Source of the DNA: Cyclobacteriaceae bacterium
GTDB lineage: Bacteria; Bacteroidota; Bacteroidia; Cytophagales; Cyclobacteriaceae
DNA: 64,000 nt
Direction: 5' to 3'
NCBI GenBank assembly: GCA_019638395.1
Contig: JAHBTX010000002.1
Location: forward strand, 744,001-808,000
The position numbers and the translations under genes are program-made. Positions 1-64,000 of the stretch are shown piece by piece. Every line of letters starts with the position of its first letter. Position 1 is the stretch's first letter. Under the pieces are notes generated by a model. That model saw only the letters and a list, made by a program, of their open reading frames with translations, was not told the origin of the DNA and made no database searches.

Positions 1-2046
1 GTGCGCAGAGATGAAACAGCGTTTGTGCAAAAAGGTATTCTGGCCGATCCTGAATTTTTTAAGGTGTTTACTTTTCCGCTTGTAAAAGGAGAACAAAAAA
101 CGTTTGCATCTGTAATCGATGCGGTAATGATTTCTGAACGATTGGCCGATGTATATTTTAAAAATGAAGAACCAATAGGAAAAACACTTAGCATATTGGG
201 TAAAGAATTATTGGTGGCTGCTGTATTTGCTAACGTACCCGGCAACTCGCACCTGCAGTTTGATTTTGTTATACCCATGGAGTTTGTGCGTGCCGGTGGT
301 TATGATGATTTACAGAAATGGAATTACAACAATTACTACACCTACATAAAGTTATTGCCCGATGCAGACGCTACTGCTTTTGCAGCTAAAATTAAAAGCA
401 CCATTCAAGAACACAATGCCGAGGCTGATGCAGAACTTGCCATGCAGCCTCTTCAGCATATACACCTGCATTCTAACCATCTTAATAATGATGGCGCGGG
501 TCGCGGCAACATACAGTATGTGTATATTTTTTCGGCTGTAGGAATTTTTATTCTCATTATCGCCAGCATAAACTATGCTAATCTGGCTACAGCCCGATCG
601 TTTAAACGAGCCAAGGAAGCTGGTGTGCGCAAAGTAATTGGCGCCAACCGCTTTCAACTAATGTTGCATTTTTTTTCCGAATCGCTTTTGTATTGTTTAA
701 TGGCCTTTCTGGTGGCCGTTGCATTAAGTTGGCTGTTGTTGCCCCGGTTCAATGAAATAAGTGGGAAGACAATTGCCTTTGATTTTTTTACACCCGCCAT
801 TTACGGGCCATTGTTATTATCTGTTTTTTTCTGCTCGCTATTGGGTGGAGCTTACCCCGCGTTGTTATTATCGGCATTAAATCCAGCCGTTGTACTAAAA
901 GGTTATTTGAAAGGAAGTCGCGGCACCATTACGTTCAGGCGAATATTGGTTGTGCTGCAGTTTGTATTAGCCATTTCGTTTTTGGTAGGCACCTTGGTAG
1001 TTAAAGACCAACTTGCTTATATACGGGCCCGTCATTTGGGTTTTGAAAAAGAAAACATTATTACGTTTACGGCCAACCGTAACCTGCGCCAGCAGTTTAC
1101 TGCCTTTAAGAACGAATTGCTTTCCTTGCCGGGTGTATTACATGTAACCGCAACCAGTTCGCGACTTTCTAACATTACCGAATCGAGCGATATGGTACAG
1201 TGGGATGGCAAGAGCCCGGATGTTAGTGTGTTGTTCCACATTCTTCCGGTTGAACCGGATTTTGTAAAAACTTTTTCGATGGAAATAATGAATGGCCGGG
1301 ATTTTTCGCCAGAGATCATTTCCGATTCGGGAGCTATGCTTATAAACGAAGAAGCCGTGCGGCAAATGGGGTGGGATGATCCACTTGGAAAAACCATCAC
1401 TATCGGATCAAGAAAAAGAAACCCTGTAATTGGGGTGGTGAAAAATTTCAACTTTAAATCGGCACATAAAAAAATTGAACCCATGCTTATTTTTTTAGAT
1501 GCCAATGAATACTACCGCATAGCTGTTAAACTGGGGGCCGGAAATCTGGTAGAACACACAGAAGCAATAAGAGCAATATTTAAGCGAATGAATCCCGGAG
1601 CGCCCTTTGAATATACTTTTCTGGATGAAGAAATTGATCAATCATACCGGAATGAAGAGCGAACCAGCCAGGTGTTTGGCTATCTGTCTGGCTTATCCAT
1701 CTTCATTAGTTGTTTAGGGTTATTGGGTATGGTAATGTTTGTAACCGAGCAACGCGCGCGTGAGGTTGCTGTGCGCAAAGTTATGGGAGCCTCCACTCCG
1801 CACCTTACCTGGTTGCTTACACGCGAGTTTATCTTTTTGGTTTTAGCTGCTTTTTTTCTGGCCACACCAGTAATGTATTACCTGGTAAACCTGTGGTTAG
1901 ATAATTTTGCATACCGTGTTGAGGCTGGAGTACTGGTTTTTGTTTTGGCAGGTTTAATAAGCCTGGGTATAGCTGCGCTCACTGTTGGGTTTCGTTCCTT
2001 CAAAGTAGCATTATCAAATCCGGTAAACTCCTTGCGTAGCGAATAG
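1..2046 (+). CDS. FtsX/MacB-type ABC transporter permease, 5' end missing
   Basis: Inner-membrane permease of the MacB/FtsX class; the partner ATPase is not in the window. 681 codons are visible and the frame is open at base 1, so the true start lies outside; full-length relatives here have 860-900 residues. Visible are the end of the periplasmic MacB core domain, a membrane segment near residues 174-196, the cytoplasmic loop motif AKEAGVRKVIGA, three further segments to about residue 333, a second periplasmic domain, and the final FtsX unit from about residue 558 with the matching loop VAVRKVMGAS. The two loops show the internal duplication of the class. It ends in NSLRSE, an ending shared with the permeases at 35580 and 54531. 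Substrate unknown; such proteins usually drive efflux or mechanotransmission rather than import. Confidence 0.9.
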   Translation: MRRDETAFVQKGILADPEFFKVFTFPLVKGEQKTFASVIDAVMISERLADVYFKNEEPIGKTLSILGKELLVAAVFANVPGNSHLQFDFVIPMEFVRAGGYDDLQKWNYNNYYTYIKLLPDADATAFAAKIKSTIQEHNAEADAELAMQPLQHIHLHSNHLNNDGAGRGNIQYVYIFSAVGIFILIIASINYANLATARSFKRAKEAGVRKVIGANRFQLMLHFFSESLLYCLMAFLVAVALSWLLLPRFNEISGKTIAFDFFTPAIYGPLLLSVFFCSLLGGAYPALLLSALNPAVVLKGYLKGSRGTITFRRILVVLQFVLAISFLVGTLVVKDQLAYIRARHLGFEKENIITFTANRNLRQQFTAFKNELLSLPGVLHVTATSSRLSNITESSDMVQWDGKSPDVSVLFHILPVEPDFVKTFSMEIMNGRDFSPEIISDSGAMLINEEAVRQMGWDDPLGKTITIGSRKRNPVIGVVKNFNFKSAHKKIEPMLIFLDANEYYRIAVKLGAGNLVEHTEAIRAIFKRMNPGAPFEYTFLDEEIDQSYRNEERTSQVFGYLSGLSIFISCLGLLGMVMFVTEQRAREVAVRKVMGASTPHLTWLLTREFIFLVLAAFFLATPVMYYLVNLWLDNFAYRVEAGVLVFVLAGLISLGIAALTVGFRSFKVALSNPVNSLRSE

Positions 2047-2101
2047 CGTTGTTAATTTTTTCTTAATCAAACCGGCAACGTAAGGCAACTCAACTATTTG
2101 C

Positions 2102-2109
2102 TATATTTG
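2102..2109 (+). promoter_or_regulatory. Promoter -7 box TATATTTG, SulP/carbonic anhydrase unit
   Basis: Exact match to the Bacteroidota -7 consensus TAnnTTTG, 10 bp before ATG 2119. No TTG was found at the usual -33 distance, so the call rests on one box; a transcript from it would have almost no leader. Confidence 0.3.
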
Positions 2110-2118
2110 TTCCCTTTC

Positions 2119-2466
2119 ATGGCTAAAATAGTATTTTGCTACGTGGCGCTTCTAAGTTTGCTGATTCCAATGTCGGCCAATGCGTTTGCGTTTTCGTACA
2201 AGAAAAAAAATACTACAGCATGCGTACCCGACTTTGCCGATGAAGCCGATGAGCAAACACCAATACCTGCCGAAGAGGATACCAGCGAAGAAGATGATGA
2301 CCCTGTAAAACTGATTTCGCACCGCGTTATACACACGCATCAAAAAAATATCTGTCGGCAAGGGCACGCCAGCCAATTTCTCACCAGCTTTCACTTTCTT
2401 GAAATAATTTCACCACCGCCCCAGCAACAAGCAATTTACTTAAGCTGCTGTACCCACTTTTTTTAA
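2119..2466 (+). CDS. Small exported protein of unknown function
   Basis: A 115-residue protein not assigned to a family. I chose ATG 2119 because it opens directly into a signal-peptide-like segment (MAKIVFCYVALLSLLIPM, then ANA-F). The mature part has an acidic stretch rich in D and E (about residues 35-62), then a basic, His-containing part, and ends in a Cys-Cys pair near the C-terminus. It stops 14 bp before the SulP start, so it is probably co-transcribed with it, and a role linked to that transporter is possible but only inferred from position. A promoter-like TATATTTG lies 10 bp upstream of the start. Confidence 0.6.
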   Translation: MAKIVFCYVALLSLLIPMSANAFAFSYKKKNTTACVPDFADEADEQTPIPAEEDTSEEDDDPVKLISHRVIHTHQKNICRQGHASQFLTSFHFLEIISPPPQQQAIYLSCCTHFF

Positions 2467-2480
2467 CTTTCTATTCCTGT

Positions 2481-4013
2481 ATGAATTTGCGAACCTTTTG
2501 GTCAACGGATTTTCCGTCTTCGGTTGTTGTGTTTTTGGTTGCCTTACCGCTATGTCTGGGCATTGCACTGGCATCCGGTGCCCCTTTGTTTTCCGGCTTG
2601 TTGGCTGGTATTGTCGGTGGCATTGTAGTTGGTTCGCTTAGCGGATCTTCATTAAGTGTAAGCGGCCCGGCTGCCGGCTTAACATCCATTGTATTGGTTG
2701 CCATTAAAGACCTCGGCACATTCGAGATTTTTCTATTCAGTGTAGTAGTAGCCGGGTTGCTTCAGGTTATACTAGGGTTGGTGCGTGCCGGTTCCATTGG
2801 TCATTTTTTTCCAGCAGCAGTTATTAAAGGTATGCTGGCCGGTATAGGGTTGATTTTAATTTTAAAACAAATACCCCATGCCGTTGGCTACGATGCCGAC
2901 TTTGAAGGTGATGAGAACTTTGTACAACCTGATGGCCGCAATACATTTTCAGAAATATTTCAATCATTAGATTATATTTCACCTGGGGCCGTAATAATAA
3001 GTGCCATTTCCATTATTGTATTAATTAGCTGGAATTCGAATTTTTTATTGCGCTATCGGTTTTTCCGGATTGTACCGGCCCCCTTAGTAGTAGTTATACT
3101 GGGTATTACGTTAAACGCAGTTTATAAACTTGTAGCACCCGATTTAACAATCAACACCCAACATCTTGTTTCATTACCTTCCTATTCCGATGCAGGCCTG
3201 GCAGCATTTTTTACATTCCCTGATTTTTCGGCCTGGCAAAATCCTAAAGTTTATACCACTGCCATTACCCTTGCTGTTGTGGCCAGTTTGGAAACATTAT
3301 TAAGTATAGAGGCCTGCGATAAAATGGACCCTGCCCGGAGAAGCACACCCTTAAACCGCGAGTTACGCGCACAAGGAATTGGCAATTCCATTTCCGGGTT
3401 GCTAGGCGGCCTTCCTGTTACTTCGGTTATTGTGCGCAGTTCGGCCAATGTAAACTCAGGTGCGCGTACCAAAGCATCAACTATCTCGCATGGAATAATT
3501 TTATTATTGTCGGTACTGTTAATCCCCAAGTTGCTCCAGCTAATTCCACTTTCTTGTTTAGCAGGCATCCTGTTGGTAACCGGTTATAAACTCACCAAAC
3601 CATCTTCATTTGTAGAAATGTTCCGAAAAGGTTATGCCCAGTTTTTACCATTTGTGGCTACCGTGTTGGCTGTATTGTTTACCAACTTATTGTTAGGGGT
3701 GTTTTTGGGAATTGCGGTGGCCCTCGTATTTATACTGATGACTAATTTTAAAAAGGCAATGATTGTAGTTTCTGAAAACCAGAAATATTTAATTCGTTTT
3801 ACCAAAGATGTAACCTTTTTAAATAAAGCAGCCTTACGGCAAGAGCTTGCAAAAATTCCTAATAACACACAATTGATTATTGATGCAACACATGCCGGGT
3901 TTGTAGATGGTGATATCGTTGAGACGATTAGCGACTTTACAGAAACAGCTAAATCAAAACACATACTAGTTGAAATAAAAGGGTTAAAACTTTCTGATAA
4001 ACTACTGCTGTAG
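2481..4013 (+). CDS. SulP family anion transporter (probable bicarbonate transporter)
   Basis: A 510-residue inner-membrane carrier of the SulP/SLC26 family. The N-terminus carries the conserved SulP start (PSSVVVFLVALPLCLGIAL), followed by the SGPAAG element near residue 60 and about ten to twelve hydrophobic segments to roughly residue 420. The C-terminal 90 residues resemble a short STAS domain (IIDATHAGFVDGD). Family members exchange sulfate, bicarbonate or other anions. The carbonic anhydrase gene 46 bp downstream points to bicarbonate uptake coupled to CO2/HCO3- interconversion; this substrate is inferred from context only. ATG 2481 is the only reasonable start. Confidence 0.9.
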   Translation: MNLRTFWSTDFPSSVVVFLVALPLCLGIALASGAPLFSGLLAGIVGGIVVGSLSGSSLSVSGPAAGLTSIVLVAIKDLGTFEIFLFSVVVAGLLQVILGLVRAGSIGHFFPAAVIKGMLAGIGLILILKQIPHAVGYDADFEGDENFVQPDGRNTFSEIFQSLDYISPGAVIISAISIIVLISWNSNFLLRYRFFRIVPAPLVVVILGITLNAVYKLVAPDLTINTQHLVSLPSYSDAGLAAFFTFPDFSAWQNPKVYTTAITLAVVASLETLLSIEACDKMDPARRSTPLNRELRAQGIGNSISGLLGGLPVTSVIVRSSANVNSGARTKASTISHGIILLLSVLLIPKLLQLIPLSCLAGILLVTGYKLTKPSSFVEMFRKGYAQFLPFVATVLAVLFTNLLLGVFLGIAVALVFILMTNFKKAMIVVSENQKYLIRFTKDVTFLNKAALRQELAKIPNNTQLIIDATHAGFVDGDIVETISDFTETAKSKHILVEIKGLKLSDKLLL

Positions 4014-4059
4014 TTTTAAACCCGTTCGAAATAAATCTTAAACGTAACCAATTACCAAA

Positions 4060-4707
4060 ATGGAAAAATACAATCAATTGCTTTTACAAAACCGTGCCTG
4101 GGTAGAACAAATGCTCAGCGAAGACAAAGATTTTTTTAACAAGTTAGCTAATACCCAAAAGCCCGAGTTTCTCTGGATTGGTTGTGCCGATAGCCGCGTA
4201 CCGGCAAACCAAATTACCGGCACAAACCCAGGCGAAGTTTTTGTGCATCGCAACATTGCCAATATGGTTGTACATACCGATATGAATATGTTGAGCGTGT
4301 TGGACTATGCCGTAAATGTTTTGGAAGTAAACCACGTAATTGTTTGCGGCCATTATGGATGTGGCGGAGTGCGGGCTGCCATGGGCCACAAACAAATTGG
4401 GCTTATTGATAATTGGATCAGGCATATAAAAGATGTTTACCGCCTGCATCAGAAAGAACTGGATGCTATAACCGATGAGAAGCAACGTGAAAATCGTTTT
4501 ATTGAACTTAACGTAATGGAACAGGTTTACGACCTTGGCAAAACCTCCATTATACAGAATGCCTGGCAACGAAGAGGTGGCTACCCCTACATACACGGTT
4601 GGGTGTATGACATTGCCAATGGTATAATTAAAGACCTTAAAGTAACCATGCACGATGACTCCGAAATGCCCGATGTTTATAAGTTCGAAAAAATGAAACG
4701 GGTTTAA
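4060..4707 (+). CDS. can: Beta-class carbonic anhydrase
   Basis: A 215-residue cytoplasmic zinc enzyme interconverting CO2 and bicarbonate. The zinc ligands are at the positions known from the E. coli Can enzyme: Cys42 (in GCADSRVPANQI), His98 and Cys101 (in GHYGCGG), with the Asp44-Arg46 catalytic dyad. The length is typical for the beta class. It follows the SulP gene on the same strand after 46 bp, and a terminator follows it, so the two are probably one transcript. No truncation or odd composition is seen. Confidence 0.96.
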   Translation: MEKYNQLLLQNRAWVEQMLSEDKDFFNKLANTQKPEFLWIGCADSRVPANQITGTNPGEVFVHRNIANMVVHTDMNMLSVLDYAVNVLEVNHVIVCGHYGCGGVRAAMGHKQIGLIDNWIRHIKDVYRLHQKELDAITDEKQRENRFIELNVMEQVYDLGKTSIIQNAWQRRGGYPYIHGWVYDIANGIIKDLKVTMHDDSEMPDVYKFEKMKRV

Positions 4708-4728
4708 GTTTTACTTTCCTGCTAAACC

Positions 4729-4768
4729 AAAGGCTACTCTTATAAGGGTGGCCTTTTTTATTTTTTTT
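4729..4768 (+). terminator. Intrinsic terminator after carbonic anhydrase
   Basis: Stem AAAGGCTAC (4729-4737) pairs with GTGGCCTTT (4748-4756, one G-T pair), followed by a long T-rich run. It ends the SulP/carbonic anhydrase transcript. Confidence 0.85.
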
Positions 4769-4852
4769 AATTGTGGGGGTAAAAGTTCTTTGAGTTGTCT
4801 TACCCTCAACGCCCGAAACCCGTAAATTGCATCCGTATCTTAAACACAATCG

Positions 4853-5431
4853 GTGGAATTATCGGAAAAGCAGGTATTGGAAAAATTCCGGCAGGGTAAC
4901 CAAAGTACGTTTGAGATGATTTTCCGCGCCTATTACCAACCGCTTTGCCGCTACGCCCTTTCATTTTTAAACAACAAGGAAGAGGCGGAGGAGGTTGTTC
5001 AAACCGTATTTGTTTCGGTTTGGGAAAAACGAACAGCCCTTCAGATCGAAACTTCACTAAAGGCCTATCTGTACAGAATGGTGCGCAATAGCTGCCTCAA
5101 TGTTATTAAACACGAAAAAGTAAAACTGCAACATGCCACCCACCAAATGTATGTGAGCGAAGTAGCAGCCGAATCGGTAATGCAAAAGGTGCAAGCCGCA
5201 GAATTGGAAATAAAAATCGCAGAAGCAATGCAAACATTACCAGAGCAATGCCGGTTGGTCTTTCAACTCAGTAGGTTTGAAGAATTAAAATATCAGGAGA
5301 TAGCCGATCAACTTAAGATTTCGGTAAAAACGGTTGAGAACCACATGGGGAAAGCACTTAAGCTAATGCGCGAACAACTAAAAGATTATCTGCCCTTGTT
5401 TTTGCTATTTATAAACAACTGGATGCCTTAA
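4853..5431 (+). CDS. ECF RNA polymerase sigma factor, FecI-like
   Basis: A 192-residue group IV sigma factor. Region 2 spans about residues 8-80 (FRAYYQPLCRYALSFL, then EAEEVVQTVFVSVWEKR), and region 4 about 125-180 with the helix-turn-helix IADQLKISVKTVENHMGKAL. There is no ATG upstream; GTG 4853 starts the conserved N-terminus (MELSEKQVLEKFRQG). The stop overlaps the start of the FecR gene by one base (TAATG), indicating coupled translation. In this family the anti-sigma FecR holds the factor until an outer-membrane receptor signals; the matching receptor is probably the one at 8319. Confidence 0.93.
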   Translation: MELSEKQVLEKFRQGNQSTFEMIFRAYYQPLCRYALSFLNNKEEAEEVVQTVFVSVWEKRTALQIETSLKAYLYRMVRNSCLNVIKHEKVKLQHATHQMYVSEVAAESVMQKVQAAELEIKIAEAMQTLPEQCRLVFQLSRFEELKYQEIADQLKISVKTVENHMGKALKLMREQLKDYLPLFLLFINNWMP

Positions 5432-6438
5432 TGGAATTGTTGCAAAACGATATGGATGATTTGATAGGCAAGGTTTTAGCCGGTGAGGCTTCTGCGCAAG
5501 AACTGCTGCAAGTTGAAGCCTGGATTGCTGCAAGCAAGGACAATAAGGCTTACTTCGAAAATTTAAAAACTATTTTTAACACAGCAGCCAGTGCCGATGT
5601 AAAAGTAGTGTTCGATACCGATGCCGCATGGAATAAAGTGAAAACAAAAATTGGAGATGAAAAAGTTATTTCCCTGCAGCAGCGTACAAAGGCAACCACT
5701 ATTTGGGTGCGCATAGCAGCTGGTGTTGCCATACTAATGGGAGCAGTGTATTTTTTAAACAACCCTATTACCCCTGCCGCACAAACAATTGCTGTGGTAA
5801 GCACAAATGTGCCCGTGCACGATACCCTGCCCGATGGCAGCACGGCTTACCTTAACAAAAAAAGCGAACTCACCTACAGCTTTGATAGCAAAACAAAATC
5901 GCGCAAAGTAAAACTGAAAGGCGAAGCTTATTTTAGTGTAAAGCACGATGAGGCTAAACCATTTTTAATTGAAGCCGATGAAATTCTGGTGCGCGATATT
6001 GGTACCGAGTTTAACCTGAAAGCTTATCCCGAAAAAGATACCATCGAAATTCTGGTTACAGAAGGCGAAGTGCAGTTTTATACTTTATACGATAGCGGCC
6101 TTAACCTGAAAGCCGGGCAGCGCGCCATTTATAGCAAGCGAAACAAAATTTTTCAGCGTATCGAAAAGCCCGATACCAACATACTGGCTTATAAAACCAA
6201 AGTGTTTAGCTTTAACAATACCGACCTGAAATCGGTAGTAGATTTACTAAATGAAGTTTACAATGCTAAAATTGTTTTAGCTAATAAAAAACTTTTCGAT
6301 TGCCGGCTTACAGCCAACTATAAAGAAGACGACCCCGCCATTATAGCAGAAGTAATAGCCGAAACCATGAACCTTACGTTAATCCGGAAAGGAGAAGAAT
6401 TGATTCTGGATGGTGATGGATGTATCAGCTCACAGTAA
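5431..6438 (+). CDS. FecR family anti-sigma factor
   Basis: A 335-residue inner-membrane regulator. It has a cytoplasmic N-terminal part (about 1-85), one membrane segment near 87-107 (VRIAAGVAILMGAVYFL), the periplasmic FecR domain (about 110-215, with LPDGSTAYLNKKSELTY) and a C-terminal DUF4974-type domain from about 258 (KVFSFNNTDLKSVVDLLNE). It should bind the sigma factor encoded just upstream (1-bp overlap) and receive a signal from the STN protein or receptor downstream. The next gene begins 6 bp after its stop. Confidence 0.93.
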   Translation: MELLQNDMDDLIGKVLAGEASAQELLQVEAWIAASKDNKAYFENLKTIFNTAASADVKVVFDTDAAWNKVKTKIGDEKVISLQQRTKATTIWVRIAAGVAILMGAVYFLNNPITPAAQTIAVVSTNVPVHDTLPDGSTAYLNKKSELTYSFDSKTKSRKVKLKGEAYFSVKHDEAKPFLIEADEILVRDIGTEFNLKAYPEKDTIEILVTEGEVQFYTLYDSGLNLKAGQRAIYSKRNKIFQRIEKPDTNILAYKTKVFSFNNTDLKSVVDLLNEVYNAKIVLANKKLFDCRLTANYKEDDPAIIAEVIAETMNLTLIRKGEELILDGDGCISSQ

Positions 6439-6444
6439 AAATCA

Positions 6445-8253
6445 ATGAAGAAATTTTACGTGGTCTTGATTTTTATTACCTCCACCCTGGGTGTGGCTCA
6501 GATCAAAGAGAAAGAACTGCCGTTGCTGGAACGATCCATTACATTAAATGTTGCTAATGAAAAAGTACCATGGGTGTTAAATCGTGTAGCACAATTAGCA
6601 AACTTTTCGTTTTCGTATAATAGTTCGATAATCGACTCCGAACTTACCGTAACCCTGCAAGCCGAAAATTTTACCGTACGTCAGGTGCTGAATGAAATTT
6701 TTAAAGGGGCACTCAGCTACAAAGCCAAAGGCAATTATGTTATTCTTACCAAAGCTGCACCACCGCCCGTTAAAAACAACAGTGTAACCATTGTTGTAAG
6801 CGGCTATGTAGAAGATGCTTCCACAGGTGCCAAACTACAGCAGGTTAGTGTTTACCACAAGCCATCCATTACTTCGGCCGTTACCGATCAATATGGTTAT
6901 TTCAGGCTTAAGCTCGAAAAGCGAACCGACTCGTTACAGCTTTCTATCAGCAAAAAAGATTATTATGACACGCTCATCCAAATAACAGCATCTTCCGATC
7001 AGTACTACATCGTAACACTTAAACCAATAAAGCCAAACCGGTTTGAAGCACCGGCACCCGAAACAAAAACTGACTCGGTAGTGCTTCCTTCGTTCAAAGA
7101 AGAATTGTCGCACCCCTATTATTCCGAACCAAACGTGCAGAACATTTCCGACACACTTTATTCACTGGTTCAAGTATCGTTACTGCCTTTTATAGGAACA
7201 CACGGCAGGTTAAGTGGTAATGTAATAAACGATTATTCTATTAACTTTTTAGGTGGCTACTCGCTGGGCACACGCCAGATTGAGTTGGGGTTTTTCTTTA
7301 ACATGGACAGGGGCGATGTGCGCTGGTTGCAGATTGCGGGCTTTGGTAACATGGTGGGTGGCCAGGCATATGGAGTTCAAACTGCCGGCTTTTTTAATTT
7401 AAATGGTGGAGATGTTACCGCAGTGCAACTGGCCGGTTTTGCCAATACAAATCTGAGCAATGTGCATGGCGTTCAGGTTGCGGGTTTTGCCAATACTAAT
7501 TTGGGCAAAATGAATGGCGTTCAGGTGGCGGGCTTTAGTAATTATAACAACGTGGCATCGTATGGTGTGCAAGTTGCAGGCTTTGCAAATTTGCAACGTG
7601 GTAATTACAGAGGCTCTCAGTTTGCAGGTTTTACAAATATTGCCACCGATAAAATTTCCGGATCGCAGGTTAGTGGATTCTTTAATTATGCAGGCCGGGT
7701 ACGCGGCACACAAATCGGGTTAATAAATTATGCTGATAGTGTAGGTGGTGTTCCCATAGGGCTATTCAGTATTGTAAACAAAGGTTATCATAAAGTAGAG
7801 GCATCGGCCGATGAAGTTTTTCCGGTTAATGTGGCCTTTCGAACCGGAGTAAGAAAATTTTACACTATTCTGACTGCAGGTTTCAAACCTGAAAAATCGC
7901 TTGCAACTAACGACACATCGGTGTGGACGTTTGGTTATGGAATTGGAACATCGCGCAAGCTTACACGCTGGTGGTATCTGGATTTTGATCTGGTAAGCCA
8001 GCACATAAACAAAGGCTCCTTCACCAATGCATTAAGTTTACACAACAAAGCTTATATGGGTTTCGATTTTCAGTTAGCTAAAAAGTTTTCACTTGCTACC
8101 GGCATAACCTTTAATGCATACCTTACCCGCGCCTCGTTTAGCGATTATCCCAAACTATTTACCTACCACACCCCCAATGATTTTTCTGTAAATGTTAAAA
8201 ACAACAACCTAACCATGTGGTTTGGTGCAAAGGTTGGTTTACGGTTTTTATAA
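6445..8253 (+). CDS. STN-domain protein with CarboxypepD-like domain and GxQxAGF surface repeats
   Basis: A 602-residue exported protein with a signal peptide (MKKFYVVLIFITSTLGVAQ). Residues about 30-103 form an STN domain (ITLNVANEKVPWVLNRVAQL), the module by which TonB receptors normally contact FecR. About 115-192 is a carboxypeptidase-regulatory-like domain (VSGYVEDASTGAKLQQVSV). Residues about 290-440 carry at least seven imperfect repeats of the form GVQVAGFAN, like the LA_2272-type surface repeats known from Leptospira and Bacteroidota; the C-terminal part looks like outer-membrane beta strands. Having STN on a separate repeat protein between FecR and receptor is unusual. It sits 6 bp after fecR and 65 bp before the receptor. 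Confidence 0.82.
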   Translation: MKKFYVVLIFITSTLGVAQIKEKELPLLERSITLNVANEKVPWVLNRVAQLANFSFSYNSSIIDSELTVTLQAENFTVRQVLNEIFKGALSYKAKGNYVILTKAAPPPVKNNSVTIVVSGYVEDASTGAKLQQVSVYHKPSITSAVTDQYGYFRLKLEKRTDSLQLSISKKDYYDTLIQITASSDQYYIVTLKPIKPNRFEAPAPETKTDSVVLPSFKEELSHPYYSEPNVQNISDTLYSLVQVSLLPFIGTHGRLSGNVINDYSINFLGGYSLGTRQIELGFFFNMDRGDVRWLQIAGFGNMVGGQAYGVQTAGFFNLNGGDVTAVQLAGFANTNLSNVHGVQVAGFANTNLGKMNGVQVAGFSNYNNVASYGVQVAGFANLQRGNYRGSQFAGFTNIATDKISGSQVSGFFNYAGRVRGTQIGLINYADSVGGVPIGLFSIVNKGYHKVEASADEVFPVNVAFRTGVRKFYTILTAGFKPEKSLATNDTSVWTFGYGIGTSRKLTRWWYLDFDLVSQHINKGSFTNALSLHNKAYMGFDFQLAKKFSLATGITFNAYLTRASFSDYPKLFTYHTPNDFSVNVKNNNLTMWFGAKVGLRFL

Positions 8254-8318
8254 AAATAACACCCTGCAATAGGGGTTTGGCAAAACTGGTTTGTCATACA
8301 AGCGAAATCAAAAAATGT

Positions 8319-10667
8319 ATGACACGCTTTAAACATTTATTGGCAATTGTTGCCATTATCTCTACTTCAAATCTTTTTGGTCAACAGCTAACGCAAACAG
8401 TACGGGGTACCGTACTGGATAAAATTTCAAAAATCGGGTTGCCGGGAGCTACCGTTGTTATTTTAAACTCAGAACCTTTACTGGGTGCCACTACCGATCC
8501 GGATGGTAACTTTCGCATCAACCAGGTGCCGGTTGGCACACAAACAATAAAAATTTCTTTTGTTGGATACAAAGACGTTACCACCAACCTGATTGTAAAT
8601 TCCGGTAAGGAAGTAGTGGTTCAAATTCCTATTGAAGAGGACATTACTCAGTTAGAAGAAATTGTAGTGCGCCCCGATGCCGAAAAGAACAAACCATTGA
8701 ATGAGATGGCTGTTGTAAGCACGCGCACATTTTCGGTAGAAGAAACCCGAAAATTTGCAGCTGCCGTTAATGACCCTGCACGCGCAGCCATCTCATTTGC
8801 AGGAGTGGTTTCTACCGATGATGGCAATAACCAGATTTCAATTCGGGGTAACTCACCATTCGGACTATTGTGGCGCATGGAGGGTGTGGATATTCCCAAC
8901 CCCAATCATTTTGCCGCAGTGGGTTCATCGGGTGGAGGAATTTCCATTCTTAGTTCGCAATTGCTTGCTAACTCTGATTTTTCTACCGGGGCGTTTGCTG
9001 CAGAGTATGGTAATGCGTTAGCGGGGGTGTTTGATCTTAATCTTCGCAAAGGAAATAATGAGAAACGCGAATACACGGTACAAGCCGGGGTATTGGGTAT
9101 GGACTTTGCCACTGAAGGTCCTTTCTCAAAAAATTACCGGGGTTCTTACCTCATCAACTATCGCTATTCTACCTTAAGCATACTTTCAAAAATAGGTGTT
9201 AACATAGGCGATGCCGTTACTAACTTTCAGGATTTATCGTACAACATTTATTTGCCCACCAATCGGTTTGGTAATTTTTCGTTGTTTGGATTTGGTGGAT
9301 TGAGTGATCAGTTACAAGAAGCAAAACGAGATTCGTCCAAATGGGAGTATGATTATCAACGTTATAATTCCAACTATTTTTCTAACACCGGAGCAGCTGG
9401 GTTTAAACATGCTTACACCCTAAACCCTAACACATACCTGCAAACAACGGTTGTGCTATCGGGCAACGACCATGGTTATGAAGAAGACCGGTTGGATAAC
9501 AATTACAATCCGCGTTTTAACTATAAACAAAACTATGTAACCCGTAAAATCACTCTCAGTTCGGTAATAAATCATAAGTTTAATGCACGCAGTACCATGC
9601 GCTCGGGGTTTTATTTAAATCGTTACACGTATGGTTTAAACCTGCGTTACCGCGATGCAGAATTAAATCAAATTGTACAACCACTTGATTCCAAAATGCA
9701 CGCCAACACGATTCAGGCATTTTCGCAATGGAATTATAAAGTAAGCGAGCAGTTTAGTTTTAATACCGGATTACACGCGCTCTTTCTTACCAACAACCAA
9801 ACTCTATCATTAGAGCCACGCGCTTCGGTAAAATATGATCTTACCGAGCAACAATCCTTTTCGATTGGTTACGGTCTCCACAGCCAGATGCAGCCCATTG
9901 GCATTTACGAAACACGCACCGAACAGCCCGATGGATCAGTTACATTGCCCAACAAAAATCTGGGATTTAATAAGGCACATCATGTAGTGTTGGGTTATGA
10001 TCGCTCGCTTTCGCGATACCTGCACATTAAAGCCGAAACGTATTATCAGCATTTGTATAACATTGCCGTTAGCAACGATAGTAGCAGCCCCGTTTCTACG
10101 TTAATGTCGGAATGGGGCTATATAACCGACCCGATGGTTAACGAAGGAACCGGCCGCAACTATGGAGTGGAGCTTACCTTAGAGCAATTTCTGCACAACA
10201 ACTTATACTTCTTACTGTCAACCTCGTTTTATAATTCAGAATACAAAGCATTGGATAATATCTGGCGCAATACCCGCTTTAACGGAAAGCATGCTATTAG
10301 TTTTACAGCCGGTAAAGAATACAATTGGAAGAAAGGCCGGGTGTTTGGTGTAAACGTGCGCACCATTTATACCGGTGGTTTTTGGGAAACACCCATTGAC
10401 ATTGCTCGCTCAGTTGAATTGGGCCAGACACACTACATCGAGTCGTTGGCATATACCGAACAACTACCCGATTATTTTCGCACCGATGTGCGCTTAAGCA
10501 TCAAGCGAAATCGTACCCGAACCACTTCAACGCTTTCGCTGGATTTACAAAACGCCACTAACCACAAAAACCTGGGTGGCCAGTATTTCGAGCCACAAAG
10601 TGGCAAGGTTGAAAAATGGTATCTGCTGCCACTATTACCCATTCTTAGTTACAAGGTTGAGTTTTAA
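8319..10667 (+). CDS. TonB-dependent outer-membrane receptor
   Basis: A 782-residue protein if begun at ATG 8319, which opens a clear signal peptide (MTRFKHLLAIVAIISTSNLF-GQ); an upstream in-frame start at 8217 would overlap the preceding gene and bury it. A CarboxypepD_reg-like domain follows (VRGTVLDKISKIGLPGATVV), then the plug (about 110-230, with QISIRGNSPFGLLWRMEGVD), then a beta-barrel ending in F (LSYKVEF), as usual for such barrels. The receptor has no STN domain of its own; the upstream 602-residue protein may supply it. Ligand unknown. The FecI/FecR genes upstream suggest autoregulation by its ligand. Confidence 0.9.
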   Translation: MTRFKHLLAIVAIISTSNLFGQQLTQTVRGTVLDKISKIGLPGATVVILNSEPLLGATTDPDGNFRINQVPVGTQTIKISFVGYKDVTTNLIVNSGKEVVVQIPIEEDITQLEEIVVRPDAEKNKPLNEMAVVSTRTFSVEETRKFAAAVNDPARAAISFAGVVSTDDGNNQISIRGNSPFGLLWRMEGVDIPNPNHFAAVGSSGGGISILSSQLLANSDFSTGAFAAEYGNALAGVFDLNLRKGNNEKREYTVQAGVLGMDFATEGPFSKNYRGSYLINYRYSTLSILSKIGVNIGDAVTNFQDLSYNIYLPTNRFGNFSLFGFGGLSDQLQEAKRDSSKWEYDYQRYNSNYFSNTGAAGFKHAYTLNPNTYLQTTVVLSGNDHGYEEDRLDNNYNPRFNYKQNYVTRKITLSSVINHKFNARSTMRSGFYLNRYTYGLNLRYRDAELNQIVQPLDSKMHANTIQAFSQWNYKVSEQFSFNTGLHALFLTNNQTLSLEPRASVKYDLTEQQSFSIGYGLHSQMQPIGIYETRTEQPDGSVTLPNKNLGFNKAHHVVLGYDRSLSRYLHIKAETYYQHLYNIAVSNDSSSPVSTLMSEWGYITDPMVNEGTGRNYGVELTLEQFLHNNLYFLLSTSFYNSEYKALDNIWRNTRFNGKHAISFTAGKEYNWKKGRVFGVNVRTIYTGGFWETPIDIARSVELGQTHYIESLAYTEQLPDYFRTDVRLSIKRNRTRTTSTLSLDLQNATNHKNLGGQYFEPQSGKVEKWYLLPLLPILSYKVEF

Positions 10668-10762
10668 ACTACTTATTGGTTGAGCATGCTTATATTTTTT
10701 TTCGAAACAACTAGGGGACTGATTTCCGGTAGTTGTCCTACCAACAAAAAACAAATAAGATT

Positions 10763-11464
10763 ATGAAGCGGTTTACCATTATTCTAGCACTTACTTCTTT
10801 TTGGTTATCGAGCTGTTTAAATGAAGAAGACCCGGGCCCACGGCAGCAAGATGTACGCACTTTTGCTGTAGTTGATTTTGACCGGGTTGAAGCAGGCGAT
10901 GGTTTGGATGTTACTATTGTTTTTGGCTCGAACTATACTATTAAAGCCGAGGGCGATCGCAGAAACCTGAGCGATCTGGAAGTGTTTAAAAGGGGAAGTT
11001 CACTAATCGTTCAATATGATGAAAGCGAAAACCGAAAGTACACCACCTTTATTACTATAACAATGCCCGAACTTGCCGGTATAAATTTTTCGGGTGCGGT
11101 TAATGGCAAGGTTAATGGTTTTGCAGCCGTACCACGATTGGATGTTACCTTATCGGGTGCATCGTTAGGCCAGATAGATATGGATGCTACTGAACTTTAT
11201 TTGAATATTAATGGTGCATCGCAATTGCGGTTGCGCGGAACGGGAAGCCTGATGGACGGCAGTATTTCGGGTGCATCGCTCCTAACCGGTTTTGATTATC
11301 TAGCAGCAGAAGCAAGGCTGCATATTTCGGGTGCAAGCCAAGGTCGTGTAAATGTTACACAACAGTTGAAGGTAATAGCAACCGGGGCAAGCGAGGTTAT
11401 TTATCGGGGCAATCCTCAACTTCAGGCTGAAACATCTGGAGCGAGTATAGTGCGCAAAGATTAA
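10763..11464 (+). CDS. DUF2807 (head GIN domain) lipoprotein
   Basis: A 233-residue lipoprotein. ATG 10763 begins a signal peptide with lipobox LSSC (Cys18). The mature part matches the DUF2807 family of right-handed beta-helix proteins: alternating beta turns with recurring SGAS or TGAS motifs (ISGASLLTGF, ISGASQGRVN, ATGASEVIYRG). Function in the family is not known; a cell-surface adhesive role is often guessed. It follows the TonB receptor after 95 bp on the same strand and may belong to the same regulon. Confidence 0.85.
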   Translation: MKRFTIILALTSFWLSSCLNEEDPGPRQQDVRTFAVVDFDRVEAGDGLDVTIVFGSNYTIKAEGDRRNLSDLEVFKRGSSLIVQYDESENRKYTTFITITMPELAGINFSGAVNGKVNGFAAVPRLDVTLSGASLGQIDMDATELYLNINGASQLRLRGTGSLMDGSISGASLLTGFDYLAAEARLHISGASQGRVNVTQQLKVIATGASEVIYRGNPQLQAETSGASIVRKD

Positions 11465-11563
11465 ACAAACGGTTCTGTATTAAAAATACAGTACTAAGCG
11501 GGTTGATTTGTACATTCAAATAATGGTAATGCATCCGCTTAAACTCCGGATCAAATTCATATA

Positions 11564-11598
11564 CAGGCCGACTCGTAAAAGTGTCGGCTTTGTTCTTT
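11564..11598. terminator. Possible terminator between convergent genes
   Basis: GCCGAC (11566-11571) pairs with GTCGGC (11582-11587), followed by TTTGTTCTTTTT. It lies between the DUF2807 gene and the convergent MORN-type gene. A smaller hairpin, CTGTATT/AATACAG, lies at 11475-11491 without a T tract. Confidence 0.5.
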
Positions 11599-11613
11599 TT
11601 AGAACGACCTGAA

Positions 11614-12426
11614 TTACTTCGAATAAATTTCCTTTCCCTTTTCGTCCCACTCTTTGCGTACGTAAGGGCGTACTGCTTTCTCAAAAGGTACTTTGGGGTA
11701 GGCGATAATACGCTTGCGCTTGCCATTAGGATAGTTTTCAATCCAATCGTTTACACGTTCGCCCCAATGATATTCGCCTTGAACGGCTATCTGGCCGTTT
11801 TCATGGAAGAAGTAATAGTAACCCTCCTTCTCTCCATATTCAATAGGAATAATTTCCTTTAGCTTTTTTCTATCGTTTGGATCGTAATATGTAACAAGCG
11901 ATTCTTTTGGCCAGCCTTTGTAATACTTTTCTTTGTCTTCCACCAGGTCTTGCCGGTTATACTGCATCCACCGGCCGTGCTTTGTGCCTTTGTAAAAGAT
12001 GCCCTCTTCAATTACATCATCGCCTACCATTTTTTTATAAGGGCCATGTGCCAATACACCTTTCTTTACATCAAATGCAGCCGTGCTTGTTTTGCGTAGT
12101 TCCTTGCGCACAAAATCATACCAATACACATCGCGTGCAAAACCAGTTGGCACGTCTGGTTTTTTCAGCACATAGAAATATTCCACAGTGGTTTTGTCGC
12201 CAAAACCTTTGCGTGTAAATTTTTTACGGGTTTTAATGCCGTAATAAACTTTGCGTTTGGGTTTTTTCTTTTTGGTTGGAAGGGGCTCATCGTTCTGATC
12301 TAATTCCAACAATGTAAATGGCTTATCGGTATCAAATGTAAACTGGCCTTCTTGCACAGTTGCCTGCTGTTGCGCTGCTACCCAGGTGGGAACTACGATG
12401 GCTATTATGATAAGGCTCTGTTTCAT
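11614..12426 (-). CDS. Exported MORN-type repeat (YwqK-like) protein
   Basis: A 270-residue protein with a signal peptide (MKQSLIIIAIVVPTWVAAQ). From about residue 140 it has repeats of the MORN-variant type found in YwqK-like proteins (EEGIFYKGTKHGRWMQYN; GYYYFFHENGQIAVQGEYHW; NDWIENYPNGKRKR). Residues about 50-65 are strongly basic (PTKKKKPKRKVYYGIKTRKK). Such proteins are common in Bacteroidota as periplasmic or surface proteins of unknown role. Despite the database label 'antitoxin' for YwqK relatives, no toxin gene lies nearby. A box TACTTTCG (one mismatch to TAnnTTTG) lies 14 bp upstream at 12440-12447. Confidence 0.8.
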   Translation of the reverse strand: MKQSLIIIAIVVPTWVAAQQQATVQEGQFTFDTDKPFTLLELDQNDEPLPTKKKKPKRKVYYGIKTRKKFTRKGFGDKTTVEYFYVLKKPDVPTGFARDVYWYDFVRKELRKTSTAAFDVKKGVLAHGPYKKMVGDDVIEEGIFYKGTKHGRWMQYNRQDLVEDKEKYYKGWPKESLVTYYDPNDRKKLKEIIPIEYGEKEGYYYFFHENGQIAVQGEYHWGERVNDWIENYPNGKRKRIIAYPKVPFEKAVRPYVRKEWDEKGKEIYSK

Positions 12427-12479
12427 TTTTACAAGGAAACGAAAGTACTTAAAAATTAGTATTCAGCATTTAAACAGTT

Positions 12480-12611
12480 AAGAGTTGTCTCAAAAGTCGA
12501 AATTAGGAGCGTGTGTCATTCCGGCCTTGTGCCGGAATCCTATTTAGCACCGCTGAGACTGGATCGCGGAAAAAATTCGCGATAACGGAACGACTTTTGA
12601 AACAACCTCTT
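12480..12611. repeat. MITE-like element with 20-bp imperfect terminal inverted repeats
   Basis: The ends AAGAGTTGTCTCAAAAGTCG (12480-12499) and CGACTTTTGAAACAACCTCTT (12591-12611) are inverted copies differing at two positions. Inside are two hairpins: ATTCCGGC/GCCGGAAT (12518-12538) and ATCGCG/CGCGAT (about 12562-12582). At about 132 bp with no coding capacity it looks like a miniature non-autonomous element. No target-site duplication was evident by eye. Confidence 0.6.
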
Positions 12612-12656
12612 ATTATTTAGTTCATGAAAGCGTTTTTAATTATGAACAGCGAAAGA

Positions 12657-15600
12657 CTAATAAAGCAGTAACCTTTGTAAAAGTTGTTTGGTTTTCTCCG
12701 GCTCCACAGGCCCGGCTGTTCCGGTTTTAAATTCCTGCTCGGATAAAACTTTTAGTGGTTGAACTAATTTATCGCCTGCTACGGCACTGTTTATCTTTTT
12801 CACTTTCACATTTTTTATAACCTCGAATGTCTTTTGAATCTCAGCTACTTTCAATGAAAGATTATCCACCCGCTCTAATTGCGATATACCTGGCAGCCCG
12901 GGATACGATCGCACGGTACCATACAATTCCGCCACCTCTTCGGTTAGCCTGCGCTCGGTGGCAATGTAGAAATCGCCACCTTTAAATGCTATCGCGCTGT
13001 TCTGTGTTTCCAGTTCTTTAATTAATGGATTAAATGTTTTTGAAAGTTTGGGGAATTTTTGAACACGCTCTTTTGATTGATTTAGCAAATCTGTTTGCGC
13101 TGCATACACATAGGCCAAATCTTCCGCTTGCTTAAACAACTTCATGGTTGTTTCATACTGAAGTTTTCTTTCGGCTAATGTATAAACCGAGTTCTCCGGA
13201 TATTGAAGTGTAAACGATCCCCAAAACTCTTCTTTCCCCTTTATCACTTTCACCTTATATGTTCCAGCTTGCAACATCGGCCCGAAGAGTGCACCGCCTA
13301 CAGCTTCGCGCGTATCCGATGGTGGTATGCGGGGGCGATCTTTTGTTAAAATCAAATCCACAATATTGATGCCCGCACTTTTTCCTGCCGGAATTTCTTT
13401 TATCAACGTTCCATCCAGATCATAAACCTCAATAGCCATTTTACCAAACGTATGGCGCTTGTTCATATAATAAACAATGCGCGGCAGCGGGTTTGGGTTT
13501 TCGCCATAAAAAACATCATCGCCAGGCGATGGGTTACGTGTGGTGCCACCCGCTTCACTTAGAATAGTTGGCTTGGTTTCCATAAAGTGAAAAGCCTTTG
13601 CCATAATTTCAGGCGTTACCTGGCGCAAGGGTGTAATATCATCAATAATGTAAATACCCCGCCCATGTGTGGCCAGCACCAGCGCATCTTCAGTTGGGTG
13701 TATAACCATATCGTGTACAGCAACTTTTGGAAGATTATTATCAAATCGATTCCATTTCTTTCCGCCATCAATAGAAACATAAAGCCCAAACTCAGTTCCG
13801 GCAAAAAGCAGGTTCGGATTTTTCAGGTCTTCACGAATTACATAAGCATGGCCTTCAATTTCTGGTGTAGCCAACGAGGTCCACGTTGCTCCCATATCCG
13901 TTGTTTTATAGATATAGGTTTTCATATCCCCATTGCGATGGTTATCGAATGTTATGTAAGCTGTGCTCTTATCGTGGTGGCCAGGCTCTGCATACGAACA
14001 CCAATTACCAGCCGGTAAACCTGTAATGTTTTTAGTAACGTTTGTCCACGCTGTACCCTGGTTGTTTGTAACATGAACCAGTCCGTCATCGGTACCAACC
14101 CAAATAACTTTTTCATCTAACGGAGATTCGGCTACCGCATAAATAGTAGTGTTGTTTTCGGCCGATGAGTTATCGATGGATAAGCCTCCGGTTTGTTTTT
14201 GGCGCTGGCGTTTGGGATCGTTAGTGGTAAGATCGGGAGAGATTTTTTTCCAGGTATCACCTCTGTCATCCGACATAAATAAAAACTGACTGCCGGCATA
14301 AATACGATCAGCTTTATTGGGGCTTTGTACCAATGGCGCATTCCAGTTAAATCTTAAATCCGGATCGCCTTTGGCAGGAAATGGTTTAATGCCTTTGGCT
14401 TGTCCGGTTTTAATATTCACCCGATTCATTTCGCCACCCTGGTATTCTGAATAGATAATATTTTTATCGGCAGGGTGCCGGTGCGAATAAAATCCATCAC
14501 CATATAACGACATTTGCCAATCGGCATTGGTTACACCACCGGCACCTTGCGATGGCCCAAACCATGATCCATTATCCTGCAAACCACCATATACATTGTA
14601 TGGCTTTTCATTATCAACAGACACGTGATAGAACTGACCCACGGCCAGGTTATCCCACATGCGGAATGTGTAACCCTGATCGAACGATTCGTAAACACCG
14701 CCATCAGTTCCCAATAAAATATGTTTGGAGTTTTTCGGATCAATCCAACCGGCATGCACATCGGCATGGGGGCTACCCATTTGCCTGAATTTTATTCCGC
14801 CATCGGTGCTGATGATGGGGACAAATGCACATTTCAAAACGTTTTTTTCATTCGATGGATCGACCGTAAGTCGTGAAAAGTAAAAGGGACGTACGGTATT
14901 GCTGAAATCGCTGTTGATTTTTTTCCACGATGCGCCTGCACCTTCTGATTTGTACAAACCTTTATTTTCATCGCCCTTACCCTCTACACTTGCATACAAA
15001 ACCTGGGCATTGGTTGGGGCAACGGCAATGCCTATGCGGCCCAGCATCGTATTGGGTAAACCATTGTGAATTTTATTCCAAGTCTTTCCACCATCTGTTG
15101 ATTTATAAAGACCACTACCTCCTGTAAATCCTGAATCAAAAAAATCAGGATACCTGCGATGACTCCACATAGCGGCATATAGTATGTCTGGATTTTTCGG
15201 ATCGATATCCATATCGGCACAACCCGTGTTTGCATCTACATATAAAATCTTGGTCCATGTTTTTCCGCCATCGGTTGTTTTAAAAACACCGCGTTCTTCA
15301 TTGGCACTCCAGAGCTGACCTTGTGCGGCTACATAAACTGTGTTGGGATCTTTCGGGTGTACAATAATATCGCTGATGTGTTCGGAGTCTTTAAGACCCA
15401 CAAACTCCCAATTGGTGCCACCATTAACCGATTTATAAACACCATTACCAACACCTACGCTATTACGAACCCACGGTTCGCCTGTGCCGACCCAAACAGT
15501 GTCGGGGTGATTTTGATCGATGGTAACTTTACCAATCGACATAGTATAATCATCAAACACAGGCCTGAGGTTAGCTCCGGCACTGATTGATTTCCAAAGA

Positions 15601-15797
15601 CCTCCACCAGCTGTGGCCACATAAATCAATTCTGGTTTTTTATTGGAGACTTCAATGTCGGAAATACGGCCACTCATAATAGCGGGGCCGATAGAACGAG
15701 CGCGTAAACCGCCCAGCAATGCTTTGCCTGAAAGTTCAGTTTGTGCGTTAGCGTGTATCGTTGCTGTTACGCACAGCAAGAAGAATAACTTTTTCAT
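12657..15797 (-). CDS. Exported VPS10/BNR-repeat beta-propeller protein
   Basis: A 1046-residue protein begun at ATG 15797, which starts a signal peptide (MKKLFFLLCVTATIHANAQ); the longer frame to 15845 adds an unlikely leader. Most of it (about 25-740) is sortilin/VPS10- and BNR-like propeller repeats, seen as repeated Asp-box-like strings (STDGGKTWNKI, SDDRGDTWKKI, TTDMGATWTSL, SIDGGKKWNRF). The last 300 residues form a different, partly helical domain. Such proteins are often named 'glycosyl hydrolase' in Bacteroidota, but catalytic residues are not evident and the function is open; surface binding or hydrolysis are both possible. It follows the gene at 15875 after a terminator. Confidence 0.85.
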   Translation of the reverse strand: MKKLFFLLCVTATIHANAQTELSGKALLGGLRARSIGPAIMSGRISDIEVSNKKPELIYVATAGGGLWKSISAGANLRPVFDDYTMSIGKVTIDQNHPDTVWVGTGEPWVRNSVGVGNGVYKSVNGGTNWEFVGLKDSEHISDIIVHPKDPNTVYVAAQGQLWSANEERGVFKTTDGGKTWTKILYVDANTGCADMDIDPKNPDILYAAMWSHRRYPDFFDSGFTGGSGLYKSTDGGKTWNKIHNGLPNTMLGRIGIAVAPTNAQVLYASVEGKGDENKGLYKSEGAGASWKKINSDFSNTVRPFYFSRLTVDPSNEKNVLKCAFVPIISTDGGIKFRQMGSPHADVHAGWIDPKNSKHILLGTDGGVYESFDQGYTFRMWDNLAVGQFYHVSVDNEKPYNVYGGLQDNGSWFGPSQGAGGVTNADWQMSLYGDGFYSHRHPADKNIIYSEYQGGEMNRVNIKTGQAKGIKPFPAKGDPDLRFNWNAPLVQSPNKADRIYAGSQFLFMSDDRGDTWKKISPDLTTNDPKRQRQKQTGGLSIDNSSAENNTTIYAVAESPLDEKVIWVGTDDGLVHVTNNQGTAWTNVTKNITGLPAGNWCSYAEPGHHDKSTAYITFDNHRNGDMKTYIYKTTDMGATWTSLATPEIEGHAYVIREDLKNPNLLFAGTEFGLYVSIDGGKKWNRFDNNLPKVAVHDMVIHPTEDALVLATHGRGIYIIDDITPLRQVTPEIMAKAFHFMETKPTILSEAGGTTRNPSPGDDVFYGENPNPLPRIVYYMNKRHTFGKMAIEVYDLDGTLIKEIPAGKSAGINIVDLILTKDRPRIPPSDTREAVGGALFGPMLQAGTYKVKVIKGKEEFWGSFTLQYPENSVYTLAERKLQYETTMKLFKQAEDLAYVYAAQTDLLNQSKERVQKFPKLSKTFNPLIKELETQNSAIAFKGGDFYIATERRLTEEVAELYGTVRSYPGLPGISQLERVDNLSLKVAEIQKTFEVIKNVKVKKINSAVAGDKLVQPLKVLSEQEFKTGTAGPVEPEKTKQLLQRLLLY

Positions 15798-15834
15798 ATT
15801 CAAAAGAATTTGTGTTCCAGATGGAGAAAATAAA

Positions 15835-15866
15835 AAAGGCTGCACCTCATGCAGCCTTTGTTTTTG
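15835..15866 (-). terminator. Intrinsic terminator after the LolA-like gene
   Basis: Perfect 10-bp stem AAAGGCTGCA (15835-15844) / TGCAGCCTTT (15850-15859) with a T run on the minus strand. It lies just past the stop of the gene at 15875-16606 and before the start of the VPS10 gene. Confidence 0.85.
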
Positions 15867-15874
15867 ATTGACTA

Positions 15875-16606
15875 TTACTTTTTAGGAAATGCAAAGAGTT
15901 TATCGTCCACATTTTCGTTGATAGTAACCTTTTGAAAAGTCATTTTTTGAACAGTTTGTCCATTAGCTTTTGTCTCCATTGAAAACGGAATCATCAAACC
16001 GTTTACCTCCTGGTAATCGCTTAAATATGTTTGTGCTTCCTGCCCTTTGGATGGGCCCGAGCGTGCGTACGACTTAGTCATGATCGGCACAAAATTTTCC
16101 GCATCGAAATAATGTATCTCGGTTACATCTTCCTTGTCGTTATGTTTGTTCTTAATCAGTTCTATTTTATAGCATGATGTACCATCCACTTCTTCTTTTC
16201 CAAGCAGTTTCACTTCGTGACCTTTCTTTTTGTAATCAATAAATTCGTCCTCCACTTCCTGGTCGGTCATTTCTTTTGCCTCCTCTTCGGGAATTTTTAC
16301 GGGTTCTTTTCCACCCATTAGCGGGTTTAACATCCAGGCATCGGTACCATCATAAGCCTGAACAATTTCCTGGCCCTGCACTTTTATTACCATGTGCACT
16401 TTGTTAGGAACTTTGCTGGTCATATTAAAATCCAGATCCATACCCTGCATAGACATTTTGCCGGTTGCCTTCATGGTTTTTAGGGCCTTCCATTTTTGTA
16501 CACCACCGGTGGTTTCGAGATACTTTGCTAAAATTTCATCGGCTGTTTGGGCCTGTGTTGAAAGCCCAGCGAAAAGGATAAACAGAAATAGTACTAATCG
16601 TTTCAT
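15875..16606 (-). CDS. LolA/LppX-fold outer-membrane lipoprotein-sorting-like protein
   Basis: A 243-residue periplasmic protein with a signal peptide (MKRLVLFLFILFAGLSTQAQ). The start of the mature part (ADEILAKYLETTGGVQKWKAL) and the following beta-rich stretches (MKATGKMSMQGMDLDFNM, VVKVQGQEIVQAYDG-like strands) are typical of the LolA-like half-barrel proteins of Bacteroidota. The family binds acyl chains or lipids, but individual paralogues are uncharacterised. It is probably monocistronic, since a strong terminator follows it. It is divergent from dsbD, with 160 bp between the starts. Confidence 0.8.
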   Translation of the reverse strand: MKRLVLFLFILFAGLSTQAQTADEILAKYLETTGGVQKWKALKTMKATGKMSMQGMDLDFNMTSKVPNKVHMVIKVQGQEIVQAYDGTDAWMLNPLMGGKEPVKIPEEEAKEMTDQEVEDEFIDYKKKGHEVKLLGKEEVDGTSCYKIELIKNKHNDKEDVTEIHYFDAENFVPIMTKSYARSGPSKGQEAQTYLSDYQEVNGLMIPFSMETKANGQTVQKMTFQKVTINENVDDKLFAFPKK

Positions 16607-16766
16607 AATTTTTGATTTTAAGGTTGTTCAAGTGCCGACACGTTCTTTGTTGTAATTAGTTGCAGGTTAATTCTTAAAATTACAGGAATTTATGGTGTTA
16701 AAAACACGTTAATCTGTAGTATTTATATTCCGCTAAAGTAGGGCTGCATTAAGTTTGCTAATTCTT

Positions 16767-18803
16767 ATGAAAAACCTCGTTTTACTGCTTTGTCTTTTTT
16801 CTTTTTCTTTTACCAGGGCCCAGGTTCTTACACCAGCCAAGTGGAGTTATGCTGCTTCTGCTACCGAAGCCAAAGTGGGGGATGAAATAGAACTGATTTT
16901 TAAAGCCACGATTGATAAAAACTGGTATCTATACTCTTCTGAATTTCCCTGCGAGGATGGCCCCATTAAAACTTCGTTTGCTTTAGTGCCGCATGCCAGT
17001 TATCAATTAGTTGGGAATCTGGTTCCGGTTAATCCGCTTGATAAGTATGATGAGATTTTTGAATGCGATGTAAAAATCTTTAAGAAGACAGGCGAGTTCA
17101 GGCAGAAGATAAAAATTCTGGCTGCGCCTTTAGTGCTTACGGGTGAATCCGATTACCAGGTGTGTTCTGATCTAACTGGTCAATGCATTTCAAGTGCCGA
17201 TGATTTTTCGTTTGCTATAAAGGTAAGTGGTGCTTCAGAACAAACTAAAAATAACGAACCTACGCTTCAACAACCTATCGACATTGCTGCGCCCGTTACA
17301 GAAACTCCGGTAACGGAAACCAAGGGACCAATTCTGGATTCAACTTTAGTTCAGGATGATGCACAGGGGAAATCATTTTGGGGATTTTTGTTAATCTCTT
17401 TTCTTGCCGGGCTTGCTGCGTTACTTACACCATGTGTGTTCCCTATGATTCCGATGACGGTAAGCTTCTTCACTGGTCGCGGCACTAAGTTTCAGGCATT
17501 GATGTACGGCTTCTTTATCATTTTTATCTACACATTAATCGGTGCTGCGCTCGCTCCACTTATGGGGCCAGAAACTGCCAACCATTTATCAACCGAGTGG
17601 ATTCCAAATCTTATATTCTTTTCGGTGTTCATCGTCTTCGGTTTATCCTTCTTGGGTTTGTTTGAGATTACTTTGCCCGGATCAATTATCAACAAAGTAG
17701 ATCAGCAAGCTGAGAAGGGCGGCTTGCTTGGTGTATTCTTCATGGCTTTTACATTGGTGTTGGTTTCTTTTAGTTGTACAGGCCCCATTGTTGGAAGTAT
17801 TCTGGTATCATCGGCTGGTGGAGAATTTTTAAAACCAATTTTGGGTATGTTCGCCTTTGCCGCTGCATTCGCCATCCCCTTTACCTTGTTTGCATTTTTT
17901 CCGGGTTGGTTAAAATCATTACCCAAATCGGGGGGATGGTTAAACACGGTAAAGGTGGTGCTTGGCTTTGTAGAGATTGCGTTGGCGTTTAAGTTTTTGA
18001 GCATAGCCGATCAGGCTTTTCATTGGAGAATTTTAGATCGTGAAATCAACATTGCCATCTGGATAGTAATTGCGTTGTTAATTGGTGTTTACCTGATGAA
18101 GGGCTTCCGCATGCCGGGCGATACCGGAAAAGATGCCGAAGATAAAACGGTGAGTGTATTACGACTCTCGTTGGCCATGATTGTTTTCGTATTCACCGTT
18201 TACCTTATTCCCGGAATGTGGGGTGCACCTTTAAAAGCATTGGCTGGTTACTTGCCACCTATGTACACACACGATTTTAATGTGTTGAACGCAACTGCGT
18301 CTTCAGAAAAACCAAATGCCATTTGCGATGAACCCAAGTATGCTGACTTCCTCCACCTGCCGCATGGCTTAAACGGATACTTTGATTACGATCAGGCTAT
18401 AGCCTGTGCCCGTCAGCAAAACAAGCCCTTGTTTATCGACTTTACCGGGCACGGTTGTACCAACTGCCGCGAGATGGAAGCCAATGTATGGAGCGATGCC
18501 CAGGTGCTGAAACGTTTGCGTGAAGATTATATAGTAGTAGCACTGTATGTAGATGATAAAACCACATTGCCCGAAAGCGAATGGTACACCTCCACGTACG
18601 ATAACAAAGTGAAAAAAACTATTGGTAAACAAAATGCCGATTTACAAATCGCGAAATTGAACAACAATGCCCAACCGTTTTATGTGTTGCTGGGTAAAGA
18701 TGAGCGCGTGCTGGTAACGCCTTACGGATACAATCTAAGCCCAGAAAAGTTTGTTGCGTTTCTGGATGAAGGAAAGAAAAAGTATAAGGAGTTGTATCGG
18801 TAA
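16767..18803 (+). CDS. dsbD: Thiol:disulfide interchange protein DsbD
   Basis: A 678-residue inner-membrane reductase carrying electrons from cytoplasmic thioredoxin to periplasmic partners. ATG 16767 opens the signal peptide (MKNLVLLLCLFSFSFTRAQ). The N-terminal DsbD-alpha domain spans about 20-150. The central eight-helix CcdA-like domain (about 205-510) holds the paired cysteines in TPCVFPMIPM and FSCTGPIVGS. The C-terminal thioredoxin domain contains GHGCTNCREME near residues 565-575 and follows two more hydrophobic segments. All key cysteines are present. Likely substrates are c-type cytochrome maturation or periplasmic thioredoxins such as the one at 59670. Confidence 0.95.
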   Translation: MKNLVLLLCLFSFSFTRAQVLTPAKWSYAASATEAKVGDEIELIFKATIDKNWYLYSSEFPCEDGPIKTSFALVPHASYQLVGNLVPVNPLDKYDEIFECDVKIFKKTGEFRQKIKILAAPLVLTGESDYQVCSDLTGQCISSADDFSFAIKVSGASEQTKNNEPTLQQPIDIAAPVTETPVTETKGPILDSTLVQDDAQGKSFWGFLLISFLAGLAALLTPCVFPMIPMTVSFFTGRGTKFQALMYGFFIIFIYTLIGAALAPLMGPETANHLSTEWIPNLIFFSVFIVFGLSFLGLFEITLPGSIINKVDQQAEKGGLLGVFFMAFTLVLVSFSCTGPIVGSILVSSAGGEFLKPILGMFAFAAAFAIPFTLFAFFPGWLKSLPKSGGWLNTVKVVLGFVEIALAFKFLSIADQAFHWRILDREINIAIWIVIALLIGVYLMKGFRMPGDTGKDAEDKTVSVLRLSLAMIVFVFTVYLIPGMWGAPLKALAGYLPPMYTHDFNVLNATASSEKPNAICDEPKYADFLHLPHGLNGYFDYDQAIACARQQNKPLFIDFTGHGCTNCREMEANVWSDAQVLKRLREDYIVVALYVDDKTTLPESEWYTSTYDNKVKKTIGKQNADLQIAKLNNNAQPFYVLLGKDERVLVTPYGYNLSPEKFVAFLDEGKKKYKELYR

Positions 18804-18822
18804 TTTAATGCTGTGTAAAACA

Positions 18823-19587
18823 TTAATCAGTTAGTACATAACCAACTATAAGCACTAACCCAATTAGGGCAATTGCAAATTGTGCAAATCCCGTAAATTC
18901 AGAAACATAAAACTGATCTGCACTTTTGCTCGGCAACTCCTGCGGGGATACAAAAGTTTGAATAATTTCCGAAACCCAAAATTGATTATCAATTGTTTTC
19001 GGCTCATGAAAATCTTCTGAGAAAGCGTAGGTGATGTAACTTCTGAACTGCAGTGGAGTTGCTTCTTTTGGAAAAACGTGTTTCGCTATCCTTACACCCG
19101 TAGTATGTTTTGTCTTCTGTTGTTTTGTTGCTGCAGGCAACGAAAACAGACTGTGGCGAACCGAAAATGGTTCGACTACTATTGAAGAATTAGGCGGAAT
19201 AAAACTGATCTTTTCATTTCTATATATACTTCCTATTAATTCTCCACCACTTGTAGAGACCAGATTCGACCAGGCAATCTCATATCCATCAATTGCTGCA
19301 TTAATAACTGCTTCATTTTTCCAATAAGGAAAAGCGCGGTCATCCAAAATAAGGGCCGACTTGCCCCAATCAACGTACAAAGGTGAAATAGATTTATTGA
19401 CAATTTTAATCTGAACCGGACAATTCATTCCAATGAATGCATACTCTATTCGCATGGTTTCCGTCTCGAACACAAATTGTTGCGATTTACCTTTGTTAAG
19501 GTCAGAGGATAAGCTTGCATACTGATACCGGTAACAGCCCGAGCAGGTTAGTATAACAATTAAGTAAATCCAATGCGTGTATTTCAT
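18823..19587 (-). CDS. Lipoprotein of unknown function
   Basis: A 254-residue protein not assigned to a family. It has a signal peptide with lipobox CSGC (Cys18). The mature part looks beta-rich (CPVQIKIVNKSISPLYVDWG), like the immunoglobulin-type fold of many Bacteroidota lipoproteins. Near the C-terminus there is one hydrophobic segment (FAQFAIALIGLVLIVGYVL), so the protein may be anchored at both ends. It starts 8 bp after the stop of the frameshifted T9SS gene and is the last gene of the minus-strand operon 23394-18823. Confidence 0.7.
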   Translation of the reverse strand: MKYTHWIYLIVILTCSGCYRYQYASLSSDLNKGKSQQFVFETETMRIEYAFIGMNCPVQIKIVNKSISPLYVDWGKSALILDDRAFPYWKNEAVINAAIDGYEIAWSNLVSTSGGELIGSIYRNEKISFIPPNSSIVVEPFSVRHSLFSLPAATKQQKTKHTTGVRIAKHVFPKEATPLQFRSYITYAFSEDFHEPKTIDNQFWVSEIIQTFVSPQELPSKSADQFYVSEFTGFAQFAIALIGLVLIVGYVLTD

Positions 19588-19595
19588 GACTCCAA

Positions 19596-21820
19596 TTACT
19601 TAATTACTATTAGTCGCTTGGTCTGGTTGTTAACGGATGTTTTGAGTGTGTAAAAATAAACTCCGGCTTGAAATGCTGAGATATCGTATTCATGTTTGTG
19701 CTGGCCCGGGGATTTAAATTCATTTATTGGATTAGCCGCCTCGCGACCCGTTACATCAAAAATTTTCAAATTAACCATTGACTCGGTTTCTAAGAAATAT
19801 TGAATGGTAACGGTTTCATGGGCAGGATTAGGGTAAATAGCAAACTGTTGGCTCTCTCTTGCTAACTGCTCCAGAGGAACTTCTGCTGGCCGTGCCCTTA
19901 GGTTTCGTAGCGGGGTGTTATACAGTGGACCATTGCAAAATACTTGAATTTCTGCCTGCGTAGCCGGTGCAACATAGGATGGAATATGGCCGTTGGGCAG
20001 CCCCGTCTTTAGTGTAACATTGGGTGGGATGGTTGCCCCAGGCAACACTATGATATTAGGGGCGGTGATAACCCTGTTTCCAGTAAACGTAACGCCTGGC
20101 CCAATTATAATTTTGTCCCATGCATTAACATTATAACCGACAATTTGATTGGCCATCAAAACTTCAGTAGGAGTATTACAATAGGGCGGGGCAAACGTAA
20201 ATGATTGACCATTTATTTGCTCAATGGGATAGTTTAAAGCCATTAAGATGTTTTGTGTATTTGCATCGGAGTCAATCCGTTCTAAATTTATTAATAGACG
20301 TAATGAAATTGGCTGATTTCCAGAGCACCCAATGGGTGATGGTGGATAGAACAACTGGCCGTCATATGAACTTGCCTGACCAGCTTCAACACTGAAAGAG
20401 CCAATTGCACTTAATGGAACATAGCTTGTTTTAAAATCTCCAAAATCAAGGCTTGCCAGAATTTCTATGTTATCTACCCTTAACCCCGATGCAGGGTTGA
20501 GTACATACTTAATGTTTGCTACCTGATAAATAAATGAATTACGATAATCATAGTGACCATTTGAAGGGTTATCATAATTGTATGATTCCCCTATCTTGGT
20601 ATAAATTTTCGGTGTTTCTAATAGATTAAAAACACCAAGTACTTCATTGTAGTACGCATAATTTATTGGGTTTCTCGTGTGAGCGTTAAGCGATCCAAGT
20701 GTATAAAATGTTATATCACCAAATGAAAACGAGGTGCTTAAGGTGCCTTGCAGGTTAATAGTTGCGTTTAATGCCATAGGCATAATTTTTACTTCCTGTG
20801 GCCCAGCCGACTTTTTGCCTCCACCTACAAAAAAATCTATTAAGTCAACTGCAGCACCGATATAGGGTGCTGCTTTTAGTCCATTTCTTAAAAAAGAATT
20901 TTTCTTAATCTCCTCCTGAAAACTATTTATGGAGTTTCTCTTACTCAATTGTTCTGCTGTAAGTTCGGCATTAGTTTTTCCTTCAATCTTCAATGCCTTC
21001 TCCTGATCGCTTGCAAACTTTGACATTGTTTTATATGTCTTCTGGGCTTTTTTTGCCGTAGTAAGTAATTCTTTTGCATCAAAGGAATAGCTGTTTTCAG
21101 AAACAGAACCCGAACCGCTTGCAATGTTTGTTAATGTACCCGTTAGGCTCCCCGATAAGTTAATTATTGATTCGGTGATCAACTTAGATTCAATAACCAT
21201 ACTTGATTCGTAAAGGCACGTGCAGGGGTCATAGCCGATCTGAAAATCGGCATAAAACCACCGGCCACTATTATTGTTGTAACCCGAGACTGATGTTATA
21301 TTTGGATTAGCCTCAAATTTATCCAGCGCAAAAAGTTTAGAGGCATTGCTCAATGCGGACGACATTTTTCCATCTACATAGCTGATTTCAATTTTTGCTC
21401 CATTAAACGCCTGCGTATAATCACCCGCCACAAAAACCCGCATAACGCCTGTAAATTTATTATACAACACAAGATGTATGTACCCAACCGGGGTTGTTTT
21501 TGGGGTTCCGTCTTCGTTATACCCCAAGTCATATTTAATTAATTCCCAACCATCTTCTGGCAACCGGTCTTGATTATTTAAAAAATGATCAACAAGAATG
21601 TTGTTTGATTGATTAAACGGGGATTCAATTTGTGGAGCGTTTATATATTGAGAATTTATATTATAGATCAAAGCTCGCCAATCGAAAAGGTGTTACGCTT
21701 GTCGGGCCGCTCGGCATTAACGGGTGCATCTGGATTGGTTGTTATTCCTTTTAAGCACTGAGCAAATCCCGTTAAAGAATAAATTGTTATAAGCGTGATT
21801 ATGATTGAGTTTTTCATTTG
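19596..21820 (-). pseudogene. T9SS type A sorting-domain secreted protein, frameshifted near its N-terminus
   Basis: The long frame (stop at 19596) encodes about 690 residues and ends in a T9SS type A sorting domain (FAIYPNPAHETVTIQYF, then DISAFQAGVYFYTLKT, RLIVIK). It lacks a signal peptide and has only a TTG start at 21671. A signal peptide (MKNSIIITLITIYSLTGFAQ) is encoded from ATG 21820 in another frame, which reaches a stop just after 21671. The frames join at the four-A run at 21685-21688: removing two of these bases (or adding one) restores N-T-F-D-W-R-A. Without the shift it would be a secreted, cell-surface protein of about 740 residues. The middle has no recognised enzyme domain. 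Real mutation, phase variation and read error are all possible. Confidence 0.78.
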
Positions 21821-21847
21821 GATATTTTTCTCGAATTGTTCATTGTG

Positions 21848-22630
21848 CTACATCTTTTTTCCGATGAATTGCTCTTTCGATCTTTTTGTCTCCACTTGAA
21901 ATTCGGTGCCATTGCCAACCGTGTAGGTTGCTGTTAACTCTGTACCCGCCCTATTTAAGATTATCCAGCCCTTGGGGTTCTTGCATGAACCAGCGTAGAA
22001 TTGATTGCCCTCTAACTGTGAAAGGGCAACAGCTTTGTATCCAAAACGCATACGTACATTTAGATTGGTAGCTTCGCAGCCCTTATTAATGTTAATCATG
22101 TAAAACGCGGAACTATAGAAATCGGGAACAATTTCTACAGTATAAATATCAGTTGGGTTTGATGTGAGTGCGCCCTCATAACTACCAAAAATGGGGTTTA
22201 GCTCTTTATCTATAACCGTTAAATACCGGTAAACGGTATCAATTCCATCATCTTCCGGGAAGCATCGTTTGTCGGGCAGCCATTTTGCAATGAGGCGAAT
22301 GGGTAAATTGCTTTCAGGATATCTGAACAATAGACTTACTTCTTTGGTGGTAAACGTGCGAGGGTCGTCTCCAATTTTCCATTCGTAACTGGTGTAATTA
22401 CTGTCGGCCCTGAACACTACAAAATTATCGGTTATAACCGTATCCGACAGCAGCAGCGTATCCTTTATACCATAGTTTGAGATAAGTTCACCAATTGAAA
22501 AACTGCCCCCTGTTATTTTTTTATTTAAACAAGGATCAGGCTCAAAGTCGGCATTACAACCCGTTAATTGAATGAAGCCAACACTGAAAGCTATCACCAT
22601 TACAACACCAACACCTACTATCTTCCTCAT
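21848..22630 (-). CDS. Lipoprotein of unknown function, PKD-like region
   Basis: A 260-residue lipoprotein (lipobox LTGC, Cys25) without a firm family. The central part resembles a PKD-type beta domain (FRADSNYTSYEWKIGDD; EVSLLFRYPESNLPIRLIA), and the C-terminal half forms further beta strands with four cysteines. Its ATG overlaps the stop of the gene at 22627 by 4 bp (ATGA), so the two are translationally coupled, and the T9SS cargo gene begins 27 bp after its stop. Together they look like an accessory surface-protein operon. Confidence 0.72.
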   Translation of the reverse strand: MRKIVGVGVVMVIAFSVGFIQLTGCNADFEPDPCLNKKITGGSFSIGELISNYGIKDTLLLSDTVITDNFVVFRADSNYTSYEWKIGDDPRTFTTKEVSLLFRYPESNLPIRLIAKWLPDKRCFPEDDGIDTVYRYLTVIDKELNPIFGSYEGALTSNPTDIYTVEIVPDFYSSAFYMININKGCEATNLNVRMRFGYKAVALSQLEGNQFYAGSCKNPKGWIILNRAGTELTATYTVGNGTEFQVETKRSKEQFIGKKM

Positions 22631-23394
22631 TTTTTCGCTTCTATGTTCTCTATTCTTTCCTTCAATTCTTTATTCTCTTTTTTAATTTCAATCAGGTACA
22701 ATGTTAGTTCCTCCACCTTCTTTAATAAGAGAATATTCATTTGATTTAAGCTCATCCCCTCTTTTTCAATTTCTGTTGCGGAAGGTACTTCGGGTAAGTG
22801 CCGGTTTTCTTTTATGTATTTCTCCGTTTCTTCTAAGTTTGGAAGTTGATAACCTGGGTTAAAGACATAATCAGGAAAAACAGAAGTTCCTGCTATAAAG
22901 ACACGCACCTCCTCATTGGCCGCTATCTTTCCGGCTACTGCTAGTTTAAAGGAACCCGGGGTTGCCGTGCCTATGCCTACGTTGCCACCATTTAAAAACG
23001 AGACGCCATCAGAGTTGAATCGTATATTAACTTGATTCGCGTTATTATAAATGTCAATTCTATGATTACTGTCCCCTTCAAAATAAAATTGAGTTCTCTC
23101 GCCCGCTGAACTGTTTCGCTTAAAATAAAAATCTCCACCCCACCGTTGGTGTTTAAAGGTTGTTGTTCCATGCCCACCATCAGTATATAGAATTTGTAAC
23201 CCTGTGTATGAATGACCCGTAAATTTCCCTATACCCAAAGAACCTACAATATGAAGCTTTTCTAACGGTTCAGACGTTCCAATGCCTACATATCCGGTGT
23301 TTGAATTATATATGTTATTCCCATTGGTAGTCCATTGACCTTTCGCAATAAAGGAGTTTATAGTTAGAATGATAAGAAAAAAATGCTTTTTCAT
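22627..23394 (-). CDS. Exported tail-fibre-like protein with C-terminal coiled coil
   Basis: A 255-residue protein begun at ATG 23394, which opens a signal peptide (MKKHFFLIILTINSFIAKGQ). It contains two copies of the GYVGIGTSEPLEKLHI / GNVGIGTATPGSFKLAV repeat typical of phage tail-fibre-like surface proteins of Bacteroidota. The end (VFPDYVFNPGYQLPNLEE, then NRHLPEVPSATEIEKEG) matches the region before S74-type chaperone domains, and a short coiled coil (KKVEELTLYLIEIKKENK) closes the protein instead of a full peptidase S74 domain. The signal peptide and lack of phage genes argue for a cell-surface protein. First gene of the minus-strand operon. Confidence 0.8.
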   Translation of the reverse strand: MKKHFFLIILTINSFIAKGQWTTNGNNIYNSNTGYVGIGTSEPLEKLHIVGSLGIGKFTGHSYTGLQILYTDGGHGTTTFKHQRWGGDFYFKRNSSAGERTQFYFEGDSNHRIDIYNNANQVNIRFNSDGVSFLNGGNVGIGTATPGSFKLAVAGKIAANEEVRVFIAGTSVFPDYVFNPGYQLPNLEETEKYIKENRHLPEVPSATEIEKEGMSLNQMNILLLKKVEELTLYLIEIKKENKELKERIENIEAKK

Positions 23395-23791
23395 GACGAA
23401 TAGTCTTTTGGGGTATACAATCTTCTGTGAAACTAAAAAAAGCCCGAAATTCACCAAAGTCATTTTTCTGGCTTTGTAAAATGCTTAAGTCTTTTGATGT
23501 ACTATTTGAGTGCAGAATTTAAAATAGCGTTATAATATAAAAACTCTCTGCTGGGTGTGGATTTGTTAATGGCCTTCAAATGCCTTTTCTAATAGGGCAA
23601 AAAATATTGCTTGAGAATTTTTTATACATAATTCATAAGCTTTCACACGCGAGTGCCTTATTATTAAAATCTAAGTAAAAAAGGTTTGCGGTAGAGTGAT
23701 ATTAAACTCTTAGTATGCTGCTTGTGTGCTTCTGGATTCCATTGTTAATATACAAACACAATACTTAACTAAGATATTGCTATCAGTCGCA
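23395..23791. other. Gene-free AT-rich region
   Basis: About 400 bp between the starts/ends of two minus-strand genes. It is AT-rich and presumably holds the promoter of the operon starting at 23394, but no exact TAnnTTTG box on the minus strand, terminator or repeat was found by eye. Confidence 0.4.
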
Positions 23792-24112
23792 TTAAACTTT
23801 TTTAGTACTATTCCTCCTTGCTATAATCAATGCACCTATTACAAGCAACGCAAACCATGTAAATGCATTCATATCGGGACCATCAAAATGCCAGCCGTGA
23901 TGATGCCACTCGCCCCAGCCAAATAAGGCTTTAACGATAGCGGCTATTATTCCAATCACAGCCCCCATCAGTCCAACAATTAATCCTACCAGGCCGGCAA
24001 TCAATCCGGCAATCAACCCGAATAAACCTGCGCCCAGCCCTATCCATAGCGGGAACGTAAACAACAAAATTACAATGATAAGTATAGTGGATGTGGAAGA
24101 AGATCGTTGCAT
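23792..24112 (-). CDS. Small glycine-rich membrane protein
   Basis: A 106-residue protein from ATG 24112. It has one N-terminal hydrophobic segment, a long Gly/Ile/Leu/Val stretch with GLIAGLIAGLVGLIVGLMG (two packed helices with small-residue faces), a middle patch WGEWHHHGWH that is rich in His and Trp, and a last membrane segment (WFALLVIGALII). It is not assigned to a known function. The His-Trp patch could bind metal or lie at the membrane surface; both are guesses. It stands alone between the tail-fibre-like operon and mqo. Confidence 0.65.
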   Translation of the reverse strand: MQRSSSTSTILIIVILLFTFPLWIGLGAGLFGLIAGLIAGLVGLIVGLMGAVIGIIAAIVKALFGWGEWHHHGWHFDGPDMNAFTWFALLVIGALIIARRNSTKKV

Positions 24113-24270
24113 GGTTGTAAGGTTAGATGCAACCCTTCGCAAAAATCATTCACAAAAATGCGAGCAAATAAAAACTTACCTTTTGGCTTGAAATCAAAGA
24201 TTAATTCAAGAGGTGCCGGTCGCTCCTGTATAAAAATGAACAGGTCGTTTTACAAAAATGTACAGATCGC

Positions 24271-25764
24271 TCAATCGAGTTTAAGAACTTTATTGGTTCG
24301 CTTACGCGATTCAGCCACCAGCTTTTCACTCTTCGAAATGGATTGACCGAACGAGGGCGCCATTTCGTGCTGGCGTGTTTGCCATGCTTCGGACTGGCTT
24401 TGTTTTTTAAAGCATTTTTGAATTAACTCCAGCATCATGGTTACAGCGGTAGAAGCTCCGGGCGAAGCTCCTAACAAAGCAGCCACCGTTCCATCTTCTG
24501 ATACAACCAGTTCGGTACCAAACTCCAGTACACCACCTTTTTCTTTGTCTTTCTTAATCACTTGTACGCGCTGGCCCGCTTCTAATAGTTCCCAATCTTC
24601 TTGTTTGGTAAAGGGCACATATTCGCGCAAAGCTGCGTGCCGATCTTCCGGTGTAAGTCTCAATTGTTGAATCAGGTATTTGGTTAGCGGAACGTTTTTA
24701 ATGCCTGCAAAAATCATGGGCATCAGGTTATCGAACTTAATCGAATTGGGTAGGTCCATCAACGAACCATTTTTTAAAAACTTAGTTGAAAATCCCGCAA
24801 AGGGGCCAAACAATAATTCTTTCTTGCCATTAATAAAGCGTGTATCCACATGCGGTACCGACATGGGTGGTGAACCAACAGAAGCCTTGCCATACACTTT
24901 GGCATGATGTTTTTGAATCAACTCTTCGTTATTACACTTAAGCCACAAGCCACTTACCGGAAAACCACCATACCCTTTGCGTTCTTTTATCTCGGCACGT
25001 TTTAATAAATGCAAGGTGGCACCACCGGCACCAATAAAAGCAAAGCGCGTATTAACTGTTTTTTTATCTCCGCTTTGTAAATCGCGCACAAAAACATCCC
25101 ACCCTTTTTTACCATCCGGATCAAGGTCCAAACACTCGGTATTATAATGGATGGTTACACCCGGCATTTTGGCGAGTTGGTCAATCATGCTGCGTGTAAG
25201 CGAACCAAAGTTTACATCGGTTCCCATTTCCATGCGTGTAGCCGCAACGGGTTGTTTCTTGGTTCTACCGCGCATAACAATAGGGGCCCAGGCAGCTATA
25301 TCGTCATGCACTTCGGAATAAACCATTTCGTTAAACAACGGATTGGCATGCAGGATGGCATATCGCTTGCGCAAATAGTCAACATTTTCTGCGCCCCACA
25401 CCAAACTCATGTGTGGTACATTGTTTATGAAGTCCTGTGGATTTTGTACATAGTTTTTTTCAATCAGGTAAGCCCAGAACTCGCGCGATATCTCGAACGA
25501 CTCGCCAATCTTAAAGGCTTTATTACATTCAACCGAACCATCGGGTTTTTGTGGAGTGTAGTTCAGCTCGCAAAAAGCTGCGTGGCCGGTGCCGGCATTG
25601 TTCCAGGCATCCGAACTTTCCAAGCCGGCCTTATCCAGCCGCTCAAAAATATGGATTGACAGATTAGGGTCAAGCTCTTTTAACAACATACCGAGGGTGG
25701 CACTCATGATGCCAGCACCCATCAGTACTACATCGGTTTTAGGGGTGCGGGAGGTTTTGGTCAT
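24271..25764 (-). CDS. mqo: Malate:quinone oxidoreductase
   Basis: A 497-residue FAD enzyme at the inner face of the cytoplasmic membrane that oxidises malate to oxaloacetate and reduces quinone in the TCA cycle. The N-terminus carries the dinucleotide fold VVLMGAGIMSATLGMLL, followed by the Mqo signature ESSDAWNNAGTGHAAFCELNYTP written here in parts: SSDAWNNAGTGHA and ELNYTP. The C-terminal part has LLGASPGASTAVTMMLELI, also typical. The length matches the family (about 490-500). It appears monocistronic. Confidence 0.96.
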   Translation of the reverse strand: MTKTSRTPKTDVVLMGAGIMSATLGMLLKELDPNLSIHIFERLDKAGLESSDAWNNAGTGHAAFCELNYTPQKPDGSVECNKAFKIGESFEISREFWAYLIEKNYVQNPQDFINNVPHMSLVWGAENVDYLRKRYAILHANPLFNEMVYSEVHDDIAAWAPIVMRGRTKKQPVAATRMEMGTDVNFGSLTRSMIDQLAKMPGVTIHYNTECLDLDPDGKKGWDVFVRDLQSGDKKTVNTRFAFIGAGGATLHLLKRAEIKERKGYGGFPVSGLWLKCNNEELIQKHHAKVYGKASVGSPPMSVPHVDTRFINGKKELLFGPFAGFSTKFLKNGSLMDLPNSIKFDNLMPMIFAGIKNVPLTKYLIQQLRLTPEDRHAALREYVPFTKQEDWELLEAGQRVQVIKKDKEKGGVLEFGTELVVSEDGTVAALLGASPGASTAVTMMLELIQKCFKKQSQSEAWQTRQHEMAPSFGQSISKSEKLVAESRKRTNKVLKLD

Positions 25765-25913
25765 GGGGTTTATCCGCGTAAAACTTCGAATTTATAGTAA
25801 GCAAGGTGCCCAAGCAAATCTGCAAGTTTAAGATTACAACTCTTTGAATGCCCGGTGTGTCAAAGTGTTAAGTTTTTCTACTACCTTCATTAAATAGTCA
25901 AAACCCCATAGCC

Positions 25914-27119
25914 ATGAAAACCGGTATTGCTTGCTCTATACTTGTGGTATTACTGCTTACCCTTGCCTGCGAGCCCTTTGAAAGCCGAAACCGCGAAGTT
26001 GCATTGGAATTGCCGGAACAACCTTTTGCCTATTCGGTGGCAGGGGTATCGGACGATGTGCCTACGTTGGGCCGGGTACTCTTTTATGATACCCGACTAT
26101 CGCTCAATAACAGCATTTCGTGTGCAAGCTGCCACAAGCAGACCCTGGCATTTTCAGATAATGCGAGCCTAAGCAGGGGTTTTGAAAATCGGGTAACTCC
26201 GCGCAACTCAATGTCCATTCAAAATATTGTTTCCGATGCCTTTCAGGAATTTGTTTTTCCGGGCGACTCTATCCAAAACAAAGACACGGTGGTAGTAAGC
26301 CCCGATGTTATCGGATACATGCCCGGGGTTCCGGTTTCGCCCGATTTTGTAGCTACCCCCACCTCGCTCTTTTGGGATGGCCGCGAAAGCAACTTGAAAC
26401 AAATGGTTACACGCCCTATTATAAACCACATTGAAATGGGAATTCATGATATGGAAGCATTGGCACTAAAGCTAAATCAAATTCCCGAATACAAACCTTT
26501 ATTTCAGAATGCGTTTGGAGAAGCCACCGTTACATCCGAAAAAATTTCGCAAGGGCTTAGTGCCTTTCTTTTGAGCATCCGCAGTAATCAATCCAAATTT
26601 GATAAGGCCATGATGTTTCGCACCAATGCAACCACGTTTGATCTGAAGCCTGCCAACACACTAATCAATACTGCGCCTTTGGTAAACCTTACTGCCCAGG
26701 AAGAATTAGGCCGCCAGCTATTTTTCAATAAATTTAATTGCAACAGTTGCCACGATGCTAATGGGTTTGCTGATATTGGACTGGATGCCGTTCCGAAGGA
26801 TATGGGCCTGATGGAAACAACCGGTTTTGCACAGCATAAAGGGCTGTTTAAAATTCCTTCGTTGCGCAACGTGGAGCTTACCGGCCCTTATATGCACGAT
26901 GGGCGCTTTAAAACATTAGAAGAAGTGTTGCAACACTATAGTACGGGCATAAAAAACAGCCCTAACTTGGATCATCGGTTAAAGGGTGTTGATGGTAAGC
27001 CCCTGCAAATGAAAATGACGGCCACTGAAATTAAAGCTATCGCAGCCTTTCTTACTACCCTAACCGATTACCAGATGATTTCTGAGCCCCGGTTTTCAAA
27101 CCCTTTCCGGGTTAAGTAA
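25914..27119 (+). CDS. Dihaem cytochrome-c peroxidase family lipoprotein
   Basis: A 401-residue member of the bacterial dihaem peroxidase / MauG family, exported as a lipoprotein (LTLACE, Cys19). Two haem-binding motifs are present: CASCH at residues 70-74 and CNSCH at 276-280. The fold signatures LGRVLFYDTRLSLN and GPYMHDGRFKTLEEVL also fit. Family members reduce peroxide with electrons from small cytochromes, or oxidise proteins (MauG type); which applies here is open. The next gene starts 12 bp after its stop and is probably co-transcribed. Confidence 0.92.
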   Translation: MKTGIACSILVVLLLTLACEPFESRNREVALELPEQPFAYSVAGVSDDVPTLGRVLFYDTRLSLNNSISCASCHKQTLAFSDNASLSRGFENRVTPRNSMSIQNIVSDAFQEFVFPGDSIQNKDTVVVSPDVIGYMPGVPVSPDFVATPTSLFWDGRESNLKQMVTRPIINHIEMGIHDMEALALKLNQIPEYKPLFQNAFGEATVTSEKISQGLSAFLLSIRSNQSKFDKAMMFRTNATTFDLKPANTLINTAPLVNLTAQEELGRQLFFNKFNCNSCHDANGFADIGLDAVPKDMGLMETTGFAQHKGLFKIPSLRNVELTGPYMHDGRFKTLEEVLQHYSTGIKNSPNLDHRLKGVDGKPLQMKMTATEIKAIAAFLTTLTDYQMISEPRFSNPFRVK

Positions 27120-27131
27120 CCGTTGGTACAC

Positions 27132-28451
27132 ATGGTTAGATTTTTTTGTTACCTGGTTGGGTGTTGGTTGTTTATTCCGGTTGCTGGTTGGGGCCAATCC
27201 ACCTACGAAAAAGGTTATTTCATTGACATTAACGATCAAAAGACAGAATGCTTTATAAAACCCGAAGCATGGTCAGCCCGCGGAACGTTAAGCTATTTGC
27301 TCAACTACAAAGACCAGCCTCAAACTAAACCCCTTGCAGAAATTTCTGAGATTTCTATTCACGGTGCGTTTAATTTGAAGCGAGCGAATGTACAAATTGA
27401 TATTTCGGGCGATGAAAGTCCGTTGCTCAGTTATACACAAGAACCGGAGTGGCACCAGGAAGAAATTTTTCTGTGGACATTGGTAGAAGGCACTACTTCT
27501 CTTTTTCTCTATGAAGGTGGCGGGTTAAAACGATTTTTTTTCAGAAAGGGCAACGGCCCCATCGAACAATTGGTCTATAAAAAATACCGCACCACGGCAG
27601 GCATTAACCTGAACGAAGCATTTAAACAAACACTATCCGAAAAAGTAAATTGTGGCGACAGTGTGCTTCGATACTTCGAGTTACTAACCTATACGGAAAA
27701 AGCGTTGATACAACATTTTGTTGCTGAAAATAAATGTGCCGGAACAAACGCTCAGGTGTATCCGAAAGCACAAACATCTATTACGTTGCCCGATACCTCG
27801 CCTGCCAAGGTTCAAGAATTTGCTGAGCCCTCTAAGAAGCTTTCTATACCAGCCGAGCCCGAAGCTCCTTCTATTGTTACATCAAAAGATAAAATAAAGT
27901 ATTTTGGTCTGGAGGTAAATCCGCTTCTAAGGCAGATCATTAATCTAAGCCCTAACAGCACGCCCACCAATAACCCGTTTGGGATGCAGTTCGCATCTAA
28001 TTCAACAAAAAATGGCCGCGGTTTCAGTGCGGGTCTTGCTTATTCGCGTACAAAATTTAATGACGACAATAGCGGAGTACCGCGCGAAACCATAAACCGG
28101 GATATTGCCCTGCGGTTTGGTTATGAACGCAAACATCAATTGGGCAAGCGATGGCTTGTTTTACACGGTTATGATTTTGTTGTAGGCGGTGCCAAAGCCC
28201 GCACCGAAGCGAGCGATCAATTTTCCGGTAACATTATTACAGAAACAACATCTAACTTTTGGGGTGTTGGCCCGCGTGCAGGTATTTTATTTCTGATCAG
28301 CGACCGCGTTTCGCTTAGCACTGAATCCACCTACTACCTGCGCTATACTACCGATAAAACAAAACTAACCGGAACCCCGGATAGCAAACAGAAAACATCG
28401 GAGCTTGAACTTACATTACCGATTGTACTTATACTTTCAATCCGCTTCTGA
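27132..28451 (+). CDS. Exported protein with C-terminal outer-membrane barrel, unknown function
   Basis: A 439-residue protein. ATG 27132 is preferred over the TTG at 27123; both open the same signal peptide (FFCYLVGCWLFIPVAGWGQ). The N-terminal 200 residues resemble proteins of Bacteroidota that begin YEKGYFIDINDQKTECFIK, a domain of unknown function. A proline-rich linker lies near 210-250. The C-terminal 170 residues are alternating strands (GRGFSAGLAYSRTKFND; LALRFGYERKHQLGKRW-like) ending in F, fitting an 8-strand porin-type barrel. Close linkage to the dihaem peroxidase suggests a shared envelope role. Confidence 0.72.
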   Translation: MVRFFCYLVGCWLFIPVAGWGQSTYEKGYFIDINDQKTECFIKPEAWSARGTLSYLLNYKDQPQTKPLAEISEISIHGAFNLKRANVQIDISGDESPLLSYTQEPEWHQEEIFLWTLVEGTTSLFLYEGGGLKRFFFRKGNGPIEQLVYKKYRTTAGINLNEAFKQTLSEKVNCGDSVLRYFELLTYTEKALIQHFVAENKCAGTNAQVYPKAQTSITLPDTSPAKVQEFAEPSKKLSIPAEPEAPSIVTSKDKIKYFGLEVNPLLRQIINLSPNSTPTNNPFGMQFASNSTKNGRGFSAGLAYSRTKFNDDNSGVPRETINRDIALRFGYERKHQLGKRWLVLHGYDFVVGGAKARTEASDQFSGNIITETTSNFWGVGPRAGILFLISDRVSLSTESTYYLRYTTDKTKLTGTPDSKQKTSELELTLPIVLILSIRF

Positions 28452-28757
28452 TATTATTTCCGCGTAAGCGATGCCCTGCCACACAATCATTAACTCCTGA
28501 TTATGGTTAAGAATATTTGACTGTTGTTGAACGTACTATTTCTAATGCTGTTAAATAAATCGTTAACGAATTAGCGGTACGAGATCAAAACTGTTCTAAC
28601 AGATTTTTCAATTCATAATTCCTGTTTATTGTTATCCGGTTCATCCTGAATTTTTAACCTCTTACTCCCGATAATCATCGGCATGCACCGGCTTAACCTG
28701 TAAAGGCTATTTCAGTGCCGTTGTTCCAGCAAACAAATTCATTTAATCTCAAATCTT
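28452..28757. other. Intergenic region upstream of the fasciclin gene
   Basis: 306 bp without a gene. It should hold the promoter of the fasciclin gene, but no exact TAnnTTTG box or strong hairpin was seen. Confidence 0.4.
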
Positions 28758-30170
28758 ATGAAAAACTGGAAAAAAGGATTCGGCTTTTTGAGCTTAGGAA
28801 TGGCTCTGGTACTTCTGGTATCGATCAGCAGCTGTAGCGATGATGAGGATACACCACAACCAACTCAAAGTATTGTAGCTTTAGCCCAGGGACAAAGTAA
28901 TTTGTCTTCCTTGGTAACTGCATTAACCAAGTACCCTGATCTGGTTGCAACTTTAAGTGGCTCCGGAAATTTTACTGTGTTTGCTCCTACCAACGATGCT
29001 TTTGCTGCATTGCTTACTACTGTAGGCCAAAGCAGCATTGACGATGTTCCTGAAGATGTGTTAAAATCATTGTTGCAGTATCACGTAGTTACCTCTGGTG
29101 CGGTTTTATCAACACAATTAGCTGCAGGAAATGTGGCTACTGCCAATGGCGAGAACATTGCCGTAACCACAACCGGTGGCATTCGGTTAAATGGCAGTGC
29201 ACAAGTTGTTACAGCCGATGTTCGCGCAACCAATGGAGTGGTTCATATTGTTGATCAGGTATTGGTTCCACAATCGATCGGTCAGTTTGTTAACACAATA
29301 GTTGAGCCTGCCTATTTTAATAAGAACTTTACTACCCTGATTGCTGCTGTTAAAGCTGCAAGTCCTTCCATTCTCGAGACACTGCTAAATAGTAATAAAA
29401 AAACGCTCTTTGCACCAACCAATGCGGCTTTTCAGGCAGCAGGTATAACTACTCTACCCAATCAGGCTACGCTTAATGCAGTTTTAGCTTACCACGTGGT
29501 AGAGGGGGAAATTCTTGCGGCTCAACTCCCTACCAACACGGCTCCTGCCAACTCCGAAATAACTACACTTGGTGGTAAGTTCTATTTGAGCAACCGTGGA
29601 AGCAATGGAGTATTTATAAATGGAACTACCCAGGTAACTGCAACTGATATTGTTGCCAGCAATGGAGTAGTGCATGTTATTAACCGCACGCTCTTGCCGC
29701 CTTCACAAACTGTTGCGGGCATTGCTACCTCGCTTTCAACTGCATCGCAACCACAATTTACTCAGTTGGTGGCGGCATTAGGTCGTGTACCGGCATTATT
29801 GCAGGCTGCCTCAAATACAGATTCCAAGCTTACAGTATTTGCCCCTACCGATGCTGCCTTCCAGGCTTTATATACTGCTTTGGGTGTAAATGGAATTAAC
29901 GATATTAACCTGAATTTATTAACTGCAGTACTTCAACACCACATTGTATCGGCTCCTACTACGGCTACTGGTAAAGTGTTCTCTACTGATCTGGTAAATG
30001 GCGCAGTACCTACTTTAAATGGAAATGTTACGATCAGTGCCACCAACGGAACCGTAACTTCCAGCGGAGGCACGGTTGCTCAGCTTAGTAGTACGGCTTC
30101 ATTACTAAATGTACTGGGAACAAATGGCGTTATACACACGATCAACGCTGTGTTAGTTCCTGCCAATTAA
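28758..30170 (+). CDS. Lipoprotein with three fasciclin (FAS1) domains
   Basis: A 470-residue lipoprotein (lipobox ISSC, then acidic DDEDTP). Three FAS1 domains follow at about 38-172, 176-315 and 322-470. Each carries the FAS1 H1 motif (FTVFAPTNDAFAALL, KTLFAPTNAAFQAAG, LTVFAPTDAAFQALY) and an H2 motif with NGVVHIVDQVLVP, NGVVHVINRTLLP or NGVIHTINAVLVP. FAS1 proteins mediate adhesion at the cell surface. A strong hairpin lies downstream, and a LytS/LytTR pair follows; co-regulation is only suggested by position. Confidence 0.94.
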   Translation: MKNWKKGFGFLSLGMALVLLVSISSCSDDEDTPQPTQSIVALAQGQSNLSSLVTALTKYPDLVATLSGSGNFTVFAPTNDAFAALLTTVGQSSIDDVPEDVLKSLLQYHVVTSGAVLSTQLAAGNVATANGENIAVTTTGGIRLNGSAQVVTADVRATNGVVHIVDQVLVPQSIGQFVNTIVEPAYFNKNFTTLIAAVKAASPSILETLLNSNKKTLFAPTNAAFQAAGITTLPNQATLNAVLAYHVVEGEILAAQLPTNTAPANSEITTLGGKFYLSNRGSNGVFINGTTQVTATDIVASNGVVHVINRTLLPPSQTVAGIATSLSTASQPQFTQLVAALGRVPALLQAASNTDSKLTVFAPTDAAFQALYTALGVNGINDINLNLLTAVLQHHIVSAPTTATGKVFSTDLVNGAVPTLNGNVTISATNGTVTSSGGTVAQLSSTASLLNVLGTNGVIHTINAVLVPAN

Positions 30171-30189
30171 ACCAATAAAAAGTTAAACA

Positions 30190-30219
30190 AAGGTGCCCGT
30201 TTACACTTACGGGCACCTT
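30190..30219 (+). terminator. Hairpin after the fasciclin gene
   Basis: Perfect 11-bp stem AAGGTGCCCGT (30190-30200) / ACGGGCACCTT (30209-30219) with 8-base loop, 20 bp after the stop. There is no T tract behind it, so it may act as an mRNA-stabilising or weak terminating hairpin. Confidence 0.6.
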
Positions 30220-30261
30220 ACATTAAACTGTTGGGTTGATTTCATTGTTATAGCAAAAGCC

Positions 30262-31317
30262 ATGTTCAGTGTCCGTCAACGGTATTTATTCATTGCCTTA
30301 CTGAGTGTTTACTCTTATGTGAACATTCTGTTGACCACTGGCCACTCATTTTTGGGTATTAACTTACCAGAACCGCTGTTCATTGTTTCCGTAAGCGTGT
30401 TGGTGTTGTTGGTTTGGGAGGCCAATCGTTTATTGCAGCGAAATCTTGGGCGCATTCGGGTATTCTTCCGAAGCAAAATTCATCCACTCATTATTCACTT
30501 TGCTTTTAGTCTTATTGTGGTTGCTATAATTGCAAGCACGATTTCAATTATACTTACTTCAATCTATCAACTTGAAAAAGAAGCTTTCTGGTTGGCACTT
30601 ACACTTTCGTTAGGGTTCAGTTTTAGAATAAACCTCTTTCTGCATTGCATTAATGCCATTGTGTTTTACATGAACAAATACAAGGTTGTGCAGATAGAAG
30701 CCGAGCAACTGAAGAAGCAAAGTATCGAGGCCCGTTTCGATGCGCTGCGCAGTCAAATCAATCCACATTTTCTCTTTAACTCACTAAATGTTTTATCCTC
30801 TTTAGTTTATCGCGATCCGGATACATCGGCACGATTTATCGAACAACTTTCAAACGTGTATCGGTATTTGCTTAATAACCAGGATCAAAAATTAATTCCC
30901 TTACGGGAAGAACTAGAGTTCATCAACTCATACTATTATCTCTTGAAAATGAGGTTTCAGGAAAACCTGAACATTGCACACGAAATTCCAGAGACTAAAA
31001 AAGATTATTACATCGCCCCGGCTACACTTCAACTGCTAATTGAAAATGCGATTAAGCACAATGTGGTTTCAAAGAAAAATCCGTTGGACATAAAAATTTA
31101 TATAGAAAACGGAAAGCCGGAGATCAATAAGATTGTGGTTGAAAATAATCTCCAGCCAAAACCTGTTCAGGAGGTTTCTTCAAAACTGGGTCTTAAAAAC
31201 ATTAAGTCGCGCTATACTTTTCTGGCTGGTCGCGAAGCTGTTGAAATAATTACCGCTCCAAACTTTATTGTAAAAGTACCCTTAATAAAACTGTCGTACG
31301 AAAACGAGAACGGATGA
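30262..31317 (+). CDS. LytS-type sensor histidine kinase
   Basis: A 351-residue inner-membrane kinase. I placed the start at ATG 30262; a GTG at 30193 would lie inside the preceding hairpin. Four hydrophobic segments lie within the first 140 residues. The His_kinase domain has the phospho-acceptor His169 in QINPHFLFNSLN, and an ATP-binding part with LLIENAIKHNVV and a degenerate G-box (SSKLGLKNIKSRY). It lacks a large sensor domain, so the signal is probably in the membrane. Stop and start of the response-regulator gene overlap by 4 bp (ATGA). Confidence 0.93.
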   Translation: MFSVRQRYLFIALLSVYSYVNILLTTGHSFLGINLPEPLFIVSVSVLVLLVWEANRLLQRNLGRIRVFFRSKIHPLIIHFAFSLIVVAIIASTISIILTSIYQLEKEAFWLALTLSLGFSFRINLFLHCINAIVFYMNKYKVVQIEAEQLKKQSIEARFDALRSQINPHFLFNSLNVLSSLVYRDPDTSARFIEQLSNVYRYLLNNQDQKLIPLREELEFINSYYYLLKMRFQENLNIAHEIPETKKDYYIAPATLQLLIENAIKHNVVSKKNPLDIKIYIENGKPEINKIVVENNLQPKPVQEVSSKLGLKNIKSRYTFLAGREAVEIITAPNFIVKVPLIKLSYENENG

Positions 31318-32069
31318 AGGTTTTAATAGTTGAAGATGAGCCGTTGGCAGCCGAACGCCTGCAAGAAATGATTAAACAGTACGATACCGGTATTTCCATT
31401 GCCGGCCCATTTGATACCGTGCAGGAAACATCGCAATACCTTGCTCATCATAATGATATTGATGTACTCTTTCTGGATATTCAATTAGCCGATGGCAAAA
31501 GTTTTGAGTTGTTTGATCAGACGCCCTATTTTAAACCTGTAATTTTTACCACAGCTTACGATCATTACTCGATTAAGGCTTTTAAATATAATAGTATCGA
31601 TTACCTGTTGAAGCCGGTTCGGTTTGAGGAGTTAACCTTTGCACTAAATAAATTCAGGCGACTTAACCCTGCCGATAAAAGCGGTGGTTTAACAAAAGAG
31701 ATTGTTCGGGAATTGTTACAGGCCAACGCATACAAGAAACGATTTTTAGTAAAGCAAGGAAGTCGCATTCAATATATTCCGGTAGAAGACATTGCCTATT
31801 TATTTGCCGATGGCAAAATTTCTTACCTGGTATCGAAAGAGCAAAAGCAATTTATAATTGATCACACGCTGGAAGAGTTGGAGTCTGAGCTTCTTGATCC
31901 GGCTTTCTTTTTTAGAATCAGCCGCAAGGCTATTGTTCGCATTGACGCCATTCAGGAAGTGCGCACGAACGATAATCGATTAGAACTTAATCTTTCCAAG
32001 GCTGCTGATTTTCCACTTGTTGTTAGTCGCGATCGGTTAAAGGCTTTTAAAGATTGGTTGAATCACTAA
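31314..32069 (+). CDS. LytTR-family response regulator
   Basis: A 251-residue cytoplasmic regulator. The receiver domain (about 1-120) has the acidic pocket Glu7/Asp8, the phospho-acceptor Asp55 (VLFLDIQLADG) and Lys near 106 (SIDYLLKPVRFEEL). The LytTR DNA-binding domain spans about 148-250 (YIPVEDIAYLFADGKISYL; FFRISRKAIVRIDAIQEV). It should be phosphorylated by the kinase with which it overlaps by 4 bp. Targets cannot be named; the small gene at 32094 follows after 24 bp. Confidence 0.94.
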   Translation: MKVLIVEDEPLAAERLQEMIKQYDTGISIAGPFDTVQETSQYLAHHNDIDVLFLDIQLADGKSFELFDQTPYFKPVIFTTAYDHYSIKAFKYNSIDYLLKPVRFEELTFALNKFRRLNPADKSGGLTKEIVRELLQANAYKKRFLVKQGSRIQYIPVEDIAYLFADGKISYLVSKEQKQFIIDHTLEELESELLDPAFFFRISRKAIVRIDAIQEVRTNDNRLELNLSKAADFPLVVSRDRLKAFKDWLNH

Positions 32070-32093
32070 ACACTTTTCTACTCAGTTGGTTTT

Positions 32094-32474
32094 ATGATAA
32101 AGTTTAAGGTAAATATGTTCAGGGTTGTTGGTATTTATATTTTGATTTTAGGTTCAAACACATTGTATGGCCAAAGTGTAATACAAGAAGACTCGCTGCG
32201 CCAGAAAGTATTACAACTGCAACAAGATGTAGATCGTATTGAGTTAAATCTTGGGTTGGCTCAAACAAAATTCCAAAGAGGTATTGCGCTCGCAACCATT
32301 GGCTACTCCGTTACTATTGCCGGTGGTTTAATGTTGGGGCGCAGCAACGATAAACTGGGCCAGGGACTTTTAGTTGCCGGTGGCGCAACGGGTATTACAG
32401 GTACATTCCTGTTGGTTGATTCTTTTAAGTACCTAGGCCGGGCTTCGGGTAAACCCAGAAATCGAAGGCATTAA
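32094..32474 (+). CDS. Small exported/membrane protein of unknown function
   Basis: A 126-residue protein not assigned to a family. The N-terminal segment is signal-like (MFRVVGIYILILGSNTLYGQ; the true start may be ATG 32115, seven codons on). It is followed by a short coiled coil (SLRQKVLQLQQDVDRIELN), then two glycine-rich hydrophobic segments (IALATIGYSVTIAGGLML; LLVAGGATGITGTFLLV) and a basic tail (KPRNRRH). It follows the LytTR gene closely and may be part of the same transcript. Confidence 0.6.
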   Translation: MIKFKVNMFRVVGIYILILGSNTLYGQSVIQEDSLRQKVLQLQQDVDRIELNLGLAQTKFQRGIALATIGYSVTIAGGLMLGRSNDKLGQGLLVAGGATGITGTFLLVDSFKYLGRASGKPRNRRH

Positions 32475-32676
32475 ATCCGTACTATTCAATTTATGTCTTT
32501 GCCTAAAAGTGGAGTTAAATCAAGTTATGGGAGAAACTTTTTTCAAGTACTTAAATTAGCAGAAGTTCTATCTCATTCTATTCATTACCACTAATTGATT
32601 CATAAACCAATTTAGCTAACCCAACGATTTGAGAAATAAGAATTGATTACGTATCTTGATTAGCTAATTTTTAAGA

Positions 32677-35578
32677 ATGATCCGGATTATTACATTTTCA
32701 ATTCTGTTATACTCTGGATATGTGGTCAGGATTTTATTATTAATCATTGGCCTTAGTCTTGTACCAATACAATCCAACTCACAAGAGTTATGGGGAATGA
32801 CTAGTTCAGGTGGTACCAATAGTTTGGGTACTATTTTTAAGACAAATAGCAATGGCACAAATCCTACCGTTGCTTATGATTTTCAAAGCAATTCTCTTGG
32901 AGCTGATCCTACAGGTTATATGGTAGAATCCCCGAGTGGGAATCTTTATGGAATCACACGAATGGGCGGAAAACATGGGAGAGGTGTTATCTATAAATTC
33001 AATCCCTCTTCTTCAACATATTCTGTTGTAATAGATTTTAATGAGTTTAGTGGTAGTTCATTGAACTTGCATCCTAATGGAAAAATGTATGGGATAGGAA
33101 TAAGATCAACTTTCCCTTCAGTAGGCATCATTCTTGAATTTGATCCGGCTACCTATGAGTTAACTACCAAAGTTGATTTTGAAGAGAGCAATACTGGGGC
33201 ATTTCCATACGGAGAACTTCTTTTGGCTTCCAACGGAAAATTTTTCGGAAAAACATACCAAGGCGGTCTAAATAACAAAGGTGTTCTATTTGAGTATGAT
33301 CCTGTATCAAACACTTTAATAAAGCGACTGGATTTTGATGATTTCAATGTAGCTGGATCGTCAATAAATAGTTTAATCCAGATTAATAATGGAAAAATAT
33401 ATGGAAGTACCAACTTAGGAGGAAGCGATAACAATGGTGTTATTTTTGAATTTGATCTTACTTCTAATCTCATTTCTAAAGTTATTGGTCTAACTGATTC
33501 GCCAAGCGGAAGACTTATCAGTTCAAATGGCCTCTTATATAGTGTTGCCAGAGGGGCAACCTTAGGTGGTGTAATTATTGAAATAGACATTCAAAATTCT
33601 ACCATAAATGAAAAAGTTAATTTTGATACCTATTCTTTAGCGGTGGGATCAAGTCTTTCAAAAGATTTATTATTCTATGCGGTCTCAGAAGGAACTTTTG
33701 GTTTGTTTGGTTTTACACCTCCAAATGGAATTACAAAACTTGGTGATTTAAATGGAATGTATGAGGTATCCCCAATTGGTGAACCTATTAGGCGCACTAA
33801 TGAAAAAATTTATGGACTAACAGATAAAGGCCTTTTTGAATTTAACTCACAAACGAATTCGAATTTTTATGAACTCCCTTTTTCTTATCCTAATAGTGGG
33901 GGTGAACCCCGAGGCAGTCTAACACGGCATCCAAATGGAAACTTTTATGGAGTTACTCAAAGATTTGGGGAAAATAATCTTGGGGTAATTTTTGAATTTA
34001 ATCCGAATTCAAATTCGTATAAAAAATTGACTGATTTTAATGGATCATTAAACGGAGCTGTTCCATACTCTGACCTAGCGCTTGCGAAAAATGGTAAACT
34101 TTATGGAACAACCTTTAATGGTGGGATAAACAATGAAGGAGTTATTTTTGAGGTTGACCCTCACGCTAATAATTTAGTTTCAAAAAAAGTTGACTTAGAA
34201 GATGCAATCGCTGGTCGTCCAGGGCAAGGTCTGTTTGCACATTCGAACGGCAAACTATATGGTATATCAAACTATGGAGTGACGGGTTATGGTGCAATTT
34301 TCGAGTTTGATCCTCTCACTGGTATTTTAATTAAAAAAGTTGATCTGGACGAAACAATTGGCAGTCCTAGCTCTGGTTGGGGCTTAAGAAGTACTTTTAC
34401 TGAACTTTCAAACGGAAAACTGATTGCAGTCACTCGTTCTGGCGGAAACAATGGAAAGGGGTGCATATTCGAGTTTGAGGTAAGCTCCGGATCCATTGTA
34501 AAAAAGATTGATTTTACAGAATACTTAACCATTACAGGGAATCTGGTTGCTCATCCAAATGGAATGTTTTATGCAACATCCGCATTTGGGTATAAAATAT
34601 ATCAGTATGATTTATTCAATAATGAGATTAAAGTCATGTTTGATTTTGAAAGCAACCCCGATTATGGACGAGGCTTGTCTTCCTTAACCTTAAACCCCGC
34701 AGATAGTAACCTGTATGGTATGGCTCTCTCTCGTGGATCAAATGATTTGGGAACAATTTTTAAGTATGATCCTATCAACAAAACCCTTACAAAAACATTC
34801 GATTTTGATCATGTAAAAGGTGCATTTCCAACAGGCGACTTAACTTTTGTAAAAGGTAGTCAAACGATCAGGTTTGATGCATTGCCAGACAAAACTTATG
34901 GCGATGCTGCATTTACACTTAATGCAACCGCCAGCTCTGGGCTTAATGTGACTTACCTAAGTTCTGATCCAACAATCGTGGATATAAATGGGGCTTCAGT
35001 TGCTATCCTAAAAGCAGGGACGGTAACTATCACTGCTGAACAACCTGGAAACGCTATTTATTCTAGTTCACAACCGATAAGCCGCGAATTGTTAGTCGCT
35101 AAAGCTGGTCAAACCATTTCTTTCGATGACTTAGCTCCGATAGATTTAGAAGTTGGTTCGATAAGCCTTACGGCAACGGCTACTTCCCTATTGAATGTTG
35201 TCTTTCACTCAAGCGACCCAACTGTAGCTTCGGTTTCAGAATCCGTATTGAGTTTACACGAACCTGGAATTGTTTTGATTACAGCCACCCAACCTGGCAA
35301 TTCGAATTATCTTTCAGTCTCGTGAGTTAATTATTCAAAAAATTGTAGGTGTAACCGAAGATCCTGAAATTACCCTTTATCCTAATCCAACATCCGAGTA
35401 CCTGGAGATTGTTACCGATGAACAAGAAGTTGAATCTTCAATTTTGAATTCTTACGGTCAGGATTTTGGTAAGAAAAACGGGAAGCATCTTGACATAAGA
35501 GATTTCGCAGCAGGAGTTTACGCATTGAAAATCAAAACTAAGGATAGAATTAAGCTGATCCGGTTCATTAAGAATTAA
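32677..35578 (+). pseudogene. GloVer-repeat T9SS secreted protein, frameshifted before its sorting domain
   Basis: The main frame (32677-35325, 882 residues) has a signal-like N-terminus and about 14 tandem GloVer-type repeats (forms such as GGTNSLGTIFKTN, GGLNNKGVLFEYDP, GGINNEGVIFEVDP), then two Ig-like domains starting QTIRFDALPDKTYGDAAF and QTISFDDLAPIDLEVGS. It stops at TGA 35323. The next frame (35318-35578) continues without a gap into S-R-E-L and a T9SS type A sorting domain (ITLYPNPTSEYLEIV; RDFAAGVYALKIKTK; IRFIKN). Adding TC to the TCTC at 35315-35320 region would rejoin them. As it stands the protein loses its secretion signal. Composition is visibly AT-richer than the flanking genes. 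Confidence 0.82.
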
Positions 35579-35579
35579 C

Positions 35580-38282
35580 TTACTCACTCCGTAAACTCTT
35601 CACCGGATCGCTGCTCGCGGCACGAAACGATTGAAAACTCATGGTAAGCCATGCTACTATAAACGCGGCTACACCGGCAAATAAGAACAACCCTATTCCT
35701 ATCTCGGTCTTGTACGTATAATCTTTCAGCCACCAGTTAATACCATACCAGGCAACAGGCGATGCAAGTACAAACGCAATGGCTATTAGCTTACCAAACT
35801 CTTTCGATAGCAATAGAACAATACTGCTAACACTGGCACCCAATACTTTACGGATTCCAATTTCCTTGGTACGCTGCTCGGCCGTAAATGCGGTGAGTGC
35901 AAACAACCCTAAACAAGCCACCACAATAGCTAAACCAGTAAATATTCCAATAATTTTTCCAAGACGGGTTTCATTTGCATACATGTTGCTGAATCGCTCA
36001 TCCAAAAAGTAATAGGCAAAGGGTTGGCCGGGTGCCAGTTCCTTCCATTTTGCTTCTACGGTTTCAATAACTTCTTTCGTGTTTTTAGATTGAAATCGGA
36101 ATGAAATCGGGCCACGAGGTTGATCGCTTAAATAAATAATTACCGGTGTTACATTTTGCTTTAACGATTCGAAATGAAAATTTTCCACAACACCAATTAC
36201 CTGCAGTACCTCTAAGTGCTCGCGATCAATTTCACCATCGCCAAAATTACCAAAGGTGGCTATGCGGCTACCTAAAACTTCGTTCGTAAAACCAAAGGCT
36301 TTTACTGCGGCTTCATTTAAAATAACAGCGGTTGAATCAGATGGAAACTCAAGCGAAAAATCGCGACCTTCAATCACTTTCATACCCAATGTTTTGATAT
36401 AATCATAATCAACCTGCCAGTTTTGTACACTCACCATGTTTTCCTGCACGCCCGGATCACGACCTTCAACCCACCAGGGGTTATCATTACGCCACGTTCC
36501 GCTTACGGGCAGAAAACCGGTCATAGTCGAAATTTCCATCTTCCCGCTCCGCATTACTTCATCGCGAAAAGCCATTCGGTTTTTTCCTAACGCATACGCA
36601 TCTTCTATAACCAACACCTGATCTTTGTTAAACCCTAATTTTTTATTCTGAATGTAATTAAGCTGACGATATACAGCCATCGTACCGATTACTAACAGAA
36701 TTGAAACTGCGAATTGAAATACCACGAGCGAACTTCTGATAAATCCGCTTTTCATTCCTAACGCTACATTACCCTTGAGCACACTTACCGGTTTAAATGC
36801 CGAAAGAAAAAAGGAAGGATACACACCAGCCAACACACCTACTACAAGTGTGGCCCCCAGGATAATCATATAAAAATATGGCTCACTAAAAGGAATAAAC
36901 AACTGCCGCGATGAAAGATTATTAAACAATGGCAACAACAGGTAAGCAAGGCTTAGGGCCAGTGCCATCGAAACCATGCTCAATAAGATTGACTCCATTA
37001 AAAACTGACGCACCAGGTGCGAACGAAAGGAACCCATTACTTTACGTATGCCCACTTCTTTAGCACGATTGGCTGAGCGGGCCGTAGATAAATTCATGAA
37101 GTTGATACAAGCGATTATGAGAATGAAAAGAGCAATTGCCGAAAACAAATACACATAGGCAATATCAAAGTTAGGCTCAAACTCTCCCTGCAATGAGCTT
37201 TTGGTATGAATATCAAGTAAGGGCTGAAGCGTGTACTCCATCTTATTACCAGCCGCTTCAAACTTTTCAATAGAAAAATCCTCGCCCCCTAATATTTCGC
37301 CTAACTGTGGCATGGCCCGCTCTATAACCAATCGTGTTAATTTTTGTTCTACCTGCCGGGGGTCTGCATCTGTGTGTAGCAGCATGTAGGTTTGAAAGTT
37401 ATGGCTATACCAAACCGGTTTTTTTGCTTCATCCAAACCGGCCATAGCTATTAGTATATCAAAATGAAAATGGGTATTGGCGGGCAGGGTTTCATAAACG
37501 GCCGTTATTTTCATGTTCATGTTATTGTCCAGTATAAGCGTTTGCCCTAATGCTTCTTCTCGGGGAAAAAACTTATCGGCTGTGCGTTTGCTTATAGCTA
37601 TCGAATTGGGTTCAGCCAAAGCTGTAGCGGGGTTACCGGCAATAACCGGAACGGAAAAAACCTGAAAGAAATCTTTGTCGGCCCAGACTACATGATCTTC
37701 TTTTATGTTTTCTACATCGCGTTTTACCAGGTAAGAACCACGGGTACGAAAGCGAATAGCAGCCTCTACTTCGGGAAACTCTTCCGTTGCGGTGCCGGCC
37801 AGTACAGGTGGCGCATACAACATATTGTAATGGTTGCCGCCAAACTTCAGGTCACTTTTAATGCGATAAATTCTTTCACCGTTTGCAAAGTGGGTATCGT
37901 AACTCAGTTCGTTGCGAACAAACAGTACAATTACAAAACAAATGGCCAATCCAATAGAAAGACCCGCTACATTAATAAATGAATAAAAACTATGCTTGCG
38001 CAGATTGCGCAGGGCTACTGTAAAGTAATTCTTCAGCATATCTTTTGGTTTTTTGTTTTCTGTTTGGATTACCTGTTTTTGTGTATCGCGTAAGCCGGCC
38101 GTGTGTCCGAATTTTTTTAGCACGGTGTGGTACGCATCAATAAATCGTTTTTCTTTTTTTAATTCTTCCTCCACAGCCGAGCACACATGATCAATTAACT
38201 CCTCCTGAATACTATCTGCTACAATACCGCGGTAGTTCAGGTCTTTGGTAATATAATCAATATGTTCGTTTGATAAACTCAT
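35580..38282 (-). CDS. FtsX/MacB-type ABC transporter permease with N-terminal prefix domain
   Basis: A 900-residue inner-membrane permease. Residues about 1-80 are a soluble prefix domain (LSNEHIDYITKDLNYRGI; LIDHVCSAVEEELKKE) seen in permeases linked to PadR regulators. A membrane segment follows near 110-130 (SFINVAGLSIGLAICFVIV), then the MacB periplasmic core, three membrane segments with loop AKEVGIRKVMGSFRSH, a second periplasmic domain and the last FtsX unit with TKEIGIRKVLGASVS. It ends in KSLRSE. The PadR gene lies upstream on the same strand, separated by 95 bp that hold two heptad-repeat arrays. No ATPase gene is adjacent. Substrate unknown. Confidence 0.92.
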   Translation of the reverse strand: MSLSNEHIDYITKDLNYRGIVADSIQEELIDHVCSAVEEELKKEKRFIDAYHTVLKKFGHTAGLRDTQKQVIQTENKKPKDMLKNYFTVALRNLRKHSFYSFINVAGLSIGLAICFVIVLFVRNELSYDTHFANGERIYRIKSDLKFGGNHYNMLYAPPVLAGTATEEFPEVEAAIRFRTRGSYLVKRDVENIKEDHVVWADKDFFQVFSVPVIAGNPATALAEPNSIAISKRTADKFFPREEALGQTLILDNNMNMKITAVYETLPANTHFHFDILIAMAGLDEAKKPVWYSHNFQTYMLLHTDADPRQVEQKLTRLVIERAMPQLGEILGGEDFSIEKFEAAGNKMEYTLQPLLDIHTKSSLQGEFEPNFDIAYVYLFSAIALFILIIACINFMNLSTARSANRAKEVGIRKVMGSFRSHLVRQFLMESILLSMVSMALALSLAYLLLPLFNNLSSRQLFIPFSEPYFYMIILGATLVVGVLAGVYPSFFLSAFKPVSVLKGNVALGMKSGFIRSSLVVFQFAVSILLVIGTMAVYRQLNYIQNKKLGFNKDQVLVIEDAYALGKNRMAFRDEVMRSGKMEISTMTGFLPVSGTWRNDNPWWVEGRDPGVQENMVSVQNWQVDYDYIKTLGMKVIEGRDFSLEFPSDSTAVILNEAAVKAFGFTNEVLGSRIATFGNFGDGEIDREHLEVLQVIGVVENFHFESLKQNVTPVIIYLSDQPRGPISFRFQSKNTKEVIETVEAKWKELAPGQPFAYYFLDERFSNMYANETRLGKIIGIFTGLAIVVACLGLFALTAFTAEQRTKEIGIRKVLGASVSSIVLLLSKEFGKLIAIAFVLASPVAWYGINWWLKDYTYKTEIGIGLFLFAGVAAFIVAWLTMSFQSFRAASSDPVKSLRSE

Positions 38283-38374
38283 TGTTCCTCGTTACTGGCT
38301 TTTTGTTTCTCGCTATAGACTACAACTTTTAAAATCAACTTTAGAAACCAGTCACCAGCGACCAGTAACTAAAA
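38283..38374. repeat. Pair of inverted 7-bp-period repeat arrays, PadR-permease gap
   Basis: Two arrays with a strict 7-base period: 38283-38317 (TGTTCCT, CGTTACT, GGCTTTT, TGTTTCT, CGCTATA) and 38347-38374 (ACCAGTC, ACCAGCG, ACCAGTA, ACTAAAA). The second is, in part, the inverse of the first (GTTACTGG against CCAGTAAC). They fill the gap from the permease start codon to four bases before the PadR stop. They resemble the arrays in the beta-oxidation operon. Confidence 0.6.
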
Positions 38375-38377
38375 GCA

Positions 38378-38710
38378 TTACTTTATTTGGAGCTGCAACA
38401 CATTGCCCATTGTTTTTATAAATTCAACAAATTCACTTACGCGCTCTTTCACCAGGCTTCGGCCTTGAGGGGTGAGGCTATAATATTTGCGCACTCGCTT
38501 ACCAATGGTTTCCGTTTCGGTACGCAACATACCTTCTGCTTCCAGTTTGTGCAGGGCTGGGTATAAGGCGCCTTCGGTTAATAAAATCCGTTCGTCCGAA
38601 AGTTCTTTTACACGCTGTGTTATTTCATAGCCGTACATGCGGCCGTTATCTTTCAATACTTTTAGTACAATAGTTTGAAGTGTTCCCTTCAGCAGCTCAG
38701 GCGAATGCAT
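38378..38710 (-). CDS. PadR family transcriptional regulator
   Basis: A 110-residue winged-helix repressor. The N-terminus (ELLKGTLQTIVLKVLKDNG) and the body (GYEITQRVKELSDERILL, then TEGALYPALHKLEAEGML, and VRKYYSLTPQG) are the PadR signature; the C-terminal helix is short. It very likely controls the permease gene downstream, and itself: a perfect 8-5-8 palindrome of the ATAC/ATGTAT type expected for PadR operators sits 10 bp before its start at 38720-38740. The effector is unknown. Confidence 0.93.
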   Translation of the reverse strand: MHSPELLKGTLQTIVLKVLKDNGRMYGYEITQRVKELSDERILLTEGALYPALHKLEAEGMLRTETETIGKRVRKYYSLTPQGRSLVKERVSEFVEFIKTMGNVLQLQIK

Positions 38711-38719
38711 AAATCAATA

Positions 38720-38740
38720 ATACATAAGTGAATTATGTAT
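38720..38740. promoter_or_regulatory. Candidate PadR operator
   Basis: Perfect inverted repeat ATACATAA (38720-38727), 5-base spacer, TTATGTAT (38733-38740). It sits 10 bp upstream of the padR start, and its ATAC/GTAT half-sites fit PadR operators known from other bacteria. Confidence 0.6.
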
Positions 38741-38766
38741 CTAAGACGCTTTATCGGTAAATCAGG

Positions 38767-38794
38767 TTGCATGTCGAGCCTTTTTTTATTTTTG
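38767..38794 (+). promoter_or_regulatory. Bacteroidota-type promoter, TTG-N17-TATTTTTG
   Basis: TTG at 38767-38769, 17-bp spacer, and TATTTTTG (TAnnTTTG) at 38787-38794, 27 bp before ATG 38821 of the helix-hairpin-helix gene. Both boxes and spacing fit the published Bacteroidota pattern. Confidence 0.5.
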
Positions 38795-38820
38795 CATTTG
38801 TATTCTTTACCGAAAAGCTG

Positions 38821-39654
38821 ATGCGTTCTGTCTATTTGCTAGTGGGTGTTTTTGCCGTTTGGTGTCTATTGGCCGCTTTTTGGTACTTGTTCTGGATAAA
38901 GGGTCTCGATCCCAAGCCAGAAAATATTAACCCACACGAGTCGGCTTTGGCTATTGCCGAGATCTTAATAATTGTAATTGTCTCGTTGTTTATCGGATTT
39001 GGAATTGCCTGGTTTCTGCGCCAGCAGCAAAACGATGCAACTAAAAGTGAAAGCACCCTATTAAAAATTCTTCTTAACGAAAAAGAGGAGTTGGTTCAAC
39101 AAGCTATTGACAAGGCCCGTAAGACCGAAGAGACATTAGCACGCGCACGCGAAACATTTCGTACCGATTACCTGGCCGTATCGCGCGAGAACGAGCGCCT
39201 GAAAAGAGTGGATGAAAGTTTTATAAACAATCAAGAAACATGGCAGCAACAAATTTCTTTGCTTCAAGCTTCAATTACTGATTTGCAAAGCAACTTAAAT
39301 GAAGCTAACCAAGAGGTTTTAACCTGTAAAGCCGAGAAACAAAAGTTAGAAATTGAGTTGAGCGAGTTGCAGCAGGTAAAGCGCACTGCAAAAAGTGGTT
39401 CCTTGCAAACTACCCAACCAGCATCGGCATTGGCACCCGAAACGGATGATTTAAAAATGATTAAAGGCATTGGGCCTGGCATTGAAGCTAAACTTAATAA
39501 GGCAGGCATTTTCAGTTTCCGCCAAATCAGTGAACTTACTGAAGAAAGTATAGAACAGCTATCGTCTGTTATTGAATTCTTTCCGGGCCGCATTACCCGC
39601 GACCGCTGGGTAGAGCAGGCATCAAAATTATATCTCGACAAATTGAGAAAGTGA
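38821..39654 (+). CDS. Membrane-anchored coiled-coil protein with helix-hairpin-helix end
   Basis: A 277-residue protein from ATG 38821 (a TTG at 38767 would lie in the promoter). Two membrane segments lie at about 2-25 and 42-65, followed by a long coiled coil (about 85-200, e.g. NEKEELVQQAIDKARKTEE). The C-terminal 70 residues hold a helix-hairpin-helix-like domain (LKMIKGIGPGIEAKLNKAG; FSFRQISELTEESIEQL), as in DUF4332-like proteins. Such domains bind nucleic acids or partners, but members of this architecture in Bacteroidota are uncharacterised. Monocistronic; convergent with the YceI gene. Confidence 0.8.
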   Translation: MRSVYLLVGVFAVWCLLAAFWYLFWIKGLDPKPENINPHESALAIAEILIIVIVSLFIGFGIAWFLRQQQNDATKSESTLLKILLNEKEELVQQAIDKARKTEETLARARETFRTDYLAVSRENERLKRVDESFINNQETWQQQISLLQASITDLQSNLNEANQEVLTCKAEKQKLEIELSELQQVKRTAKSGSLQTTQPASALAPETDDLKMIKGIGPGIEAKLNKAGIFSFRQISELTEESIEQLSSVIEFFPGRITRDRWVEQASKLYLDKLRK

Positions 39655-39669
39655 GGTTGAGATAATAGA

Positions 39670-40266
39670 TTACCGGTTTGGATCAAGCTTTAGCGCGAGG
39701 TTAAACTTTACTTCAAGTTTATCCTCTACTTTAACCATACCCATCATACGCGATGGTGCCGTTAGATTAAAATCGGCAAACGTAAATGCCCGGTTGCCCC
39801 GCAAATAAATTATTCCAGTGCTGCTGGTTTCAATCGCACAAACTACATCAAACGTTTTGGTTATTCCCGCCAGGCTTATTTTCATGCGCCCTTTAAAACG
39901 CTCTTCGGCACAGCCATAAACCGGGGTTCGTTCAAACGAAATAAAATCAATAGCAATGGCAGGATGTTCTTTTGCTTTGATGGTCTTATTAAAATCGTTG
40001 GTTATTAATTGCATGCCACAACTAAATGCAGAAGCGTCAAGTTGTACATTACCCTTTATAAAAACAGGGGCCGAACCAACGCTTTCGCGAAGTACCAACG
40101 TATCGCGACCGCAATACAACGTGGTACACTGAAAGGAATTTACATTGGTTTTGCCTGTAACAACCAGCGTGCTTTCCGGCTGCACAATAAACCTGTGTAA
40201 TAGTATCGGAGCACTAAATGAACTCCACAGCATGGTTGCTATTATCAAAACCAAAATACGTTTCAT
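39670..40266 (-). CDS. YceI-family protein
   Basis: A 198-residue exported protein of the YceI lipocalin-like fold; ATG 40266 opens the signal peptide (MKRILVLIIATMLWSSFSAP). The barrel strands are visible (HRFIVQPESTLVVTGKTNVN; ITNDFNKTIKAKEHPAIAI; VEDKLEVKFNLALKL). Family members bind isoprenoid-like lipids, and in Bacteroidota they are commonly near porins. It lies downstream of a porin gene, but a hairpin between them may separate transcription. A second YceI gene is at 41750; this copy is more divergent and lacks the full conserved start of the fold. Confidence 0.85.
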   Translation of the reverse strand: MKRILVLIIATMLWSSFSAPILLHRFIVQPESTLVVTGKTNVNSFQCTTLYCGRDTLVLRESVGSAPVFIKGNVQLDASAFSCGMQLITNDFNKTIKAKEHPAIAIDFISFERTPVYGCAEERFKGRMKISLAGITKTFDVVCAIETSSTGIIYLRGNRAFTFADFNLTAPSRMMGMVKVEDKLEVKFNLALKLDPNR

Positions 40267-40299
40267 TGCAGTAGCTTGTGCCAATTAAAATTTACATAA

Positions 40300-40329
40300 T
40301 ATTAAAAGTTCCGGCCGGTGGCCGGAACT
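40300..40329 (-). terminator. Terminator-like hairpin after the porin gene
   Basis: Perfect 10-bp stem AGTTCCGGCC (40307-40316) / GGCCGGAACT (40320-40329), followed on the minus strand by TTTTAAT. It lies past the stop of the porin gene and before the YceI start at 40266. Confidence 0.7.
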
Positions 40330-40352
40330 CACCCATAAACCATCCCACCTTA

Positions 40353-41705
40353 TTAGAAGGAGATCGCACCCTGAATTACAAAGCCATCAAACTTGCCGTT
40401 GTAGAATCGGTTGTTTGCACCGGTATCGCGGAAGCCTTCATAGTTCTGAGTTACATATTCTCCTTTCAACAAGATGTTGCGGGTAATAAACCAGCCTGCT
40501 CCAAAAGAGGTGCGGTCTATTGTTACATCATAGCGGGTTCCTGCAGTAGCTGCGGTATAACCTTCGGCTATAGTGGCATCTACTTTAATGTAGCGTGCGC
40601 CTACATAAAACTGTTCTTCTTTACCAAATCTGTAAAGTGCTTCTACTGCGGTTTGTGTTGCTTTGCGATCATCTTCAGCAGCATATGTTGTTCCTTCTCC
40701 GTTTTCAAAGGCACTGTTTCCTTTTGACCATTCAAATGTTCCAAACACTTCAAGCCCACTGAATTTTACAAAGGGATTGATAACAAAAGCTGTGATGTTA
40801 TCGCGGAAGCCGGGATTAAAACGACCAGAGGTGTAGTTACCGGTTACGGTAACGGGTGCATTGTCCATTACATATTGATAATTAGAGCCAGTTCTATCGC
40901 CACCAAACAAAGTGTTGCTGGCAGAAGATTTGGTTGTCATGGCTGAACCGGTAATTCGTACACGCAGGTTATCGTTTACTTGTTTATCGAAACCAATTTT
41001 AGCATACAAAGATGGTTTGCGTTTGGCTCCATCGGGTTGAGATGGTGCTGCTACGTTACCTTGAATTTCGCCATCGGTAAAACCACCCATTACCAGGAAG
41101 CCGTCTTTTTTCCAGTACAACTCCGCGCCTATCTCTGTAGTGAAGGCATCCATGATGTTGTTTTCAATCCACGGGTTCCATAACGTGTGGCCACCATCGC
41201 TTCTGCGGAAGTGTGCATCGCCATAGTTTACTTCCATGTGACCAACTTTCAGTGTGAGATTTTTCCACAGGTTATCGAAGAATTCACTTTTCAGAAAACC
41301 TACTTTATCAATTTGCAGGTAGCCACCTTTTACCCAAAACTCGTTGTGGTGGTGCGATGACATATAAGACACTAGGTTAAGGCTAACGCCATCATACAAC
41401 TGAACATCAATATTAAAATTTGCTTGCGCGAGCGGAAAGCCACCACCCATTTCATAAAGCACAGGGGTTACTAACTCATTGCTATGACTTAGTTTTTGAT
41501 AGCCTTGTGTAAAGCCGGCACCCAGTCTGAGTTTCAAACCATCAAAAACAACGGTGTCGTCTTTTGTTGTTTCAAAAACATTTACCCCACGCTTATCGTA
41601 AGGTCTCCAGTATTGTATGGTAGGTTGCTGTGCCCAGGCTGTCCAGCCTAACATGAGGCCGAACACCAGCAGCAGACTTCTTAGGGTTGCGGATTTCGTT
41701 TTCAT
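40353..41705 (-). CDS. Porin-type outer-membrane beta-barrel protein
   Basis: A 450-residue outer-membrane protein with a signal peptide (RSLLLVFGLMLGWTAWAQ). The body is made of alternating strands (FDGLKLRLGAGFTQGYQKL, FNIDVQLYDGVSLNLVSYM, LKVGHMEVNYGDAHFRRSD) and ends in F (GFVIQGAISF), as expected for a Bacteroidota porin, possibly related to phosphate-selective OprO-type porins. Substrate unknown. The upstream YceI gene (41750) stops 44 bp before its start, so both are probably one transcript under the divergent control region near 42430. Confidence 0.82.
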   Translation of the reverse strand: MKTKSATLRSLLLVFGLMLGWTAWAQQPTIQYWRPYDKRGVNVFETTKDDTVVFDGLKLRLGAGFTQGYQKLSHSNELVTPVLYEMGGGFPLAQANFNIDVQLYDGVSLNLVSYMSSHHHNEFWVKGGYLQIDKVGFLKSEFFDNLWKNLTLKVGHMEVNYGDAHFRRSDGGHTLWNPWIENNIMDAFTTEIGAELYWKKDGFLVMGGFTDGEIQGNVAAPSQPDGAKRKPSLYAKIGFDKQVNDNLRVRITGSAMTTKSSASNTLFGGDRTGSNYQYVMDNAPVTVTGNYTSGRFNPGFRDNITAFVINPFVKFSGLEVFGTFEWSKGNSAFENGEGTTYAAEDDRKATQTAVEALYRFGKEEQFYVGARYIKVDATIAEGYTAATAGTRYDVTIDRTSFGAGWFITRNILLKGEYVTQNYEGFRDTGANNRFYNGKFDGFVIQGAISF

Positions 41706-41749
41706 AACATTAAAAATTTAAAGGTGATTTTTAGAGAGAGATTATCTTT

Positions 41750-42328
41750 TTATTTGGTTGGTGATAGCGTTACGTCAAACGTGATGGTTATTTCATCGCC
41801 TGTTTTAACCGAGCCGAACATGAACGAAGGAGGCTCTACATTAAACTCCGTCATTTTGATTTTCTTAGAACCTTGAAAGCGAATGCCGTTTGTATCGGGC
41901 TTACCCGTAACGGTTAGCTCTATTGGGTTTGAACTTCCGGCAATTGTTAGAGTTCCTTGCGCTACAATGTTGTTACCATTAACAGTTGCTGCCGTAAGTT
42001 GAAACTTGAGGTCTTTATTCTTGTCAGTCTTTAGTGCGTTGTAGGCATTCTTATCCATCGCACCCTTGCCACTCTTTAAGCTTTCGGCAGGAATGGTTAC
42101 CACTATTGAATTTACTTTACTCAATTGGCCGTTCGCATCAACTTCTAATTGTGCCTGAGCAGTTGCCTGCTTGGAGGTCATTGTCCAGTCGTGCATGGTG
42201 GAAGTACCCGCAATGGTAATGACTGGCGTGCCGCTTACTTTATAAGGTTTTTGTGCCCAACCTGCAGTATGGAAAAACACCATGACCAGCAAGGCTATTA
42301 CGCGGGGATTTTTTATGATCATTTTCAT
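41750..42328 (-). CDS. YceI-family protein
   Basis: A 192-residue exported YceI protein. The start is ATG 42328 or 42322; both lead into a signal peptide (VIALLVMVFFHTAGWAQ), while the longer frame to 42355 adds a charged leader. Typical elements are TITGTSTMHDWTM-like sequence here seen as AGTSTMHDWTM, the segment IPAESLKSGKGAMDKNAYN, and the C-terminal KMTEFNVEPPSFMFGSVKTG. These are the hallmarks of the family. First gene of the YceI-porin transcript, divergent from the MarR gene. Confidence 0.92.
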   Translation of the reverse strand: MKMIIKNPRVIALLVMVFFHTAGWAQKPYKVSGTPVITIAGTSTMHDWTMTSKQATAQAQLEVDANGQLSKVNSIVVTIPAESLKSGKGAMDKNAYNALKTDKNKDLKFQLTAATVNGNNIVAQGTLTIAGSSNPIELTVTGKPDTNGIRFQGSKKIKMTEFNVEPPSFMFGSVKTGDEITITFDVTLSPTK

Positions 42329-42423
42329 GGCTTCTGGGTTTTTGTCTTGTTTCACAGTACAAGATTAGGTACACCCAATTAGCCGCCACATGATGATTAA
42401 CCATGCGTAAACATGATCTTCGT

Positions 42424-42489
42424 CATACTATTCTAAAGCCTGGCTGGTACATTTTAACCTTCAGAAAAAATTCTGTTCGAAATAGTATG
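42424..42489. promoter_or_regulatory. Nested inverted repeats, candidate MarR operator region
   Basis: CATACTATT (42424-42432) is repeated inverted as AATAGTATG (42481-42489), with CAGAA-AAAA-TTCTG (42462-42475) between. It lies between the divergent YceI and MarR genes. A TACCTTCG box (one mismatch to TAnnTTTG) at 42510-42517 lies between it and the MarR start. Confidence 0.5.
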
Positions 42490-42533
42490 CATGCCGAATA
42501 AATTTTCGTTACCTTCGGCATCGTTTGAAATAG

Positions 42534-42995
42534 ATGAAAAGAGAAGAAACCATAGACTATAATATAAAGGCAGCCTGGCACAGCATTGCCCGCATGTACA
42601 ATCAGCAGGCTGCAAAATACCAGGGCACTATGTCAATCGGGTTTGCTTTATTGAACATCCACTCCGAAGAGGGAACACCGGCCACGAAGATCGGGCCCTT
42701 GATGGGTTTGGAACCACGCAGTGTTACGCGACTGCTTAAGTCGATGGAAGAAAAAGGCTTGATTGTAAGAAAAGCTGATAAGAACGATAAACGTTCGGTT
42801 CGCATTTTTCTAACCAAAGAAGGAAAGCGCCATCGCGATAAATCGAAAGAAACGGTATTACGCTTTAATGAAGTAGTACGCGAAGAAATACCAGCCAGCA
42901 AATTGAATGTGTTTTTTGAAGTGGTGCAAAGTGTGAATCAGATTATTGAGAGAAATGGTATTTATGAAGATTTAGTTGTGAATAGTCGGCAGTAA
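42534..42995 (+). CDS. MarR family transcriptional regulator
   Basis: A 153-residue winged-helix regulator. The DNA-binding part runs through GTPATKIGPLMGLEPRSVTR, LLKSMEEKGLIVRKADKNDK and the wing RSVRIFLTKEGKRHRDKSK. It starts the plus-strand group leading into the beta-oxidation genes, so it may respond to fatty acyl compounds; the divergent YceI-porin genes are another target. The last codons and stop (TAA 42993-42995) lie inside a heptad-repeat array, so the C-terminal residues NSRQ come from the repeat. Confidence 0.92.
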   Translation: MKREETIDYNIKAAWHSIARMYNQQAAKYQGTMSIGFALLNIHSEEGTPATKIGPLMGLEPRSVTRLLKSMEEKGLIVRKADKNDKRSVRIFLTKEGKRHRDKSKETVLRFNEVVREEIPASKLNVFFEVVQSVNQIIERNGIYEDLVVNSRQ

Positions 42996-43060
42996 GCAGA
43001 GAGCAGTTGGCAGTAACTGTTCAGATAAAATCCTGCCCACTGCAAACTGCCTATTGCCAA
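42984..43060. repeat. Inverted 7-bp-period repeat arrays, MarR-fadN gap
   Basis: Left array 42984-43018: AGTCGGC, AGTAAGC, AGAGAGC, AGTTGGC, AGTAACT. Right array 43033-43060: CTGCCCA, CTGCAAA, CTGCCTA, TTGCCAA. The right is roughly the inverse of the left (xGCAGTx against xCTGCx). The left array includes the end of the MarR gene with its stop codon. Confidence 0.7.
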
Positions 43061-43094
43061 CTTTAAATTATAATAGACAAAAAAAACCGGTAAC

Positions 43095-45494
43095 ATGAAT
43101 AGAACTATCCGTAAAGTAGCTGTTTTAGGATCGGGCATTATGGGCTCGCGCATTGCCTGCCACTTCGCCAACATTGGTGTAGATGTTTTGCTGCTCGACA
43201 TTGCTCCCAAAGAACTTTCTGAAGACGAAAAGAAAAAAGGTTTAACGCTTGATCATCCGGCTGTAAAAAACCGCATTGTGAATGCTGCGTTTGAGTCAAC
43301 CCTTAAGTCGAACCCGGCCGCATTGTTCAGCAAGAAGTTTGCTTCGCGCGTAAAGCTTGGAAACTTTACCGATGACATGCCCAAAATCGCAACCTACGAC
43401 TGGACAATAGAAGTAGTAGTTGAAAACCTGGATATCAAAAAGAAAGTATATACCGAAGTTGAAAAGTATCGTACACCCGGTACGCTTATCACTTCCAACA
43501 CTTCGGGTATTCCTATTCACTTAATGGCCGAGGGAAGAAGTGAGGATTTTCAAAAACATTTTGCCGGCACGCACTTCTTTAACCCGCCACGGTACCTGAA
43601 ATTACTGGAGATTATTCCAACGGCTAAAACCGACCCTGAGGTAACAAAATTCTTATTGCACTATGGTGATCTTTTCCTCGGTAAAACTACCGTGTTGTGT
43701 AAAGACACGCCCGCTTTTATCGGCAATCGTGTTGGCGTGTGGGGCTTATTGAAAGTAATTGACTCCATGCGCAAGTACGATCTTAATGTAGATGAGATTG
43801 ATAAACTTACGGGCCCCGTTATCGGCAGACCAAAATCAGCCACATTCAGAACTTCGGATGTAGTTGGGTTGGATACATTGGTAAAAGTAGCCAACAACCT
43901 GTATGCAGGTTTGCCCAATGATGAAGGTCGCGAAATGTTTAAGCTACCCGAAGCAGTAAATAAACTGGAACAGAATAAATGGTTGGGCGATAAAACCGGT
44001 CAGGGTTTTTATAAGAAGTCTAAAAACGCAAAAGGCGAAACTGAAATTCTTACGCTCGATCTGAAAACATTCGAGTATCAACCAAAGGCAAAAGCAAAAT
44101 TTGCTACCCTCGAAACAACCAAGACAATTGATAATCTAAAAGATCGCTTTAAAGTATTGCTTGCCGGTAAAGACAAAGCCGGTGATTTTTACCGCGATAT
44201 GTTTTTTGATTTGTTTAAGTATGTGAGCAATCGCATTCCCGAAATCAGCGATGAGTTATTCCGCATTGATGATGCTGTAAGCGGTGGTTTCGGTTGGGAT
44301 CTGGGGCCGTTCGAAACATGGGATGCTGTTGGTGTAGAGAAAAGTATCTCTTTAATGGAAGCCGCAGGTTACAAACCCAATCAATGGGTGTACGATATGC
44401 TGGCTGCAGGCAACAAATCGTTTTACAAAACCGAGGGCGGCACTAAAAAGTATTACGATATTCCTTCTAAGTCATACAAATCCATTCCAGGTCGCGAAAG
44501 CTTTATCATTTTAGAAAGCAAAAGCGACAGCGTGGTTTGGAAAAATGCCGAATCAAAAGTTACTGACATTGGCGATGGTGTGCTCAACTTCTCGTGGAGT
44601 TCGAAGAGTTATACCCTCGGCAGCAGTGTAATTGAAGGCATGAATAAAGCCATTGATCTCGCTGAGAAAGATTACAAAGGGTTGGTGGTTGGCCATCAAG
44701 GTCCCGACTTCTCGCTTGGCGCGAACCTGGGTCTGGTATTTATGTATGCCATCGAACAGGATTATGACGAAATCGATTTTATGATTCGCGCGTTCCAGAA
44801 TTCGGTGATGCGTTTGCGTTATTCATCCATACCGGTAGTGGTTGCTCCGCAAGGACGCACGTTGGGTGGTGGTTGCGAAATGACTATGCATGCCGACATC
44901 GCGCAAGCAGCAGCCGAAACCTACATCGGACTTGTTGAAGTTGGCGTTGGTCTTATTCCGGGCGGTGGCGGTACAAAAGAGTTTGCCAAACGCGTAAGCG
45001 ATTCATTGCAGGAAGGTGATGTAGAATTGAATGCACTACAAAATGCTTTCATGACAATAGCCACGGCAAAAGTGGCAACCTCAGCGGAAGAAGCACGAGA
45101 ACTTGGTATTTTAAAAACGGTGGATCGCGTAAGCATGAATAAAGACCGCCAGATCGCTGATGCAAAGCAAGCCGTTCTTGATTTGGTTGAAGCCGGTTAC
45201 ACCATGCCACAACAAGCAAAGAATATTAAAGTACAAGGTCGCACGGGGCAGGCATTATTCCTTGCGGGATTGCAAGGCATGTTAATGGGCCGTTACATTT
45301 CTGAGCACGATGCCAAAATTGCGAAATGGATTGCCAATGTAATGTGTGGTGGCGACCTCAGCTATGCACAAGAAGTATCCGAACAGTATTTATTAGACCT
45401 CGAACGTGAAGCATTCTTATCATTAACCGGTGAGAAGAAGACACTGGAGCGGATTCAATCGATATTGACGGGGGGGAAACCTTTACGCAATTGA
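43095..45494 (+). CDS. fadN: 3-hydroxyacyl-CoA dehydrogenase / enoyl-CoA hydratase (FadN-like)
   Basis: A 799-residue bifunctional beta-oxidation enzyme. The NAD-binding dehydrogenase comes first (VAVLGSGIMGSRIACHFAN at residue 8; substrate part to about 450, with FAGTHFFNPPRYLKLLEII and KDTPAFIGNRVG). The crotonase domain follows at about 490-730 (GHQGPDFSLGANLGL; APQGRTLGGGCEMTMHADI; GVGLIPGGGGTKEFAKR). This order, dehydrogenase before hydratase, is that of Bacillus FadN, the reverse of E. coli FadB. Thiolase and acyl-CoA dehydrogenase genes follow, as in fadNAE. Its TGA stop lies in a heptad array. Confidence 0.93.
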   Translation: MNRTIRKVAVLGSGIMGSRIACHFANIGVDVLLLDIAPKELSEDEKKKGLTLDHPAVKNRIVNAAFESTLKSNPAALFSKKFASRVKLGNFTDDMPKIATYDWTIEVVVENLDIKKKVYTEVEKYRTPGTLITSNTSGIPIHLMAEGRSEDFQKHFAGTHFFNPPRYLKLLEIIPTAKTDPEVTKFLLHYGDLFLGKTTVLCKDTPAFIGNRVGVWGLLKVIDSMRKYDLNVDEIDKLTGPVIGRPKSATFRTSDVVGLDTLVKVANNLYAGLPNDEGREMFKLPEAVNKLEQNKWLGDKTGQGFYKKSKNAKGETEILTLDLKTFEYQPKAKAKFATLETTKTIDNLKDRFKVLLAGKDKAGDFYRDMFFDLFKYVSNRIPEISDELFRIDDAVSGGFGWDLGPFETWDAVGVEKSISLMEAAGYKPNQWVYDMLAAGNKSFYKTEGGTKKYYDIPSKSYKSIPGRESFIILESKSDSVVWKNAESKVTDIGDGVLNFSWSSKSYTLGSSVIEGMNKAIDLAEKDYKGLVVGHQGPDFSLGANLGLVFMYAIEQDYDEIDFMIRAFQNSVMRLRYSSIPVVVAPQGRTLGGGCEMTMHADIAQAAAETYIGLVEVGVGLIPGGGGTKEFAKRVSDSLQEGDVELNALQNAFMTIATAKVATSAEEARELGILKTVDRVSMNKDRQIADAKQAVLDLVEAGYTMPQQAKNIKVQGRTGQALFLAGLQGMLMGRYISEHDAKIAKWIANVMCGGDLSYAQEVSEQYLLDLEREAFLSLTGEKKTLERIQSILTGGKPLRN

Positions 45495-45591
45495 CAAAAG
45501 GCAATTAACAATATGCAAAGTGAGAGTGGAAATCTAAGATAGTGTAGAACAATCAAAGGTGTGAGCAAAACATTGTCAATTGTCAACTAAG
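45490..45591. repeat. Inverted 7-bp-period repeat arrays, fadN to four-helix-bundle gap
   Basis: Left 45490-45524: ATTGACA, AAAGGCA, ATTAACA, ATATGCA, AAGTGAG; right 45557-45591: AGGTGTG, AGCAAAA, CATTGTC, AATTGTC, AACTAAG. The TTGACA-type units face TGTCAA-type units. The stop codon of fadN (TGA 45492-45494) is in the first unit. Confidence 0.7.
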
Positions 45592-45597
45592 TAAGAT

Positions 45598-45978
45598 ATG
45601 GCAGCACAAACATTTAGAGATTTAACTGTTTATAAAAAGGCGTTCGAACTAGCTATGGCTATTTTCAAAACATCAAAAGCGTTTCCACCTGAAGAGCGAT
45701 ACTCGTTAACTGATCAGGTAAGAAGATCTTCCCGTTCAGTTTGTTCTAGCATAGGTGAAGCATATAGAAAAAGACAATATAAGGCGCACTTTGTAAGTAA
45801 ATCATCAGATGCAGACATGGAGAATACAGAAACTCGCGTCTGGTTGGATTTTGCATTAGCGTGCGGATACATCTCCCAAAAAACGTGGGATGACTTTGAA
45901 TTAAAGGCCGATGAAGTTGGAAAACTTCTCAACCACATGATAGAAAACCCAGAAAAGTATTTTCGAAAGCAAAAATAG
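45598..45978 (+). CDS. Four-helix-bundle protein (S23/IVS-like)
   Basis: A 126-residue protein of the four-helix-bundle family first met in intervening sequences of 23S rRNA genes (IVS/S23) and related to the Avd accessory proteins of diversity-generating retroelements. Family features are FRDLTVYKKAFELAMAIF, SLTDQVRRSSRSVCSSIGEA and the helix ADMENTETRVWLDFALACGY. Function unknown. No rRNA gene or reverse transcriptase is nearby. It stands alone between two beta-oxidation genes, flanked on both sides by heptad arrays, which suggests insertion into the operon. Start is ATG 45598, seven bases after the array. Confidence 0.88.
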   Translation: MAAQTFRDLTVYKKAFELAMAIFKTSKAFPPEERYSLTDQVRRSSRSVCSSIGEAYRKRQYKAHFVSKSSDADMENTETRVWLDFALACGYISQKTWDDFELKADEVGKLLNHMIENPEKYFRKQK

Positions 45979-45994
45979 AAACAAGGCTGTGACT

Positions 45995-46029
45995 ATTGTC
46001 AACTGCCTTTTGTCACTTGTCAATTTAAC
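45995..46029. repeat. 7-bp-period repeat array before the thiolase gene
   Basis: Units ATTGTCA, ACTGCCT, TTTGTCA, CTTGTCA, ATTTAAC in strict 7-base phase, ending 10 bp before the thiolase start. Only the rightward half is present here, unlike the paired arrays elsewhere. Confidence 0.65.
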
Positions 46030-46039
46030 TAAGAAAGAT

Positions 46040-47215
46040 ATGGACGCATACATCGTAGCAGGATTCAGAACCGGAGTGGGCAAAGCTAAAAAAGGTGGGT
46101 TTCGTTTTACACGACCCGATGATTTGGCCGCTGACGTAATCAAACATCTGGTGAAATCAATTCCCGGATTGGAAAACAAAATGGTCGATGACCTGATTGT
46201 GGGCAATGCCGTGCCCGAAGCCGATCAAGGCATGCAAATGGGCCGCATGATTTCATTGCTTGCTTTGGGCATTGACACACCCGGCATGGTGGTGAACCGC
46301 TACTGTGGTTCAGGTGTGGAAACTATTGCCATAGCCAGCCAACGTATACAAGCGGGGCAAGCCGATGTGATTATTGCCGGTGGCACCGAGTCGATGTCGC
46401 TCGTGCCGGTAATGGGTTTTAAAACTGCACTTAATTATACCATCGCTAAAGACAACCCGACTTACTATACCAGCATGGGCCTTACGGCCGAAGAAGTTTC
46501 TAAGCAATTCAAAATCACGCGCGAAGAACAAGATCAGTTTTCGTACGAGAGCCACATGAAAGCCGCTGCTGCGTGGAAAGAAGGCAAGTTTAAAGATGAG
46601 GTTGTGCCCATCACCGTAAAGGAAACGTACGTGGATGAAAACATGAAAAAGAAAACACGTGAGTTTGTAGTGGCCACCGATGAAGGTATTCGTGCCGACA
46701 CAACCGTAGAAGGATTGGCAAAACTGAAACCCGTATTCGCGATGGGTGGAAGCGTTACGGCCGGTAACTCATCACAAACATCGGATGGGGCTGCGTTTGT
46801 TGCCGTAATGAGCGAGCGCATGGTAAAACAATTAAATCTTAAACCCATTGCCCGTATGGTAAGCTATGCTACTGCCGGAGTTGATCCCCGCATTATGGGT
46901 ATTGGTCCGGTAGCAGCTATTCCAAAAGCATTAAAGATTGCCGGACTCAAGCAAGATGATATCGATCTGTTTGAACTGAACGAAGCCTTTGCAGCACAAT
47001 CATTAGCCGTTGTAAAAGAATTAGGCATCGATCGCACCAAGTTGAATGTGAATGGTGGAGCCATTGCCGTGGGTCATCCGCTCGGTTCATCCGGTGCACG
47101 GTTATCGGTACAACTTTTTAACGAGCTACGCAGACGCAACAAGAAGTACGGAATGGTTACCGCATGCGTGGGTGGCGGACAAGGAGTAGCGGGGATTTAC
47201 GAGTTACTAAGTTGA
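46040..47215 (+). CDS. fadA: Acetyl-CoA acyltransferase (3-ketoacyl-CoA thiolase)
   Basis: A 391-residue thiolase that cleaves 3-ketoacyl-CoA in the last step of beta-oxidation. ATG 46040 starts the conserved N-terminus (MDAYIVAGFRTGVGKAKKG); a longer frame from 45989 reads through the repeat array. The nucleophile is Cys89 in NRYCGSGVETI, the general His is in GGAIAVGHPLGSSGAR, and the second catalytic Cys is in TACVGGGQG. Length typical. Second enzyme of the fadNAE-like operon. Its TGA stop (47213-47215) lies in the following heptad array. Confidence 0.95.
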   Translation: MDAYIVAGFRTGVGKAKKGGFRFTRPDDLAADVIKHLVKSIPGLENKMVDDLIVGNAVPEADQGMQMGRMISLLALGIDTPGMVVNRYCGSGVETIAIASQRIQAGQADVIIAGGTESMSLVPVMGFKTALNYTIAKDNPTYYTSMGLTAEEVSKQFKITREEQDQFSYESHMKAAAAWKEGKFKDEVVPITVKETYVDENMKKKTREFVVATDEGIRADTTVEGLAKLKPVFAMGGSVTAGNSSQTSDGAAFVAVMSERMVKQLNLKPIARMVSYATAGVDPRIMGIGPVAAIPKALKIAGLKQDDIDLFELNEAFAAQSLAVVKELGIDRTKLNVNGGAIAVGHPLGSSGARLSVQLFNELRRRNKKYGMVTACVGGGQGVAGIYELLS

Positions 47216-47270
47216 CAGTTGACAATGAGCAATTGACAATCCGTTGTCAACTGCCTTTTGTCAATTGTTT
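47211..47270. repeat. Inverted 7-bp-period repeat arrays, thiolase to acyl-CoA dehydrogenase gap
   Basis: Left 47211-47238: GTTGACA, GTTGACA, ATGAGCA, ATTGACA; right 47243-47270: GTTGTCA, ACTGCCT, TTTGTCA, ATTGTTT. Clear inverted pairing of TTGACA with TGTCAA, only four bases apart. The thiolase stop codon is within the first unit. Confidence 0.75.
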
Positions 47271-47310
47271 ATTTCTAAATAATAAGAGAAAAGTTTAATC
47301 ATCAAGAGCA

Positions 47311-49113
47311 ATGGAAACAGCAGAAGCAACAAAGCGCGCTATTAAAGGCGGAGAATTCCTGATTCGGGAGACACAGGCACACGAGGTTTTTATACCGGAA
47401 GATTTCAATGAAGAGCAAAAGATGATTGCACAAACGTGCAAGGATTTTTTGAAGCAGGAGATTCATCCGCGATTGGATGAAATTGATTCGATGAAAAATC
47501 CGGAACTAATGCCTCAGCTATTGGATAAGGCCGGTGAACTTGGTTTACTCGGTACCTCAGTACCACAAGAACTCGGTGGCTTTGGTATGGACTTCAACAC
47601 CACCATGCTGGTGGCAGAAGTGTTGGGTGCGGGTCATTCCTTTGCTGTCGCGATTTCAGCACACACCGGAATTGGTACACTGCCCATTCTGTATTATGGT
47701 AATGAGGCCCAGAAGAAAAAATACATTCCTAAACTTGCTTCGGGCGAATGGAAAGCAGCTTATTGTTTAACTGAACCGGATTCCGGTAGCGATGCCAACT
47801 CCGGTAAAACAAAAGCTGTGCTTTCGGCCGATAAGAAACACTATATCATCAACGGCCAGAAGATGTGGATCACCAACGGTGGCTTTGCCGATGTATATGT
47901 GGTGTTTGCCAAAATCGATAACGATAAAAACCTGAGTGCTTTTATTGTTGAAAAAGCATTTGGCGGCATTACCATGAATGAAGAAGAAAAGAAGATGGGT
48001 ATTAAAGGTTCTTCTACCCGCCAGATTTTCTTTAACGATTGTAAAGTACCGGTTGAAAATTTATTGAGCGAGCGCGAAAACGGTTTCAAGATTGCCGTAA
48101 ACATTTTGAACATCGGTCGCATTAAGCTGGGCGTTGCTGCCGTGGGCGGATCAAAAGCAACTTTAAGTAAAGCAATCAACTATTCGAAAGAACGTAAGCA
48201 GTTTGGTGTTTCGCTGGCAACCTTTGGAGCTATTCAACATAAGATGGCCGATGTTGCTGCACACATCTTCGCTTCGGAGTCGGCCCATTATCGCGCCAGC
48301 CAGAATATTGACGATGCCTACAATGCATTTATTGCTGCGGGTATGGATTCCGCACAAGCACGTTTGAAAGCGTTGGAAGAGTTTGCTATTGAGTGTGCCA
48401 TTCTGAAAGTACATGGTTCCGAAGTGTTGGATTACAGTGTAGATGAAGGTGTACAGATTTATGGCGGCATGGGCTTCTCGGCCGAAGGGCCAATGGATCG
48501 TGCGTATCGCGATGCACGCATCAACCGCATCTTTGAAGGCACGAACGAAATTAATCGCTTGCTTACCATCGATATGTTGTTGAAGCGCGCCATGAAAGGT
48601 CATCTCGATTTGATGAACCCCGCTATGGCCGTACAAAAAGAATTAATGTCGATACCCGATTTTGGTAGCGATGATGATACAGCCTTGTTCGCGAAAGAGA
48701 AGAAAGCGTTGCGCAATTTGAAGAAAGCCGGACTGATGGTGAGTGGTGCAGCCGTGCAGAAGTTTATGATGAAACTTTCGGAAGAGCAGGAGATTTTAAT
48801 GAACCTGGCCGATATGCTGATTGAAGGTTACGTGGCCGAATCGGTGTTGTTGCGCGTAGAGAAATTAATCAGCCTGCGGGGTGAGCAAGCCTGCGAAGCT
48901 GAGAAAGAAATGGCATTGATTTATTTACATCATGCCATTGAAAAAGCTGCTGCTGCCGGTAAGAGTGCCATTACTTCATTTGCCGAGGGTGATGAACAAC
49001 GTTTGATGCTGATGGGCTTAAAACGTTTCACGAAAGTAGAACCTTACAATTTGAAAAACGCCAGACGTAAAGTAGCAAAGGGGTTGATTGAAAAGGGCGA
49101 GTATCCATTCTGA
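47311..49113 (+). CDS. fadE: Acyl-CoA dehydrogenase (FadE-like)
   Basis: A 600-residue FAD enzyme performing the first step of beta-oxidation. The N-terminal helical domain (about 20-150), the middle domain with CLTEPDSGSDANSGKT, and the C-terminal domain with QIYGGMGFSAEGPMDRAYRD and RIFEGTNEINR (catalytic-type Glu in EGTNEI) are all present. The extra 170 residues at the C-terminus are normal for the longer FadE of Bacillus and relatives (about 590 residues). Third enzyme of the operon; a terminator follows at 49192. Electron acceptor is presumably an ETF encoded elsewhere. Confidence 0.94.
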   Translation: METAEATKRAIKGGEFLIRETQAHEVFIPEDFNEEQKMIAQTCKDFLKQEIHPRLDEIDSMKNPELMPQLLDKAGELGLLGTSVPQELGGFGMDFNTTMLVAEVLGAGHSFAVAISAHTGIGTLPILYYGNEAQKKKYIPKLASGEWKAAYCLTEPDSGSDANSGKTKAVLSADKKHYIINGQKMWITNGGFADVYVVFAKIDNDKNLSAFIVEKAFGGITMNEEEKKMGIKGSSTRQIFFNDCKVPVENLLSERENGFKIAVNILNIGRIKLGVAAVGGSKATLSKAINYSKERKQFGVSLATFGAIQHKMADVAAHIFASESAHYRASQNIDDAYNAFIAAGMDSAQARLKALEEFAIECAILKVHGSEVLDYSVDEGVQIYGGMGFSAEGPMDRAYRDARINRIFEGTNEINRLLTIDMLLKRAMKGHLDLMNPAMAVQKELMSIPDFGSDDDTALFAKEKKALRNLKKAGLMVSGAAVQKFMMKLSEEQEILMNLADMLIEGYVAESVLLRVEKLISLRGEQACEAEKEMALIYLHHAIEKAAAAGKSAITSFAEGDEQRLMLMGLKRFTKVEPYNLKNARRKVAKGLIEKGEYPF

Positions 49114-49191
49114 GCGCAGCGAAGAATCCCCTTGAGTGTGGCGAAAGTTATGGCTTAGACGCAGCGCGTAAGTAGAGAAAACTTGAAATTA

Positions 49192-49218
49192 AAACCCGGA
49201 GTAATTCCGGGTTTTTTG
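49192..49218 (+). terminator. Intrinsic terminator after the beta-oxidation operon
   Basis: AAACCCGGA (49192-49200) / TCCGGGTTT (49206-49214), then more T. Ends the operon. Between the stop codon and this hairpin (49110-49175), the string GCGCAGCG occurs twice within a REP-like sequence. Confidence 0.85.
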
Positions 49219-49252
49219 TTTTGATTAAATTACAGTCCAAAAGCTGATCCTC

Positions 49253-49831
49253 ATGCCCAATCTTTACATCATAGCAGGATGCAATGGTGCTGGCAAAACC
49301 ACTACCTCATTCACTGTGTTGCCAGAGATGCTAAACTGCAAGGAGTTTGTTAATGCCGATGAAATTGCACGGGGCCTTTCTCCTTTTCAGCCAGAAATGG
49401 TTTCGTTTCAGGCGGGAAGAATCATGCTAAGCCGGATCAAAGAACTGATAAATTCAAAGGTAGATTTTGCTTTCGAAACGACTCTAGCAACAAAAAGTTA
49501 TGTTTCTATTTTGAAAGACTGTAAAAGAAAAGGATACAATGTGATGTTAATTTTCTTCTGGCTGGAATCGGTGGAGCTTGCACAAACCAGAGTACAAGAA
49601 CGTGTAAAAAAAGGAGGGCATAACATTCCATCTGATACAATTCACCGGAGGTATCAACGCGGAATAACCAATTTTTTTAGAATCTACCAAAACAACGTAG
49701 ATGCCTGGCTTTTGTATGACAACTCACACAACACCCCAACTTTAGTGGCACACCAGAAACGAAAAGAACAGGTTTCTATAAATAATCCCGATATTTGGAA
49801 CTCAATTGTTACGCACTATGACCAACGCTGA
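49253..49831 (+). CDS. Zeta-toxin-like P-loop kinase
   Basis: A 192-residue P-loop protein of the zeta toxin / AAA-type kinase family. The Walker A motif is AGCNGAGKTT (residues 8-17); ADEIARGLSP and FAFETTLATKSY are the usual substrate-binding segments, and RRYQRGITNFF the lid. Zeta toxins phosphorylate UDP-N-acetylglucosamine and block wall synthesis. Many chromosomal relatives are orphan or paired with unrelated small proteins. A 54-residue gene overlaps its 3' end by 14 bp and is a candidate partner. It follows the terminator of the fad operon, at the edge of an accessory stretch. Confidence 0.85.
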   Translation: MPNLYIIAGCNGAGKTTTSFTVLPEMLNCKEFVNADEIARGLSPFQPEMVSFQAGRIMLSRIKELINSKVDFAFETTLATKSYVSILKDCKRKGYNVMLIFFWLESVELAQTRVQERVKKGGHNIPSDTIHRRYQRGITNFFRIYQNNVDAWLLYDNSHNTPTLVAHQKRKEQVSINNPDIWNSIVTHYDQR

Positions 49832-49982
49832 ATACGAACGGATGGTTGAAAAAATTACGGAAGGCGTAAAACTCGCTATCGACCGCCTCATTGAAAAAAC
49901 GAAGAAGGATGATGGAGAGCTGGTTATTTCACAAGACGGCAAAATTGTACGTGTGAAGGCCCGCGACCTTAAGCAGAATTAA
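49818..49982 (+). CDS. 54-residue partner of the zeta-like kinase
   Basis: ATG 49818 to TAA 49982, overlapping the kinase gene by 14 bp in another frame. The protein (begins MTNAEYERMVEKITEGVKL, ends VRVKARDLKQN) is a charged helix plus a short beta end (LVISQDGKIVRVKA). The overlap and conserved-looking charge pattern argue it is real. It could be an antitoxin-like partner, but unlike classical epsilon antitoxins it lies downstream. No family recognised. Confidence 0.65.
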   Translation: MTNAEYERMVEKITEGVKLAIDRLIEKTKKDDGELVISQDGKIVRVKARDLKQN

Positions 49983-50027
49983 CTAGCAACAAGGTAACGT
50001 AGATTTTTTCGTAGTATATTATTCTCA

Positions 50028-50242
50028 ATGAAGGTAGTTAGAACTACACCTGAGAAAATAACCGAGCAGCGGCAAAACATTTTGAGTCGTTGAGGCCGGA
50101 AGAGCGGCTTGCCATTTTAAGAACGTGGATGCAGCGGCTTGAAAAACCAGGATTTGATTATTCTTTTAAAGGACTAAAGGTACAGGTTAAAAAAGTAATG
50201 AGCTTATTTAGTCCATTCCATGAAAAATTGGTTCGCACTTAG
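50028..50242 (+). pseudogene. Frameshifted small gene of about 71 codons
   Basis: ATG 50028 opens a frame (MKVVRTTPEKITEQRQ) that stops at 50091. A second frame, from about 50075 to TAG 50242, reads KHFESLRPEERLAILRTW and then LEKPGFDYSFKGLKVQVKK, an evidently coding sequence without its own start. They join if one A is added to the four-A run at 50074-50077. The product resembles small helical antitoxin-type partners that precede nucleotidyltransferase toxins, but no such toxin follows, so it looks like a remnant of an accessory pair. Confidence 0.6.
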
Positions 50243-50307
50243 TTTAGCCCGAGTTACTCAAACTACTCCCTCACCCTAACAAATTCATCTGTCAACACAT
50301 TTACTGC

Positions 50308-50333
50308 ATTCCCTCTCCTCGGTGAGAGGGAAT
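50308..50333. other. Strong hairpin in the 287-bp gap before the DUF885-like gene
   Basis: ATTCCCTCTC (50308-50317) / GAGAGGGAAT (50324-50333), perfect 10-bp stem with 6-base loop, followed by the palindrome GTAAAATTTTAC (50334-50345). The rest of 50243-50529 is AT-rich and shows no gene. Confidence 0.5.
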
Positions 50334-50501
50334 GTAAAATTTTACCTTTTAATAAATTTTCATGCGCACAGTAAAAAACAATATTTATACATAAAAGCGA
50401 ATAACCCTATGTTTGCTATGTGCCTATGTTGTTTATATTTTAAAAAAGAATCTGGTTGGTTTCTGTTTTAAACACTTACACTCAACTTGCAATAATTAAA
50501 G

Positions 50502-50509
50502 TAATTTTG
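50502..50509 (+). promoter_or_regulatory. Promoter -7 box TAATTTTG
   Basis: Exact TAnnTTTG match 20 bp before ATG 50530. No TTG at the proper -33 distance was found (one lies at 12 bp). Confidence 0.35.
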
Positions 50510-50529
50510 GTTGCACCTATCCTTTTCCC

Positions 50530-52182
50530 ATGAAGAATGTCTTTGCTTTATTCCTGTCGATCCTCATACTCAGTTGTACCAAGCCAACAGAAACCCAAGC
50601 ACCCGTGTATAAAATCTATGCCGAGTTGGAGACTCTGTTTAAAGAGTGGCGCAACTTTCAACGGCCATTGTTTGACGATGGTGTGCCGGACTATTCACTT
50701 GCGGCCATGAAAAAACAACAGGCGGAATTACGCGTCTGGCAACAACGGTTGCAGCAGTTTGATACAGTCGGTTGGCCAATCAATCAACAAGTAGATTGGT
50801 ACATTCTAAAAGCTGAAATGAATGGTTTGGATTTCGATCATCGGGTAATGCGCCCGTGGGAGCGCGACCCTGCATTTTATAAAACATTGTGGATGGAGCG
50901 CAGCGATGTTCCCGCCCACGAAGGCCCAACACATGCTGGCATTATTGATCTCTGGAAATATTCTTTCCCACTTACAAGCGAAAACAAAAACAAACTGTTA
51001 AATCAACTTCGTGCAATAGCACCTTTAAACGAACAAGCTAAAGTAAACCTGACCGGCAACGCGAAAGATTTATGGATTGCCGGCATTCGCGATATCAAAA
51101 CACAAAGCCAGGAATTAGAAAGTATGCTTGCCTTGCCCGGCCTGAACGAGCAACCCGATTTGGTAACTGTTATTAACGATGCCATTGCCTCCACCAACGA
51201 ATTCGCAAGCTGGTTAGAAAAACAAGCCGCTTCCAAAACCGGACCCTCTGGTATTGGCAAAGAAAACTACACCTGGTATTTGCAAAATGTACACTTAGTT
51301 CCACTTACGTGGGATGATGAAGTGCTATTGTTAAAGCGTGAACTGGCGCGCGCCTGGTCTGCACTCAAGTTAGAAGAACATCGCAACCGAAACCTGCCAG
51401 AACTAAAGGCCGCCAATACTCCGGAAGAATTTGCCGCATTAACAGAACGAGCCGCCAAAAGCTTGCTCAACTTTTTAGAGCAAGACAAAATCGTTACGGT
51501 TAAGGAATATTTTGAACCCGCCTTGCGTGCGCACCTCGGTAATTTTGTGCCTGCCGAAAGGCGCAATTTTTTTGTGATTGGTTTGCACTACGACCCGCGC
51601 CCGCTTTATTCTCATTTCTATCATTGGTTTGAGTTGGCGCAGCTCGATAACGAACCGCATAGCAGCAGCATCCGAAGAAACCCGTTGCTCTACAACATCT
51701 TTGATTCACGCAATGAAGGCACTGCCACAGCGGTAGAAGAAATGTTTATGCAAGCCGGTTTGTATAACGATGACCCACGCGTAAAAGAAATTGTATATAT
51801 CATGATTGCGCAACGGGCGGCACGCGGGCTGGGTTCGTTGTATGCACATGCCAACGAATTAACCATGGAAGAAGCTGGTAAAATTCATTCTGAATACACC
51901 CCACGCAGCTGGATGAAAACCGAAAAAGAACTATTGATTTTTGAACAACACTTATACCTGCGACAGCCCGGCTATGGCACCAGCTACATTACCGGCAAGT
52001 ATTTATTGGAAAATGCTATGGCCGAATTTGCACGAAGAAAAGAATTGCAAAACAAACCTTTTGTACTAAAAGAATTCTTCGATCAATTAAACGCAGTTGG
52101 TTGTGTTCCCATCTCACTTGGGCATTGGGAAATGACGGGGGATAAGAGTGCTCTGCCGAAGCAGATGAATATTTCTAAATGA
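50530..52182 (+). CDS. DUF885-like lipoprotein, possibly lacking the metal-site motif
   Basis: A 550-residue lipoprotein (LILSCTK, Cys16). The helical body (AGIRDIKTQSQELESMLAL; TWDDEVLLLKRELARAWSAL) and the C-terminal region (RNEGTATAVEEMFMQAGLY; RSWMKTEKELLIFEQHLYL; PGYGTSYITGKYLLENAM) are those of the DUF885 family of putative zinc carboxypeptidases. In active relatives an HExxPGH motif lies before the EG motif; here the matching stretch reads YHWFELAQLDNEPHSSS, with no HExxH. The enzyme may be inactive or altered. The assignment to DUF885 is likely but was not checked by a profile search. Confidence 0.7.
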   Translation: MKNVFALFLSILILSCTKPTETQAPVYKIYAELETLFKEWRNFQRPLFDDGVPDYSLAAMKKQQAELRVWQQRLQQFDTVGWPINQQVDWYILKAEMNGLDFDHRVMRPWERDPAFYKTLWMERSDVPAHEGPTHAGIIDLWKYSFPLTSENKNKLLNQLRAIAPLNEQAKVNLTGNAKDLWIAGIRDIKTQSQELESMLALPGLNEQPDLVTVINDAIASTNEFASWLEKQAASKTGPSGIGKENYTWYLQNVHLVPLTWDDEVLLLKRELARAWSALKLEEHRNRNLPELKAANTPEEFAALTERAAKSLLNFLEQDKIVTVKEYFEPALRAHLGNFVPAERRNFFVIGLHYDPRPLYSHFYHWFELAQLDNEPHSSSIRRNPLLYNIFDSRNEGTATAVEEMFMQAGLYNDDPRVKEIVYIMIAQRAARGLGSLYAHANELTMEEAGKIHSEYTPRSWMKTEKELLIFEQHLYLRQPGYGTSYITGKYLLENAMAEFARRKELQNKPFVLKEFFDQLNAVGCVPISLGHWEMTGDKSALPKQMNISK

Positions 52183-52242
52183 GAAAGCATTATGTACTTA
52201 TTGCTTCACACAGTATTTTTATCTTGTAATTTATTTGGGAGA

Positions 52243-53011
52243 CTATTTCTTTTGTTTTGCTGTTTTCTTTGGAGCAGCGACTTTTTTTTCTGAATTGAAC
52301 CTAACAAGTTTCTCCCAGTCAATTTCTCCTTTAATACAAAAATCGTTGATGAATTCGGCAGTAAAGTTATTAATCATCACAGCATATGACTTCATAAACT
52401 CTTCATTCTTTTCTTTTGCTTTGTGTCCGAGGGGTTCAATTATGTCGATGTAGAGATGAGAATCGCCAGAAATAAACTCCCAAAATTCCTGACCGCAATA
52501 TTTAAAATAGTCACCCTTATCAGGATTATTTTCACGTCCATAGCAACAACCGTTAACCGCAATGATTTGTAGTTTTGAGTTGCTAGTCCGAAGGGTTTTA
52601 GACGCTGTTTTAAAATTGGTTCGCATTTGAGTAATCTGTCCACTGTTGCCCCAATTAGGACCCGACTTTATCGGCAACGATGTATCTAAGGCCGCCTTTG
52701 TCAAATTCCAAATCTATACCTTGGCCTGCCGACTTTCTGCCATTATAAACTTTCATGTTAATAAATATGGCCAAGCCCTCAAGCCAATCACCAAATATTG
52801 TTTCTTCTTTGGATGAGATATATGCGTCTGCTAATTCCTGAACTATTTCAGGGGCTGTTAGCATGTGCTTCGCCTTAAACAGATATGGATTCTTCTTTTT
52901 GAGAACTGTCTTAAGTTTTAGATTCTTAAGTCCATCTATTCGCTTTAGATGAAATACTCCGATATTATCTTCAACGTACTGCTGTACGTCTGTTATTTTT
53001 AGTTTTGCCAT
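52243..53011 (-). pseudogene. PmeII-like type II restriction endonuclease, frameshifted
   Basis: Two minus-strand frames form one nuclease. The first (53011-52655) starts MAKLKITDVQQYVEDNIG and ends IDLEFDKGGLRYIVADKVGS. The second (to 52243) reads IKSGPNWGNSGQ, RTNFKTASKTLR and QEFWEFISGD. Dropping one base of GCCG at 52673-52675 gives IDLEF...IVAIKSGPNWGN, the putative PD-(D/E)xK-type catalytic element of PmeII-type enzymes. So the frameshift falls in the active-site segment and would inactivate the enzyme. It overlaps the methyltransferase gene by 41 bp. A lysine-rich tail (VAAPKKTAKQKK) ends the protein. Family name from memory, not from a search. Confidence 0.78.
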
Positions 53012-53849
53012 ATTTCACCTTAGGGTCGAACAGAATAATTTTTACCGGCTCGATCTGCTCGCGAACCATGTCGTAGTACTCCTCAATAATTTCAATTCCT
53101 ATTGAATTGCGTTTCATTCTTTGAGCAACAATGTTCGTAGTCCCTGAACCCATAAAAGGATCTAATACGGTGTCACCTTGCTTTGTAAAAAGTTTTATAA
53201 ACCATTCTGGAAGTTCTTCTGGGAATGCTGCACTGTGTTTTTTGTTACCACACTCTGTTGCCAGGTGCAAAACATTTGAAGGATACGCTTTGTCCCTATT
53301 TATCCAATTGGATATATTTTTTCCAAAGCCGCTGCCAACCTTTGAATTATCTCTTTTTTTGTCCGTGTCACTCAATTTTCTAAGTCTCGATTTTGCCCAA
53401 TCGCCCATCGGAACCATTACTTCGTCTTGATACATTGTAAATTTCTTGTCCTTATTGAATTGAAGCAATCTCTCCCAAGAGTCCCTGAACCTATTAGGCC
53501 ATTTTCCGGGATAACTATTTTTCTTATGCCAAATAAATTCTTCTGTCCATAACCAACCTTGCTGCCGCATTGCCAAGATTAATTCCATAACATAAGTACT
53601 TCTCTCACCTTCTGTTACTTTCTCCTTAATGTTGAGAACAAAAGTCCCTGTCGGCTTTAAAACTCTTAATAGTTCTATTGAAATAGGAAGGAACCATTCA
53701 ACGTATTTGTCAGGATGTACTCCGCCATAAGTGCTTTTTCTTTGGTCTGCGTAGGGTGGAGAAGTGAATATTAGGTCAACAGAATTGTCCGGAATGCTTT
53801 TTATAACTTCTTTGCTGTCACCCAAATAGAGATTTGTTATTACTTCCAT
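52971..53849 (-). CDS. Class beta DNA methyltransferase (N4-cytosine or N6-adenine)
   Basis: A 292-residue amino-methyltransferase of the restriction-modification type. Catalytic motif IV TSPPY is at residues 29-33 near the N-terminus, and the SAM-binding motif DPFMGSGT lies near residue 225, the circularly permuted class beta order. SPPY is frequent in N4-cytosine enzymes but also found in N6-adenine ones, so the base cannot be fixed. It precedes the nuclease gene on the same strand with 41-bp overlap and protects the host from that enzyme. The pair is AT-richer than neighbours, which suggests horizontal acquisition. Confidence 0.92.
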   Translation of the reverse strand: MEVITNLYLGDSKEVIKSIPDNSVDLIFTSPPYADQRKSTYGGVHPDKYVEWFLPISIELLRVLKPTGTFVLNIKEKVTEGERSTYVMELILAMRQQGWLWTEEFIWHKKNSYPGKWPNRFRDSWERLLQFNKDKKFTMYQDEVMVPMGDWAKSRLRKLSDTDKKRDNSKVGSGFGKNISNWINRDKAYPSNVLHLATECGNKKHSAAFPEELPEWFIKLFTKQGDTVLDPFMGSGTTNIVAQRMKRNSIGIEIIEEYYDMVREQIEPVKIILFDPKVKYGKTKNNRRTAVR

Positions 53850-54045
53850 TACTTAAATCAGTCGTGCCGTTATTGAATTAGCTTAAAAACGCGACTCTAA
53901 ATTAAGGCTTTTCGGGGTCAATTTGTTTCAAAAAACATTGTGCATAATAGCCAAATTAAGAAACAAAGATTTTTAATTCAGTTATTAAAACTATACAATC
54001 CCTATTCGCCATTTAAAATGGTACCCGTCTGATAACTAAACTTCC

Positions 54046-54456
54046 CTACCCCAACTTCGCTTCCATCGTAATATCCGTACTCAACAACTTTGAAATCGGG
54101 CAATTGGCTTTGGCATCGGCTGCGCAAGCCTGAAATTTTTCGGCAGAAATGCCGGGCACTTTGGCGGTTAAGTCTAAGTGCGAGTTGGTGATTGCGCCAT
54201 TCTCGAACGTAATCGTACACTTCACCGTTAAATCATCGGCTGTAAAGCCGGCTTCGTTCAATACAAAGCTTAACTTCATGGCAAAGCAACCGCTGTGTGC
54301 GGCCGCAATCAGTTCTTCGGGGTTGGTGCCCACACCTTCCGCAAAGCGCGAGTTAAACGAGTATTGGGTGTTGCTCAACACGGTGCTGGCGGTAGATACT
54401 ACACCTTTTCCTTCTTTACCGGTTCCTTTCCAATTGGCTGTGGCTGATCGTTTCAT
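54046..54456 (-). CDS. OsmC/Ohr family peroxiredoxin
   Basis: A 136-residue thiol peroxidase against organic peroxides. ATG 54456 (MKRSATANWKGTGKEGKG) is preferred to an upstream ATG at 54495. The two redox cysteines are in AAHSGCFAMKLSFVL and AKANCPISKLL, with the preceding SRFAEGVGTNPEELIAA segment typical of OsmC. Cytoplasmic, probably monocistronic. A perfect GGTTAA-G-TTAACC palindrome lies 15 bp upstream and may be its control site. Confidence 0.93.
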   Translation of the reverse strand: MKRSATANWKGTGKEGKGVVSTASTVLSNTQYSFNSRFAEGVGTNPEELIAAAHSGCFAMKLSFVLNEAGFTADDLTVKCTITFENGAITNSHLDLTAKVPGISAEKFQACAADAKANCPISKLLSTDITMEAKLG

Positions 54457-54471
54457 GGTTTTGTTTTTGTT

Positions 54472-54484
54472 GGTTAAGTTAACC
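54472..54484. promoter_or_regulatory. Palindrome upstream of osmC
   Basis: Perfect inverted repeat GGTTAA-G-TTAACC, 15 bp before the osmC start. Possible operator for a peroxide-responsive regulator; no regulator gene is adjacent. Confidence 0.4.
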
Positions 54485-54530
54485 CACAAATTCAAATTTT
54501 TGGCAACCTGTTTATTAAACTTCCCGGAAA

Positions 54531-57125
54531 TTATTCCGAGCGCAACGTATCGGCCGGATTAGCCATTGCGACTTTGTTGGTTTGCGACCAAACCGTAAGC
54601 ATGGCTAATCCCAATAAGATTGCCGTGCTGATTACCACATCCCACAGAGAAACGGTTGTGCTATAGTATTGCAAGTGCGGTAGCACCAGATAAATCAGGT
54701 AGGCCGTAACGGGTGCGCTTATACCAACCGCCCATACTATCAGTTTCAGGTATTCTTTTGAGAGCATGTAGTTAAGATTGAGTACCGAAGCCCCAAACAC
54801 TTTGCGAATGCTGATCTCCTTCACTTTTGTTTCGGCTGAGTAAACCACCATGCCCAGCAAACCCAAAACCGAGATGGTTAGCGCAAGCAAACCCAGAAAA
54901 CCGATAATTTTAAGTAACACCACATAGTGGTTATAACCATCATTTAAATCATCTTCAAAAAAACTGGCGGCCACTTTTTGTTCCGGGTTCAGGTTATTCC
55001 AGTGGGTTTCAAAATCGGTAAACATGGTAAAGGCATCTGCTGTGCTTACTTTTAAATGCGCATAGGTAAATTTTGCCGGGTTGTTGCGAAAAAAGAATTT
55101 CTTAATGGGGTAGCGTAAGGGTGCAAAGTGGAAGTTTTTTACCACACCAATCACTTGCAATTCGCTGCCCTCCACGTTGTAGGTTTTTCCAATTGCCTCA
55201 ACGGGTGTGGCAATTTTATACTCATTTACAAACGCTTCATTTACAATTATAAATTTTTCGACTAAACCGGCTTCCGCTGTAAAATTGGTGCCCGCAATAA
55301 GTGTTAATCCAAACAGGGGAATGTAATTATCATCTACATACATGTGAGCCACTTCGGTTGAATCATTTTCTGAATCTTTGATCCACGTATTGTAATAACC
55401 CAGCCCCATCACCTGCGATGACATGGCCACTGATTGTACCGGGGCAAGTTTTGAAAATTCATTTTTCACCAGGTGCGGGGCAGTGCCCTGCAAGGCTACA
55501 TTCACAATGTTTTCTTTCGCAAATCCAAAGTTGAAGTTGAGCGAGTACTGATACTGCCTATTGAAAACCACCAGCGAAAGAATAAATCCAAACGACAATA
55601 TAAACTGAAACACCGTTAACACCTTACGCACCCGCATAGCCGATGAGCCTTTATGTACTTTGTTTTTTAATGCCTGTATGGGGTTCAATCCACCAAAGTA
55701 AAGTGCCGGAAAAATTCCTGCCACCAAACCGGTGCCTAATGCAAATAGCAGGAAGTAGCAAGCCATGCGCACAGTAAGGCTTAGATCAAGCGCGTTGGAT
55801 GCCACCAGCATTTTCTGAAACTCGGTGCGCATAAAATAAAACAACACCAGCGCGCCAATAAATGCAATGAATGTAACCACCACCGTTTCGGTAATAAACT
55901 GAAAGAAGACCTGGAACTTTACACCGCCCAGCGTTTTGCGCAAGCCTATTTCTTTTGCGCGCTTAAGTGCGCGGGCAATTGAAATGTTAGTGTAGTTGAA
56001 ACATGCCGGCAATAAAATCATAGCAGCAATAACTGCAAATACAATCATACCCGATGCCTCCCACTTGGGCCCAATGGCCATGCGCAAATCAGGCCCCAAT
56101 GCAATATCGTTTAGGTGTTGTGCCTGAAAGGCAACCTTAACGGGAAGTTTTGCATAGGTGTCATCCGAAATCTTATCGAGGTAAGACTGAAAATCAGATA
56201 CGCTTGCTGTTTGCTCAAGCAGCACGTATAAATATTGAAAATCAAAATACGTCCACTGATCGGATATGGAAGCCTGTGGTTGCGGTAATGAAGCGAAAGA
56301 AGCCAATAACTCGAAATCAAAATGCGAATTGATCGGATGGTCTTTCATTACAGCACCAACCACTACTAAACCACCGGTGTTAAGCTCCAGTGTTTTGCCC
56401 AACACATGGGTAGTATTAAAAATTTTTAGCGCTGCCGATTCGGTTATTACAATGTGGTTGGGCTGCGATAGTGTAGCGCGGGCATTGCCTTGCGTTACCT
56501 GGTAGGTAAAAACATCCAGAAAGTTGGGCTCCACATAATAACCGCGCAAGGGTATTAATCCTTGCGGCAATTTTACTTCTTCGCGAAAGTACGAGTTGAT
56601 TCGTACCACCGCCTTCACATTCGAATTTTCAGATAGTTTATCTGCTAAAACATGGGGTGCCAGGGCCCAGGCTAATTGTTCAACGCCTTCAGTTCGTTCG
56701 CTAATAATGGTATAAATGCTCTCACGGTTGGTGTGAAAATCATCATAGGTTTGCACATAGCTGATTAGTGAAAGCAACAACAAACTTATTGACATGCCCA
56801 CCGCCAGCCCAAAGGCATTCAAGATGGTGAAATATTTATGCTGATATAAACTGCGCACGGCCACTTTAAAATAGTTGCGCAGCAGGCCCATTGAGATTGA
56901 ACTGGAATATAAGCCCAGTGAAGCTTTTGCCTTTCGCTTTTTAAGCGCATACGAAAACAGTAAGGACATGGCCCCACGCCAGTAAAGAAGCTTAGCAACC
57001 GCTGTTGATTTTGTTTTGAGGTGAATAAAATACAATTCATCCAGATCGCCCAGCATATCTTCTACAAATGCAGCAGCCGCAAACCACTCTAAAATCTTGC
57101 GGGCAAGTTTGGGTGGCTGTGTCAT
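54531..57125 (-). CDS. FtsX/MacB-type ABC transporter permease with N-terminal prefix domain
   Basis: An 864-residue inner-membrane permease. Residues 1-65 are a soluble prefix (ARKILEWFAAAAFVEDMLGD; LDELYFIHLKTKST) different from that of the 35580 paralogue. Then come a membrane segment near 105-125, the MacB core, membrane segments with loop AKEIGLRKTLGGVKFQ, a second periplasmic domain and the final FtsX unit with VKEISIRKVFGASVL. It ends in DTLRSE. Its ATG overlaps the stop of the PadR gene by 4 bp (ATGA), so the regulator and permease are coupled. Substrate unknown. Confidence 0.92.
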   Translation of the reverse strand: MTQPPKLARKILEWFAAAAFVEDMLGDLDELYFIHLKTKSTAVAKLLYWRGAMSLLFSYALKKRKAKASLGLYSSSISMGLLRNYFKVAVRSLYQHKYFTILNAFGLAVGMSISLLLLSLISYVQTYDDFHTNRESIYTIISERTEGVEQLAWALAPHVLADKLSENSNVKAVVRINSYFREEVKLPQGLIPLRGYYVEPNFLDVFTYQVTQGNARATLSQPNHIVITESAALKIFNTTHVLGKTLELNTGGLVVVGAVMKDHPINSHFDFELLASFASLPQPQASISDQWTYFDFQYLYVLLEQTASVSDFQSYLDKISDDTYAKLPVKVAFQAQHLNDIALGPDLRMAIGPKWEASGMIVFAVIAAMILLPACFNYTNISIARALKRAKEIGLRKTLGGVKFQVFFQFITETVVVTFIAFIGALVLFYFMRTEFQKMLVASNALDLSLTVRMACYFLLFALGTGLVAGIFPALYFGGLNPIQALKNKVHKGSSAMRVRKVLTVFQFILSFGFILSLVVFNRQYQYSLNFNFGFAKENIVNVALQGTAPHLVKNEFSKLAPVQSVAMSSQVMGLGYYNTWIKDSENDSTEVAHMYVDDNYIPLFGLTLIAGTNFTAEAGLVEKFIIVNEAFVNEYKIATPVEAIGKTYNVEGSELQVIGVVKNFHFAPLRYPIKKFFFRNNPAKFTYAHLKVSTADAFTMFTDFETHWNNLNPEQKVAASFFEDDLNDGYNHYVVLLKIIGFLGLLALTISVLGLLGMVVYSAETKVKEISIRKVFGASVLNLNYMLSKEYLKLIVWAVGISAPVTAYLIYLVLPHLQYYSTTVSLWDVVISTAILLGLAMLTVWSQTNKVAMANPADTLRSE

Positions 57126-57448
57126 TTTACAGAAAGTTTAACTTTTGAAAGCGTCCATAACTCATCGCGCATACTCTTCGCTTCAGCAACTGCTTTTTTT
57201 CCGGCTTGTGTTATTTCGTAAAAGCGTTTACTGCGCCCCCCGCGCTCTTGGGTGGCACCACCTAACCACGATTTCAAAAAACCTTTTTCTTCCAATCGGG
57301 TAATAGTGGAGTGCAGCGCCCCGATGCTAATGTTGCGATTACACCTGGTTTCCAAATCCTGTTGAATCGAAACCCCGTAAGCCTCCTCGCCCAAAGCTGC
57401 AATGGTGAGCAGTACCAGTTCTTCTAATTCACCCAAATAGGTTTTCAT
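57122..57448 (-). CDS. PadR family transcriptional regulator
   Basis: A 108-residue winged-helix repressor, started at ATG 57448 (MKTYLGELEELVLLTIAAL). Signature segments are GVSIQQDLETRCNRNISIG, ALHSTITRLEEKGFLKSWL and GGRSKRFYEITQAGKKA. It overlaps the permease gene by 4 bp and should control that transcript. No clear ATAC/GTAT palindrome was found upstream, unlike the PadR gene at 38378. Confidence 0.93.
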   Translation of the reverse strand: MKTYLGELEELVLLTIAALGEEAYGVSIQQDLETRCNRNISIGALHSTITRLEEKGFLKSWLGGATQERGGRSKRFYEITQAGKKAVAEAKSMRDELWTLSKVKLSVK

Positions 57449-57535
57449 AAAAAGCCCGTTTAATGATTTAACTAACGGCAACAGGCGCTTATTTGTTTCT
57501 GTTTTTCAGAAGAAATGTTTAAAAATTCTGAGCTG

Positions 57536-57543
57536 TACCTTTG
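57536..57543 (+). promoter_or_regulatory. Promoter -7 box TACCTTTG
   Basis: Exact TAnnTTTG match 62 bp before ATG 57606 of the ECF sigma gene. No clear TTG at -33. Confidence 0.4.
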
Positions 57544-57605
57544 AAAAATTATTTTGAATACTTTTTACCGGAAGCGCGCAGCCTCGTATCATTCCCGAAC
57601 TCAAG

Positions 57606-58178
57606 ATGCTATTAACCGAACCGGAGATTATTAAAAAAGCTGCTGCTGGCGATCGTTCGGCTTTTCGGATGCTGGTTGAAATGCATCAACGGTTTGTGTA
57701 CGCTGTAGCGGTTCGGGTACTTAACAATACTTACGAAGCAGAAGATGCTACACAGGAAACATTTATCAGGCTTTGGAAAAATCTGCCTCGCTACAAAGCC
57801 GGCATAAAACTAAGCACCTGGCTTTACCGCATTGTAACCAATATTTGTTTGGATGTGCTTAAGTCGGCACACCATAAAAGAAACCGGATGACTCTTGACA
57901 TCACCAGACAGACAAATGAAATACACGCTAGTAGTGCGGACGGGGTAATGCAGTTGCACGACCTTACCAAAGCGGTGGAAGAAGCCGCGGCAAAACTTCC
58001 TCCTATCCAAAAAATAGTTTTTGTGCTACGCGATTTACAGGGGCTTACGCCCGAAGAGGTTTCACAAATAATGGAGACCTCCGAAGAAAAAATTAAAGGC
58101 AATTTATACCACGCCCGCATTGCCATTGGTAAATACCTGAAACATCATTATCAAATTGAAAACCTGACTGAATTATGA
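57606..58178 (+). CDS. ECF RNA polymerase sigma factor
   Basis: A 190-residue sigma factor with region 2 at about 10-80 (RSAFRMLVEMHQRFVYAVAV; EAEDATQETFIRLWKNLPR) and region 4 at about 125-180 (LPPIQKIVFVLRDLQGL; EEVSQIMETSEEKIKGNLY). Followed with 4-bp overlap by a zinc-finger anti-sigma gene, the usual ECF arrangement. It begins a three-gene unit with coupled starts. The signal it responds to is not evident; envelope stress is plausible given the anti-sigma and lipoprotein genes. Confidence 0.94.
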   Translation: MLLTEPEIIKKAAAGDRSAFRMLVEMHQRFVYAVAVRVLNNTYEAEDATQETFIRLWKNLPRYKAGIKLSTWLYRIVTNICLDVLKSAHHKRNRMTLDITRQTNEIHASSADGVMQLHDLTKAVEEAAAKLPPIQKIVFVLRDLQGLTPEEVSQIMETSEEKIKGNLYHARIAIGKYLKHHYQIENLTEL

Positions 58179-58624
58179 GTTGTACAGAATGTCAAACATT
58201 ATTGATGCAGTTCGGGCAATTAACCGAATCTGAAAAGAACGATTTACATACTCACACAACATCCTGCGCGGCTTGTGCACAAGCGCTGGCGTTTATAGAA
58301 TTGGAACAACGCCTTGTAAAAAAAATTATCGCCACAGAGCCATTGCATGCTGCTGCATTAACGCATAAAATCATGCAGTCGTTACCAACTGAAAAGGTGG
58401 GTTTATCATTTGGTTTTTTAAACACAGTGCGCGTTGGTTTTGCTGCCGTCAACTTTGCGCTTTTCATTTGGTTAGGAAGTGAGTTGCTGATTGAAAAAAC
58501 TTTTCACAAGCCAACGTCTGCCGGTGAGCGCTTACTGAACTCTTCAGAGTATATCACGCATCCGCGAGAGCGAAAAACAAAAACGATTAGTTTAACCGAA
58601 CGCATTAAAAACAAAGGATTATGA
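58175..58624 (+). CDS. Zinc-finger anti-sigma factor
   Basis: A 149-residue membrane anti-sigma. The N-terminal anti-sigma domain holds Cys3 and Cys6 (MSCTECQTLL) and the zinc-binding H-x3-C-x2-C string (HTHTTSCAACAQ) of the zf-HC2 type. A membrane segment lies near 90-110 (VGFAAVNFALFIWLGSELL), so the C-terminal 40 residues should be periplasmic. It overlaps both neighbours by 4 bp (ATGA). It should bind the sigma factor just upstream. Confidence 0.88.
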   Translation: MSCTECQTLLMQFGQLTESEKNDLHTHTTSCAACAQALAFIELEQRLVKKIIATEPLHAAALTHKIMQSLPTEKVGLSFGFLNTVRVGFAAVNFALFIWLGSELLIEKTFHKPTSAGERLLNSSEYITHPRERKTKTISLTERIKNKGL

Positions 58625-59667
58625 AAGCGAATACCGTTTCGATTTGGGCAAGTGGAGCACTAATGTGTGTGCTGACTGCATGCGAGCATCAGGTGGCGAT
58701 GGAAACTACGGTGTATCCCGATGGAGAATTAGATAAACAAATTACCCTTCAGGTGGATGAAACGGTTAAAAACCCTGATCGGGAGTTCAACCGTTACATC
58801 GATAGTACACAATTCATAAGTTGGAACCGCGTGGACAGCGCACGTTCATTTCAGCTAAAGCCAACCGAGGGAAAAAAATACATTACCTATCGAAGGCATT
58901 TTGGTTCAGCATCTGAAGCCAATCAACATCTTGCTGCACCCAACGATACCTTGTTTCAGGTAACGAGCTCGTTCGAAAAAAAATTCCGGTGGTTTTTTAC
59001 ATATATAACCTATTCCGATACTTACCACGCTATAAATCGGTTAGATTATCCTACTACAGATTTTTTTACCCCCGAAGATTTTCAGTTTATCAATCGCCTT
59101 CCGGCAGAAGGCAAAGCAATAACTCCTGCCGATAGTTTATACCTGAAACAATTGAATGAAAAGATCACCGATCATTATGGCAACCGGGCATTCTTTGAGG
59201 CGTACTTTAGTTTGTTGTTGGAACAAGTGAACAAACGGCTGCCCAACAGCGATCATGGTAAGAAACTCATGGCAGCCAAAGAGCCGCTTTATCAGATTGT
59301 TTTAACGGATAAAGATATTGAAGAGGATTTTATTCAATTCTTTGCTGACTCGTTACAGATTCCGTTGCGATTAGATTCCTTTCCGGATTATGTTCTGGCT
59401 AAAAACAACCTCGAAAGAAAAATCAATTTCATCTCAACAGCCTACGATGGTAAGTTCACACACGCCATCCACATGCCGTGGACGATTGTAAACACCAATG
59501 CCGATTCGGTTTCGGGTAACTCGGCCTACTGGGCTCCGCCTGCGGTTAAGTTTCTATTACACGATTATCGCTTATCGGTTGAAGCCCGCAAAACAAATTA
59601 TTGGGCTATTTCCCTTTCCGTGATGGTTATGATTGGCGTTGGATGGTTACTGAGAAGAGGGGCTTAA
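58621..59667 (+). CDS. Lipoprotein with C-terminal membrane segment, unknown function
   Basis: A 348-residue protein not assigned to a family. Lipobox LTAC (Cys21) follows a signal segment. The N-terminal part (MAMETTVYPDGELDKQITL, roughly) resembles a short beta domain, the middle is alpha/beta with many aromatics (FFTYITYSDTYHAINRLDY), and a membrane segment lies near the C-terminus (YWAISLSVMVMIGVGWLLR). It overlaps the anti-sigma stop by 4 bp and is likely part of that regulatory unit, perhaps sensing envelope state; this is inferred from coupling only. Confidence 0.7.
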   Translation: MKANTVSIWASGALMCVLTACEHQVAMETTVYPDGELDKQITLQVDETVKNPDREFNRYIDSTQFISWNRVDSARSFQLKPTEGKKYITYRRHFGSASEANQHLAAPNDTLFQVTSSFEKKFRWFFTYITYSDTYHAINRLDYPTTDFFTPEDFQFINRLPAEGKAITPADSLYLKQLNEKITDHYGNRAFFEAYFSLLLEQVNKRLPNSDHGKKLMAAKEPLYQIVLTDKDIEEDFIQFFADSLQIPLRLDSFPDYVLAKNNLERKINFISTAYDGKFTHAIHMPWTIVNTNADSVSGNSAYWAPPAVKFLLHDYRLSVEARKTNYWAISLSVMVMIGVGWLLRRGA

Positions 59668-59669
59668 TC

Positions 59670-60170
59670 TTACCTAAACGCTCCGGCAATTTCCGCCACC
59701 GGTGTCTCGCCTTTAAAAGATTTTACCAATCGCTTTTCGGCAGAGTACACATAAATAGCTGGCGTTGGTATCGAACCAAAGTTCATATATACATCAACCG
59801 ATTCTGCCTTTCCAAACTTAACGTTGGGTTCATTGTTTAAGCCGTAGTCAACCGAAAACTTTTGGATCACAGGAATTTCTTCAGCAGAAATAAACTGAAT
59901 GTTCTTGCCTTTAAACAACCCCAGGTTCTTTTGAATCTCCTGCGCTTCACGCTGACAATGGTCGCAATCGGCAAAAAATAAGATCAGCACCAATGGTGTC
60001 TCTATGTTTCGGGTACTGGTAGCAGTACCATCCAATGAAATAAATTTTAGGTGGGGCAGTTCGTTAATAATCTGTTGTGGCGCGGATTGCTGCTTTTCTT
60101 CTTTCGCACAGCTTAAAATAAAGGAGATTATTATTAAAACCAGTAATAATTTTCTCAAGATAGGTTTCAT
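59670..60170 (-). CDS. Thioredoxin-fold lipoprotein (TlpA-like)
   Basis: A 166-residue lipoprotein (ILSCAKE, Cys21). It has a thioredoxin-type fold with the redox motif CDHC (ILFFADCDHCQREAQEI) near residue 75 and a cis-Pro segment (SIPTPAIYVYS). It should act in thiol exchange in the periplasm and could be reduced by DsbD (16767). Its stop lies two bases from the stop of the convergent lipoprotein gene, with no terminator between. Confidence 0.85.
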   Translation of the reverse strand: MKPILRKLLLVLIIISFILSCAKEEKQQSAPQQIINELPHLKFISLDGTATSTRNIETPLVLILFFADCDHCQREAQEIQKNLGLFKGKNIQFISAEEIPVIQKFSVDYGLNNEPNVKFGKAESVDVYMNFGSIPTPAIYVYSAEKRLVKSFKGETPVAEIAGAFR

Positions 60171-60264
60171 TATGGGGTGGGTGTTAAAAAATTAAAGTTT
60201 GTTCCTGTAGTTCTTCGTTTTCAAAATTATTTATTCCTTTTTCATTAATGCAATTCTCTGTTTG

Positions 60265-60272
60265 TAATTTTG
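60265..60272 (+). promoter_or_regulatory. Promoter -7 box TAATTTTG
   Basis: Exact TAnnTTTG match 34 bp before ATG 60307. No -33 TTG at the usual distance. Confidence 0.3.
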
Positions 60273-60306
60273 AAACAAGTTTTTGACAACTACGTTTAGA
60301 ATATTG

Positions 60307-60636
60307 ATGACCCGATACTTTTCATTTGTACTTACGTTGATCATCCTGATCTCAGGCACAATGGTTTGGTCTTCGTCATTCACAGACAACCAGCGGGCCG
60401 AAGAAGGTGTTGAGCCAACAGAAGAGCGCACAGAGGGCGAAGTTTCTTCTTTTGCTGCTTCGTATTTTTCAAAAGTTCGGAAGCCATCGGTAAAACCGGT
60501 AGCGGGATTAATAAGTTCTTCGCATCACAACTCTGTTCAGGTTGACGATCTATTGGCGCACACTGCCCTTTATCGCTATCAAACAAAAAACACCAACAAG
60601 CCCATCTATATTTTTAAACAGGTTTTTTTGATTTAA
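60307..60636 (+). CDS. Small exported protein of unknown function
   Basis: A 109-residue protein. ATG 60307 begins a signal or anchor segment (MTRYFSFVLTLIILISGTM); an ATG at 60283 would lengthen the leader. The mature part has an acidic patch (EEGVEPTEERTEGEVSS), then a Ser/Val-rich region and a C-terminal hydrophobic end (KPIYIFKQVFLI). No family recognised. A second small exported gene follows 59 bp downstream, and both may be on one transcript. Confidence 0.5.
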   Translation: MTRYFSFVLTLIILISGTMVWSSSFTDNQRAEEGVEPTEERTEGEVSSFAASYFSKVRKPSVKPVAGLISSSHHNSVQVDDLLAHTALYRYQTKNTNKPIYIFKQVFLI

Positions 60637-60695
60637 GAGTGGATTCTACCTACTATCTACCTCTATACATCCTTTCACTTCAAAATTTACCTACT

Positions 60696-60983
60696 ATGAA
60701 AAACTACCTTAAAATTTCTGCCGTTGTGGCATTCGTATTTATTGTATCAACTTCTATGGCGCAGTCAAACGAGAGCGGTTGGCCTGTATCAAAAGATGTA
60801 AATCGTTACAGCAATAAGAGCCTTACATCTTTTAAAGCTACCAATATCAACTCGGTAGGCACACCCGCTATTGCTAAAAGTAAAATGCAGAAAAATAAAA
60901 ATGAAACAACACCGGGAAACGTAGCGTCCGCTTATCCCATGTGGGCGGTTAGTAAGGGCGTTAACCGTGTTGGCAAAAAGTAA
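60696..60983 (+). CDS. Small secreted protein with a W-x-V-S-K-x-V-N-R repeat
   Basis: A 95-residue protein with a signal peptide (MKNYLKISAVVAFVFIVSTS-MAQ). The mature part has the motif SGWPVSKDVNRYSNKS at its start and PMWAVSKGVNRVGKK at its C-terminus, separated by a Ser/Lys/Asn-rich linker. The duplicated motif and conserved spacing suggest a structural or ligand-binding element. No family recognised. A terminator follows directly. Confidence 0.65.
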   Translation: MKNYLKISAVVAFVFIVSTSMAQSNESGWPVSKDVNRYSNKSLTSFKATNINSVGTPAIAKSKMQKNKNETTPGNVASAYPMWAVSKGVNRVGKK

Positions 60984-61003
60984 CCTGTTTTAAATTTTAT
61001 AAT

Positions 61004-61037
61004 AAACAGCCACCCTTCGAGTGGCTGTTTTTATTTT
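61004..61037. terminator. Terminator between convergent small genes
   Basis: AAACAGCCAC (61004-61013) / GTGGCTGTTT (61021-61030) followed by T-rich sequence. It serves the plus-strand gene and abuts the stop of the convergent gene at 61031. Confidence 0.85.
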
Positions 61038-61225
61038 ATACCTATACCTAACAACAAGTATATCACATAAAACAACAAAGCTGCTCCGCCATAAAGGTTA
61101 ATCACCTTCTTCCGGTTTTGAACATCCTCCCACCAAAGCATAAGCCAGGGTTTAAACAATCCTATTATCAAAAAGAGAAAAGCCGTTAACGAAATCAGCA
61201 GGATTAACAACCGGAAGTGATACAT
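61031..61225 (-). CDS. Small two-helix membrane protein
   Basis: A 64-residue protein with two hydrophobic segments (LLILLISLTAFLFLIIGLF and GGAALLFYVIYLLLGIGI) separated by a charged loop KPWLMLWWEDVQNRKKV. The pattern looks conserved and coding, and the gene is divergent from mfd. Function unknown. A TACCTTTG box ends 5 bp upstream of its start (61230-61237, minus strand), which would give a nearly leaderless mRNA. Confidence 0.6.
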   Translation of the reverse strand: MYHFRLLILLISLTAFLFLIIGLFKPWLMLWWEDVQNRKKVINLYGGAALLFYVIYLLLGIGIK

Positions 61226-61289
61226 GTGCCAAAGGTAAATAGGTTTACACCTTTGTTGATATAACTAAAGCAAGGTTGTAAACCTTGTT

Positions 61290-61297
61290 TATATTTG
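61290..61297 (+). promoter_or_regulatory. Promoter -7 box TATATTTG upstream of mfd
   Basis: Exact TAnnTTTG match 12 bp before the TTG start codon. It follows the inverted repeat AGGTTTACACCTT (61241-61253) / AAGGTTGTAAACCT (61273-61286). Confidence 0.4.
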
Positions 61298-61308
61298 TGC
61301 CCTGTTTT

Positions 61309-64000
61309 TTGGAAGTGAAGGCGCACGATTTTCTTACCATCTTCCGGGCGGATAGTGTAATTCAAACATTAGCCGAGGGAATCCGTACGTCCAATGCCGT
61401 AAAAATTCGTGTAAAAGGTATTCACGGTAGCCTTGATGCTGTGCTTTTTGCGGCCCTTTACAAAAGCGTGCGAGCCTCGCACCTGCTAATTGCTCAAAAC
61501 AAAGAAGAGGCAGCATACCTGATTAACGACTTGCAACAACTGCTTGGCGCGAAAGAGGTTTTATTGTTTCCCATGTCGTACAAGCGCCCGTATGAGTACG
61601 ATGAAGTGGAGAATGCCAACATTTTAATGCGGGCCGAGGCACTGAATGTGGTGGGCCAACATCCCGATGGAAACATTATTGTTACCTATCCGGAGGCCCT
61701 TGCCGAAAAAGTGATCAACAAAAAATCATTGGCCAGTAACACCTTTGTAATTACCAAAGGCGAAAGTCTGGACATTACTTTTCTGGAAGAGTTTCTGCAC
61801 AGTTACGATTTTGAAAAAACAGATTTTGTTTATGAAGCCGGCCAGTTTGCCGTGCGTGGTGGTATTATCGATGTGTTTTCGTATGCGCATGAGTTGCCCT
61901 ATCGCATCGAACTTTTTGGCGATGAAGTGGATAGCATTCGAACATTCGATCCCGGCTCACAACTTTCGGTTGATACCTTAGAAAAAGTCAGCCTGATGCC
62001 GAATGTACAAACCCGATTGATTCAGGAAGAGCGGCAATCTTTTTTCGATTTTATTTCAGCATCCACACGCATTTGGATAAAGGATGTTGAGCTGTGCCGC
62101 GATGTAGTAGAGGCCTGTTTTCAAAAAGCCAGTAGCTCATTCGATAAGATTCTGCGCGAAAGCGGCAACACAAAAGTTGTATTAGAGCCACATCATCTTT
62201 TTAATTCTGGCGAAGCTACAGTAAAGAGTATAGAGAATTTTGTGTGTGTGGAGTTTGGTGCCCGCAGTTTTTTCAAATCAGCAACAACTATTTCGTTGTC
62301 CTCTTCGGCACAGCCTTCGTTCAATAAGAATTTTGAATTGCTTGCTGCCAACTTGTTGGAACAGCAACAGCAACAATACGGTAACTTTATTGCAACAGAG
62401 CAGCCGCGCCAGGTGGAGCGCCTTCACGGCATTTTTGAAGAGCTGCATCCCGAACTAAAATTTCAATCGCTGGAGTTTTCATTGCGGGAAGGTTTTGTCG
62501 ATCACATCACCAAAGTTGTTTGTTATACCGATCATCAGATTTTTGAACGCTTCTATCGTTACAAGCAAAAAGAAAAGTTTAGCAAAACCAAGGCGCTTAC
62601 CTTTCGCGAATTGCAAACGCTGCAGCCGGGCGATTTTGTAACACACATCGATTACGGTATCGGCAAGTTTGCCGGGCTCGAAAAAAAAATAGTAGAGGGT
62701 AAAGAACAGGAGGCCATTCGCTTAGTCTTTCGCGATGATGATATTCTTACCGTAAGTATCCACGCGCTTCACAAAATTTCCAAATATTCGGGTAAAGATG
62801 GTACTCCCCCCGCCATCAGCAAACTGGGCAGTGGCGAGTGGGATAGTAAGAAAGCCAAGGTTAAGAAAAAGGTTAAAGACATTGCGAAAGAGTTGATAGA
62901 CCTTTATGCCAAACGCAAAAGTGCCCCCGGCTATGCATACAGCGAAGATGGCTTTTTACAAGCGGAACTCGAATCTTCTTTTTTGTATGAAGATACGCCC
63001 GATCAGGCTAAAGCAACCGAAGATGTAAAACGCGATATGCAAAAACCACACCCGATGGACCGGCTGGTGTGTGGTGATGTGGGGTTTGGAAAAACAGAGG
63101 TAGCTATTCGCGCGGCATTCAAAGCAGCAAGCGAGGGCAAACAGGTAGCAGTGCTGGTTCCAACCACCATACTGGCTATGCAGCATTACCGCACCTTTTC
63201 CGAACGGCTTTCAAACATGCCGGTAAAGATTGATTATGTTTCGCGGTTTAAAACCGACAAAGAGATCAAACAAATTATCAAAGATGTTAAAGCAGGAAGC
63301 GTTAATATTATCATTGGTACACACCGCGTGGTAAGCAAAGATGTGGAGTTTAAAAACCTGGGTTTATTAATTATTGATGAAGAGCAAAAGTTTGGTGTAA
63401 AGGTTAAAGACCGATTGAAAGAATTAAAAGTAAACGTAGATGTACTTACCCTTACAGCCACACCAATACCGCGCACGTTGCATTTCTCTTTAATGGGTGC
63501 ACGCGATTTAAGTATTATCTCCACACCACCACCCAACCGGCAGCCCGTTACAACCGAATTACATACCTATGATGAAGCAACCATTCGCGATGCTGTAAGT
63601 AACGAGTTGCGCAGGGGTGGTCAGGTGTTTTTTGTACACAATCGTGTAAGCGATATTGAACAGGTTGCCAATACAATTTTTAAACTCGTTCCCGATGCGC
63701 GCATCGGCATTGCGCACGGGCAGATGGATGGTGACAAATTGGAGAAAGTAATGCTCAGATTTATTGAGGCCGAGTACGATGTGCTGGTATCCACCAACAT
63801 AATAGAATCGGGGTTGGATATTCCCAATGCCAACACCATTATTATCAATCAGGCACACATGTTCGGGTTAAGCGACCTGCACCAGATGCGGGGACGTGTG
63901 GGGCGCTCGAACAAGAAAGCCTTTTGTTATTTATTAACTCCGCCCAGTTCTGTGCTTTCGTCCGATTCGCGCAAGCGGTTGGCAGCTTTAGAAGAGTTTT
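61309..64000 (+). CDS. mfd: Transcription-repair coupling factor Mfd, 3' end beyond the window
   Basis: About 897 codons are visible; full Mfd has 1100-1200. It frees stalled RNA polymerase and brings in UvrA for repair. The N-terminal UvrB-like region runs to about 430 ([35 protein letters not shown]), then the RNA-polymerase-binding domain near 435-500 ([19 protein letters not shown]), and the translocase with Walker [21 protein letters not shown] (DEEQ box) and [10 protein letters not shown]. No ATG is present at the start; TTG 61309 or GTG 61315 begin the conserved EVKAHDFL. The frame is open at the window end. Confidence 0.95.

Follow-up and report, generated by a model that had tools for sequence, protein, structure and literature searches.

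Seven-base arrays around an S23 gene and in ORF-less hairpins of a Cyclobacteriaceae genome: probable ends of small mobile elements resembling rRNA intervening sequences

REPINs are small inverted-repeat hairpins dispersed within one genome, and the clade of the linked RAYT gene goes with the repeat type. The short tandemly repeated sequences of cyanobacteria (STRRs) are 7-base intergenic repeats, described as direct. The TAACTGA heptamer repeats (MacGregor 2015) are likewise 7-base intergenic direct repeats, and no link to S23 was found in the available part of their description (PMC4679880). Closest to the locus presented here is the intervening sequence (IVS) of the Coxiella 23S rRNA, which, as far as the accessible part of its description goes, is about 430 nt long, patchily distributed and made of one S23p ORF, a 28-bp terminal stem and heptameric repeats (GACAGAT) ahead of the S23p start (PMC4990558). 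What is the S23 protein doing there? A relative from Xanthomonas forms a toroidal homopentamer; according to the accessible part of the same source, S23 proteins have no known function and it is unclear where rRNA intervening sequences came from, and an older proposal cited there has the IVS ORF serve mobility (PMC4990558). In open-licence full text, no literature link between S23 genes outside rRNA and heptamer arrays was found.

An S23 gene between two inverted arms

The window, which is the whole 64,000-nucleotide stretch analysed, comes from a 0.96-Mb contig of a 4.78-Mb genome. The region of interest holds marR-like, fadJ-like, thiolase and acyl-CoA dehydrogenase genes, and an initial annotation had placed strict 7-base arrays in four of its gaps. 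That annotation overlooked a gene. The ORF at 45598-45978 (plus strand) encodes a 126-aa S23 or 23S rRNA intervening-sequence protein (IVP), a four helix bundle matching PF05635 (E 1.2e-30, above the cut-off) and TIGR02436 (E 4e-26). Its solved relatives are 2rld and 2gsc, and its nearest records are Cyclobacteriaceae MAGs. Because this gene lies between the two middle arrays, the arrays can be tied to the known intervening-sequence family; because the middle gaps flank it with matching inverted arms, the four gaps are two ORF-less hairpins plus one arm pair around an S23 gene.

Reverse-complemented, the right arm of the S23 element (45994-46025, plus strand), CAAGTGACAAAAGGCAGTTGACAATA, matches its left arm (45488-45513, plus strand, unit type TTGACAA), CAATTGACAAAAGGCAATTAACAATA; the right arm ends just short of position 46040, where the thiolase gene begins. 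Ahead of the S23 start lies one more half array of the right type, ATTGTCAATTGTCAACT (45572-45588, plus strand), and the 17 bases at 45585-45601 recur with one difference at 46027-46043, ahead of the thiolase start; half array and 17-base repeat are both absent in a close relative (L038). The first ORF-less hairpin (42984-43062, no strand assigned) fills the gap between the marR-like and fadJ-like genes and is of the TTGGCAG type, its left arm reading AGTCGGC, AGTAAGC, AGAGAGC, AGTTGGC and its right arm CTGCCCA, CTGCAAA, CTGCCTA, TTGCCAA. In relatives, units of this type also flank S23 genes of this operon (for example L039, L044 and L051, by eye). The second hairpin (47210-47267, no strand assigned, unit type TTGACAA) lies between the thiolase and acyl-CoA dehydrogenase genes and belongs to a dispersed family. 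The arrays start within the final codons of the upstream genes and supply the TGA stops of fadJ (45492-45494, in the S23 element's left arm) and of thiolase (47213-47215, carried by the second hairpin). A possible extra degenerate inverted pair of the ACCAGTA type, GTTACTGG ... CCAGTCACCAGCGACCAGTAAC, occupies another gap of the window (38263-38372, no strand assigned; period-7 score 0.50 at 38313).

How strict is the 7-base phase? Scored against 2000 dinucleotide shuffles per gap, the period-7 self-match is 0.487 versus 0.246 at 42984-43066 (z 4.81, reached by one shuffle in 2000) and 0.534 versus 0.258 at 47208-47272 (z 4.83, reached by none). The two middle gaps are weaker, with z 2.27 and p 0.02 at 45486-45596 (p 0.051 without the first units, which lie inside fadJ) and z 2.13 and p 0.017 at 45979-46039. 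The phase claimed for all four gaps is therefore strong in the outer two and weaker in the middle two; the periodicity is real against shuffles, and it is degenerate rather than strict. That the unit changes between gaps while the 7-base phase stays was correctly noticed (TTGGCAG versus TTGACAA types), and arrays occur elsewhere in the genome and in relatives. Over the 64 kb, the two top 50-base windows for period 7 begin at 43030 and 47184 (0.56 each), the next score 0.54 and 0.50, and the maxima for other periods are 0.50-0.60; with such close runners-up the phase by itself is not extreme, so it is the inverted arms that make the case. Autocorrelation beyond the window gave only a modest period-7 excess in a sample of 464 kb out of 4.78 Mb (the window and 20 further stretches of 20 kb). 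At a threshold of 0.6 there are 12 runs of period 7, with 0-9 for other periods (nine for period 12), and at 0.55 period 7 is found in 10 of 215 gaps, with 0-8 for other periods; one of those ten gaps (window 21444-21847) is not array-like and two are the window's own.

The facing arrays had been expected to fold, and the outer ones do so in prediction: the RNA fold z is -5.84 for the 42984 gap and -6.44 for the 47208 gap, and their arms are inverted. The gap at 45484-45596 gives -1.23. On the minus strand the same three gaps reach -6.95, -6.69 and -2.38, about equal to or better than the sense strand. Folded as a whole, the S23 element is no better than its shuffles (z -0.93), and its two arms do pair in the predicted fold. 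Could the arrays be RNA-level control sites, with S23 or a host protein binding the mRNA, the hairpins setting processing, stability or translation, and S23 a regulator with a regulon? The strong predicted hairpins and the same-strand, read-through position would suit such a role, as would the cutting of the rRNA IVS stem by RNase III (accessible part of PMC4990558) and the requirement for the S23 relative Avd, together with reverse transcriptase, in retrohoming (accessible part of PMC10053308). Against this, mismatches in the sense-strand stems are G-U in 132 cases and A-C in 131, and the minus strand folds equally well. The equal counts give no sign that stem pairing has been maintained in the sense RNA; they agree with DNA, or else unpaired units, being what is recognised. 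Further, no S23 of the matching type was seen by eye in this genome to go with the TTGGCAG hairpin at 42984, whether this operon carries an array is erratic among relatives, and one hairpin sits in a convergent gap. A role through RNA pairing, as first suggested, thus finds no support in these tests; some role in RNA may exist all the same, and we rate the control-site explanation as unlikely.

Arrays, units and S23 proteins across loci

Is the S23 gene of the window alone in having arrays at its sides? The genome holds five PF05635 genes, all flanked by arrays, with five different units (by eye). Across the genome and its relatives PF05635 is present in 49 of 57 genomes, and it is found in none of 14 control genomes; the phage records searched for S23 gave no match. 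A divergent PF05635 member (L005, G000:C21:328109-328387; 45 bits) has a TGATTTA-type array and stands upstream of a dxr-like gene (by eye).

A wider collection of 275 loci yielded 221 S23 ORFs, 202 of them unique, and 196 were tested once short flanks and S23 lengths outside 100-165 aa had been dropped. A period-7 or period-8 array is present in at least one flank of 172 of the 196 loci and in both flanks of 91; in 24 neither flank reaches the cut-off. Among the 125 loci of the genome and its relatives, the flanks at or above 0.55 number 71 upstream and 68 downstream for period 7, 14 and 18 for period 8, and at most 5 for any other period. The 76 loci of named genomes give 52 and 50 for period 7 and at most 6 for other periods. 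Overall, period 7 marks 234 of 392 S23 flanks; the controls give 21 of 135 for other gaps within these loci and 10 of 378 for windows lying 750-900 bp off. The arms also match each other: the best 28-bp arm-to-arm match is 0.76 (172 loci) versus 0.62 for arms taken from different loci (150 draws), which is a fairer control than the fall from 0.76 to 0.52 on a register shift, a value biased by the picking of the best register. Own arms reach the cross-locus 95% level at 85 of the 125 strand-oriented loci of the genome and its relatives, and at only 30 of the 76 named-genome loci, where many share one unit. The most frequent number of units per arm is five, towards which the 35-base window biases the count. 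G exceeds C in 78 of 91 upstream arms, C exceeds G in 74 of 91 downstream arms and both hold in 66 of 91, so the units tend to a fixed polarity. Of the upstream neighbours, 114 of 119 and 66 of 72 are codirectional with S23; the share among neighbours of other kinds is 0.75-0.76 (p 1.2e-9 and 5e-4, the orthologous loci not being independent).

Plasmids carry such genes too. S23 matches were found in 21 plasmid records, and among the 13 read, 11 genes have at least one flank reaching 0.55 at period 7, 8 or 9, in flanks whose G-richness favours any period. Both flanks stay below 0.55 at L277 (0.51) and L288, and the two flanks of L285 are not inverted. The plasmid arrays include those of Nostoc relatives (8 and 9 bases) and of Azospirillum lipoferum (7). 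Six S23 genes on cyanobacterial plasmids, with arrays of 8 or 9 bases (L276, L279, L280, L283, L284 and L286), adjoin genes for a tyrosine recombinase or integrase, a possible partner enzyme. On a Pseudanabaena galeata plasmid (L288) the S23 gene follows immediately after cas1-cas2, with no array seen.

The spelling of the unit goes with the version of the protein. By eye, the SFRDLxVYKK subfamily is found with GGCAGTT or TTGACAA, NNYKELK with TTAGTCC, HNLKELK with GATTTGA and HNFKELK with AAGACAT; 8-base groups exist as well, for example EKFEDLKCWQ with AAGTGTTG. GGCA-type units recur with xFxxLxVYxKAF proteins in Bacteroidota groups and in records of Ignavibacterium, Scalindua, Cloacimonadota and Caldithrix (by eye). 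Unit similarity correlates with S23 identity (Mantel r 0.556; permutations mean 0.002, sd 0.025, none of 1000 as high) over 17565 of 19110 pairs, the other 1545 having been dropped for homologous neighbours or a shared locus. The unit of the nearest S23 relative that shares no neighbours falls in the top 5% at 66 of 196 loci (9.8 expected). The period follows the protein too: the S23 tree needs 12 changes between 7, 8 and 9, against a mean of 25.0 and a minimum of 22 in 300 shuffles, with 162 of 209 proteins labelled 7, 8 or 9, 45 without a period and two at 5 or 6. This pairing of unit and protein version suggests that the S23 protein recognises the repeat unit.

A much plainer origin, needing no dedicated protein, would be tandem-repeat slippage in intergenic DNA that tolerates it. 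Its precedent is the report of heptamer arrays in Bacteroidetes and Cyanobacteria for which no partner is known (accessible part of PMC4679880). Slippage, however, yields direct rather than inverted arms, and it leaves the S23 association, the correlation of unit with protein and the dispersed copies of 58-75 bp described below unexplained; already disfavoured, it is in our judgement highly improbable.

Orthologous gaps and dispersed hairpins

The arrays had been suspected of a link to insertion, and orthologous gaps bear this out: the same gap may be bare, hold an ORF-less hairpin or hold an S23 insert, which brings its length to about 390-570 bp. Taking as S23-size any gap of at least 380 bp (checked by eye, not singly by profile) and as hairpin any gap with a whole-gap z of -3 or lower against mononucleotide shuffles (which misses some, such as the genome's own 42996-43094 at -2.3), the classes S23-size, hairpin and neither count 1, 2 and 26 in the marR-fadJ gap (n = 29), 14, 6 and 9 in fadJ-fadA (n = 29), 15, 5 and 10 in fadA-fadE (n = 30) and 6, 0 and 22 in sufB-sufC (n = 28), where three gaps have just 10-18 bp. 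A metH gap shows S23 inserts plus shorter fragments. Two relics (L292 and L293) retain an S23 tail and an arm, and some ORF-less forms are thus deletion relics. In the fadA-fadE gap (L036-L065) several relatives each have a hairpin, but of different unit types (TTGAC, GGCAG or TTAGTCC), as though one had taken the place of another; simple insertion does not explain this. S23 elements recur behind the end of fadJ-like genes (L198-L200, L210, L243, L262, L266 and L036-L065, by eye), including in records outside the genome set of the window, and at L071 one also stands ahead of fadJ.

The TTGACA-type hairpin is dispersed over the genome. The pattern TTGACANTTGACA occurs exactly 18 times, at 15 places of which two lie in the window; with one mismatch allowed it occurs 47 times, compared with 26 for the reversed pattern. 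Outside the window, all 13 exact places were read together with five that have one mismatch, 18 in total. Eight are clean hairpins of 63-75 bp, two (L358 and L361) are partial, four (L349, L350, L353 and L354) have shorter or other arrangements, and four one-mismatch places (L363-L366) have no clear hairpin. The clean hairpins and the window's own, of 58 bp, have about four units per arm; one of them (L355) is mixed and was left out of the hairpin alignment. None of the nine TTGACA-type hairpins read, at 58-75 bp, has room for an S23 gene, and the solo hairpins resemble the S23 element in their TTGACAA arms, the autonomy of such a parent being putative. No target-site duplication was seen by eye at the dispersed hairpins read. 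No base-precise empty site was found, the flanks being too diverged at the one solo site compared in relatives.

Do the hairpins go with a cognate S23 gene? As a plain DNA query, one hairpin (L351) found many scattered matches in its own and related genomes. A model built from eight hairpins (R1), used with strict match filters, gives 36 matches in its own genome, both strands counted, and matches in 28 of 57 genomes. SFRDLTVYKK-type S23 is present in 13 genomes, of which 11 are matched (median 14), and absent from 44, of which 17 are matched (median 0); the contrast has p 2.4e-5, or 0.0017 within the genus only, with the kinship of genomes ignored, and the identity cut-offs for a cognate S23 (58%, which defines this set, and 74%) were chosen after the lists were seen. 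TTAGTC arrays behave similarly towards the NNYKELK type, with 3, 5, 9, 10 and 40 hits in genomes that have it and a median of 0 in the 52 without (p 4.9e-5; genus only, 4.0e-4; kinship ignored); chance would give about 0.5 hits per genome for 12 fixed bases by our own arithmetic. TTAGTC arrays do not track the SFRDL type (p 0.22, kinship ignored), and genomes that have the other S23 type are also richer in TTGAC hairpins (p 0.007, kinship ignored). Over all 57 genomes the TTAGTC pattern has 115 hits versus 156 for its reversed control, which reads as another unit type (AATCAGN) and was for that reason probably no true null. Exceptions exist in both directions: G011 has 35 model matches (both strands) despite having no SFRDLTVYKK-type S23, and G003 and G033 have that S23 and zero R1 matches. 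Two of the 13 genomes with the gene (G007 and G014) carry a stop inside it.

The matches in G011 also leave room for a different mover. The hairpins might be moved by another encoded enzyme, such as a REP-associated Y1 transposase or an IS transposase, with S23 a passenger. RAYT-mobilised REPINs are an established precedent for this, some cyanobacterial S23 genes adjoin a tyrosine recombinase, and to our knowledge no nuclease activity of S23 has been described. Against this, unit spelling and period track the protein among loci with unrelated neighbours, and across phyla by eye, and S23 genes of Azospirillum and of cyanobacterial plasmids share a similar layout. We regard a passenger role as improbable.

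Proposed mechanism and relation to known systems

What is seen directly is the anatomy, the association of arrays with S23 genes, the tracking of S23 relatedness by unit and period, the presence, absence and relics in orthologous gaps, and the dispersal of the hairpins; from these we infer that S23 binds the units and that the element moves. On balance we think it probable that the arrays are the ends of small IVS-like mobile elements outside rRNA, that the ORF-less hairpins are non-autonomous derivatives and that S23 is the recognition factor. The arrays would be the terminal inverted repeats of elements that carry one S23/IVP four-helix-bundle gene and sit between protein genes, and the gene-less TTGACA-type hairpins of 58-75 bp would derive from the same elements. 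The S23 protein, presumably a ring-shaped homopentamer like its solved relative, would bind units of its own type, probably several together, at a spacing of 7, 8 or 9 bases. Binding would mark the element for copying or insertion, and the cutting could be done by S23 itself or by a borrowed enzyme. The position behind a codirectional gene would let S23 be read through with neither neighbour harmed.

Spacings of 7, 8 and 9 bases share no phase of the DNA helix, and on this ground we favour, as a conjecture, a flexible strand wrapped on the ring. A broader and more tentative reading, which we hold with clearly less confidence, would make S23/IVP the recognition, perhaps mobilising, partner of widespread mobile elements with 7-, 8- or 9-base arrays and clade-specific units. 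The rRNA IVS would then be the rRNA-resident branch, the gene of these elements would be what several phyla have as orphan 'four helix bundle protein' genes, and several units of one strand would possibly be threaded round the pentameric ring, as RNA is wound on TRAP. If the pairing of unit and protein is real binding, it gives S23 a target that can be probed directly (one protein, one short array) and may explain heptamer repeats in Bacteroidota and Cyanobacteria. It would also add to the known elements one that has no recognised transposase and uses a code of short units, spaced differently from clade to clade.

How does this compare with what has been described? The MITEs are alike in having ORF-less copies with terminal repeats like those of a gene-bearing element, and unlike in that here the presumed parent has no transposase and target duplication was not found by eye. 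REPINs share the dispersed short inverted repeats forming hairpins; here the gene at the locus is a four-helix-bundle PF05635 gene rather than a Y1 HUH transposase, and the arms are made of 7-9-base units. With the TAACTGA repeats and the STRRs the arrays have in common 7-base intergenic repeats in Bacteroidetes and Cyanobacteria; unlike the former, the units are of TTGACAA and TTGGCAG types in inverted arms, not tandem copies of TAACTGA. Avd of the diversity-generating retroelements is a homologous four-helix bundle (NF033474, E 3.6e-07; 30.5 bits, below the cut-off of 80). The rRNA IVS stands nearest, with an S23/PF05635 ORF, a similar size, terminal inverted repeats forming a stem, and heptamers. 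The initial annotation knew no named element with these properties; no full match was found, and the heptamers beside the S23 ORF and the 28-bp stem in Coxiella are a partial one (accessible part of PMC4990558). The element of the window lies between fadJ-like and thiolase genes and not within a 16S or 23S rRNA gene, and Rfam gave no match at gathering score in the window. Here, moreover, there are several per genome, the unit differs by S23 clade and ORF-less hairpins are dispersed. The S23 ORF, the stem and the heptamers were thus known already from the Coxiella IVS; what is added is the location outside rRNA, the many units, the pairing of protein and unit, and the dispersed ORF-less hairpins.
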